A DNA stretch of 33,360 bases, from positions 1 through 33,360 of IMG/VR virus record IMGVR_UViG_3300007511_000077. The stretch is one strand, 5' to 3'. Shown piece after piece: positions 1-33,360 of this stretch. Positions within the stretch are counted from its first letter, which is position 1; each line of letters opens with the position of its first letter. The DNA comes from a virus. The notes under the pieces are model-generated. The model had not been told where the DNA came from and made no database searches. It worked only from the letters and a program-made list of their open reading frames with translations. The position numbers were made by a program, and so were the translations under genes.

Positions 1-2430
1 AATGTCACCTTTTCTGTCGGTTTCTGTGTTTGAGTTATCAACTTCTGATGTTGGAGTATAGTCTCCAGAAAGATCAACAATCGCAAACGTATCTGCTCTT
101 TTTTCACAAGTTGAAATCATATGATCCTGTGCAGTTGCACCGTTTGAATCTCCTGTTATTCCTGGCATCGAAATCATATTCATTTCAATTTCTTCAGGGT
201 CAGATACAACATCGACAGCCATTTTAATGGAGTTCATCGCATAACTTGTTAACTCAGTTTTTCCAGTTGAAAGTGCTCTCGTGTTATTAAATGGTTCTTT
301 TTCTTGGATATTAAGTCCATCAAAACCACCAATAAGCGGCATCGTAAACTTGTTAAATCCATTATCAAGAATGGTTTTGTAGCCATTACTTCCAGTTGCT
401 GTCATTGAAGAACCGGTTGAAAATTTGGTTGTTCCTCCATCGACATTTGAACCCTGATATGAGCCGGATAACCAAACTGCGATAGTTCCGCTACCATGAT
501 TTTTTCCACTTCCAGTTAAGCAAAGGTCATCTAATGTAAACAGGAATGAATATTCAAGCCCGCCACCAGCGTTCGAGTTTGCCTTTTGGCCCTTCTTACC
601 TGTAGGAGCCGTCACATCGCTTGACACACCATCTTGTGAGGAAATTGCGCTTGGAAATGCTCTCACAAGATCGACATATGATTCGTCAAATCTTCCAAAA
701 TCATCGGGTCGTCCAGTTGCGGCTCCAAAATAAGCGTCTTGAGGACTGTTTAAGTTTCCTTGACTTGAACTATCTCGTACATTAACTGATGGGAAATAAA
801 TCGATGCAGTAAACCACATTGAATCACTATAAAGAGCTTGTGGAATACCGCTCGCCATCTCATTTCCCATATAAATGGGATTTCGGAAGACATCATATCC
901 ATATTCAATAAATACGTTTCTATTCAGAGTTACGGATGAGTGATCGCCGCCAGTCTCATTGGTACTTTGAGTTAATGGAGCTGCTCCACTAAAAAGTGAC
1001 ATTCCCCGCCATCGTACAGGTCCATAAAATCCAAACGGCAAAAATGCAGCGTTTGTTTGTCCATCGTCAACTTGGGAGTTCATGTCCACTCGAATATATT
1101 TAGAGTTTGCAGGATAGTTTCCTTCGTATCGATAACGTCGTTCAGTATCATCCCAAACAACTCTCTGATCTCCAATTTTACGAGGAAGATAGTTCATTGA
1201 ATTTGGATTTAAATCACAAAGAGTAAACTGTTCAACAATCGAAGGTGCTTCATCAGTATCTCTTGCAAGACGAACTTGAACCGTAAATGTCCCATATTCC
1301 TCAAATTGATTTGTTGGCCCTTTAATATCTGCAATAGAAATCTTTAAGTTTTGTGCTTCCCAAGCACCAGCATTATGAGTTATAAATCTGAAAAGCTTTT
1401 GTTGTTCAGTTGCTTGATAGCTTCCGGTTGCCCCTAAGCTTTGTGCAATTGTCCAACCAGTTTGTGCATTTGAAACACTTCTAAGTTGTTGATTTTGGAT
1501 AACAGCATCACTTGATCCAGAAGATAAGGGGGCAATAAATCCATAATAAGTGTCGGTATCAATATACTTATCTTTCATATTTTCGAAAGATTCGCCCAAA
1601 ACATAAGTTTTTCGAGTAGCGGAAGTGTTAATATTGCCGTCAGTTAAAGTTGGGTTGGTATTAAATGCCCGACGAATAAAGTTTTTGCTTGTTCTGTTAA
1701 AGTTAAATAAAACTGTTTCTTTGATAACTCCAGTATTAGAATCATTATTTAATGTAGGTCCAACTGCGCCAGTTGTTGCACCAGCACCGATAATATTTGC
1801 TTTTAAGTTTCCATTTGAGTCAGTTCGAATCGGAGTAACGCTGCCAGAGAAAAGATTACCAGCAAAAGTTTTGCCCGCAAGCTCTACAGAGCCAGTATAA
1901 CAATAAAAAATAGCTGCCAAAGCTCCAGTCATTGCGGTGCTGCCGCTGTCTGCCCATGATGCGGTGGCTGCTGCAACCGCAGTATTCTTTACAACTCCCG
2001 ATGGTATCAAGAAAAGACCGTAAGCACCGCCAGCACCTTGTGTGCTTGGTGCTGAACCAATCTGCCAACCAGCTGCGCCAGCAGCTTGAGTTGAACCAGC
2101 ATTTGAATGTGCTTTTCCAAGAAGACGAACATAGGTGATTGGAGAACTGCTTCTTAAATAAGCTTGTGCCGCATATGTGCCATATGCTGGGGATAAACTA
2201 TCGGGGCCATCACGCCAAGGATCTTGTCCTGAATTGCCAGCAACGGGCATTCCAAAAATCTCAACAAACTCAGACATCGAATCCACTTTAACGGCTCGAA
2301 GACCTGGGCCACGACTCGCACGACCGATGATAACTGGCCCCACTTCTGATGGTACTGCTGGTAATTGGGAGTTATCAATTTCTGCAATTTTAACTCCGGG
2401 GGATACAAATCTAAACTTGCTGATGGGCAT
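1..2430 (-). CDS. 18: Tail sheath protein, T4 gp18-like (C-terminus cut off by window edge)
   Basis: Contractile tail sheath subunit that polymerises around the tail tube and contracts at infection. The reading frame opens at an ATG with a good Shine-Dalgarno (AAGGAGA) and stays open for 810 codons to base 1, so the C-terminal end is missing. The N-terminus (MPISKFRFVSPGVKIAEID) is the classic T4-type sheath start with its SPGV element. Further in are a GGFDGLNI segment near residue 700 and, near residue 775, the conserved CEKRADTFAIVDLSGD stretch of the sheath core. The middle is Ser/Thr/Gly-rich and already makes the protein longer than T4 gp18 (659 residues), suggesting extra surface domains. 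It follows the gp15-like gene after an 83-nt gap holding a candidate late promoter. The tail tube gene (gp19) would be expected next, outside the window. Confidence 0.93.
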   Translation of the reverse strand, partial: MPISKFRFVSPGVKIAEIDNSQLPAVPSEVGPVIIGRASRGPGLRAVKVDSMSEFVEIFGMPVAGNSGQDPWRDGPDSLSPAYGTYAAQAYLRSSSPITYVRLLGKAHSNAGSTQAAGAAGWQIGSAPSTQGAGGAYGLFLIPSGVVKNTAVAAATASWADSGSTAMTGALAAIFYCYTGSVELAGKTFAGNLFSGSVTPIRTDSNGNLKANIIGAGATTGAVGPTLNNDSNTGVIKETVLFNFNRTSKNFIRRAFNTNPTLTDGNINTSATRKTYVLGESFENMKDKYIDTDTYYGFIAPLSSGSSDAVIQNQQLRSVSNAQTGWTIAQSLGATGSYQATEQQKLFRFITHNAGAWEAQNLKISIADIKGPTNQFEEYGTFTVQVRLARDTDEAPSIVEQFTLCDLNPNSMNYLPRKIGDQRVVWDDTERRYRYEGNYPANSKYIRVDMNSQVDDGQTNAAFLPFGFYGPVRWRGMSLFSGAAPLTQSTNETGGDHSSVTLNRNVFIEYGYDVFRNPIYMGNEMASGIPQALYSDSMWFTASIYFPSVNVRDSSSQGNLNSPQDAYFGAATGRPDDFGRFDESYVDLVRAFPSAISSQDGVSSDVTAPTGKKGQKANSNAGGGLEYSFLFTLDDLCLTGSGKNHGSGTIAVWLSGSYQGSNVDGGTTKFSTGSSMTATGSNGYKTILDNGFNKFTMPLIGGFDGLNIQEKEPFNNTRALSTGKTELTSYAMNSIKMAVDVVSDPEEIEMNMISMPGITGDSNGATAQDHMISTCEKRADTFAIVDLSGDYTPTSEVDNSNTETDRKGDI

Positions 2431-2474
2431 TTATACGTTCTCCTTAATAGAAACTAACACTTTTAAAGTCTTTA

Positions 2475-2483
2475 ATAAATAGT
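2475..2483 (-). promoter_or_regulatory. Candidate late promoter motif before tail sheath
   Basis: Coding-strand ACTATTTAT, one of the recurring intergenic copies in this window. It lies 44 nt upstream of the sheath ATG in an 83-nt gap. Function is inferred from recurrence and position only. Confidence 0.5.
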
Positions 2484-2513
2484 ATCTTATGCCTCAAAAA
2501 GACATGCGAAACC

Positions 2514-3410
2514 TTAACTCGGCAATTTTCCATGAATCCAGGGCAAATCATCTTCAAAAATAGCCCTTTCGCGAGGAGTATTTACATCAATCGCATTTTC
2601 TCTAATAACGATTTCTGGTGTCTCTTGGTTTTTATCTCCGCCAACTAAATGCCCCATAACCTTAAGTTGCACGTTTGTTTGAAAGATTCTGCTTTCTTCT
2701 CCCAGTTCCGTTACATTGTTGTTTTCTGCAAAATCTTGCTGAATAAACAACTCATATTGATGTTTGTCTCTCTCTATCACTTCGTAGTTTATTCCTCCAG
2801 TTTTTGTAATAAATGGCTGAATAATTTGATTGATCTGTTGTTGATATTCTGTTCTCACTTCAATCGTATATGAAACATCAATATACACCGGCATTGGAAT
2901 TGATATTAGCTCATAAACTACTTTTTTACCTGGATCTTTTCTTGGAAAGTTTATTCTGGCTGGTCCAGCACCAACTATTTTATTATATTTTCTTGCTGAA
3001 TATGCATTCTTAAAACCAGCTGTTTTATCTTGCTGGATTCTTCTTGCTATTTCGATTGATCCTCCCTTATAATAACCATTAACAGGATCTGCACTTTTCG
3101 GATCAATATTCCCATAAAACATTCCCTTTCGTGTTGGGTCTTTAACTATTCCATCTCTCTTTAATGTTATCATTGGGAAAATCAATGCACCGCCACCATC
3201 TCTTAAGTCTTTATTAGATTTAATCTGGTGAGATCGTTCGCCTGCAACCCAAAGAACTGGGACTTTTTTGAACCCTTTATTTGTTTCGCAAAAAATATCC
3301 ATTTGATCGTTAAGCCAGTCATACACAGCATAATCTATGGTTTCTATTGTGGAAGCCTTAAAGGGAACAACGGTTCTTTTGGTATCCAGTTTTTTATTAT
3401 CACTTGCCAT
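2514..3410 (-). CDS. 15: Tail completion / sheath terminator protein, T4 gp15-like
   Basis: Probably caps the completed tail and joins it to the neck. The 298-residue product is close to T4 gp15 (272). Matching features, in the same order as in gp15, are a KVPVLWVAGER segment near residue 50 (gp15 has IRVPITYASKE), a YELISIPMPVYIDVSYTIEV stretch near residue 190 (gp15: MIYELSIFTRYEDDM), then QQINQIIQPF (gp15: QIVEQILPYFQPHF) and a final beta region ending in QLKVMGHLVGG. The frame stays open further upstream, but the ATG at 3410 has an AAGGA ribosome site and overlaps the preceding gene by only 11 nt, so I chose it. It sits between gp14-like and sheath genes, as gp15 does relative to gp14 in T4. 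The homology was judged by eye. Confidence 0.72.
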   Translation of the reverse strand: MASDNKKLDTKRTVVPFKASTIETIDYAVYDWLNDQMDIFCETNKGFKKVPVLWVAGERSHQIKSNKDLRDGGGALIFPMITLKRDGIVKDPTRKGMFYGNIDPKSADPVNGYYKGGSIEIARRIQQDKTAGFKNAYSARKYNKIVGAGPARINFPRKDPGKKVVYELISIPMPVYIDVSYTIEVRTEYQQQINQIIQPFITKTGGINYEVIERDKHQYELFIQQDFAENNNVTELGEESRIFQTNVQLKVMGHLVGGDKNQETPEIVIRENAIDVNTPRERAIFEDDLPWIHGKLPS

Positions 3411-3891
3411 CAAATAATCCTTCTCGTGCGCGGTGACATTTAGCCGAAATCTCAATTTTATGTTGTGTTCTGCCAAATATTTCTTTTGGTTCGCTTAAAG
3501 TAAGTATCTCGTAATGGTTGGAGCCATATAATATAAAATCACCTTCACGAACAAACAAATCTTGATCTTCTGTTAATCTTCGCTTATGAAAGTGAATCGT
3601 AATAGTTGCCAACATATCAAGGCCGAAAGAGCTTTGAGCTGTTGTTTCATGTGTTTCATGTGCAACAAGAGCATAAACACGAATTGGGGGCAACCAAGTT
3701 TTTCTTATAGCTTCCCCATATAAAGGATGAAAGTTGGTATGTTCTATGCTTATTGGGTAATAAATGATGGTTTGTCCAATGACTTTTTCGATCAACTCAT
3801 CATTTACTTGTTTAACAAGATCTCTTTCTTTTTGCCCAAGAAAAAGGGGTGGTGGTGGAGCACTTGGTTGATTCCATTTATTATCTGCCAT
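3400..3891 (-). CDS. 14: Neck protein, T4 gp14-like
   Basis: Probable neck or head-completion protein, 163 residues, shorter than T4 gp14 (256). The C-terminal half has the pattern GDFILYGSNHYEILTLSEP followed by a segment ending AREGLFD. It resembles the [20 protein letters not shown] region of T4 gp14, a compact beta domain with a Tyr/Glu-Ile core. The N-terminus is proline-rich (PSAPPPPLFLGQ). It lies between gp13-like and gp15-like genes, matching the T4 order 13-14-15, which is the main support. The stop overlaps the start of the next gene by 11 nt, so the two are probably translationally coupled. An AAAGGA sequence lies unusually close to the ATG. Confidence 0.6.
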   Translation of the reverse strand: MADNKWNQPSAPPPPLFLGQKERDLVKQVNDELIEKVIGQTIIYYPISIEHTNFHPLYGEAIRKTWLPPIRVYALVAHETHETTAQSSFGLDMLATITIHFHKRRLTEDQDLFVREGDFILYGSNHYEILTLSEPKEIFGRTQHKIEISAKCHRAREGLFDGK

Positions 3892-3905
3892 ATCCTTTCA
3901 CCTTA

Positions 3906-5222
3906 TTATCCAACATATATGCCAAATGGAATATTGGCATGAATGCGACCAGCACTATCAACTGCATCAGCATCCTTTGTAACTAAAGTAGAGTAGGTAA
4001 GTTCATCAAGCAATGTTTTTAGTTCTTCTTTAAGAGCCGTTTGTTCTTCTTTTGCTTGACTTAATAATCCATCAGCATTCAATGTAACTGATTCACCCGG
4101 AATTGGAATTGCGCCAAACTTGCCTCTGACTTGTCCTAACATTTCTTTTGAAACCGCAAAAGCATATTTTCTAATCCATTGTTTACCCATGCTATTAATA
4201 TTATCATAAGGAATATTAACAAAAGGTAATGTATTATAGTTATTAACCCCATTAACTCCATCAAGTCTATCTGAACTGCCAGTTGCATATGAATCCACCT
4301 TAACTGAAAATTCAAACCATATTTTTGTTGGTGAACCAGTACCAGGATTTGACGGTGGAGGAAAAATTCTTATTCTATTATCTCTTAACTCATAAGAATA
4401 GTGAGAAGCCCTCGTATAAAGGTTTGTTTCAAATGCCAAAGATTGTAACTTATTTTGCCATGCTGGAACAACCTCAAATGTTGATTCATCAGAATATTGT
4501 CCATAAGTAAACAAGTTTCCAACAACATTTAAGCCGCCATAATATCCATAAAACCTCCACATAGCGGCTGGTGATTTATAATACACCCTTCGAACTTCAA
4601 TTCTTTTATTCTGGACTTTATTTGCAAAATCTTGTCCTGCTGTCGAACCATCTGTTGATGCATCTTGAACAATTTGTTGCAAATCATAGTCTTGTTTTTC
4701 ATCTACTAAAGTGATGGATGACGAATAAATTCTTCCATCTCCATAACCAGCTTCTGTCGCAAGACCTTCTGAAATTCTCTTTCCATATTCAAATGTAAAT
4801 TTAGGATATTTTAAGGCAGTTTGAGTTCCCAATAAACTTGAAGATAACTCACCAGATTTTAAAACCCCATCTTGATCAAATGTACCAGTGGGTGTTCCTA
4901 GAAAACTTGATAATACATTTTTTGCTTGATGATTATTAACAACATAAGAATATTCTAATGTTGCAATCTCATATGCGGTATATACATTATTATCTGTGAT
5001 TTCAATGTCTAAAATATCCCCTCCAAGCATTTTATATGTAAAGGAAACTTGATCAATAGCGCCTGAAATCCAAGAAGTCGAATATAGAGCACTTCCTGTT
5101 TCTGCATACATTCCATAAGGTAATGAAGCCGAATTTGGGAAGTTTCCGCTTGCATGAGTTCCGGTTGCAGGTAATATAATAGAACTTGTTACGCTTAGTG
5201 GTGTTAATGCTTGAACTGCCAT
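3906..5222 (-). CDS. 13: Neck protein, T4 gp13-like
   Basis: Probable neck protein joining head and tail, 438 residues against 309 in T4. A conserved region near residue 65 reads GGDILDIEITDNNVYTAYE then ATLEYSYVVNNHQAKN, the hallmark of the marine T4-like gp13 family. A central region has a Trp/Tyr-rich stretch (AAMWRFYGYYGG) and an RIFPPPSNPG element. The C-terminus carries a helical SQAKEEQTALKEELKTLLDEL segment and ends HANIPFGIYVG. The ATG has a good ribosome site (CAGGAG, 7 nt away) and a late-type motif just upstream. It is the first gene after the capsid terminator and begins a neck-tail unit with gp14- and gp15-like genes. Confidence 0.68.
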   Translation of the reverse strand: MAVQALTPLSVTSSIILPATGTHASGNFPNSASLPYGMYAETGSALYSTSWISGAIDQVSFTYKMLGGDILDIEITDNNVYTAYEIATLEYSYVVNNHQAKNVLSSFLGTPTGTFDQDGVLKSGELSSSLLGTQTALKYPKFTFEYGKRISEGLATEAGYGDGRIYSSSITLVDEKQDYDLQQIVQDASTDGSTAGQDFANKVQNKRIEVRRVYYKSPAAMWRFYGYYGGLNVVGNLFTYGQYSDESTFEVVPAWQNKLQSLAFETNLYTRASHYSYELRDNRIRIFPPPSNPGTGSPTKIWFEFSVKVDSYATGSSDRLDGVNGVNNYNTLPFVNIPYDNINSMGKQWIRKYAFAVSKEMLGQVRGKFGAIPIPGESVTLNADGLLSQAKEEQTALKEELKTLLDELTYSTLVTKDADAVDSAGRIHANIPFGIYVG

Positions 5223-5238
5223 CTTGTTCTCCTGTAAG

Positions 5239-5247
5239 ATAAATAGT
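5239..5247 (-). promoter_or_regulatory. Candidate late promoter motif before gp13-like gene
   Basis: Coding-strand ACTATTTAT, 16 nt upstream of the ATG at 5222 and just downstream of the capsid terminator. This is where a new promoter would be needed if transcripts end at 5271-5306. Confidence 0.55.
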
Positions 5248-5270
5248 TAAACAGCGCCTTAAATGAAAAA

Positions 5271-5306
5271 GAAAACCCCACCTCTCAAAAGAAAGATGGG
5301 GTTTTC
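5271..5306 (-). terminator. Intrinsic terminator after the major capsid gene
   Basis: A perfect 10-bp inverted repeat (GAAAACCCCA / TGGGGTTTTC, arms 5271-5280 and 5297-5306) with a 16-nt loop lies 25 nt after the capsid stop. On the minus strand the stem is followed by TTTTTC, a textbook rho-independent signal. It separates the capsid from the neck-tail unit. Confidence 0.88.
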
Positions 5307-5331
5307 TATTTTAGAATGTTAACTAATCAGA

Positions 5332-7260
5332 TTAGCCAAGCAAATCTTCGACAATGACAAGACCGTACATATCGGGTCGAACCATTTTCTTACCGTATCG
5401 AGTCATCACACCCTTGCGAGGCGTGAAGTCGTCAACACCGAAGATAGTCGGAGTGACTTGTAGCGGGACATACGGAGCATATACGTAGCCACTTTCAAGG
5501 AAGCTACCACCCTTACGTCCTACAAGGATTGCATTTCGTGGGAAATACGGATCAACGTACACATCCCATTTCTTGCTAATCGAACCAGTCTTTACAGCAC
5601 CAGCAGTTCCGCGATTTTCATCAGCGGTTGTATCTGCGCGGAATCCACTCGTAAACTCAAGGATGTTTGCAACCTCTGGTCCACAGACCAAGAAGTTTGC
5701 TCCACCTCGTAACGTTTTACGATGAATGTTCGCAGAAACATCATTAACTGTTTCAAGAAGAGTTTCATACCATTCAGAAACAGTGCCAGTAAAGTCAGGC
5801 AAGACAGTTGCACCAGGAAGACCGAGAATTTGCCTTCCAGTATCCTTAACAACAAACTTACCAGGCCGACGTGACCAGTAATAAGTGCCAGCTGTGCTAT
5901 CTTTAACAAGATCCTCAAGGATTTCTTGATCAATCTCAAGTGCAATGTGTTCAGACAAAATACCAGTCAACTCAACCTCGGCGTCGAGATTGTGATAAGC
6001 ATTAATATCTTGCTGCAACTCCGGTGTCCATTTAGCTTTTAGCTTCTTGGTCATCGCAGTAATCGATACACTGTCAACCTTGATGTCAATCTCTGGAATA
6101 TTTCCTGAGTTTTCAAGATTCCACTTAGTTGTTCCAACAACAGCACCAACTGCTCGGTCGTTTGCACTACCAGAGAAGTTATCAGTAACCGTGAATGTAA
6201 TTTCCGCACCTTTGTTCCTGGTCGAAGCGCCTGCATTATTTGACATAACGCTACCACGAGTAAGAACGGCATCCACACCGGTCGCGCCCGCAGTACCTCC
6301 GCCAGAACCAGCAGCAAGCACTGAAGGATTAAGAGCACCATCAAGACTTGCCATAACAATATAGAAACAACTTTTGCTATCGCCAGCTTGATATTTGCCT
6401 CGATTACTACCTGACCATTGTGTCAATCTTCGAATCTGTGAACCCGAAACAGCCGCGTCAGCACCACCACCATTGGTGGGGCCTGCGATGGCCGTACCAG
6501 AAGATCGCAAAGTAACCGTAACTAAATCCGATTCATTAAGTTGCTGGAACCCTGAACCATTCGTTTCTTGAGCTGCCGACGCAGAATGAATGAGAAGAAC
6601 AGCAGCTGTCGTTGTTCCTGAAATAAAATCAGGATCATAACGCAACAAACTATCAAAAGCTGCTTGCTCATCAGCACCAACCGCAACTTCACCAGCCGGA
6701 AACATTGCTCCGGTTCCGCCATAAGTTCCAGATGCGAAAATATAAGGCGTAAGCTTTACCGAACCAGTTGGTGAAGAATATCCGTTATTCAAGCCATAAA
6801 AGCTTGTGTCGGAATTTTTGAGATTGCCAGCATCAACTTGCAAATCAACACCACCAGTAATTTGTGAACCAACGACACTACCACCATATACAGATTGGCC
6901 TGCGGTTGATCCAAGTCGTGTTGAGTTCGTCTTAAAGTCTAGAAAGAAGATAAGACCAGAAGGCAAGCTCATTGGCTGAACAGAGACAAGCTCGTTAGCA
7001 ATAAGACCACCAAATACACGTCGAACGATAGGGAATGCTACAGCTGCAAAGCCTTCAACATCTCCTGCCATCATAGATGAAGCTTCACGAAGAAGCTCCT
7101 TTGCTTGGTTTTCAAGAAGACATGCCATCGTTTGACGACTATGATCTGCCTCGATCCCCTCTAAAAGACCAGTCTTTTCCCATTTGTTGAGAAGAGCTTG
7201 GCCCTCTTTTTGGACATTACGACTAATAATGCCCTCAGTTAATTTTTCAATTATACTCAT
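5332..7260 (-). CDS. 23: Major capsid protein, T4 gp23-like
   Basis: Main shell subunit of the head, 642 residues against 521 (precursor) in T4. Near residue 75 it has the gp23-family segment FPIVRRVFGGLIANELVSVQ followed by PMSLPSGLIFFLDF. Near residue 385 it has PEIDIKVDSVSITAM, then KWTPELQQDINAYHNLDAE and EHIALEIDQEILEDL. The C-terminus has YAPYVPLQVTPTIF and MTRYGKKMVRPDMYGL. About 250 Gly/Ala/Ser/Thr-rich residues (roughly 115-365) lie between these conserved blocks and account for the extra length, probably a surface insertion domain. The ATG at 7260 has an AAGGAG site, and a possible start 10 codons upstream lies inside the scaffold gene. It directly follows scaffold, as gene 23 follows 22 in T4, and a strong terminator follows it. 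Confidence 0.96.
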   Translation of the reverse strand: MSIIEKLTEGIISRNVQKEGQALLNKWEKTGLLEGIEADHSRQTMACLLENQAKELLREASSMMAGDVEGFAAVAFPIVRRVFGGLIANELVSVQPMSLPSGLIFFLDFKTNSTRLGSTAGQSVYGGSVVGSQITGGVDLQVDAGNLKNSDTSFYGLNNGYSSPTGSVKLTPYIFASGTYGGTGAMFPAGEVAVGADEQAAFDSLLRYDPDFISGTTTAAVLLIHSASAAQETNGSGFQQLNESDLVTVTLRSSGTAIAGPTNGGGADAAVSGSQIRRLTQWSGSNRGKYQAGDSKSCFYIVMASLDGALNPSVLAAGSGGGTAGATGVDAVLTRGSVMSNNAGASTRNKGAEITFTVTDNFSGSANDRAVGAVVGTTKWNLENSGNIPEIDIKVDSVSITAMTKKLKAKWTPELQQDINAYHNLDAEVELTGILSEHIALEIDQEILEDLVKDSTAGTYYWSRRPGKFVVKDTGRQILGLPGATVLPDFTGTVSEWYETLLETVNDVSANIHRKTLRGGANFLVCGPEVANILEFTSGFRADTTADENRGTAGAVKTGSISKKWDVYVDPYFPRNAILVGRKGGSFLESGYVYAPYVPLQVTPTIFGVDDFTPRKGVMTRYGKKMVRPDMYGLVIVEDLLG

Positions 7261-7273
7261 TATTTTTTTCTCC

Positions 7274-8380
7274 TTAAATAATTCCTGCAAGCTTCTTCAT
7301 TCGCTCTACAGCAGAATCAGAGGCTTGCTCTTTTTTGTTATTTGATTTCAAAACAAGCCGGTTATTTTTACTTACAGCCTCATTTAAGTTTTTAGGTGCA
7401 TTTTGCGCCTTTGACGAAAGTGATTCGTGTAAAGTTTTATAAATAACTTTGGCTTCTTCAGTTGAATTCGCGTTTGAAACCGCTTCGACAAGTTTTTCTT
7501 TTTGTCGCTCATTCAAGGAGTGGGATTCCAGAATACGATTCTGATATACCAATTTAGCATTGGCTGTATTAAGTTCAGTTAGTTTATCACTAACTTGATG
7601 GGCAATACTCTTAAGCTCATTGTGCTCTTTTACAAGTCTATTCTTGGAAGACTTGAGAGATTTTACTTGCTCTTCTAAATTTACGATTTTTTTGAGTGCT
7701 TTTTCATACTCTTCATTTTGTTCTTTTTGTTCCGTGTCTTCAGATAATGCTGCTGCCACTTCGACTGCACGGATTTGTTCGCCTTCAGTGGGGTGAGTTG
7801 TGCCAAGTGTTCCACGAGCGACATTTTTTAAATCAACTCTTAATATTTCACCAATAGCTTCTTTAAGATCTTCTTCATCAAGATCTATTTCTTCATCAAG
7901 ATCTATTTCTTCATCAAGATCTTCCGATTTTATTGATTCTTTAGGATTTTTTGCATCATCTTCTTCGTTTAGGAGTTCTTGAAGATCGGATTCTAAAACT
8001 TCATATGTTAATCCTGCGCCAACTCCAAGCTCTATTGGTTCTTCCACTTCTTCTTCTTTGCCTAACTCGGCCATAAGTGCAGATAAATCAAGATCGACTT
8101 CTTTTTCTTTTTCGGGACAAGCACAAACTTCCTCGCCTTCAACAGCCTTCATAGATAGTTCATCTGTTATTTCATCTGCAAGTTCGTCGCGGTCAACTTC
8201 TCCTTCAATCGGTGGTTCCAACCCTAGTGGATCTTCCACTGGTTGTTCTAAAAGGGTATCAATAGCTTCTTTAATTTCTCCAGAATACTTTTCAATAACC
8301 TGCTGTTCTGCATTCTTAATTGCAGCTTCTTTCAAAGCTTGGGCGTCTATAACCGCTTGTTCTAACATAGATGATGACAT
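7274..8380 (-). CDS. 22: Prohead core scaffold protein, T4 gp22-like
   Basis: Probable internal scaffold around which the capsid assembles and which the prohead protease then degrades. The 368-residue protein is very acidic in its N-terminal half, including an 18-bp-encoded DEEIDL tandem repeat near residue 160. Residues about 225-300 form a coiled coil with heptad-like Lys/Glu/Leu. The C-terminal part contains AKLVYQNRILESHSLNERQ then KEKLVEAVSNANSTEEAKVI, a pattern typical of gp22-type core proteins in T4-like phages. An AGGAG ribosome site precedes the ATG, a late-type motif lies 30 nt upstream, and major capsid follows after a 13-nt gap. T4 gp22 is 269 residues, so this is an enlarged version. 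Confidence 0.82.
   Translation of the reverse strand: MSSSMLEQAVIDAQALKEAAIKNAEQQVIEKYSGEIKEAIDTLLEQPVEDPLGLEPPIEGEVDRDELADEITDELSMKAVEGEEVCACPEKEKEVDLDLSALMAELGKEEEVEEPIELGVGAGLTYEVLESDLQELLNEEDDAKNPKESIKSEDLDEEIDLDEEIDLDEEDLKEAIGEILRVDLKNVARGTLGTTHPTEGEQIRAVEVAAALSEDTEQKEQNEEYEKALKKIVNLEEQVKSLKSSKNRLVKEHNELKSIAHQVSDKLTELNTANAKLVYQNRILESHSLNERQKEKLVEAVSNANSTEEAKVIYKTLHESLSSKAQNAPKNLNEAVSKNNRLVLKSNNKKEQASDSAVERMKKLAGII
7871..7922 (-). repeat. 18-bp tandem repeat, almost three copies, in the scaffold gene
   Basis: The 18-bp unit starting TTCTTCATCAAGATCTAT on the plus strand occurs at 7871 and 7889 exactly, with 16 bases of a third copy at 7907. In frame it encodes consecutive DEEIDL acidic hexapeptides, so copy number can change without a frameshift. 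Confidence 0.9.
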
Positions 8381-8410
8381 TTAAATCTCCTAAAACACTA
8401 TTTGTCTCAA

Positions 8411-8419
8411 ATAAATAGT
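8411..8419 (-). promoter_or_regulatory. Candidate late promoter motif before scaffold gene
   Basis: Coding-strand ACTATTTAT, preceded by TG, 30 nt upstream of the scaffold ATG. The surrounding 149-nt gap (8381-8529) otherwise holds only the scaffold ribosome site and a GC-richer segment next to the LamG-like gene. Confidence 0.55.
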
Positions 8420-8529
8420 CAGTAAGTTTAGTAAAATACTATAAATTGGTGGTTTTAGAGATTATGGTGAATCCGTTACAACTTGACATTGTGCTTCGGC
8501 TTTGCGATTAGTCGTCCCAATCGCTCACG

Positions 8530-9282
8530 TTATGGCCAATCACCATCCCCTTCACAATAAATATTTTCGATTTGCGCTTGTGAAAGTGCGATGTCGTAGA
8601 TGCGAAAGTCGGAAATTTCGGCATCAAGGAAGTATGCTGGGCTACCGGTTTGACCAGGTATAGCAGCGCCCACGCAGAACCTTTGATTCCCCGTAATGCC
8701 GCTGGCGTCGATGGTGCCTCCATCAGTGCCTTTTACGCCATTAATCCAAATCTCGCGGCGGCTTGATGCATAGTCGAACACACAGGCAACGTGCGACCAG
8801 GTGTCTTGGGCTGGTTCCGAAGCGTAGGAATAGCTTACGTTGTAACGACCAGTGAAAAATCGGAGTTGATTCGAAAGCCAAAAAAGAGCGATCCCCGTTG
8901 CCCAACTGCTATTGAAAGAACAGAAAAACACCGTATCATAATTTCCAAAAGCCCCCGTTGGTTTTATCCAGAAGGAATATGTTGCCAGGTTGCTAGCACC
9001 AAAACTGGCTGCGGCGACCGCGTCGGTCTTACCGTAGGAGTCCGACGTACCGTCCAATGCAATAACGTCCTCGTTCCCCGATCTGTTTCCGTTGCTAGTT
9101 GTGGTAACTGTTTCCCAAGTGATGTTTCTCCTCGTAACTGACGCAGCCCCCACGTCTGTTGCCGTGGTAATGCCATCATTCATTTTCCACCAATGATTCA
9201 TGTTGTCGGCGGCTGTTATGTCGCAGCCGCTAGCACTTGAACGATTAGCTCCAAAAGTTGTAAATGGAAAAGGAACAGGCAT
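8530..9282 (-). CDS. LamG / concanavalin A-like lectin-fold virion protein
   Basis: Probable surface protein with a sugar- or protein-binding jelly-roll, 250 residues. Typical LamG elements occur in order: an ATYSFWIKPTGAFGNYDTVF strand pair near residue 104, TWSHVACVFDYASSRREIWI near residue 160 followed by NGVKGTDGG, and a final DAEISDFRIYDIALSQAQIE. Such domains occur on phage fibres, decoration proteins and other adhesins. It overlaps the preceding gene as TAATG, so it is probably coupled to it, and it precedes scaffold, suggesting a head location. The sequence is clearly GC-richer than its neighbours, which suggests recent acquisition. No signal peptide or membrane segment is seen. Confidence 0.72.
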   Translation of the reverse strand: MPVPFPFTTFGANRSSASGCDITAADNMNHWWKMNDGITTATDVGAASVTRRNITWETVTTTSNGNRSGNEDVIALDGTSDSYGKTDAVAAASFGASNLATYSFWIKPTGAFGNYDTVFFCSFNSSWATGIALFWLSNQLRFFTGRYNVSYSYASEPAQDTWSHVACVFDYASSRREIWINGVKGTDGGTIDASGITGNQRFCVGAAIPGQTGSPAYFLDAEISDFRIYDIALSQAQIENIYCEGDGDWP

Positions 9283-9722
9283 TATTTAAAATCTTTTGTA
9301 GAGTCGGCATAAATAAAAACACCGTCGCTGACTCCACTAACAACATCAATGCTGCCAGCAGCAGTAGTGAGTGTTGGTGCAGTTCCCCCAGGAAATTTAA
9401 ACGAATGAGACATGAATGTAACTGTTCTTGTGCTTCCACTATCTTGTCTCAGAAAGAATAAATAAGAAGCTCCAGCAACAGGGTTGCTTGCTGTGAGTCT
9501 AATGTTTCCATGAAGCTCAAGGTTGAAAATATTACAAGTGCTCGCATCTAAATCAACATTGATACTTGAAGCTGTTGTAATAGATGATGAGGCATATCCC
9601 AAGCGAACGGTGCCAGAAAATGCAATTGCTCCAGAAGCTATAAGTTTGTTGGTATTAATATCAAAAGTCGATCCTGACATTTTTGTCGGATCGCCTGCCG
9701 TAAAACTTCCACCAAAACTCAT
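9282..9722 (-). CDS. Putative virion surface / decoration protein
   Basis: 146 residues, family not recognised. The composition is Ser/Thr/Gly/Ala-rich with alternating hydrophobic residues, as in beta-rich phage surface or fibre modules, for example NIFNLELHGNIRLTASN and AGASYLFFLRQDSGSTRTVT. The tail has a GVSDGVFIYADSTKDFK end resembling the repeat-type C-termini of phage structural proteins. It lies between another probable surface protein and the LamG-like gene and is coupled to the latter by a TAATG overlap. There are no membrane segments. The structural role is inferred from composition and position only. Confidence 0.55.
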   Translation of the reverse strand: MSFGGSFTAGDPTKMSGSTFDINTNKLIASGAIAFSGTVRLGYASSSITTASSINVDLDASTCNIFNLELHGNIRLTASNPVAGASYLFFLRQDSGSTRTVTFMSHSFKFPGGTAPTLTTAAGSIDVVSGVSDGVFIYADSTKDFK

Positions 9723-9745
9723 ATTATTGCTTCTATATTATTCAA

Positions 9746-10210
9746 TTAAGATCCAATGCCCGGATATAAAACCCCACTCTTGCTATCAGTTATGCCCGAG
9801 CCAGTTAACTCGTACATGCTTCCAGTAGGAATTCCAGTTAGTTCAGCAAAGACAACATAAGTTGTCGTAGCACCGGAATGATTGTTTATATAAATCTCTT
9901 TACATTTTACGTTCATTGTTATTGCTTGATTATCTGCATCAAGCGGTATATAATGAAAGCCTTCAACAGTTCCACCAACTCCACCAGTTTGTGGAGTAAA
10001 TGAAACTTGAATAGCATTATTTTGTGCATCATTATTTATAACCGTAACTGATCTTGCGATTGTTGGAAACACTACTTTAACTTCGGTATCATTTGTCAAT
10101 CCTTGATCCCCAGATCCAGTAATATATGGATGACCTGACATTTGATATTGGCCAACTGATGCAATGCCTGGTTGTGTAAATCTATTACTACTTATTTTAT
10201 AACTGCTCAT
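9746..10210 (-). CDS. Putative virion structural / head decoration protein
   Basis: 154 residues, no named family recognised. It looks like a single beta-sandwich with tracts such as KVVFPTIARSVTVINND and YINNHSGATTTYVVFAELTG, and with Gly/Ser/Thr-rich turns. That style is common in small capsid decoration and tail-associated proteins of marine phages. It is the first gene of a three-gene unit (with 9282-9722 and the LamG-like gene) behind a candidate late promoter. The gap to the next gene is 23 nt. High late expression would be consistent with an abundant virion component, but this is inference. Confidence 0.55.
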   Translation of the reverse strand: MSSYKISSNRFTQPGIASVGQYQMSGHPYITGSGDQGLTNDTEVKVVFPTIARSVTVINNDAQNNAIQVSFTPQTGGVGGTVEGFHYIPLDADNQAITMNVKCKEIYINNHSGATTTYVVFAELTGIPTGSMYELTGSGITDSKSGVLYPGIGS

Positions 10211-10240
10211 ACTATTCCTTTTCTAAATATATATTTACAT

Positions 10241-10249
10241 ATAAATAGT
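10241..10249 (-). promoter_or_regulatory. Candidate late promoter motif before decoration unit
   Basis: Coding-strand ACTATTTAT followed by an AT-rich stretch, 30 nt upstream of the ATG at 10210 and just after the stop of the bS21 gene. Confidence 0.55.
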
Positions 10250-10251
10250 TG

Positions 10252-10458
10252 TTAATAATCTCTTTCCTGACTTTCTTTGCGTTTTTGTTTTTCAATCAGC
10301 GCCAATCGACGAAAGTGCTTTTCTCTTTTTAGCTCTGATGGTTTTTTATAATATCTCTTTTCTAAATATTCTTCCATGATTTTTTCTTTCTTTGCTTTTC
10401 TTACAAACCTTTTAATAAGATTTTCAGAAGATTCATTTTTTCTAAGTTTAATTACCAT
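10252..10458 (-). CDS. rpsU: Ribosomal protein bS21 (phage-encoded)
   Basis: 68 residues, the usual bS21 length. It shows the family layout: a short beta start MVIKLRKNES (compare PVIKVRENE in bacterial bS21), a first basic helix ENLIKRFVRKAKKEKIMEEY, a Tyr/Lys-Pro hinge KRYYKKPSELKREKH, and a basic C-terminal helix. bS21 is a late-assembling 30S protein near the mRNA exit and anti-Shine-Dalgarno region. Phage copies are known from pelagiphages and several large phages and are thought to replace host bS21 and bias initiation. Here it follows the prohead genes with a 10-nt gap and precedes the decoration unit, so it is expressed within the structural region. Confidence 0.85.
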   Translation of the reverse strand: MVIKLRKNESSENLIKRFVRKAKKEKIMEEYLEKRYYKKPSELKREKHFRRLALIEKQKRKESQERDY

Positions 10459-10468
10459 TTATATCACT

Positions 10469-10891
10469 TTATTTTAGCTGATCCCATGCATTCCCAGCAA
10501 TACTCATAATACCACTAATATCAACGCCAGCATCATTTGGATCTCTATCCCTCAATGCCCCATGCTGACTTTTGTTACCACTTTGAGTTTTAGTTAAGGG
10601 CTCAGTTCCTTCGAAGATTCCTTTTAATCCAGCAGAATTTTCTAGTTTTCTTTTGGATTCTTCAAGATGCTTTTTAATATCGCTATTCGAGTTAATATTT
10701 TCTCGAACTCTATTAAACGTATTCTTTGGTTTTGCGATTTGTTGTTTTGGAGTTGCACTTGCATTCACACTTCCCAAGCCTTTTGCAACTTCTGTAATAA
10801 TTCCTGAAAGGGTGCCATCTTCAAAGATAACTTCTTTGATACATTCTTTAATAAGAGGCTTTAAGGCTTTTTTTAATTCATCTCTTTTCAT
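10469..10891 (-). CDS. Small head-associated protein, unknown family
   Basis: 140 residues. The N-terminus MKRDELKKALKPLIKECIKE is an amphipathic basic/acidic helix recalling the leader shared by other proteins here, though less conserved. It is followed by VIFEDGTLSGIITEVAKGL and a long hydrophilic, probably disordered, Asn/Lys-rich middle. The C-terminus has a VDISGIMSIAGNAWDQLK helix. ATGA overlap with the protease gene suggests coupled translation, and the position between protease and scaffold recalls the small core proteins near gene 21 in T4. A prohead-core role is plausible but not shown by any motif. Confidence 0.65.
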   Translation of the reverse strand: MKRDELKKALKPLIKECIKEVIFEDGTLSGIITEVAKGLGSVNASATPKQQIAKPKNTFNRVRENINSNSDIKKHLEESKRKLENSAGLKGIFEGTEPLTKTQSGNKSQHGALRDRDPNDAGVDISGIMSIAGNAWDQLK

Positions 10892-11493
10892 TTCTTGCTC
10901 ACAATATCATTTAATAAACGATTTATGCGGTCAGGCTTTGTCCAAATTTGTTTTTGTTTTGATTCATTCATTGTCATATAAGCACCACTTGTTGAAGGCT
11001 CTGATACAATATCGAAACATATTAGTTGAAAATCATCTTCAACGAGAGTTTGACCCTTTGATTCAATGACCGATCCAAGTCCACGAGAAGATATTCCAAG
11101 AGTAACACCATCATTAACAAGTGCTTTTAAAATATTTCCAGATGGCGTCGTCAAAACTTTAATTTTTCCCATTAAATCTTGACCTTCCCACCAAAGAGAT
11201 GTAACCATATGAGAAGCATTCTTAAGGTTTACAACTGAATCTTCTGGATGATCTAGTTCTCCGCATGATCGATATTCTTTCACAGCTTTCATATAGTTTT
11301 GGACTTCTCTTTTGAGAACTTCCAAAGGATAAACTCTCCCATTCCCGTTTTTTTCGTTTGCACGTTGCATAATGCCCGAAAGATAAATGGTCCCATTTTG
11401 GATCTGAATTTTTTCATCTTCGGTTAAAAGATCCTGGCAAACACCACCAGGACAAAGTTCATAATATTCTCTTAAAAGATATTTATTACTCAT
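10888..11493 (-). CDS. 21: Prohead core protease, T4 gp21-like
   Basis: Serine protease that processes scaffold, capsid and internal proteins during head maturation. The 201-residue protein (T4 gp21: 212) carries the family catalytic set: His82 in GELDHPED, Ser135/Ser136 in the LGISSRGLGS loop, and Asp161 in ICFDIVSEPS. These correspond to the ELDHP, GxSSRGxGS and FD elements of T4-type proteases. Upstream is YLSGIMQRANEKNGNGRVYP, another conserved block in which the new N-terminal domain strand ends at the NGRVYP turn. I chose ATG 11493 (MSNKYLLREY) because it overlaps the preceding gene by 8 nt. An in-frame start 7 codons earlier is possible. T4 gp21 cleaves after Glu in L/I-x-E sites, relevant to the leader peptides seen elsewhere. 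Confidence 0.93.
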   Translation of the reverse strand: MSNKYLLREYYELCPGGVCQDLLTEDEKIQIQNGTIYLSGIMQRANEKNGNGRVYPLEVLKREVQNYMKAVKEYRSCGELDHPEDSVVNLKNASHMVTSLWWEGQDLMGKIKVLTTPSGNILKALVNDGVTLGISSRGLGSVIESKGQTLVEDDFQLICFDIVSEPSTSGAYMTMNESKQKQIWTKPDRINRLLNDIVSKK

Positions 11494-12202
11494 TTTCTTT
11501 ACCCTCTTCAACATATTTCTGTGAAATTACGCGAGTTGGTCGCATAGTAATGGGTGCACCTGATTTTTGAAGTGTTATTTTCTCACCTGGTTTGTAGCCC
11601 ATCCCTGAAGTTGGCCGAGTAAGTCGAGCTTCTTTGATTTCCCTACTTAATTCATCAAGCAATTCACCTGCCTTTTTCATATCTGCATCTTCTAGGATGC
11701 CCATTAAAAATGTTTCTAGTTTCCCCATCGCCAAAGCTGCATTTTCAAAACTCTCATTCATTATATTTTCATGAAGACTCGTTTTTAGATAGCGATTTAA
11801 GATTCCCAAAGCTTCATCTTTTAAATCTGAAGAAGGAGCTTGGTGTATCGCAGTTGCAATGATCATAAGATCAGTATCTTTTACCTTTGTGCTGTTTTTA
11901 TTTTCTTCTGTTTCTTTAGGTAAAGTTCCAGATTCAGCGAAGTTTTGAACTTCAATCGCAGTTGAAACAGCATCATTAAGAGCACGAATGCCTTCGTGGA
12001 CTGGATCGTCGCCTTTGCCGTCTATATGTTGTCGAAGCCGTTCTGAAGCGTGATGTAAAATTTCACCAATGCCAATAATAACACCTTTTTCAGCGGGGTC
12101 AAGTGTTAATGTTCTATTTTCAACAGGTAACGGAATATTTTCTGTTATCTTTTTTATTTCTTCCCGAATAACTTCTCTGATATAGTCTTCTTTTACCTTC
12201 AT
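11486..12202 (-). CDS. Leader-type internal head protein candidate
   Basis: 238 residues, family not recognised. It begins MKVKEDYIREVIREEIKKIT, matching the charged-helix leader with an I-x-E-E site found on several proteins in this window. The rest is largely helical, with LHHASERLRQHIDGKG and AALAMGKLETFLMGILEDAD segments, ending with a basic KITLQKSGAPITMRPTRV tail. I chose ATG 12202 because AAAGGA lies just upstream. A TTG 37 codons earlier reads through a GC-rich hairpin region and looks unlikely. It directly precedes the protease gene (8-nt overlap), consistent with a prohead component. Confidence 0.7.
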   Translation of the reverse strand: MKVKEDYIREVIREEIKKITENIPLPVENRTLTLDPAEKGVIIGIGEILHHASERLRQHIDGKGDDPVHEGIRALNDAVSTAIEVQNFAESGTLPKETEENKNSTKVKDTDLMIIATAIHQAPSSDLKDEALGILNRYLKTSLHENIMNESFENAALAMGKLETFLMGILEDADMKKAGELLDELSREIKEARLTRPTSGMGYKPGEKITLQKSGAPITMRPTRVISQKYVEEGKENE

Positions 12203-12223
12203 TTCTTTTTTCCTTTTATTAAA

Positions 12224-12259
12224 GTGCGGGCGCAACCCGCACGGATCTGCAACCAGATC
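12224..12259 (-). other. Two adjacent GC-rich hairpins
   Basis: Within the 118-nt gap 12203-12320 are two perfect inverted repeats. Coding-strand GATCTG-GTTG-CAGATC (12244-12259) is followed after one nucleotide by GTGCGGG-TTGCG-CCCGCAC (12224-12242), then TTTAATAAAA. The second could be a weak terminator or an RNA-processing hairpin just upstream of the ribosome site of the next gene. The segment is far GC-richer than its surroundings. Confidence 0.6.
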
Positions 12260-12320
12260 GGCATCTTCGAACAGGGCGCAAGAAACGCTTTTTGGTTGTC
12301 CACATACTCTCAAACATTAT

Positions 12321-12611
12321 TTATTTACCTCGTATTTTAAAATTTATTCCATCATCATTAAAAATCATACACAATACATATGATGTTCCAGAGCCAATAC
12401 ATGCCAAAATGAATGCAGTAGCTATAGAATAATCAAATGTAAATAGTTCTGTAAAGTCGTTTATCGCCCACAAAAATAAGGCAATCCACCACCCAATACA
12501 CATTGGACAATGAAAGAAATGGTGTGAAGGTCGAATCTTATTGAAGATTTTTCCATAAACTGTAATTTGCGTAAGCCCATAAGCAGCAAGAACAAACAGC
12601 AATAGATTCAT
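12321..12611 (-). CDS. Small membrane protein with CPMCxGWW motif
   Basis: 96 residues with about three membrane segments (roughly 2-19, 38-52 and 62-83). A HCPMCIGWWIALF motif with Cys35 and Cys38 lies at the start of the second. The CPxCxGFW-like signature followed by a membrane helix occurs in the DUF1360-type family of small membrane proteins, known in bacilli and many phages, of unknown function. The start is joined to the stop of the upstream gene (TAATG), so it is in the head-gene operon. Its role may lie in envelope interaction or host takeover. Nothing in the sequence decides this. Confidence 0.65.
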   Translation of the reverse strand: MNLLLFVLAAYGLTQITVYGKIFNKIRPSHHFFHCPMCIGWWIALFLWAINDFTELFTFDYSIATAFILACIGSGTSYVLCMIFNDDGINFKIRGK

Positions 12612-13183
12612 TAATAATATCCATATCCACTTAAATACCGACGAATGCGATGTGGGGTTATAGTTCCCTTCTTTGGATCATGAGGAACTTCGCCAAGCTC
12701 TGTAGAATCATAAGGTTCTGGATCTATAAAATGGTCCTCTATTTCATTTTCAATAAATTCTTGTGCTTCAAATTGTGGGGTGTGTTCTTCAAAAAATTTA
12801 GACGTAGAAAGTAAAACAACCTGAGTCGGACTTACTCCTTCATCAGCTGCTTCTGGGTAGTCTGCTTGTAAGCTTCCATAAACGTTGCCAGATTTAATAC
12901 TTTCTGGCAAAAGAACTCCTTCGGTCGTTAAATATTTAAAATATGTATTTTGATACTCATATATTTCATCATTTAGTTCGTTCTTTGGAAATGTTACTAT
13001 TTTTCTTATGGCTGTATCAAGAATGATATCAAAATGCATATGATCTAAGATCATAATTTTTCCATCCAGAGTTTTTCTTGCTTCAAGAGAAATCTTTACA
13101 GTTCTTTCTTCTATTTTCTCTTTTTCTGCAAGCTTTTCGTCTTTTTGGGCTGCATCTGTATCAACCTTGATTTTAATTGGCAT
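12611..13183 (-). CDS. Unknown acidic protein of the head operon
   Basis: 190 residues, not recognised. The N-terminal third is charged (KDEKLAEKEKIEERTVKISL). The middle reads GKIMILDHMHFDIILDTAIR followed by IVTFPKNELNDEIYEYQNTYF. The C-terminal part is acidic and Pro-rich (EIEDHFIDPEPYDSTELGEV) and ends with a Tyr/Gly-rich RRYLSGYGYY tail. There is no membrane segment. It overlaps the preceding gene by 11 nt and touches the next gene by 1 nt, so it is translated as part of the terminase-portal-protease block. A structural or assembly role is inferred from position alone. Confidence 0.6.
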   Translation of the reverse strand: MPIKIKVDTDAAQKDEKLAEKEKIEERTVKISLEARKTLDGKIMILDHMHFDIILDTAIRKIVTFPKNELNDEIYEYQNTYFKYLTTEGVLLPESIKSGNVYGSLQADYPEAADEGVSPTQVVLLSTSKFFEEHTPQFEAQEFIENEIEDHFIDPEPYDSTELGEVPHDPKKGTITPHRIRRYLSGYGYY

Positions 13184-14000
13184 GAGTATTTATTTCTCCA
13201 ACTAGCTCTTGAATTTTTATAACTTCTTCAACCATCCTTTGATCGGGTGTTCGTGATTTATAAGACTCCAAAAGTTCAACCACATTTTTCGTGTTTTCTA
13301 ACATTTCAGAGTCGTTTAAAAGAACTTCTTTTTTTAATGCTACCGCTAAATCTTTTTTAAGGCGACCCACTTCTTCATTTAAGTATGCTGATAGTTCAAG
13401 ACCATTATTGTAAAAAGATGTAATAAACTTATTAAGAAGCTTTTTCTGCTCTGGCAAAAGTTTATCTCCATATTCATTATTAAATCGTTTAGCAAACGAT
13501 TTAAAAACTATATTGTCCATTGGAACCATTTTTTTGTCTTCTGCAAGAAGGGTCATATTCTTTACTACTTCGTTTTCTAAAAGAACTTTAGACTTAATAG
13601 ATATTTTTTTATTAAAAATCTGGCCAATCGAGGCCAAATCTTTATAGCTTGGCACAAAGTTAGAAAAAATGTCATCAGATAGCATTTTGCGTATTTTTCT
13701 CACAAGTTTATTTTGTTCCGATATTAGTTGTTTTTTATCGATTTCTTTATGACGAGTTTTTACTTCGTTGATAATCTTTTCGGCAGTTAAAAGACCAACC
13801 CCTTTCGTTTGAGTTATTGCCTTATAAAGACGTAGTTCCCTATATATCATCGAACCAGGTGCAAATGCTTCTTTAACAAGCTTAGTTATTTTTTCCCTTA
13901 ATTCAACATTTTGTGAAATGATGGACTTCGTGAGTTCTTGGATTAGAACCTCATAAAGAAATGCACTATTCCTTTTTTTGTTATGTTTGAACTTTATCAT
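13173..14000 (-). CDS. Unknown helical protein of the head operon
   Basis: 275 residues, no named family recognised. It opens MIKFKHNKKRNSAFLYEVLI and continues with a nearly all-helical, Lys/Glu/Leu-rich sequence, for example NVELREKITKLVKEAFA and LNEEVGRLKKDLAVALKKEV. This looks like an assembly or core protein rather than an enzyme. ATG 14000 follows an AAAGG site within the end of the portal gene (20-nt overlap). An earlier in-frame start 13 codons upstream gives a larger overlap. The gene sits directly after portal, where T4 has small prohead-core genes (67, 68), so a prohead-core function is possible but unproven. Confidence 0.65.
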   Translation of the reverse strand: MIKFKHNKKRNSAFLYEVLIQELTKSIISQNVELREKITKLVKEAFAPGSMIYRELRLYKAITQTKGVGLLTAEKIINEVKTRHKEIDKKQLISEQNKLVRKIRKMLSDDIFSNFVPSYKDLASIGQIFNKKISIKSKVLLENEVVKNMTLLAEDKKMVPMDNIVFKSFAKRFNNEYGDKLLPEQKKLLNKFITSFYNNGLELSAYLNEEVGRLKKDLAVALKKEVLLNDSEMLENTKNVVELLESYKSRTPDQRMVEEVIKIQELVGEINTHAN

Positions 14001-15927
14001 TTTTTTTGCCTTTGTTTCCCTTTTTTTCAAGATTTTCAATTATTTGTTGAATCTCAACATCGTTTTCAATAATCTTTAACTCTTGCTCTTTAAAACCTTC
14101 TTCATAATTAGTTTCTAGGTTCTCAAACTGTCCTCTTGCAAGCCGATTAAGATCATCTGCTCCTTTAAAAATACTTCTTGGAGTGTTTTTTCCTGTTTCT
14201 TCGGAATATTTGCTCTTATAGTTTCGCTTTCTTGCTCCCATTGGTCGATTATCTGTTTTAACGGGCGTATATTTTTTCCCTTTGGCGCGTGGGGTTGTAT
14301 AAGGAGCTTCATCTGGGCGCTTCCATTGTAAATCATTACGCTTTCCCGGTTCTGCCAACAAAGTTTCTTCCTCGGCGGGTTCTTCTGGAAGCGCCGCTTC
14401 TTCGGGTGCGGGTTCAACCCCCGGTACTGGTCCCATTTCGTCGCCTGGCGTCATCGGTGCAGCAGCCATCGATTCCGTTTCAAGCATTGCATCTAACTGC
14501 CTATCGAAAAACATCTCTCTTTGATTTCTTACGATTTCAGCATCTGATAAATCAAGAAGATTCTTTGAAACCCATCGCCTACTAAAATATCCTTCGGTTG
14601 CACCACTAGCGATTTCAAACTTTGTTCTCCAATGTTCAAGCTCTTGAAGTTCCATAATCTTTGATGGAGAATTTAAGCGCAACTTAAATGAAATAAGGTC
14701 TTTGCCAGTATATCCTAACGTATATAAATGAATAACTGCAATTTTTTCTAACTCAGAAACAACACTTCGTTGAAGTCGAGTAATAGTTCTTGCAAAACGA
14801 ATATCTTTTTGGGCTAATGTTGTCTTATCTTCAGAACCTTCTTCTCCTTGCGTAAGATAAGAAGCAGGAATTTTGAGAGCTGAAAATAATTTATCACGAA
14901 GATATTTAACATCGTCAATATCTCCCGTATATGTTCCGCCTGGTAATGACTCAATTCGCGTACCACCAGTTGCTCCCCGAACAGGAATAAAGAAATCTTC
15001 ATCAACACTCATTGGATTATATCGCAAATCGACACGACCAGTATCAGCAGAAATAACCTGATTTCTTTTCATTTGTGTTACAACTCTTTCCATATGTTGT
15101 TCAACTTCGTTTTCTGGAATGCCGCCAACATCAATATAAAAAACACGACGTTCTGGCGAACGAACAACACGATATGCCATCATTGCATCTTCCAATAGCA
15201 TTAATTGTCGCCAGATTCGTCGAGATGCCTCAAGCGCCGAAGTTCCATAAGGAACATATTTATCATTTCCAAGAATTCTAAAATGTCCGATTTGCCAGTT
15301 TTCAAATGTTAAACCACCACTATTCCACTGATACTGAGTATAGCTAGGATTTGTTTTATCTTCTCCCTCTAATCTTTCCACTTCAGCAGTTGGAAGACCA
15401 ATTACTGATTTAACACCTATCTTTTCATCAATATCTAAATATAAAAAATAATCTCCATATTTGCACATTGAACGACACCAGCCATATAGATTAAATTCGA
15501 TATTTAAAACACTATAAAAAAGAGTATTTAAAACCTCTTTGATTTCTTCATTGGGGCAATTAATTGTAAGAAGTTTTTGGAGGGCTGATGAAACAGTCAT
15601 TTCATCGGCATATATATCTAACGATGAAGCAATTTCTGGCATATATTCCATTTGATCAAAATCAACATATCGCTCTGCGCGAGCCATATTTGCAGTTGCA
15701 TTCGCAAAAACATTGTCAAAAGAGTTCATACCATATGAAGATTTTTTAAAACTCAATCCAGCAGCTGATTGAAACTTATATTTGTCGAGTTGCCATCTTT
15801 TAAGTTGACGTGGGTTTTGTCTTTTATATTGTGTAATAGGGCCGGAAAGTAATCTTGTTAAAGCTTTAAATAAAAAAGAATCTGGGTTTCTATTGTTATT
15901 ATTATTTTTACTATTTTTATTTGCCAT
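13981..15927 (-). CDS. 20: Portal vertex protein, T4 gp20-like
   Basis: Dodecameric portal through which DNA is packaged and to which the neck attaches, 648 residues (T4 gp20: 524). After a basic start it has the gp20-family region ARAERYVDFDQMEYMPEIAS followed by SLDIYADEMTV. It then has WCRSMCKYGDYFLYLDI, a stem/clip region around LEDAMMAYRVVRSPERRVFY then IDVGGIPENEVEQHMERV, and PASYLTQGEEGSEDKTTLAQ. The C-terminal ~130 residues are a Pro/Glu-rich low-complexity extension ending in a Lys-rich tail, which explains the extra length. AAAGGAT lies 7 nt before the ATG, and the gap to the terminase stop is only 3 nt. Confidence 0.93.
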   Translation of the reverse strand: MANKNSKNNNNNRNPDSFLFKALTRLLSGPITQYKRQNPRQLKRWQLDKYKFQSAAGLSFKKSSYGMNSFDNVFANATANMARAERYVDFDQMEYMPEIASSLDIYADEMTVSSALQKLLTINCPNEEIKEVLNTLFYSVLNIEFNLYGWCRSMCKYGDYFLYLDIDEKIGVKSVIGLPTAEVERLEGEDKTNPSYTQYQWNSGGLTFENWQIGHFRILGNDKYVPYGTSALEASRRIWRQLMLLEDAMMAYRVVRSPERRVFYIDVGGIPENEVEQHMERVVTQMKRNQVISADTGRVDLRYNPMSVDEDFFIPVRGATGGTRIESLPGGTYTGDIDDVKYLRDKLFSALKIPASYLTQGEEGSEDKTTLAQKDIRFARTITRLQRSVVSELEKIAVIHLYTLGYTGKDLISFKLRLNSPSKIMELQELEHWRTKFEIASGATEGYFSRRWVSKNLLDLSDAEIVRNQREMFFDRQLDAMLETESMAAAPMTPGDEMGPVPGVEPAPEEAALPEEPAEEETLLAEPGKRNDLQWKRPDEAPYTTPRAKGKKYTPVKTDNRPMGARKRNYKSKYSEETGKNTPRSIFKGADDLNRLARGQFENLETNYEEGFKEQELKIIENDVEIQQIIENLEKKGNKGKKNDKVQT

Positions 15928-15930
15928 TGT

Positions 15931-17520
15931 TTATCCTTTTATTAACCATCCAAAATTTTTATAATTTTCTTCGGATTCTTTTATTCTATCAAGCTTTTGT
16001 TCTTTTTTGTAGCCGTGCATACCAGGAATTGTAGTATTTATACTAGTATTTGTAAAAATCATTGAATTTAAAAACGCTCTCTTATATTGTAAATCTCTTG
16101 TATTCTCTTGCAACACAGTATCTCTTACCCAACAAGCAATCGCTAAAGATATTACTAAATCATCATTATATCCGCGTTGCGCTTCTGGTCGTCCATTTCT
16201 CCAAACAAAAGTTTTTAGCTCTTGATAAGACCTAATAGAATTAATAGTAACTAATCCATTGCGAATGAACTCTTCTAGTTTGGCGACGATCAATGGGCGC
16301 GTTTTTTGAGAGGTTGTAAAACCTGGAACAGAGTTTGAAATACGTTCTGCTTGATACTGTTCAATATATTCATGAGATCCTTTAGTAGAATAATATAAAT
16401 TTGGATAACCGGCATCAATAAGTTTTTCCAACACTGAGAAGCCGATATTATTATTTTCAACAATAAGCATGGCATCTCCGTATTCTTTTCCTGCATCAAA
16501 CAATATTCTCGAAAACAGATCTGTTGTGGGCTTGCCACGATATTCTGCAACTTGCTCCATTGTGTCTGTATTGAATATGTGGAAAACAGAAAAATCATTG
16601 CCATCACCTCGCGAAACATCACCGACAAGTAAATACTTGTTTTCTGGATTATATTCTTCCCAGATCCAAAAGTTTCTGTCAAAACCTGTTTGATGCTTTG
16701 GATCAGAACAAGCTTTTGACATTGTGTTTAAATTGTCTGGATTAATTACGGTTTCACCAGAGGCATTAAAGTTACATTCATATTCTTGGGCAACTCGTCG
16801 CCTTGAAAGATTTCTTGTTGTTTCTTCAAACCATTTTTGATCCCTTTCAGGATGAAGTGTCCAATGAAGTACAGTTGGGTGAAAATCATTATCTCCACTT
16901 TGAGATGCAACATATGTTTTGTGAAACCAATTTCCCACTCCATTAGGAGATGAAAGGGCAATACAACGACCACCAACTGCCATCGTTGGTTGAAGTGCTG
17001 TCCACAAATCTTCAAAACCATCAATATGTGCAGCTTCATCAATAACCAATAATGACAATGCTTCAGAACGACCCGCGTCTGCTGAAGTTGAAGATGCCTT
17101 GATTTCTGAGCCGTTGTTCAAAACAAAAGAAGAACGATTGTCGATTTCAATTGATGCAATCTGATCAAACCAAGGAGGCAATAACTTAATCATTGCTTTA
17201 ACTTTTTTAACAAGATTTGCTGCTGTACTAAACTTTGTTGCAATAACGAGAATATTTTTATCGCGATGAAACAACATCATCCACGATACATAAGCGGCAG
17301 AAATGGTTGATATTCCCATTTGTCGAGATTTTAAAATGATATTGTTTCGGTAATCATTGAACTTATAAAGAAGCTCTTTCTGAAAATCCCATGTTTTAAA
17401 AGGAATTTGTCCGCGAGTTGGATGAGAAATCTTGCAATAGTTATCTATAAAATAAACAGGATCTTTGCCGCATTTAACTATCTCTCTAACGAGATCTTTT
17501 TTGGATAAGTATTGCGACAT
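15931..17520 (-). CDS. 17: Terminase large subunit, T4 gp17-like
   Basis: DNA-packaging motor ATPase and headful nuclease, 529 residues (T4 gp17: 610). The ATPase domain has an Arg-type Walker A SRQMGIST (residues 65-72), Walker B LLVIDEAAH (Asp161, Glu162) and the coupling motif ALSSPNGVGN (188-197). The RNase H-fold nuclease has its acidic residues at Asp301 in LLVGDVSRGDGNDFS, Glu355 in LIVENNN and an Asp pair in YNDDLVISLAIA near residue 460. The ribosome site is weak (A-rich). It lies directly before the portal gene, unlike T4 where gp18 and gp19 intervene. No separate small subunit (gp16) was recognised nearby. Confidence 0.96.
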   Translation of the reverse strand: MSQYLSKKDLVREIVKCGKDPVYFIDNYCKISHPTRGQIPFKTWDFQKELLYKFNDYRNNIILKSRQMGISTISAAYVSWMMLFHRDKNILVIATKFSTAANLVKKVKAMIKLLPPWFDQIASIEIDNRSSFVLNNGSEIKASSTSADAGRSEALSLLVIDEAAHIDGFEDLWTALQPTMAVGGRCIALSSPNGVGNWFHKTYVASQSGDNDFHPTVLHWTLHPERDQKWFEETTRNLSRRRVAQEYECNFNASGETVINPDNLNTMSKACSDPKHQTGFDRNFWIWEEYNPENKYLLVGDVSRGDGNDFSVFHIFNTDTMEQVAEYRGKPTTDLFSRILFDAGKEYGDAMLIVENNNIGFSVLEKLIDAGYPNLYYSTKGSHEYIEQYQAERISNSVPGFTTSQKTRPLIVAKLEEFIRNGLVTINSIRSYQELKTFVWRNGRPEAQRGYNDDLVISLAIACWVRDTVLQENTRDLQYKRAFLNSMIFTNTSINTTIPGMHGYKKEQKLDRIKESEENYKNFGWLIKG

Positions 17521-17529
17521 GTCATTTTT

Positions 17530-18390
17530 TTATTTTTTGTTCGTTAACCTTTTTATGAGCTTAATCTCATCTTCGGTTAAGGAAACCTTTACTTCTTCCA
17601 TGGGCGCTTTGTTGCGGTTTTTCAGCATTTTATTTAGTGCTCGTCGCCACGCTGGAATAGCGGCGCGAGCGGTTGGATCGTCTTGATCGAGTCCTCGGGC
17701 AATATCTGGATGTGGGATATCTTCAAGCTCGCCGGATGCACCTACTTGTTTACCACCTGCGGCAGTGGGATATTTGGGCCGCTCCGTGGTTTTACCAGGA
17801 AGCTTATTGCCGGGTTTGGCAGTTGGTTCGACGGTTAGTTTGGTGGCAGATGCTTGTTTTTTGGCTTTGTCGATCATCAGTTGCGCTCTTACCATAGCAT
17901 TTTTAACAGGGCCTGTGTTCGCATTAGCGATTTTGGCATAGTCAACCATAGATAAAAAAGCCTTAATAATCTCACCAAATTCGGCAGCTTGAATGCCCTG
18001 AAAAACTTTTGGATCTGAAGCCAAGTTTCTAAGGGATTTTCTCAAATCTGTACCAGTTTTAATTTTTTCAGGAGGCATACCAAGAGCTGCTACTGCACTT
18101 GTGGCAGCGTCTGGTGGTGATGAAGAAAGCGGAGACTTTGATGGATCGTAATCCAGTTTGGTGCCACCTTGACTTTTTTTCTTTGCTATCCTCCGATCTC
18201 TTTGTGATTTTGTCTCGCCTCCTGGCTTTGGAGGATCATCCCCGACGAGCCCAAGATCGAGCGGATAGTCTTTGCGAAGATCCATTCCCTCGCCCGGATA
18301 CGGTACGTGGTCTTCAATGCGATCAGATTCATCCAAATTTTTAAATGCCTCGCTTATAAGTTCTTCCAACAGTTTTTTTGTAATTTTCAT
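17530..18390 (-). CDS. Leader-type protein before terminase, largely disordered
   Basis: 286 residues, not recognised. It begins MKITKKLLEELISEAFKNL, a strong example of the shared leader, with LISE followed by Ala as a possible gp21-type cleavage site. The body is Pro/Lys/Asp-rich and mostly disordered, with two helical parts (roughly 95-170 and the C-terminal VKVSLTEDEIKLIKRLTNKK). The DNA is noticeably GC-richer than the flanking genes. It overlaps its upstream neighbour by ATGA and ends 9 nt before the terminase start, the position gp16 takes in T4. However, it shows no helix-turn-helix that would identify it as small terminase. An internal head protein is the more natural guess. Confidence 0.68.
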   Translation of the reverse strand: MKITKKLLEELISEAFKNLDESDRIEDHVPYPGEGMDLRKDYPLDLGLVGDDPPKPGGETKSQRDRRIAKKKSQGGTKLDYDPSKSPLSSSPPDAATSAVAALGMPPEKIKTGTDLRKSLRNLASDPKVFQGIQAAEFGEIIKAFLSMVDYAKIANANTGPVKNAMVRAQLMIDKAKKQASATKLTVEPTAKPGNKLPGKTTERPKYPTAAGGKQVGASGELEDIPHPDIARGLDQDDPTARAAIPAWRRALNKMLKNRNKAPMEEVKVSLTEDEIKLIKRLTNKK

Positions 18391-19004
18391 TTTCGAGGCT
18401 CCTCATCTCTTTTGCCTTTAACGTTTTGTGGTTTTTTTGTTCCTGCAAATTGTTTTTTGCCGGTTGGTGTTACATTATATTTGCGAGGTTGAGAATCTTT
18501 TTTGCCCAAACCAAGCCATTTTTTGAAAGAAGAATCAAGTCTTTCTTCAGTAGTGATTCCCAGTTCTGGTTCATCAGGAATTTGCCCAATTTTATAAGCG
18601 CAACTAGCCTGACACCATGAACGAATGCGACTAATACTTTGAACCAAAATATCAGGCTCTTTATCTACTTTTGTTAAGGTTACGGAGTTGCCAGTGATTT
18701 TTTTGTATTCTTTTTTAAGATAGGAAACAATATCCGCAATACGTTGAGCGATTTCGCCTATAAAATCTCCTTTATAAACATCTTTAAGCAAAATCTCACT
18801 ATGATATTTTATTGTAAGACTATTACCAGAAAGAACTACACTAAAGCCATCCATTACTCTTTTATCAAGAATGGGATTTCCTTCTTCTCTTTTTAATCCA
18901 GTTTTTAGCGGCTCTCCATTTTCATCAAGAGCGCCATCATAAGCATTTGCTGCTGCTTGTTGAATACCCTGAATAATTTCTAAAACGTTTGATTTTTCAG
19001 CCAT
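18387..19004 (-). CDS. Unknown protein upstream of packaging genes
   Basis: 205 residues, no named family. It consists of an N-terminal helix (NVLEIIQGIQQAAANAYDGA), a mixed core with SVVLSGNSLTIKYHSEILLK and a helix GEIAQRIADIVSYLKKEYKK, then ILVQSISRIRSWCQASCAYKI, and a basic disordered tail rich in Lys/Thr/Gly. Similar proteins occur in marine T4-like phages near packaging genes, with unknown role. It overlaps the zinc-ribbon gene by 25 nt and the next gene by 4 nt, so it belongs to the same operon as terminase. I considered small terminase (gp16) but cannot support it from motifs. Confidence 0.62.
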   Translation of the reverse strand: MAEKSNVLEIIQGIQQAAANAYDGALDENGEPLKTGLKREEGNPILDKRVMDGFSVVLSGNSLTIKYHSEILLKDVYKGDFIGEIAQRIADIVSYLKKEYKKITGNSVTLTKVDKEPDILVQSISRIRSWCQASCAYKIGQIPDEPELGITTEERLDSSFKKWLGLGKKDSQPRKYNVTPTGKKQFAGTKKPQNVKGKRDEEPRK

Positions 19005-19336
19005 TTTTCTTCTCTTCCCTCAACATGTTGAACATAACATTTAAAGCAACATTTGTATTTGGCCATATATAAATCATCTTTCATTTCAAAAGAATAAATT
19101 TTACATACGGGACAGCTGCGCTTCGATTCTTTTATAAATAGTTTCTTGGGCATTAAAACGCCATCAACCTTTATTTTCTCTTTTGGCTTCTGAGACTTGG
19201 ATATTTTTTTAATTTGTTGAAGATATTCTTTTTCTTTTTCTTGATCCCAGTTTGCCTTTGGATTTTGAATTGTTTCATCACCATATTTTTCTTGTATGGC
19301 TTTTTCAACTTTTATAAGTCGATCAGGATCTTTCAT
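18980..19336 (-). CDS. Small zinc-ribbon protein
   Basis: 118 residues. The N-terminal 60 are charged and helical. The C-terminal part holds a compact metal site: SCPVCKIYSFEMKDDLYMAK (Cys75, Cys78) then YKCCFKCYVQHVEGREE (Cys96, Cys97, Cys100), closing with a conserved-looking VEGREEKW. A CxxC-x17-C-x-x-C arrangement predicts one zinc ribbon, so nucleic-acid or protein binding is likely. Function is unknown. ATG 19336 overlaps the upstream stop as ATGA. The frame extends further upstream through a Cys-rich run, but that lies entirely within the preceding gene and was discarded. A late-motif look-alike at 19134 falls inside this coding region. Confidence 0.72.
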   Translation of the reverse strand: MKDPDRLIKVEKAIQEKYGDETIQNPKANWDQEKEKEYLQQIKKISKSQKPKEKIKVDGVLMPKKLFIKESKRSCPVCKIYSFEMKDDLYMAKYKCCFKCYVQHVEGREEKWLKNQTF

Positions 19337-19788
19337 CTTGCGATCTCTGCTGCTGCAAAAAATATGGCAATTGAAGTCGCTGCGCCAGCAACAAATCCAA
19401 TCGCAACCCAAAATGTATTATCAGAACCTTTTGCTAAATTTCTAAGAACCTCTATTTCTTCTTGTTGAGCATGTACAATTAAGTTATTCTTTCTTTTCTC
19501 TATTTCTAGTGCCGATTTTAATAAGTCTGTTTCTCTCTTGCAAGCAGCATTAAGCAAATCTTTTTCATATTTTGATTGAGCTTTGCAGCGTTGTTGTTGC
19601 ATTTCTTTTTCCGCTAATATTTTAGCAGTTGCAACCGGATCAAAAAGTGTTCCTGCAAATGGGGCAGAATCTCCTTTATTTAATATTGTAAACTTGCCAG
19701 TTGTGCTTGTGGTTGTTTGAGCAAACGACACAGAATAGATAAAAATATTAAGAAATAGGATTAAGCTAATCGTTTTTATGAGGGACAT
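19333..19788 (-). CDS. Exported protein with signal peptide and C-terminal membrane helix
   Basis: 151 residues. A clear Sec signal (MSLIKTISLILFLNIFIYSV, cleavage likely after SFA) is followed by GDSAPFAGTLFDPVATAKIL. That resembles a motif seen in small phage proteins encoded near lysis genes. Next comes an acidic-basic coiled region with two Cys (residues about 69 and 83), and a membrane helix near the end (NTFWVAIGFVAGAATSIAIF). A GGAG site lies 7 nt before ATG 19788. There is no lipobox, so it is not a standard outer-membrane Rz1 spanin. It overlaps the upstream coiled-coil membrane gene by 23 nt, a typical layout for lysis-associated pairs. A lysis or envelope role is inferred. Confidence 0.7.
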   Translation of the reverse strand: MSLIKTISLILFLNIFIYSVSFAQTTTSTTGKFTILNKGDSAPFAGTLFDPVATAKILAEKEMQQQRCKAQSKYEKDLLNAACKRETDLLKSALEIEKRKNNLIVHAQQEEIEVLRNLAKGSDNTFWVAIGFVAGAATSIAIFFAAAEIAR

Positions 19789-20152
19789 ATTGAACTCCAA
19801 ATTTTTCTGAAAGTTCCTTTGCTAGTGCATCAGGATCAGAATGAAATTTTTTAACAGTTTTTTTAATAATCGTTTTTTGTCTGTTGCTAATCTCTTTATT
19901 CATTTTAGCATACTCTTGCTCTATTTTTTGAGCAGCTTTTTCATATTCTTTATCGATCCGGGCTTTGGCTTCTTGTTTTTCTTTTTCTGCGTTTTCGATT
20001 GCAGCTTTTTGTTTATCATAAGATTCTTTTTGTGCATCAACGATTTTTAATAAGCTGGTGTTTTTGCTTTTTAAGACAATCGCAATGATAATGATCACTG
20101 GAATATACCAATGAGTCTTAAGGAAGGCCCATATTTTTTTAAGAACAACCAT
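19766..20152 (-). CDS. Membrane-anchored coiled-coil protein, i-spanin-like layout
   Basis: 128 residues: a short basic start, one membrane helix (WYIPVIIIIAIVLK, residues about 15-28), then about 70 residues of highly charged coiled coil (KQKAAIENAEKEKQEAKARI and following) and a short C-terminal domain (DPDALAKELSEKFGVQYVPH). An N-terminal anchor plus periplasmic coiled coil is the layout of Rz-type inner-membrane spanins. The next gene, overlapping by 23 nt, encodes an exported protein, as in Rz/Rz1 pairs, but that partner lacks a lipobox. The family is not named. The spanin idea is only architectural. Confidence 0.65.
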   Translation of the reverse strand: MVVLKKIWAFLKTHWYIPVIIIIAIVLKSKNTSLLKIVDAQKESYDKQKAAIENAEKEKQEAKARIDKEYEKAAQKIEQEYAKMNKEISNRQKTIIKKTVKKFHSDPDALAKELSEKFGVQYVPHKND

Positions 20153-20162
20153 AATGTTTTAT

Positions 20163-21005
20163 TCACCCACCTTGATATTTTTCAACCAGACCAATCACAA
20201 GACACTCTAAATTCAACGAAGAAGCACATGCGTTGCCCAACACAGCGGTCAGCGCAGTTTTTAGAACCAGTCCTTGACTGCCTTGCATTATGTTTCGAAC
20301 AAAAGGAAGCTTATATAAATCCCCGTGAATTAAAGTGGCTGCTTTCTTGAAATCACCAGCTTCTCGGCTTTCTAAAAACTCAGCTTTTTTAACTCGATAC
20401 AGATTTTTTTGTTCGGGCGTGAAATCAGAAAATTTAATCCCCGTAAGACCGGACATTTTTTTCACTTCTTTCGCACGTTGTCTTTTCCCTTTCCGGGTGT
20501 TTTCGCCAGTGCGAAAAACATCAAGAAACGCTGTCCATATCGTACTACCAATACCTTCTTCTAAAGAAGCTTTATCTAAAGCGCCTGCGTCTTTTGCTGC
20601 AAAACCAACAACCAAAATATTTTTAAGTAAATCCTGTACTAACCTTACTTGTTGGTCCGATGGAGCAGATTGTTCGATTTCATTTAATTCTCCACAAGAA
20701 CTCTTTTTAATCTTTATGACAATCTCGCCTTTCTTTAAGCGAGATTTCTCTTTTCTTCCGCGATTCTTTGAGACTGGTTCACATTGAAGGTCATCATCCT
20801 CAATTCCATTGACGTGGTGAAGTTCTTCACCTTCAGGACATTCACCATGTTCTTTGTCGTGCTTGCGTTTATCGCGCTTTCTTTTGTTGCGTTCTTCTTG
20901 TTCTTTTGAACCAGAAGGATTATGTTCTTTAGAATAATCACGCGGGGTCTTGGAATCTTTATTCCATTTGCGTTCAGAAATAACTTTTATAATTTTAATC
21001 TTCAT
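20163..21005 (-). CDS. Protein with degenerate HNH-like motif and unknown C-terminal domain
   Basis: 280 residues from ATG 21005, which overlaps the upstream stop by 11 nt. A start four codons earlier is equally possible. Residues 20-85 are very basic (EERNKRKRDKRKHDKEHG) followed by GEELHHVNGIEDDDLQCEPV, then SKNRGRKEK. The HHVNG, a downstream acidic turn and an SKNR end match the core of phage HNH endonuclease-like domains (HH-x-x-G-N/D...), but the final metal-binding His is not evident. Residues about 110-275 are helical with a hydrophobic segment (LLKNILVVGFAAKDAGAL) and end in GQ-rich helices, with no recognised family. It lies among small head or lysis genes. It may be a structural use of the HNH fold or a homing-type remnant. 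Confidence 0.6.
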   Translation of the reverse strand: MKIKIIKVISERKWNKDSKTPRDYSKEHNPSGSKEQEERNKRKRDKRKHDKEHGECPEGEELHHVNGIEDDDLQCEPVSKNRGRKEKSRLKKGEIVIKIKKSSCGELNEIEQSAPSDQQVRLVQDLLKNILVVGFAAKDAGALDKASLEEGIGSTIWTAFLDVFRTGENTRKGKRQRAKEVKKMSGLTGIKFSDFTPEQKNLYRVKKAEFLESREAGDFKKAATLIHGDLYKLPFVRNIMQGSQGLVLKTALTAVLGNACASSLNLECLVIGLVEKYQGG

Positions 21006-21318
21006 CGCTGGGTTCATCGCCTGACAGCCCGCCCTTTCGAACTCGCTGAAGATGTCGTTTATATTTTTCAGTTTTAGACAAAGTTGTGCCCGCCACTTTT
21101 GCATCAATAGTGCAAATGGCTGCTGCTGCGCCTTCTTTGTCGGTTCCTGGTCTTGGATCTACTGTATCTTCCACCTTCTCTATACAACCGCTAAGAGTTT
21201 CACCGGCTTGTTTTTTAGACTGTGATGCACTAAAATGTTCCGGCTTTTTCTTTTCTTGAAGTTCAGATTCAAGTTCTTCGCTAATAATTTGCCGCAATTT
21301 TGAAATGGAAAGTTTCAT
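20995..21318 (-). CDS. Leader-type small protein
   Basis: 107 residues, unknown family. It starts MKLSISKLRQIISEELESEL, matching the shared leader with an I-S-E-E site about 15 residues in. After a hydrophilic linker (QEKKKPEHFSASQSKKQAGE), a short two-Cys segment (LSGCIEKVEDTVDPRP and AAAAICTIDAKVAG) may form a small fold, ending in a basic then acidic tail. An AAGGT ribosome site precedes the ATG, with a 3-nt gap to the upstream gene. It lies in a row with another leader-type protein (21322-21531). A head-internal protein delivered with the DNA is the working guess. Confidence 0.68.
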   Translation of the reverse strand: MKLSISKLRQIISEELESELQEKKKPEHFSASQSKKQAGETLSGCIEKVEDTVDPRPGTDKEGAAAAICTIDAKVAGTTLSKTEKYKRHLQRVRKGGLSGDEPSDED

Positions 21319-21321
21319 GCT

Positions 21322-21531
21322 TTACCTTTTATTTTTTCGTTCTTCTTCTTCTTGTTTGCATAACTGTTGCTCAATATAAGAAAGACTTTCATCGTCGCAA
21401 GAGGGGCTAACTGTCGGGCTCGGATGCGGCCCGCCCGGAATCGACGGTGTTCCAACGGGCGCGATTTCCTTAACAACCTTATCAAATTCTTCTTGAATAA
21501 TTTCTTGTAGTTTTGATTTTGTAATTTTCAT
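21322..21531 (-). CDS. Leader-type very small protein
   Basis: 69 residues. It begins MKITKSKLQEIIQEEFDKVV, the clearest example of the shared leader, followed by a Gly/Pro-rich stretch (VGTPSIPGGPHPSPTVSPSC) and a short acidic-to-basic helix with a second Cys. ATG 21531 overlaps the upstream stop as ATGA. The frame is open further upstream but only through the preceding gene. If cleaved after I-Q-E it would leave a peptide of about 55 residues. No known family. Confidence 0.68.
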   Translation of the reverse strand: MKITKSKLQEIIQEEFDKVVKEIAPVGTPSIPGGPHPSPTVSPSCDDESLSYIEQQLCKQEEEERKNKR

Positions 21532-21719
21532 TTTTTTCCATTGTGCTTCCACGCTGTTGCAATGTCGGCAACTCCTTGTATTCCAATATAACCGAGAGAT
21601 ACGGCAACCCATTGATCACCACTTAATTGCCCTAAATATAAAAAAGCGGTAGCGAGCGCGAAAACTGTAAATTTTCGCGACACTACCTTAGATAACGCTT
21701 TATCAACTATTGCTTTCAA
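21528..21719 (-). CDS. Small membrane protein, TTG start
   Basis: 63 residues: a basic amphipathic start (KAIVDKALSKVVSRK), a hydrophobic helix (FTVFALATAFLYLGQL), a second moderately hydrophobic stretch (QWVAVSLGYIGIQGVADIAT) and a Lys-rich tail. The start codon is TTG at 21719, overlapping the upstream TGA by 4 nt with GGGGT a few bases before; no better in-frame ATG exists. The overlap with a second small membrane gene suggests that the two act together. A holin or antiholin-like function is possible. Size and topology fit, but no family is recognised. Confidence 0.68.
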   Translation of the reverse strand: MKAIVDKALSKVVSRKFTVFALATAFLYLGQLSGDQWVAVSLGYIGIQGVADIATAWKHNGKK

Positions 21720-21943
21720 TCTTTACCCCGAAAAAGACTCAAAAGCACCACAAGTGAAAGCAGACCAACAAATCCGCTTGAACCAATGGAATTAATAAGC
21801 GCGACAACGTTTCCAACGATGCCCATTCCAAAAATGCCTGCTCCGTAAATTACCTCAACGAGAATTCCCAAAGCGAGCAAATTCATAACTAAAGTGGTAA
21901 GACCACCTATCCCTTCATTAACTTTATCTAAAATATCTTTCAT
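21716..21943 (-). CDS. Small two-helix membrane protein, holin-like
   Basis: 75 residues with two strong membrane helices (about 15-34 TTLVMNLLALGILVEVIYGA and 40-70, including a Gly/Ser-rich turn then FVGLLSLVVLLSLF) and a charged RGKD end. The size, two helices and position at the head of a late unit are holin-like, but no family was recognised and no endolysin is visible nearby. Its ribosome site (GGGAGG) and start codon lie in a perfect 10-bp hairpin, with a late-type motif positioned to start transcripts inside the hairpin's 5' arm. This predicts strict late expression, as for T4 lysozyme. Confidence 0.72.
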   Translation of the reverse strand: MKDILDKVNEGIGGLTTLVMNLLALGILVEVIYGAGIFGMGIVGNVVALINSIGSSGFVGLLSLVVLLSLFRGKD

Positions 21944-21984
21944 ATCTACGCACCTCCCGCGTAGATATAAATAGTCAGCTACGC
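21942..21984 (-). promoter_or_regulatory. RBS/start-codon hairpin with competing upstream arm
   Basis: On the coding strand ATATCTACGC (21968-21959) pairs perfectly with GCGTAGATAT (21951-21942) around a 7-nt loop GGGAGGT. The Shine-Dalgarno is therefore in the loop and the first two bases of the start codon are in the stem. A further GCGTAG at 21984-21979, ending in the TAG stop of the preceding gene, could pair with CTACGC at 21964-21959 instead. The middle arm therefore has two possible partners. Confidence 0.8.
21967..21975 (-). promoter_or_regulatory. Candidate late promoter motif overlapping the hairpin
   Basis: Coding-strand ACTATTTAT. A start site 6-8 nt downstream would fall near 21960, inside the 5' arm of the hairpin, so late transcripts would lack most of that arm. 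Confidence 0.6.
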
Positions 21985-24900
21985 AACAACATTCGCATAT
22001 CCATCTTTCTTTTCAATGCTAATAATGGAATCGGCAGTATCTTTAAGATTATCGAGGTGTGAAATAAGAATAACGGTTTTGAACACAGAAGTCGTAATAT
22101 CTAGAATCCTTACAAAGCCTTCCATACGTTCTTCGTCTAAAGCTGTTCCTGGTTCATCAAGAACAAATATCTGAGATTTTGGTAATGAAGAAATGTTTGT
22201 AAAAGCTAAACGAACTGCCATCGCCGCGATTGTTTTTTCTGCCCCACTTGCCATTTCTAATGGACTTGCGTCACGATCAGGTTGTTGAATGTAAATGTCA
22301 AGCCTATTATCCTCAGTTTCAAAATAAACTTGGAAATCAACAATATTTGCTAAAATTTTAGAAATCTCGCTATTAATTGTTGGCAAGCTTCTTTTAATAA
22401 TATCATAAGCTATTCCATTTGGATGCATACATTTTCCAAATAAATCGTATGCTTCATAATCATTACGATGTTCTTCAAGATTTACGTGTTTTTCTTCTAA
22501 GTTTTCAATGCGCTGTTCAAGATAGCCATGAGATTTATAAAGTTCTAACAAAATATTTTCACATTCTTCAAGATTAGAGTTATATATTGTAAGTTGAGCT
22601 TGTGTATTATTCTTGTCTTTAATAATTCCCTCTAAATCTTCAATAACCTCTTTGTTTTCTTCATAAAGCTTTTCTTTTCTTTGTAAGTTTGTAAGTTCAT
22701 GTTGAACAATTGATTTTTTAGATTTATAATTTTCAACAAGCAGTTCGTCAGATGGAACTTTATTCTCCAACTCCTTTTTGAGTTCTAAGAAATGATTATA
22801 TTTTTGAAGGTCGGACTCGACTTCTTCTGGTTCTAAGTCTGAAATCTCGTCTTTTAATGAATCCAAAACCTTATTATTATTTTCGATTGAAAGCTGAAGG
22901 GGTGAGATTGATTCTTTTGCATTATAGGCGTGACGAATAAATTTACAATGAGAAAACTCTGATCCACAAGGAACAACGTCCAAAAGCTTAACTTGCGATT
23001 GTTTTCTCTGTAACTCTAAACTATCATATTTTATTTCTTCCAACAGATTTTCTAGTTCTTTTTTGTTGTGGACAATCTGTGCTTGTTTTTCATTTAAAGA
23101 TTCACCATCAAAAGTTTTCAAAAATTCATTTGCTTTTTTGATTTTGTTTTTATTTTTTTCATTATTTTCTTCTTGTTCCGCGATTTGTTTTTCATAAGTT
23201 AATAGCTTTTGTCTGTTCTTTGAGACACAATCGCGAACGCCAACAATATCTATAATTTCAGTCGGAGCAGATTTTATTTTATTTTGTAAGTCGTTAATTT
23301 TTTCATGAGCGATTCTAATATCTCCCTTCAAACATTCGCACTTGTTTTTTCTTTTAAGGGTGTTTATTTCATTTTCGAATAGCTCTTTTTTGCATTTTTT
23401 TAATTCTGTTTCATAATCAATATTTTCCAAAAGCTTAATTTTTGCCTTTAGTTCTGCGGCATCATCTTTAGCATTTTTAAATTTTTTATCAAAAAGTTCA
23501 AGATCGAGAAACTTTGCAAGAATTTCTTTTCGTTTCGTTGAGCCCTCATTAATAAAAGCTAAAGAACCAAGCTGAGAGGACATAGAGGTTAAAAGAAAGT
23601 CATCAATTGTTCCAAAATATTTAATAATGTTTTTGTCTGTATCTGCTCTTGTTAATCCATTCAGCGATGTTCTTTTTTCAGTTACAAGATCAAAGCAATC
23701 AAAATCAACAGTTGTTTTTGCTTCAATGGTTTCATTACCTTTTAACTTCTTAAGATATTTTTCCATACGCCTTTTTATTGTATAAACTTTGGTTCCACGC
23801 TTGATCTTAACTCGACCAGAACCTTCAGTCTTATCGTTGTTGATTATGTTGATGTTCTTACGGGAATTCTTTGAAATTGAGTTATACATTGTAAACAAAA
23901 GCGAGTCAATGATACTTGACTTGCCAGAAAAGTTCTTCCCAAAAATACCAGTAATTCCAGTAAAATTTGTAAAGTTAATGCGATTGCCTTTGCCATAATT
24001 AAATAAGTTATCCCATTCAAGTTCAAGGATTTCAAAATCTATATTACGGTATGTTTCATCTGTTTCTTCAACAATTTGTTTATATCTTCTATTGAGTTCC
24101 ATGATCCGCTTTTCCAAATCTTTATTGATTTTATAATCTTCTACGTACTCGCGAATTAATTTTTCTTGAACGGCAATATCTCTTAAGTTTTCTTTTTGAA
24201 AGTTATCTTTAAGTTCAACATTATTTGTAAATGTTGCTTTATTGATTACGGAAATAGACTCTGGCTTGAATTTCTTTTTTGTAACATCGACCGCTTTTTT
24301 AAGAGCTATTACTGATAAACTATGTTCAACTACTAAACGCAATCGAGCACCTTCGGGAATTTGAGTTTCTGGTACTTTTCCTTTATCTGTCAACAAAATT
24401 GATATAAACGGTTTTGGGCTTGTATATAAAAACGGTTTACAAGTAAACTTTTTTTTATCTTTAATATCCCAAAGCAAAAATCCTTTACAAGTTGATTCAC
24501 CAAAGTTTTGTTGGACGGTTGAGCCAGCATAGCGAATACGGCCAGCCTTGTCTAATCTTTGATTTTCTAAATGAATATCGCCAAGCATAGCATAATCAAA
24601 ATCTTTAAATATTGAAATATCATGCTCGCCATGCTCCATTTTCCATCCAATATCTGTTGTGCATCCTGTAATAGATCCGTGATAAAGTGCGATATTTGTT
24701 TTAGATTTATCGGTTGGTTTGGTCCAATTATCAGTATCAAATACTGAAAGGACGTTTAGTGCAAAGTCATCATTAAGAATTGTTTCACCAGAGTTTTTTA
24801 ATAGATGCAGATTTTTATGATCCAACGCATCAATAATCGGAGTAATAGAATCTTGACGATTTCCATTCCTTAAGTTGCCGTCATGGTTTCCCAATATAAT

Positions 24901-25122
24901 GTATGTTGGCGCAATCTCGGCCAAATTATAAAAAAATTTAGAGGCCATTTCCACATATTCGGGTGAAATTTGAGTTTTAGTATGACAAATATCGCCACAA
25001 TGAATAATATAATCTACTTGCTCTTGTTTAAGAGTTTCATAGATTTTATTAAAAACTGTTCGATATTCTGTGTGATATTTAAGATTGCGGATATGAGTAT
25101 CTGCAATATGAGCAAATTTCAT
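21979..25122 (-). CDS. Fused Mre11-like nuclease and Rad50-like ATPase (T4 gp47 + gp46 in one chain)
   Basis: Recombination and end-processing machine acting on phage DNA ends. Residues 1-240 form a calcineurin-like phosphoesterase with the Mre11 motifs: IADTHI (Asp8, His10), HCGDICH (Asp44), LGNHDG (Asn79, His80), LYHG (His148) and LGDIHL (Asp182, His184). Residues 241-365 are a linker or capping region with a helix. The Rad50/SMC half starts near 365, with Walker A FGKNFSGKSS (394-403), a Q-loop region near TSMSSQLGSL, and a long coiled coil centred on a Cys719/Cys726 hook. It ends with signature LEMASGAEKT (near 955), Walker B FVLDEPGTALDE (986-997) and a terminal ILISH switch. In T4 these are two genes (339 and 560 residues), and 1047 fits their sum plus linker. 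It is driven by a sigma70-like promoter and probably has a leaderless mRNA. Confidence 0.93.
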   Translation of the reverse strand: MKFAHIADTHIRNLKYHTEYRTVFNKIYETLKQEQVDYIIHCGDICHTKTQISPEYVEMASKFFYNLAEIAPTYIILGNHDGNLRNGNRQDSITPIIDALDHKNLHLLKNSGETILNDDFALNVLSVFDTDNWTKPTDKSKTNIALYHGSITGCTTDIGWKMEHGEHDISIFKDFDYAMLGDIHLENQRLDKAGRIRYAGSTVQQNFGESTCKGFLLWDIKDKKKFTCKPFLYTSPKPFISILLTDKGKVPETQIPEGARLRLVVEHSLSVIALKKAVDVTKKKFKPESISVINKATFTNNVELKDNFQKENLRDIAVQEKLIREYVEDYKINKDLEKRIMELNRRYKQIVEETDETYRNIDFEILELEWDNLFNYGKGNRINFTNFTGITGIFGKNFSGKSSIIDSLLFTMYNSISKNSRKNINIINNDKTEGSGRVKIKRGTKVYTIKRRMEKYLKKLKGNETIEAKTTVDFDCFDLVTEKRTSLNGLTRADTDKNIIKYFGTIDDFLLTSMSSQLGSLAFINEGSTKRKEILAKFLDLELFDKKFKNAKDDAAELKAKIKLLENIDYETELKKCKKELFENEINTLKRKNKCECLKGDIRIAHEKINDLQNKIKSAPTEIIDIVGVRDCVSKNRQKLLTYEKQIAEQEENNEKNKNKIKKANEFLKTFDGESLNEKQAQIVHNKKELENLLEEIKYDSLELQRKQSQVKLLDVVPCGSEFSHCKFIRHAYNAKESISPLQLSIENNNKVLDSLKDEISDLEPEEVESDLQKYNHFLELKKELENKVPSDELLVENYKSKKSIVQHELTNLQRKEKLYEENKEVIEDLEGIIKDKNNTQAQLTIYNSNLEECENILLELYKSHGYLEQRIENLEEKHVNLEEHRNDYEAYDLFGKCMHPNGIAYDIIKRSLPTINSEISKILANIVDFQVYFETEDNRLDIYIQQPDRDASPLEMASGAEKTIAAMAVRLAFTNISSLPKSQIFVLDEPGTALDEERMEGFVRILDITTSVFKTVILISHLDNLKDTADSIISIEKKDGYANVVA

Positions 25123-25130
25123 CTAATAGT

Positions 25131-25158
25131 ATTATATCAGATTGAGGATAGAAGTCAA
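25131..25158 (-). promoter_or_regulatory. Sigma70-type promoter for the Mre11-Rad50 gene
   Basis: Coding strand TTGACT (25158-25153), 16-nt spacer, TATAAT (25136-25131), with an extended -10 TG one base before. Only 8 nt separate the -10 box from the ATG at 25122 and no Shine-Dalgarno is present, so the transcript should be leaderless or nearly so. Confidence 0.82.
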
Positions 25159-25171
25159 GAGAAAAATTTTT

Positions 25172-25579
25172 TTAGGTAAAATCTTCATCATAACCAGAGG
25201 ATACGTTTTGTGAATGGTTCCTAATGAGCTTGAGAACACTCTCATCTTCGGTAGACTTATTAAGTTTCATATATACTTCTTCTAATGCACCGTAGATACC
25301 TCTTAACCCCTTGAGATATTCTTCTTGGGCTGTTTCAATGAGTGGCTTCACTCTTTCATCAGTGGTGATTTTAAGTATTTCTTCAAATCCCTCCAAAGCA
25401 ATACTGATATTTGTTTTCGCTTTTTCTATATTTTCTTCTCTATGACCGCGAGCAAGCTTCGTACCAAATTCTGGATCTGCTTCCGGCGCGAACCTCGTCA
25501 CCTCGGCGACGGGCTGTTCTGAAATATTTTCCAGTTCCTCTTTAATCAATTTTTGTAATTGTGATTTTGTAAGTTTCAT
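25172..25579 (-). CDS. Leader-type helical protein
   Basis: 135 residues, unknown family. It begins MKLTKSQLQKLIKEELENIS, the shared leader, followed by a short linker (EQPVAEVTRFAPEADPEF). An all-helical domain follows (ENIEKAKTNISIALEGFEEI, then AQEEYLKGLRGIYGALEEVY), ending in an acidic tail. The ribosome site AAGGAG and the first codons lie in one copy of a 69-bp direct repeat, the other copy of which covers the start of the upstream oxygenase gene. This suggests that this gene originally followed the primase directly. It is separated from the oxygenase by 58 nt with a late-type motif. Confidence 0.72.
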   Translation of the reverse strand: MKLTKSQLQKLIKEELENISEQPVAEVTRFAPEADPEFGTKLARGHREENIEKAKTNISIALEGFEEILKITTDERVKPLIETAQEEYLKGLRGIYGALEEVYMKLNKSTEDESVLKLIRNHSQNVSSGYDEDFT

Positions 25580-25633
25580 CCTTTCTCCTTAAAACGAAAG
25601 TTTCTCCCATAAATAGTTGTCTAAAGAAACAAA
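25565..25633. repeat. 69-bp direct repeat, copy A
   Basis: Matches 26352-26420 at 66 of 69 positions by eye. On the coding strand it runs from the 3' end of an upstream reading frame (the SLDNYLWEKLSF-like tail, here non-genic) through the ATTTAT motif and ribosome site into the first codons MKLTK of the 25172-25579 gene. Confidence 0.9.
25609..25617 (-). promoter_or_regulatory. Candidate late promoter motif within repeat copy A
   Basis: Coding-strand ACTATTTAT, preceded by GACA, 29 nt before the ATG at 25579. It is the intact version of the motif; copy B has ATTATTTAT. Confidence 0.5.
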
Positions 25634-25637
25634 GGCG

Positions 25638-26366
25638 TCAAAAACATCGAGATGCTTTTTCTTTATTATAATCTGTTCTTGACTTAAACAATGCATTAAA
25701 TGCAACACTCCTGCGTTCTGTTTCCTTTTGCCCTTCTGCACAACGATATGGATAAACCGCATGTTGTTGGTGGGCTCCAAAAATATAAAAATCTCCTGCT
25801 TCTGGTGGACAGACTATTTGCGGCTGAGAAAACTCTAAATCTCTTGAGGCATTCCCCGTAAACACAATAGATCCATCCATCTGATCTGTTTTGTGTGTTT
25901 TCCTTGAGGGCAACATTTCGGGAACTTTGAGATACATTACTGATGAAACTTGACATTCAGTATGAATATGAATAGGATTATACTCATTTGGATATTGAGA
26001 CACAACCCACATTGGCATTATTTGAATCAGCCATTCTTCCTTTTGTACTTCCTCTATAAAATTTGGCACTTGTTGACACTTACACATCATAACAAATTGA
26101 CGAACCGCAGCCAAATAGAATCTCATCACTCCTGTTTCTTCTAAAATAATAGGGTTAATCAACAATTCAGTATCAATTTCTCCTGCGAGTTTATGTCCGT
26201 AAGATTCAGTATTTTCGTCCGCAATAATATTATCAGTAATTTCAATCATCGTTTGAAGAACTTCTGGTGGTAATTTCGTTTTTATGACAGGAGTTGACCA
26301 CGGCTGCAACACAGTTAGTGGCATTTCAAATTTTTTATTTTCCATCTGTTCTTTTGTAAGTTTCAT
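25638..26366 (-). CDS. 2OG-Fe(II) oxygenase family protein
   Basis: 242 residues with the double-stranded beta-helix pattern of the phage 2OG-FeII_Oxy_5-type family. The region NPIHIHTECQVSSVMYLKVP (residues 131-149) supplies the metal His135 and Glu137, DGSIVFTG follows, PPEAGDFYIFGAHQQHAVYP gives the distal His202, and RRSVAFNALF gives the 2OG-binding Arg219. These enzymes hydroxylate or demethylate an unknown substrate using 2-oxoglutarate, Fe(II) and O2, and are frequent in marine myophages. It starts MKLTKEQMENKKFEM, only the first five residues of which match the leader of the next gene, because its start lies in the direct repeat. It is framed by the two 69-bp repeats, suggesting insertion between primase and the 25172 gene. 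Confidence 0.85.
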   Translation of the reverse strand: MKLTKEQMENKKFEMPLTVLQPWSTPVIKTKLPPEVLQTMIEITDNIIADENTESYGHKLAGEIDTELLINPIILEETGVMRFYLAAVRQFVMMCKCQQVPNFIEEVQKEEWLIQIMPMWVVSQYPNEYNPIHIHTECQVSSVMYLKVPEMLPSRKTHKTDQMDGSIVFTGNASRDLEFSQPQIVCPPEAGDFYIFGAHQQHAVYPYRCAEGQKETERRSVAFNALFKSRTDYNKEKASRCF

Positions 26367-26420
26367 CTTTTCTCCTTAAAACGAAAGTTTCTCCAATAAA
26401 TAATTGTCTAAAGAAACAAA
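26352..26420. repeat. 69-bp direct repeat, copy B
   Basis: Covers the last codons of the primase gene (SLDNYLLEKLSF), the short gap with an ATTATTTAT motif, the AAGGAG site and the first five codons (MKLTK) of the oxygenase. It differs from copy A (25565-25633) at three positions. The two copies start 787 bp apart. Confidence 0.9.
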
Positions 26421-27287
26421 AAAGGCAGCTTCCTTGCGAGTTTGGAACGTTTCCTTATCCATCTCTCCAATGTCTCCAAAATCCGAAGTATCCATCCTGT
26501 AACAATCCACGCCATATGATAGTAAAAGTTTGATTATTTTGTCTTCTTTTGCTCTCGCATCCGAATCCAGTGCAATATATATCTTATCACAGTTGTCTAC
26601 AATCTTTTGAAAAATATAGCTATTTTCACGCAACGTAGAGCCTAATAGTGGAATAGCATTGTGGGCAACGATTGCATCAAAGACGCCTTCAACAATTGTG
26701 ATATCTTTGTCCCAATCTAAATAGAGTTCATTAAAGATAAAATCTTTTTCTGCCGGTGGATTGCAATATTTTTGCCATTCGCCCGATGTATATGAGCGAG
26801 CAATAAAATAGTTTAAGTTTCCTTTCATATCAAATGAAGGAATAATAATTCTCTGTTTATAATCTCCATCTGGGCAATATCCTATTTTCCACCAAACAAG
26901 ATCATCTCTTTCCAATCCGCGAGATTTAAGATATTGTCGAACCGGAATTGATAAGGGATTTATTTCTTTGCCTGTTAAAGATATAAACTCTTTTGGAAGA
27001 GAAACATCAAGTATTTCCTTTTCATTGTCAACTTCAGAAAAATCAACAACTCCAACAAGAGATTTCCATTGTTGTTTATGTTCCGATTTTCCATAAGAAT
27101 AAACAAGTCGTCCAATATCTTTTCCAAGATAATCACAAACCCAGCACTTAAAAACATTTTTGTCAAAGTTAACTGAAAGTTTAGCTTTATGGTGCTTGCA
27201 TTTTGGACAGTAAAAAAGATGCTCGTCTTTTACTTTATAATAAGAACCAAGAAAGTCTTTTATGATCCTAAGTTTTCTTTCAGACAT
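26376..27287 (-). CDS. 61: DNA primase, DnaG/T4 gp61-like
   Basis: Makes RNA primers at the phage replication fork. The 303 residues hold an N-terminal CHC2-type zinc site with Cys27-Pro-Lys-Cys30 (YCPKCKHH) and Cys48/Cys51 (FKCWVCDYLG). A RNA polymerase-like core follows, then a TOPRIM domain with Glu200 in DITIVEGVFDAIVAHN and the Asp241-x-Asp243 pair in IYIALDSDARAKED. T4 gp61 is 342 residues, so the length fits. The C-terminal tail (FFVSLDNYLLEKLSF) lies in the direct repeat and may have been reshaped by it. It overlaps the RuvC-like gene by 28 nt. Confidence 0.9.
   Translation of the reverse strand: MSERKLRIIKDFLGSYYKVKDEHLFYCPKCKHHKAKLSVNFDKNVFKCWVCDYLGKDIGRLVYSYGKSEHKQQWKSLVGVVDFSEVDNEKEILDVSLPKEFISLTGKEINPLSIPVRQYLKSRGLERDDLVWWKIGYCPDGDYKQRIIIPSFDMKGNLNYFIARSYTSGEWQKYCNPPAEKDFIFNELYLDWDKDITIVEGVFDAIVAHNAIPLLGSTLRENSYIFQKIVDNCDKIYIALDSDARAKEDKIIKLLLSYGVDCYRMDTSDFGDIGEMDKETFQTRKEAAFFVSLDNYLLEKLSF
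26396..26404 (-). promoter_or_regulatory. Variant late-type motif within repeat copy B
   Basis: Coding-strand ATTATTTAT, one base off the consensus, 29 nt before the oxygenase ATG. It overlaps the primase stop region. Confidence 0.35.
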
Positions 27288-27796
27288 GTTAAGCCTGCCC
27301 TTGCCATGACAAGGGCATCAGCCTGATCATAATATTGAGGTTTTGGATTGCCATGCTTTGTACATTCTACTACAAAACCGGGTTCATTGTCAAGCAGAAA
27401 CTTCATAACGATTTCTTTAGCTTTTTGACCCCTTTTAATGGTAATCCCGCATTTTTTTCTTGCCGATATTGCTGGGATATATTTTGGTTGAAGTCCAAAT
27501 TCTTCATAACAAAGCCAAGAAAGAATACCGTTAAACTTAATTAATGTCGAAATGGTGTGGGATGAAGACTTACCCATCATAAACATATTCAAGGCAGGTT
27601 CAATAAAAATATGTTTTATTGTATAACAATAAGAAATGTCTTTGAGTCTTTCCCGACAATATGCAACTTTTGTGTAAAAATCTGGAAACTTGGTTTTATT
27701 ACGTAAATCCCAACTACCAACGTCAACTATGGTTCCATCATAATCAATAATCGCATATCCAGTTATACTTGTTGAGATATCAAGACCGAGAATCAT
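27260..27796 (-). CDS. RuvC-like Holliday junction resolvase
   Basis: 178 residues, the length of RuvC. The RNase H-fold acidic set is visible: Asp6 in ILGLDISTSITGYAIID, Glu66 in HIFIEPAL, and Asp157/Asp160 in YYDQADALVMARAG. Basic clusters (SARKKCGITIKRGQKAKE) fit junction binding. It probably resolves branched recombination intermediates before packaging, the task of endonuclease VII (gp49) in T4, which has a different fold. ATGA overlap with the upstream small gene and overlap with primase place it in the replication-recombination block. Confidence 0.85.
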   Translation of the reverse strand: MILGLDISTSITGYAIIDYDGTIVDVGSWDLRNKTKFPDFYTKVAYCRERLKDISYCYTIKHIFIEPALNMFMMGKSSSHTISTLIKFNGILSWLCYEEFGLQPKYIPAISARKKCGITIKRGQKAKEIVMKFLLDNEPGFVVECTKHGNPKPQYYDQADALVMARAGLTCLKENLGS

Positions 27797-28143
27797 TCCT
27801 CACCAATTTTTTCCCAATTAAACTCTCGGTCAATTGTTAAGCCAGGAATGAGGTCTAAAGCTGGTTTTAAATCCCTATTATAAAAAAGTGTCGGATCTTT
27901 CCCCTTGGCAAGTATAAAGCGAATAATATACTCACCAACAAAAGTTCTAGGTGAAGTTGAAACTTCTCTATCACGATAAACAGTTGTAACTCCTGTGATT
28001 CGTCTTATTGCGTCCATAATATCTGTTCGATCAATATCTTTGGATTGCTCAATGCCCAAGTGACCAACCGCTTCATATCTATCATGAAGTGTTCCTCTTT
28101 TTTCGGTTAAAAACTCACGCCATTTTTTAAATGCATTTTCCAT
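27793..28143 (-). CDS. Small unknown protein heading the replication block
   Basis: 116 residues. The first residues, MENAFKKWREFLTEKRG, form a helix with an L-T-E site and resemble the T4 capsid-targeting leader MKTYQEFIAEA in layout (aromatic, Glu-Phe, x-x-Glu). The remainder reads DRTDIMDAIRRITGVTTVYR, RTFVGEYIIRFILAKGKDP and ALDLIPGLTIDREFNW, a small alpha/beta fold not recognised by name. There is no clear Shine-Dalgarno. An extended -10 promoter lies 18 nt upstream, so it is the first gene of a unit with the RuvC-like and primase genes. The same position could indicate a DNA-metabolism role. Confidence 0.68.
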   Translation of the reverse strand: MENAFKKWREFLTEKRGTLHDRYEAVGHLGIEQSKDIDRTDIMDAIRRITGVTTVYRDREVSTSPRTFVGEYIIRFILAKGKDPTLFYNRDLKPALDLIPGLTIDREFNWEKIGEE

Positions 28144-28161
28144 ATTTGTAAATAGATTTAT

Positions 28162-28170
28162 ATTATATCA
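28162..28170 (-). promoter_or_regulatory. Extended -10 promoter overlapping a stop codon
   Basis: Coding strand TGATATAAT: the TGA stop of the 408-residue structural gene provides the extended TG, followed by a perfect TATAAT. No good -35 is seen. It lies 18 nt upstream of the ATG at 28143. Confidence 0.6.
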
Positions 28171-29394
28171 AAAATCTAACTTTAATTTAAATGTAAAATC
28201 GTCTGTCTCTCTTTTTCTGACTGGAGTTGCTAGTTTTGCGATTGCGATAAGATTCCTATTATCATCATAAATCCCAATCTTACTTATATATGTTGTCTTT
28301 TTAAAATCTGCACTTCCAGATGAGCCACTAAAATTACTTTTTGTAACATTTTTAATTGAAAGAAAAGGACTTTCTCTAAAAGCCAAAGAACTTGTATAAG
28401 CTAACATCGAACCACTTTGACCATATTCTATAAAAGTAGGATTATTTGATTGGTTTAAATGTCCTTTTGGCGCATGTGCCATCATTGTAATATTTGGAAC
28501 ATAGTTTGTTCCGCTAAACGACATTCCAAAACTTGATTTTATTGCGGCTGAACCTGTTTCGCCAAAATAAACCCATCGCGGATTATCTGCACCAACTGAA
28601 GATTCATAAATTTCTATATGTGGTGAGCCAGATTTTGTTTGAACAAGCCATGAGCCTGTAAGCATAACAAGACCATCATTATATAAAACGACCCCTGCAA
28701 CTTTTCCAGAATTATTTCCCGAACCTGTTACTCTTAAAACTCCATCTTTATAATAATCTGTTATTTCTTCTTGAACTGTTCCTGAAAGAAGAAACTTAAG
28801 CGACACACTTCCTTTTTGAATTGATGAACCATAAAAAATAGATGGAATATCAATAAATCGCATTTGTTGTCGGCCTTTATCCCAACCCAAATCATCTCCA
28901 ATAGCTAATGTGGAACTAAGAGCGAAATGAGGACTATAAACATTATAGTTTTGAAGCACATTTTCTAATGCCCCGAAATAAGAACCAGATCGTCGATTAG
29001 CTGCTTTAGTCGGAGAATTTCTATCAATACCAGAACCACTCATTGTTGGATAATAAAACGATGAAATCGTGGCAGACATTGGATAAGAGCCCGAAAAAAC
29101 GGTGCCATAGTTTGTTTGTTTATATGATGCAGTTGTTACAGTTTTAAAAGTTGTATGATCACTGTTTTTAGTTAAAAATGGATATATTAAAAATGAATTA
29201 TCTCGATTAACATTATATTCGTATAAGTTTACATATCCAACTGGAACGCCTGATGCAGTAGAAGAATAAGTTCCATTTTGACCAACTTCATTATTAAGAT
29301 AAACAGAGCCAGTATAAATGAAAAGATCAACTTGTGGATGAGTTTTTAGTTGATTATAAAAGATATCATTTCTTTTAAACTTATAAAATGGCAT
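28168..29394 (-). CDS. Virion structural protein, paralogue of the upstream gene
   Basis: 408 residues of beta-rich, Ser/Gly/Tyr-rich sequence. It shares with the upstream 375-residue protein the same ordered blocks: SIQKGSVSLKFLLSG (other copy IKKGSFSLKLAAS), SGKVAGVVLYNDGLVMLTGS (other copy DTKVGLLFYQAGVAVLTGG), NQSNNPTFIEYG (other copy NYSANPTYLSSS), and an end reading IGIYDDNRNLIAIAKLATPV then FTFKLKLDF. Proteins of this type are common in marine T4-like phage structural regions, without an assigned role. Tail fibre or baseplate parts are plausible. A late-type motif ends only 4 nt before the ATG and no Shine-Dalgarno is present, so initiation is odd. Confidence 0.72.
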   Translation of the reverse strand: MPFYKFKRNDIFYNQLKTHPQVDLFIYTGSVYLNNEVGQNGTYSSTASGVPVGYVNLYEYNVNRDNSFLIYPFLTKNSDHTTFKTVTTASYKQTNYGTVFSGSYPMSATISSFYYPTMSGSGIDRNSPTKAANRRSGSYFGALENVLQNYNVYSPHFALSSTLAIGDDLGWDKGRQQMRFIDIPSIFYGSSIQKGSVSLKFLLSGTVQEEITDYYKDGVLRVTGSGNNSGKVAGVVLYNDGLVMLTGSWLVQTKSGSPHIEIYESSVGADNPRWVYFGETGSAAIKSSFGMSFSGTNYVPNITMMAHAPKGHLNQSNNPTFIEYGQSGSMLAYTSSLAFRESPFLSIKNVTKSNFSGSSGSADFKKTTYISKIGIYDDNRNLIAIAKLATPVRKRETDDFTFKLKLDF

Positions 29395-29398
29395 CGAT

Positions 29399-29407
29399 AT
29401 AAATAGT
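29399..29407 (-). promoter_or_regulatory. Late-type motif immediately before an ATG
   Basis: Coding-strand ACTATTTAT preceded by TG, ending 4 nt from the ATG at 29394. If it is a promoter the mRNA would be leaderless or start inside the gene. If not, the motif has another role. Confidence 0.4.
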
Positions 29408-29418
29408 CAGATTGATTA

Positions 29419-30546
29419 TTAATAATCAAGTCGAACACGAACTGTCATATCGGTTGAGGGATTTTTTTTCAATGGTTCTGAAACTTTTGCGACTGCCAGA
29501 AGTTCATTATCATCAGAATACAACCCCACGGTTGTAAAATAAGCTATCGGATCATCAGTCTGACTATTCTTGACGCGAATCTTACTACTGCTCAAATATG
29601 TTGGATTTGCACTATAGTTCCAATCCCCATGACCAACACGACAGAAATAAATCGCTGAATTTAATTCAGTTGTATTATTGAAGCTTAGATTATAAACTCT
29701 ATGTCGAATCGCGTCACAACTTGCTGAAATAGATGAGCCGGTAAACTGTGCGTTCATCGTGGGTGGAGTAGCTGCTGAGCCGGTGTTTGCACCAAGACCA
29801 AGCATTGCCATGCTTGAACTCGGACTTGCATCTGATTCAACTCCGTATGTTTGAAAAATTCCACCGGTAAGAACTGCAACTCCAGCTTGATAAAAAAGCA
29901 ATCCGACTTTTGTATCCAATGGCATTGTGGAGCCAGTTCCATACAAAATAGAATATTCACCAGTTGGTGAGTTAACAAGATAACTTGAAGTCGCTTTAGT
30001 ATCAGTTATTGTGATAAGATTTCTAAATTCTCCACCAACCGATGCAGACATATAAGAAGAACTTGCTGCTAGCTTAAGACTAAAAGAACCTTTTTTAATT
30101 TCATCTTTTGTTAATAAACGAGAAAAATTTAAGAACACACATTCTTTTAACTTTGTTCCTCCACTTGTTACATCACCATCTTGATCAAACTGCAAAATAT
30201 TACCAGAAGCATCGTGTCCTTGAAGAACTGCTGCCATCTGATTATATATATTAATCTTTTTTGCATTTTGAACGTTTGTAGAGGCCGACAATGTTGAGCC
30301 AGTAGAATATCCAAGAGTAATATCAAATATGTGATTTGCCGAAGAACTTAAATAAGGATAATCGTAAACACTTTGAAACATTCCGTGTGAATAGTTTTTA
30401 ATGTTTGGTTCGCTTCCAAGAGCAATGGTTGTTCCACCATAAGTTCCCGATAAGATAGATCCTGTTAATGGAATAGATTCGTGTAAAAGAGTTCTTGTAC
30501 TAGTTCTATCGTCATTCTTGAAGTATTTAAAAATTGATGCTGCCAT
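29419..30546 (-). CDS. Virion structural protein, paralogue of the downstream gene
   Basis: 375 residues, Ser/Thr/Gly-rich and beta-like, with the blocks listed for its paralogue ending in VGLYSDDNELLAVAKVSEPL and TVRVRLDY. The central part contains AVLQGHDASGNILQFDQDGD and CVFLNFSRLLTKDEIKKGSF. The start is MAASIFKYFKNDDR with AAAGGAT 7 nt before the ATG. It lies 14 nt after the preceding structural gene, so the two are co-transcribed. No enzymatic motif is seen. Family function is unknown; tail or baseplate is a position-based guess. Confidence 0.75.
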   Translation of the reverse strand: MAASIFKYFKNDDRTSTRTLLHESIPLTGSILSGTYGGTTIALGSEPNIKNYSHGMFQSVYDYPYLSSSANHIFDITLGYSTGSTLSASTNVQNAKKINIYNQMAAVLQGHDASGNILQFDQDGDVTSGGTKLKECVFLNFSRLLTKDEIKKGSFSLKLAASSSYMSASVGGEFRNLITITDTKATSSYLVNSPTGEYSILYGTGSTMPLDTKVGLLFYQAGVAVLTGGIFQTYGVESDASPSSSMAMLGLGANTGSAATPPTMNAQFTGSSISASCDAIRHRVYNLSFNNTTELNSAIYFCRVGHGDWNYSANPTYLSSSKIRVKNSQTDDPIAYFTTVGLYSDDNELLAVAKVSEPLKKNPSTDMTVRVRLDY

Positions 30547-30560
30547 ATTTTATCCTTTTA

Positions 30561-31502
30561 TTAAGTAGGTACTTTTACAAATCTCACTGGAACATCTATT
30601 CTATACCCAGTTGTTGCGCCAGTTACTCTCACAATTGTATCAATGTATTTAACTGTTTGTCCAGTGGGATTACCAGTAGCTCCACTCGCCCAAGTATTTC
30701 CTAGTTGATCAAAGAGATAATCACTTGTATTAAGATCGATAGAAGCCCCAATCGAAAACGTTAAGACTGTTCCTCGTGGCCCATCAAGTACCTGCGCTGG
30801 ACTAAACTTTGGTTGAGAACGATCAGTGTTTGAAGCAACAAATTGCCTATCAGCTGTGGATAAAAAATAAGAAGCAATGTTGTCATCATCAATAAAATTT
30901 ACATTAGCTTGTTGAACTTGAGAGCTTGCTGCCAACGATGGACTAACAATATTTCCAAACCGATTATCCATTTCAATAATATATTGTGTTTCAATTAAAT
31001 CTTCATCGATTGTTTTAGAAGGGCTTATTGCACTATTATCGATTCCCTGATCAATGCGGATAAAGCCGCCATCTAAAGATGCTCCACGAATAACGCCATC
31101 GTCATTACCAAAACCACCTTCGGCATTAGATTCTTCGCTATTTGAATCGACTGCAACAACATATCCTCCAATAGTGTGTTCTTTGTGTTCACCACCATTA
31201 GCATTTATTTTTAATACAGGCAAATATAACAGATTTGTTCGAGGAATAGTAACAAGTTTGCTATTCATTGTTGCTGTGTTATTTGTAAAAGATTCTAGAA
31301 CAGGGGTTTGCATAATTTCTAAATCATAATATGCGCTTCCACTTGCATGATCTTTATTGTAAAGTCCGTAATTGATTTCATCATCTCCAAGAGCAAATTT
31401 AGTGATCCTGAATGAACCATCTCCTTTTGCAAGGCGAAATCTCCCAGTATCAGTTAAAACTGCATCTAGAATAATATCACCACTATTGTCTAAAAATCCC
31501 AT
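30561..31502 (-). CDS. Conserved marine-phage virion structural protein
   Basis: 313 residues. The N-terminus MGFLDNSGDIILDAVLTDTG then RFRLAKGDGSFRITKFALGD is a highly recognisable start of a family found in many marine T4-like phages and often annotated only as structural. It continues SGSAYYDLEIMQTPVLESFT, then a variable middle and an IDTIVRVTGATTGYRIDVPV end. The conserved DDEINY and the lattice-like repeats suggest a tail or baseplate subunit. The ATG follows AGGAGA by 6 nt, with a variant late motif upstream in a 74-nt gap. The exact role is not known. Confidence 0.78.
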   Translation of the reverse strand: MGFLDNSGDIILDAVLTDTGRFRLAKGDGSFRITKFALGDDEINYGLYNKDHASGSAYYDLEIMQTPVLESFTNNTATMNSKLVTIPRTNLLYLPVLKINANGGEHKEHTIGGYVVAVDSNSEESNAEGGFGNDDGVIRGASLDGGFIRIDQGIDNSAISPSKTIDEDLIETQYIIEMDNRFGNIVSPSLAASSQVQQANVNFIDDDNIASYFLSTADRQFVASNTDRSQPKFSPAQVLDGPRGTVLTFSIGASIDLNTSDYLFDQLGNTWASGATGNPTGQTVKYIDTIVRVTGATTGYRIDVPVRFVKVPT

Positions 31503-31520
31503 ATATTTCTCCTGTTCTAT

Positions 31521-31529
31521 CTCTAAATA
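31521..31529 (-). promoter_or_regulatory. Variant late-type motif before structural gene
   Basis: Coding-strand ACTATTTAG, one base from the consensus, 18 nt upstream of the ATG at 31502, within a 74-nt gap that also holds the ribosome site and nothing else recognisable. Confidence 0.42.
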
Positions 31530-31576
31530 GTTTCAAAATTACTTATTTGTCCCATATTTTTACCCACTTATATTTG

Positions 31577-33360
31577 TCAACAATCTTTATCGCTTGGATT
31601 TTGAATATGACCAGTTTTAAAACTAATATTAAGATCCATTTTTCTTCCTGTCTTTTTTGAGGTTAACCTTATTTTAAACTTTTTAGGAACTGTTTCAGTT
31701 GACCATATTGATCCAATCTGATCCTGAAACCCTAATACTGGTGGATTTGATGTGAAATTAAAAGTTGATAAGGAAGATACTCTCTTATCGGTAGTTTGAT
31801 CAACCAAACCTGTTTCTTTCTCGTCCAACACCACTTGATTAAATGACGGTTTAATTTGAATAAACTTTTTGCCTGTTTTTGTTGGAGTTCGTGGATCTGG
31901 GGCAACTGGTGCTGGAAACGTATCAATATCAAGCCATACAGTCCCATTATCATCATGCATAATAATTTCATATACAATTGTTGGATTTGATTTATTCCCA
32001 TGAACGTCAACAGATCTGAAAGTGTACCAATATTTTTTGTTTGGTTTTATATCGTCTTTAAACGATGCCGAAGATGCTTTTTGACAAGGATTTGAAAAAT
32101 ATATAGAACTATCCGCTGTTGCGTGATATTTAAAATCTCTCCAAGTAGTCGGTTTTGAGTCGGTCCTCCATATTTCAAATGAGTTTACTGGATCATCGCT
32201 TTTAAACTCAATCGGCGGGTTCGGGCCATCCCAAAATGGTATTTTTTGATTTGACACATACTTGCCGCTCAAATCGTCGTCTTCTTCTGACATAGAAATA
32301 AATGGAGCTTTATAACTTCCAACGCTGCCATTCAAAAATATAAGAAGTTTGTTGCTTATTCCTCGATATGGAATTAGATTAACATCTGGTTCGACTGGTG
32401 GTTTATCAATAATAACTGTATTAAAAGTAAATTGTGGAACTTCGATTAATACAAGAGAGGGTTCCGAAAAAACACAAATTTCTGCCTTATTATATTCTAG
32501 AGCATTTTGCGGATCATTAGAAACAATTTCTGGTGTTTCTCCCATTACAGCCTCAGTATAAGTGTTAGAGTTAAATGTTTTATTAATAAATGTAATCCAA
32601 TCTTTTGCATTATATGGCGCGGTGCCAACAGGTTCCCCTGTTAAAGTTTCTTGATTAAGGCTTTCAAGAGAAACGGATGTATCTATATAATCAGTATTAA
32701 TCGCAGCCGTTCCACGATCATCTGAATAAATATTATATTCTCCATCAGCACATAATGGCATATTATTTATTTTGTAACGGTATTTCGTTCCAATCACAAA
32801 TTGATAAGCATAAACAGTATATTTATACCTAACACCATAACGAACTTGTGTATCAACGTATTTTAGAGCGTCTATTTCACTAGAGTTGGGAAGCCAAATA
32901 TTCTGAATGATTTCATCTGTTACCGGGTTCTTTTTCTCAATTCTATAAAATAAAGTTTCTGAATATGCTTGTTTTCCATCATAGACTTCTTTATATGTTC
33001 GCGCAAGTCCAGAACTAAAATTTGTTCCCAAGATTTTCTTGGTCATCCAGCCCCTTAAAGAATCCAAATTGGCCGATAAAGATGCCAAACAATTATTTGC
33101 TGCATTATTGATTTCTTCAAGCTCTGCATCTGTTGGACTATATAAATACATCCAATTCTTACCACCACCAGGTGAAGTTATTGTTGGAGAAGTTACAAGG
33201 GCAGAAGATGCTTTTGTCATCAGAAACTGGCCAATATCCCAATATCTGTAATAGCCATCTCTCATGCCAGCAAAAGTTGGATCAATAGATGAAACTCGAT
33301 CCATTCTCATCCACCTATTCCAAGGTCTTTCCTCGTATTCAGGAACAAGACCTTTGCCCC
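31577..33360 (-). CDS. Virion structural protein with FnIII-like segments (5' end outside window)
   Basis: The frame is open to the right edge: residues upstream of the first internal ATG read LVPEYEERPWNRW and clearly continue the coding sequence, so the true start lies beyond 33360. About 593 residues are visible. Two regions look like fibronectin type III-style beta sandwiches: ETLFYRIEKKNP followed later by VRYGVRYKYTVYAYQFVIGT, and VNSFEIWRTDSKPTTWRDF followed by KPNKKYWYTFRSVDVHGNKS. Between them are Asp/Pro-rich linkers. Such modules are common in phage tail and fibre proteins. It precedes the conserved structural gene at 30561-31502 and probably belongs to the tail. No enzyme motif is visible. 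Confidence 0.8.
   Translation of the reverse strand, partial: GKGLVPEYEERPWNRWMRMDRVSSIDPTFAGMRDGYYRYWDIGQFLMTKASSALVTSPTITSPGGGKNWMYLYSPTDAELEEINNAANNCLASLSANLDSLRGWMTKKILGTNFSSGLARTYKEVYDGKQAYSETLFYRIEKKNPVTDEIIQNIWLPNSSEIDALKYVDTQVRYGVRYKYTVYAYQFVIGTKYRYKINNMPLCADGEYNIYSDDRGTAAINTDYIDTSVSLESLNQETLTGEPVGTAPYNAKDWITFINKTFNSNTYTEAVMGETPEIVSNDPQNALEYNKAEICVFSEPSLVLIEVPQFTFNTVIIDKPPVEPDVNLIPYRGISNKLLIFLNGSVGSYKAPFISMSEEDDDLSGKYVSNQKIPFWDGPNPPIEFKSDDPVNSFEIWRTDSKPTTWRDFKYHATADSSIYFSNPCQKASSASFKDDIKPNKKYWYTFRSVDVHGNKSNPTIVYEIIMHDDNGTVWLDIDTFPAPVAPDPRTPTKTGKKFIQIKPSFNQVVLDEKETGLVDQTTDKRVSSLSTFNFTSNPPVLGFQDQIGSIWSTETVPKKFKIRLTSKKTGRKMDLNISFKTGHIQNPSDKDC

Follow-up and report, generated by a model that had tools for sequence, protein, structure and literature searches.

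In bacteriophage T4, the start sites of genes e, soc, 49 and I-TevI are hidden in RNA helices (PMC3014915). For gene e, long early RNAs cut lysozyme synthesis about 100-fold, and the RNAs made from the late promoter are without the 5' strand of the helix (PMC3014915). Late transcripts of I-TevI are also known to lack part of the stem (PMC3014915, PMC2988022), and the hairpins of mobE (phage Aeh1) and segB are similar to the T4 leaders (PMC2988022). The scheme is documented in T4 and its close relatives, and T4-type phages without the structure or without gene e are listed (PMC3014915).

Here we analysed a window of 33,360 nucleotides, the whole stretch of viral DNA under study, in which a lysis-type cassette likely begins with a timing switch that acts in cis and is of the kind known from T4 gene e. 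Such a switch had been suggested by the initial annotation; its core is well supported in silico, but it is not universal among relatives with the same gene order. The phages concerned are uncultured and T4-like, and they are distant from T4. When cultured phages were searched for near-identical DNA and for related proteins, nothing matched the window DNA or the 75-residue protein of the cassette, and only distant relatives of Rad50 and terminase came up. In the proposed early phase, RNA from the sigma70 promoter of an Mre11-Rad50 gene would run into the gene of the 75-residue protein, and a hairpin would close over the Shine-Dalgarno sequence and start codon, so that the small membrane proteins would not be made. 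In the late phase, a gp55-type RNA polymerase would start at ACTATTTAT. Because this promoter overlaps the hairpin foot, the late RNA would begin inside the 5' arm, lack the full stem and be translated, and the second, holin-like gene would follow through translational coupling.

Gene order and the hairpin at the translation start

The fused Mre11-Rad50 (SbcD/SbcC-like) gene (21979..25122, minus strand; phrog_77 and phrog_100) lies directly upstream of the 75-residue protein gene, with a gap of 35 nt. It is preceded by a sigma70-type promoter, TTGACT-16-TATAAT (25131..25158, minus strand), an 11/12 match with an extended -10 element (TG), and comparable promoters precede Rad50 in L012, L015, L016 and L020. 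The promoter placed here by the initial annotation is a strong match that is conserved in several relatives. With an upstream early promoter and no convincing terminator in the 35-nt gap, the arrangement points to read-through into the cassette, as a T4 gene e-type switch would need. We note that within 25122-25158 the end of the -10 box and the Mre11-Rad50 ATG are 8 nt apart and that a Shine-Dalgarno sequence is absent, so the early RNA of this gene is probably leaderless or nearly so. The start of Rad50 looks like that of the window (short gap, no Shine-Dalgarno sequence) in L012, L015, L016, L020, L009 and L065.

The first gene of the cassette encodes a small hydrophobic protein of 75 residues (21716..21943, minus strand), an open reading frame conserved in relatives. 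The protein has no Pfam or PHROG match and is thus not a T4-type lysozyme homologue. Its size, hydrophobicity and position agree with its earlier description as holin-like, a label that we keep at that level, as no family match backs it. The second gene (21528..21719, minus strand) encodes a holin-like membrane protein of 63 residues, which has homologues and weak matches to PHROG holins (E 0.15-0.24). This gene starts at a TTG that shares bases with the TGA stop of the first gene (TTGA), and the overlap suggests that its translation is probably coupled to that of the 75-residue protein. Homologues of the 63-residue protein occur both at the Rad50 loci and in lysis-type cassettes located apart from them, and a further search yielded 80 loci, including some on contigs that were already part of the analysis. 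Further downstream in the cassette lies an Rz-like spanin candidate (19766..20152, minus strand; phrog_312, E=3e-4), and a similar small membrane protein is found at the same place in two more distant loci, L220 and L183. The cassette proteins thus far have a putative lysis function.

Also in the window, several unrelated small proteins (17530-18390, 20995-21318, 21322-21612 and 25172-25579) have a common N-terminus like MKxTKxxLxxIIxEE, and many more proteins starting MKLLxENWRxYLxE are found in contig G001. The common N-terminus is possibly a signal of the capsid-targeting type.

The start of the 75-residue protein gene lies in a predicted RNA hairpin (21942..21968, minus strand), which reads ATATCTACGC-GGGAGGT-GCGTAGATAT from 21968 to 21942. 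The 5' arm ATATCTACGC spans 21968-21959, the loop GGGAGGT 21958-21952, and the 3' arm GCGTAGATAT 21951-21942. The stem contains 10 perfect pairs, and, when G-U pairs are counted, 14 continuous pairs around a GGAGG loop. The Shine-Dalgarno sequence GGGAGG (21953..21958, minus strand) is in the loop, and the AU of the ATG (21943-21941) falls inside the 3' arm. The perfect 10-bp stem, the ribosome site in a 7-nt loop and the closing of the first bases of the start codon are all exactly as first placed. In full, the order on the minus strand is GCGTAG, CTG, ACTATTTAT (21975-21967), ATCTACGC, GGGAGGT, GCGTAGAT and ATG. An Rfam search of the locus gave no match.

The fold of the 46-nt hairpin has an energy of -17.6 kcal/mol, compared with -5.4 +/- 1.9 kcal/mol for shuffled sequences (z -6.4; 0/200). 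We then calculated the opening cost of positions -15 to +3 in 351 called genes with a Shine-Dalgarno sequence from seven related contigs (mean 4.9, sd 2.9 kcal/mol). The window leader costs 14.7 kcal/mol in the read-through RNA and ranks second of the 351, behind only the leader of contig G008, which has the same hairpin (15.1 kcal/mol); the window stem is also among the longest over any start site. These calculations suggest that the start site would be sequestered by the hairpin in RNA initiated upstream, as in the T4 gene e scheme.

An inverted repeat at the end of Rad50 might instead be a transcription terminator or attenuator, and a simple scan does report a terminator-like element here, in which the 14-pair stem is followed by AGATATTTTA. 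However, an unbroken U run is missing, the T-rich part belongs to coding sequence, and the corresponding stem in a more distant group of leaders (clade C) precedes GCACGAAAAACTAG or a similar sequence that has no T run. We rejected this reading, which we consider very improbable, because a conserved U run is absent.

The late-promoter candidate and the predicted late RNA

The late-promoter candidate ACTATTTAT (21967..21975, minus strand) has the group motif ACTAnTTA, and its last bases make up the foot of the 5' arm. The T4 consensus TATAAATA was rejected as a promoter in the sense direction, as it reads on the plus (opposite) strand here, so the promoter reading relies on the phage group's own motif and not on the T4 letters. 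Strand bias of the motif was examined in 7 contigs. The ratio of coding to opposite strand for ACTATTTAT is 8:0 in the window and 15:1, 11:1 and 8:0 in three large contigs, and ACTATTTATA gives 25:0 for the coding strand over eight records with an even distribution of the reversed pattern, although nearly all genes are on one strand and the bias by itself could mirror coding content. Many copies are located 2-50 nt ahead of gene starts. In G001, copies precede the genes of tail sheath, tail tube, baseplate wedge and large terminase, and a copy in the window precedes the head-tail adaptor gene. The late-type motif that had been claimed to overlap the upstream end of the hairpin is thus present, strand-specific and recurrent before late structural genes.

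A T4-type late sigma factor (phrog_234) was detected in five of six related contigs (G001, G002, G003, G005 and G009) and in 0 of 14 control genomes. The gp55-like gene is known from these relatives, and none is carried by the 33-kb window fragment. This suggests that the phage group encodes a late sigma factor of the gp55 type, another component that a T4 gene e-type switch would require. Our literature search on the CTATTTA motif as a phage late promoter found nothing pertinent. We also observed two near-identical segments at 25580-25640 and 26367-26425, which read TTTCTTTAGACAA[C/T]TATTTAT[G/T]GGAGAAACTTTCGTTTTAAGGAGAAA, then ATGAAACTTACA. They give two adjacent proteins the same C-terminus, FVSLDNYLxEKLSF. 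The copies contain the late motif or a version that differs by one base, which looks like duplication of a promoter segment together with an inserted gene.

In T4, about one helical turn separates the late promoter box from the start downstream of it (PMC2988020). When the motif is set in register on the T4 box, the late start falls at about 21962, and we take 21960..21962 (minus strand) as the expected start range from T4 spacing and opening costs. A start at this spacing would remove most of the 5' arm. The initial annotation had proposed folding both transcripts, and we modelled late RNAs that begin at the 4th or 6th base after the 10-base motif. The calculated opening cost of the window leader falls from 14.7 kcal/mol in the read-through RNA to 6.4 (start at 21962) or 3.7 kcal/mol (start at 21960). 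Related leaders behave similarly, with 10.5 falling to 5.5/2.3 in L059, 13.6 to 4.9/4.5 in L063, and 17.1 to 5.4/2.7 kcal/mol in L010. At 15 C, the window values are 19.4, 9.8 and 6.3 kcal/mol for read-through and starts at 21962 and 21960, respectively. A start at 21962 would leave a remnant stem of 4-5 bp, and since the cost varies with start position, the openness of the late RNA would depend on the exact start. A calibration on leaderless starts, using the distances between motif and ATG, gave no sharp peak.

Conservation of the stem and similar leaders in other phages

A search with the 75-residue protein returned seven related loci, and an alignment search added a second clade (clade B, 63-65% identity). 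Clade A comprises four distinct leaders, represented by the window together with L009, by L010, by L059-L062, and by L063, and the stem is kept in all four. The arms are paired in 43 of 44 cells, and changes are found on both sides at 4 of 11 pairs. The covariation score (0.561 vs 0.323) is reached by 1 of 500 shuffles and is lost when the arms are slid against each other; it comes from only four sequences, and the shuffles take no account of relatedness. Covariation of the stem had been named at the outset as a check, and across the four versions the pairing is kept by compensatory changes.

Part of the stem could arise by chance complementarity between the end of the promoter (TATA) and the start region (TATG), in which case it would have no regulatory role. 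Three pairs at the foot are indeed set by motif and ATG and are uninformative, and many related leaders are without a stem. However, the informative changes sit in the spacer and covary, and the opening cost is at the top of the 351 genes, so a chance origin appears distinctly unlikely. Palindromes that overlap a promoter are typical operators, and the palindrome here overlaps the promoter candidate, so it could serve a repressor protein as an operator, in DNA or RNA, and not act as an RNA switch by itself. T4 also has RNA-binding repressors that act at start sites (PMC3014915). Against this, the letters of the arms change jointly with pairing (including G-U) kept, a pattern more in line with RNA pairing than with an invariant site for a protein, and several different stems occur. 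We regard an operator as highly unlikely and favor a self-acting RNA switch.

The stem is not found in all relatives, which the initial annotation had named as a finding that would count against the switch. It is kept with compensation in clade A, but elsewhere a motif of the ACTAnTTAT form stands behind Rad50 with no stem. This applies to L064 and L065, which are 79-82% identical across the C-terminal part of Rad50, to the first clade-B gene and to many loci that are more distant. In L065, a TATAAT-type promoter is still present before Rad50. As the stem is absent in relatives with the same gene order, the switch would be a trait of certain lineages.

A search found 499 stretches that encode relatives of the C-terminus of Rad50. 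The clade-C cassette is separated from Rad50 by variable genes, and the main clade-C stem ATATCTACAG/CTGTAGATAT resembles the window stem and covaries in part. For 37 distinct clade-C leaders, 70.8% of cells are paired and the covariation score is above all 500 shuffles; the pairing is much eroded in about half of the leaders. L220 and L183 were the few relevant ones among the matches listed in an independent, unselective pattern scan. Both contain the same motif and an 11-pair stem directly before a holin-like gene, the upstream gene is not Rad50, and the Rz-like-resembling small membrane protein downstream of the holin-like gene is followed by similar later genes. In L220, the variable region on the upstream side of the cassette is occupied by a run of small KPGDLV-type proteins (1788-3786).

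These loci bear on another reading, in which the hairpin, with or without a third arm, mainly couples translation of the 75-residue protein to ribosomes finishing Rad50 and not to promoter choice. The Rad50 stop and the 5' arm are 10 nt apart, and the hexamer GCGTAG (21979..21984, minus strand), which contains the stop TAG (21981-21979), is complementary to 21964-21959 and can pair with CTACGC. This hexamer had been proposed as a competing third arm. Its letters encode Ala-stop codons, however, and the four clade-A versions contain no double change and two broken cells, with the pairing broken in L010. It finds no support as a functional element, and we left it out of the mechanism. Moreover, clade C and L220 keep motif and hairpin together behind unrelated genes and at other stop distances, so what is kept is the motif-hairpin overlap and not the adjacency to Rad50. 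Ribosome coupling as the main role is unlikely, and we retain the promoter-dependent switch as the preferred reading.

In clade B, the second, holin-like gene has a stem that would hide the Shine-Dalgarno sequence, and the motif lies between the two arms. In L066-L071, the 5' arm gtttctctcctt lies in the end of the first gene and pairs with the Shine-Dalgarno region, and ACTATTTA is between the arms. The first cassette gene of clade B (L066 3614-3640 and like loci) reads ACTATTTATAAGGAGGTGATATATTATG, in which the motif directly adjoins a very long Shine-Dalgarno match; with T4 spacing, a late start would shorten this match. A separate case was noted in G001 at sense position 98465, where a 112-residue protein gene is preceded by the motif and the opening cost falls from 10.7 to 1.1 kcal/mol in the late-start RNA.

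When 69 distinct cassette leaders were compared with 39 other motif-preceded genes, the cassette leaders had a higher opening cost (p 5e-9 on z-scores, 2e-11 on energies), but the leaders are related, and the z-score excess was gone after clustering (p 0.27 and 0.47). A general hairpin excess at all lysis-type leaders was dropped on this ground. The clusters that stand out after clustering are the window/clade-C type, the L220/L318 type and L063, and we claim the switch for these few lineages only. It is conceivable, though we hold it somewhat less probable than its opposite, that late promoter and stem form a timing module that travels with the lysis-type cassette irrespective of the upstream gene, and that it is rebuilt with different sequences in separate lineages of uncultured T4-like phages whose late promoter is altered (at the second gene in clade B).

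Comparison with known systems

As in T4 gene e, a long early RNA is predicted to fold over the start site here, and a late promoter is predicted immediately upstream, both read from the window sequence. The T4 gene e leader blocks early synthesis of a lysis protein, whereas the window gene encodes a small holin-like membrane protein and not a lysozyme. The window also differs from gene e in its motif, which is ACTAnTTA and not TATAAATA, in the location of the Shine-Dalgarno sequence in the apical loop with the AUG in the stem, and in the fused Mre11-Rad50 gene upstream. When the motif is aligned to positions -13 to -6 of the T4 box, it reads A-C-T-A-n-T-T-A. The late consensus of Aeh1 has a/gC at -13/-12 (PMC2988020), which is common to Aeh1 and ACTAnTTA; in our alignment of the two boxes, position -9 is variable and -8 is T, not A as in the Aeh1-type box. 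ACTAnTTA may be a testable late-promoter motif for a large group of uncultured phages.

T4 soc, gene 49, I-TevI, mobE and segB share with the window gene, for which it is predicted, the arrangement of a late gene within early or middle transcripts and a stem that sequesters the Shine-Dalgarno sequence. They are other genes, and several of them have transcript or mutant evidence, whereas the evidence for the window is comparative. A compensated hairpin at holin-like genes of distant uncultured phages suggests that hiding the start site in early RNA may be a wider solution to premature lysis.
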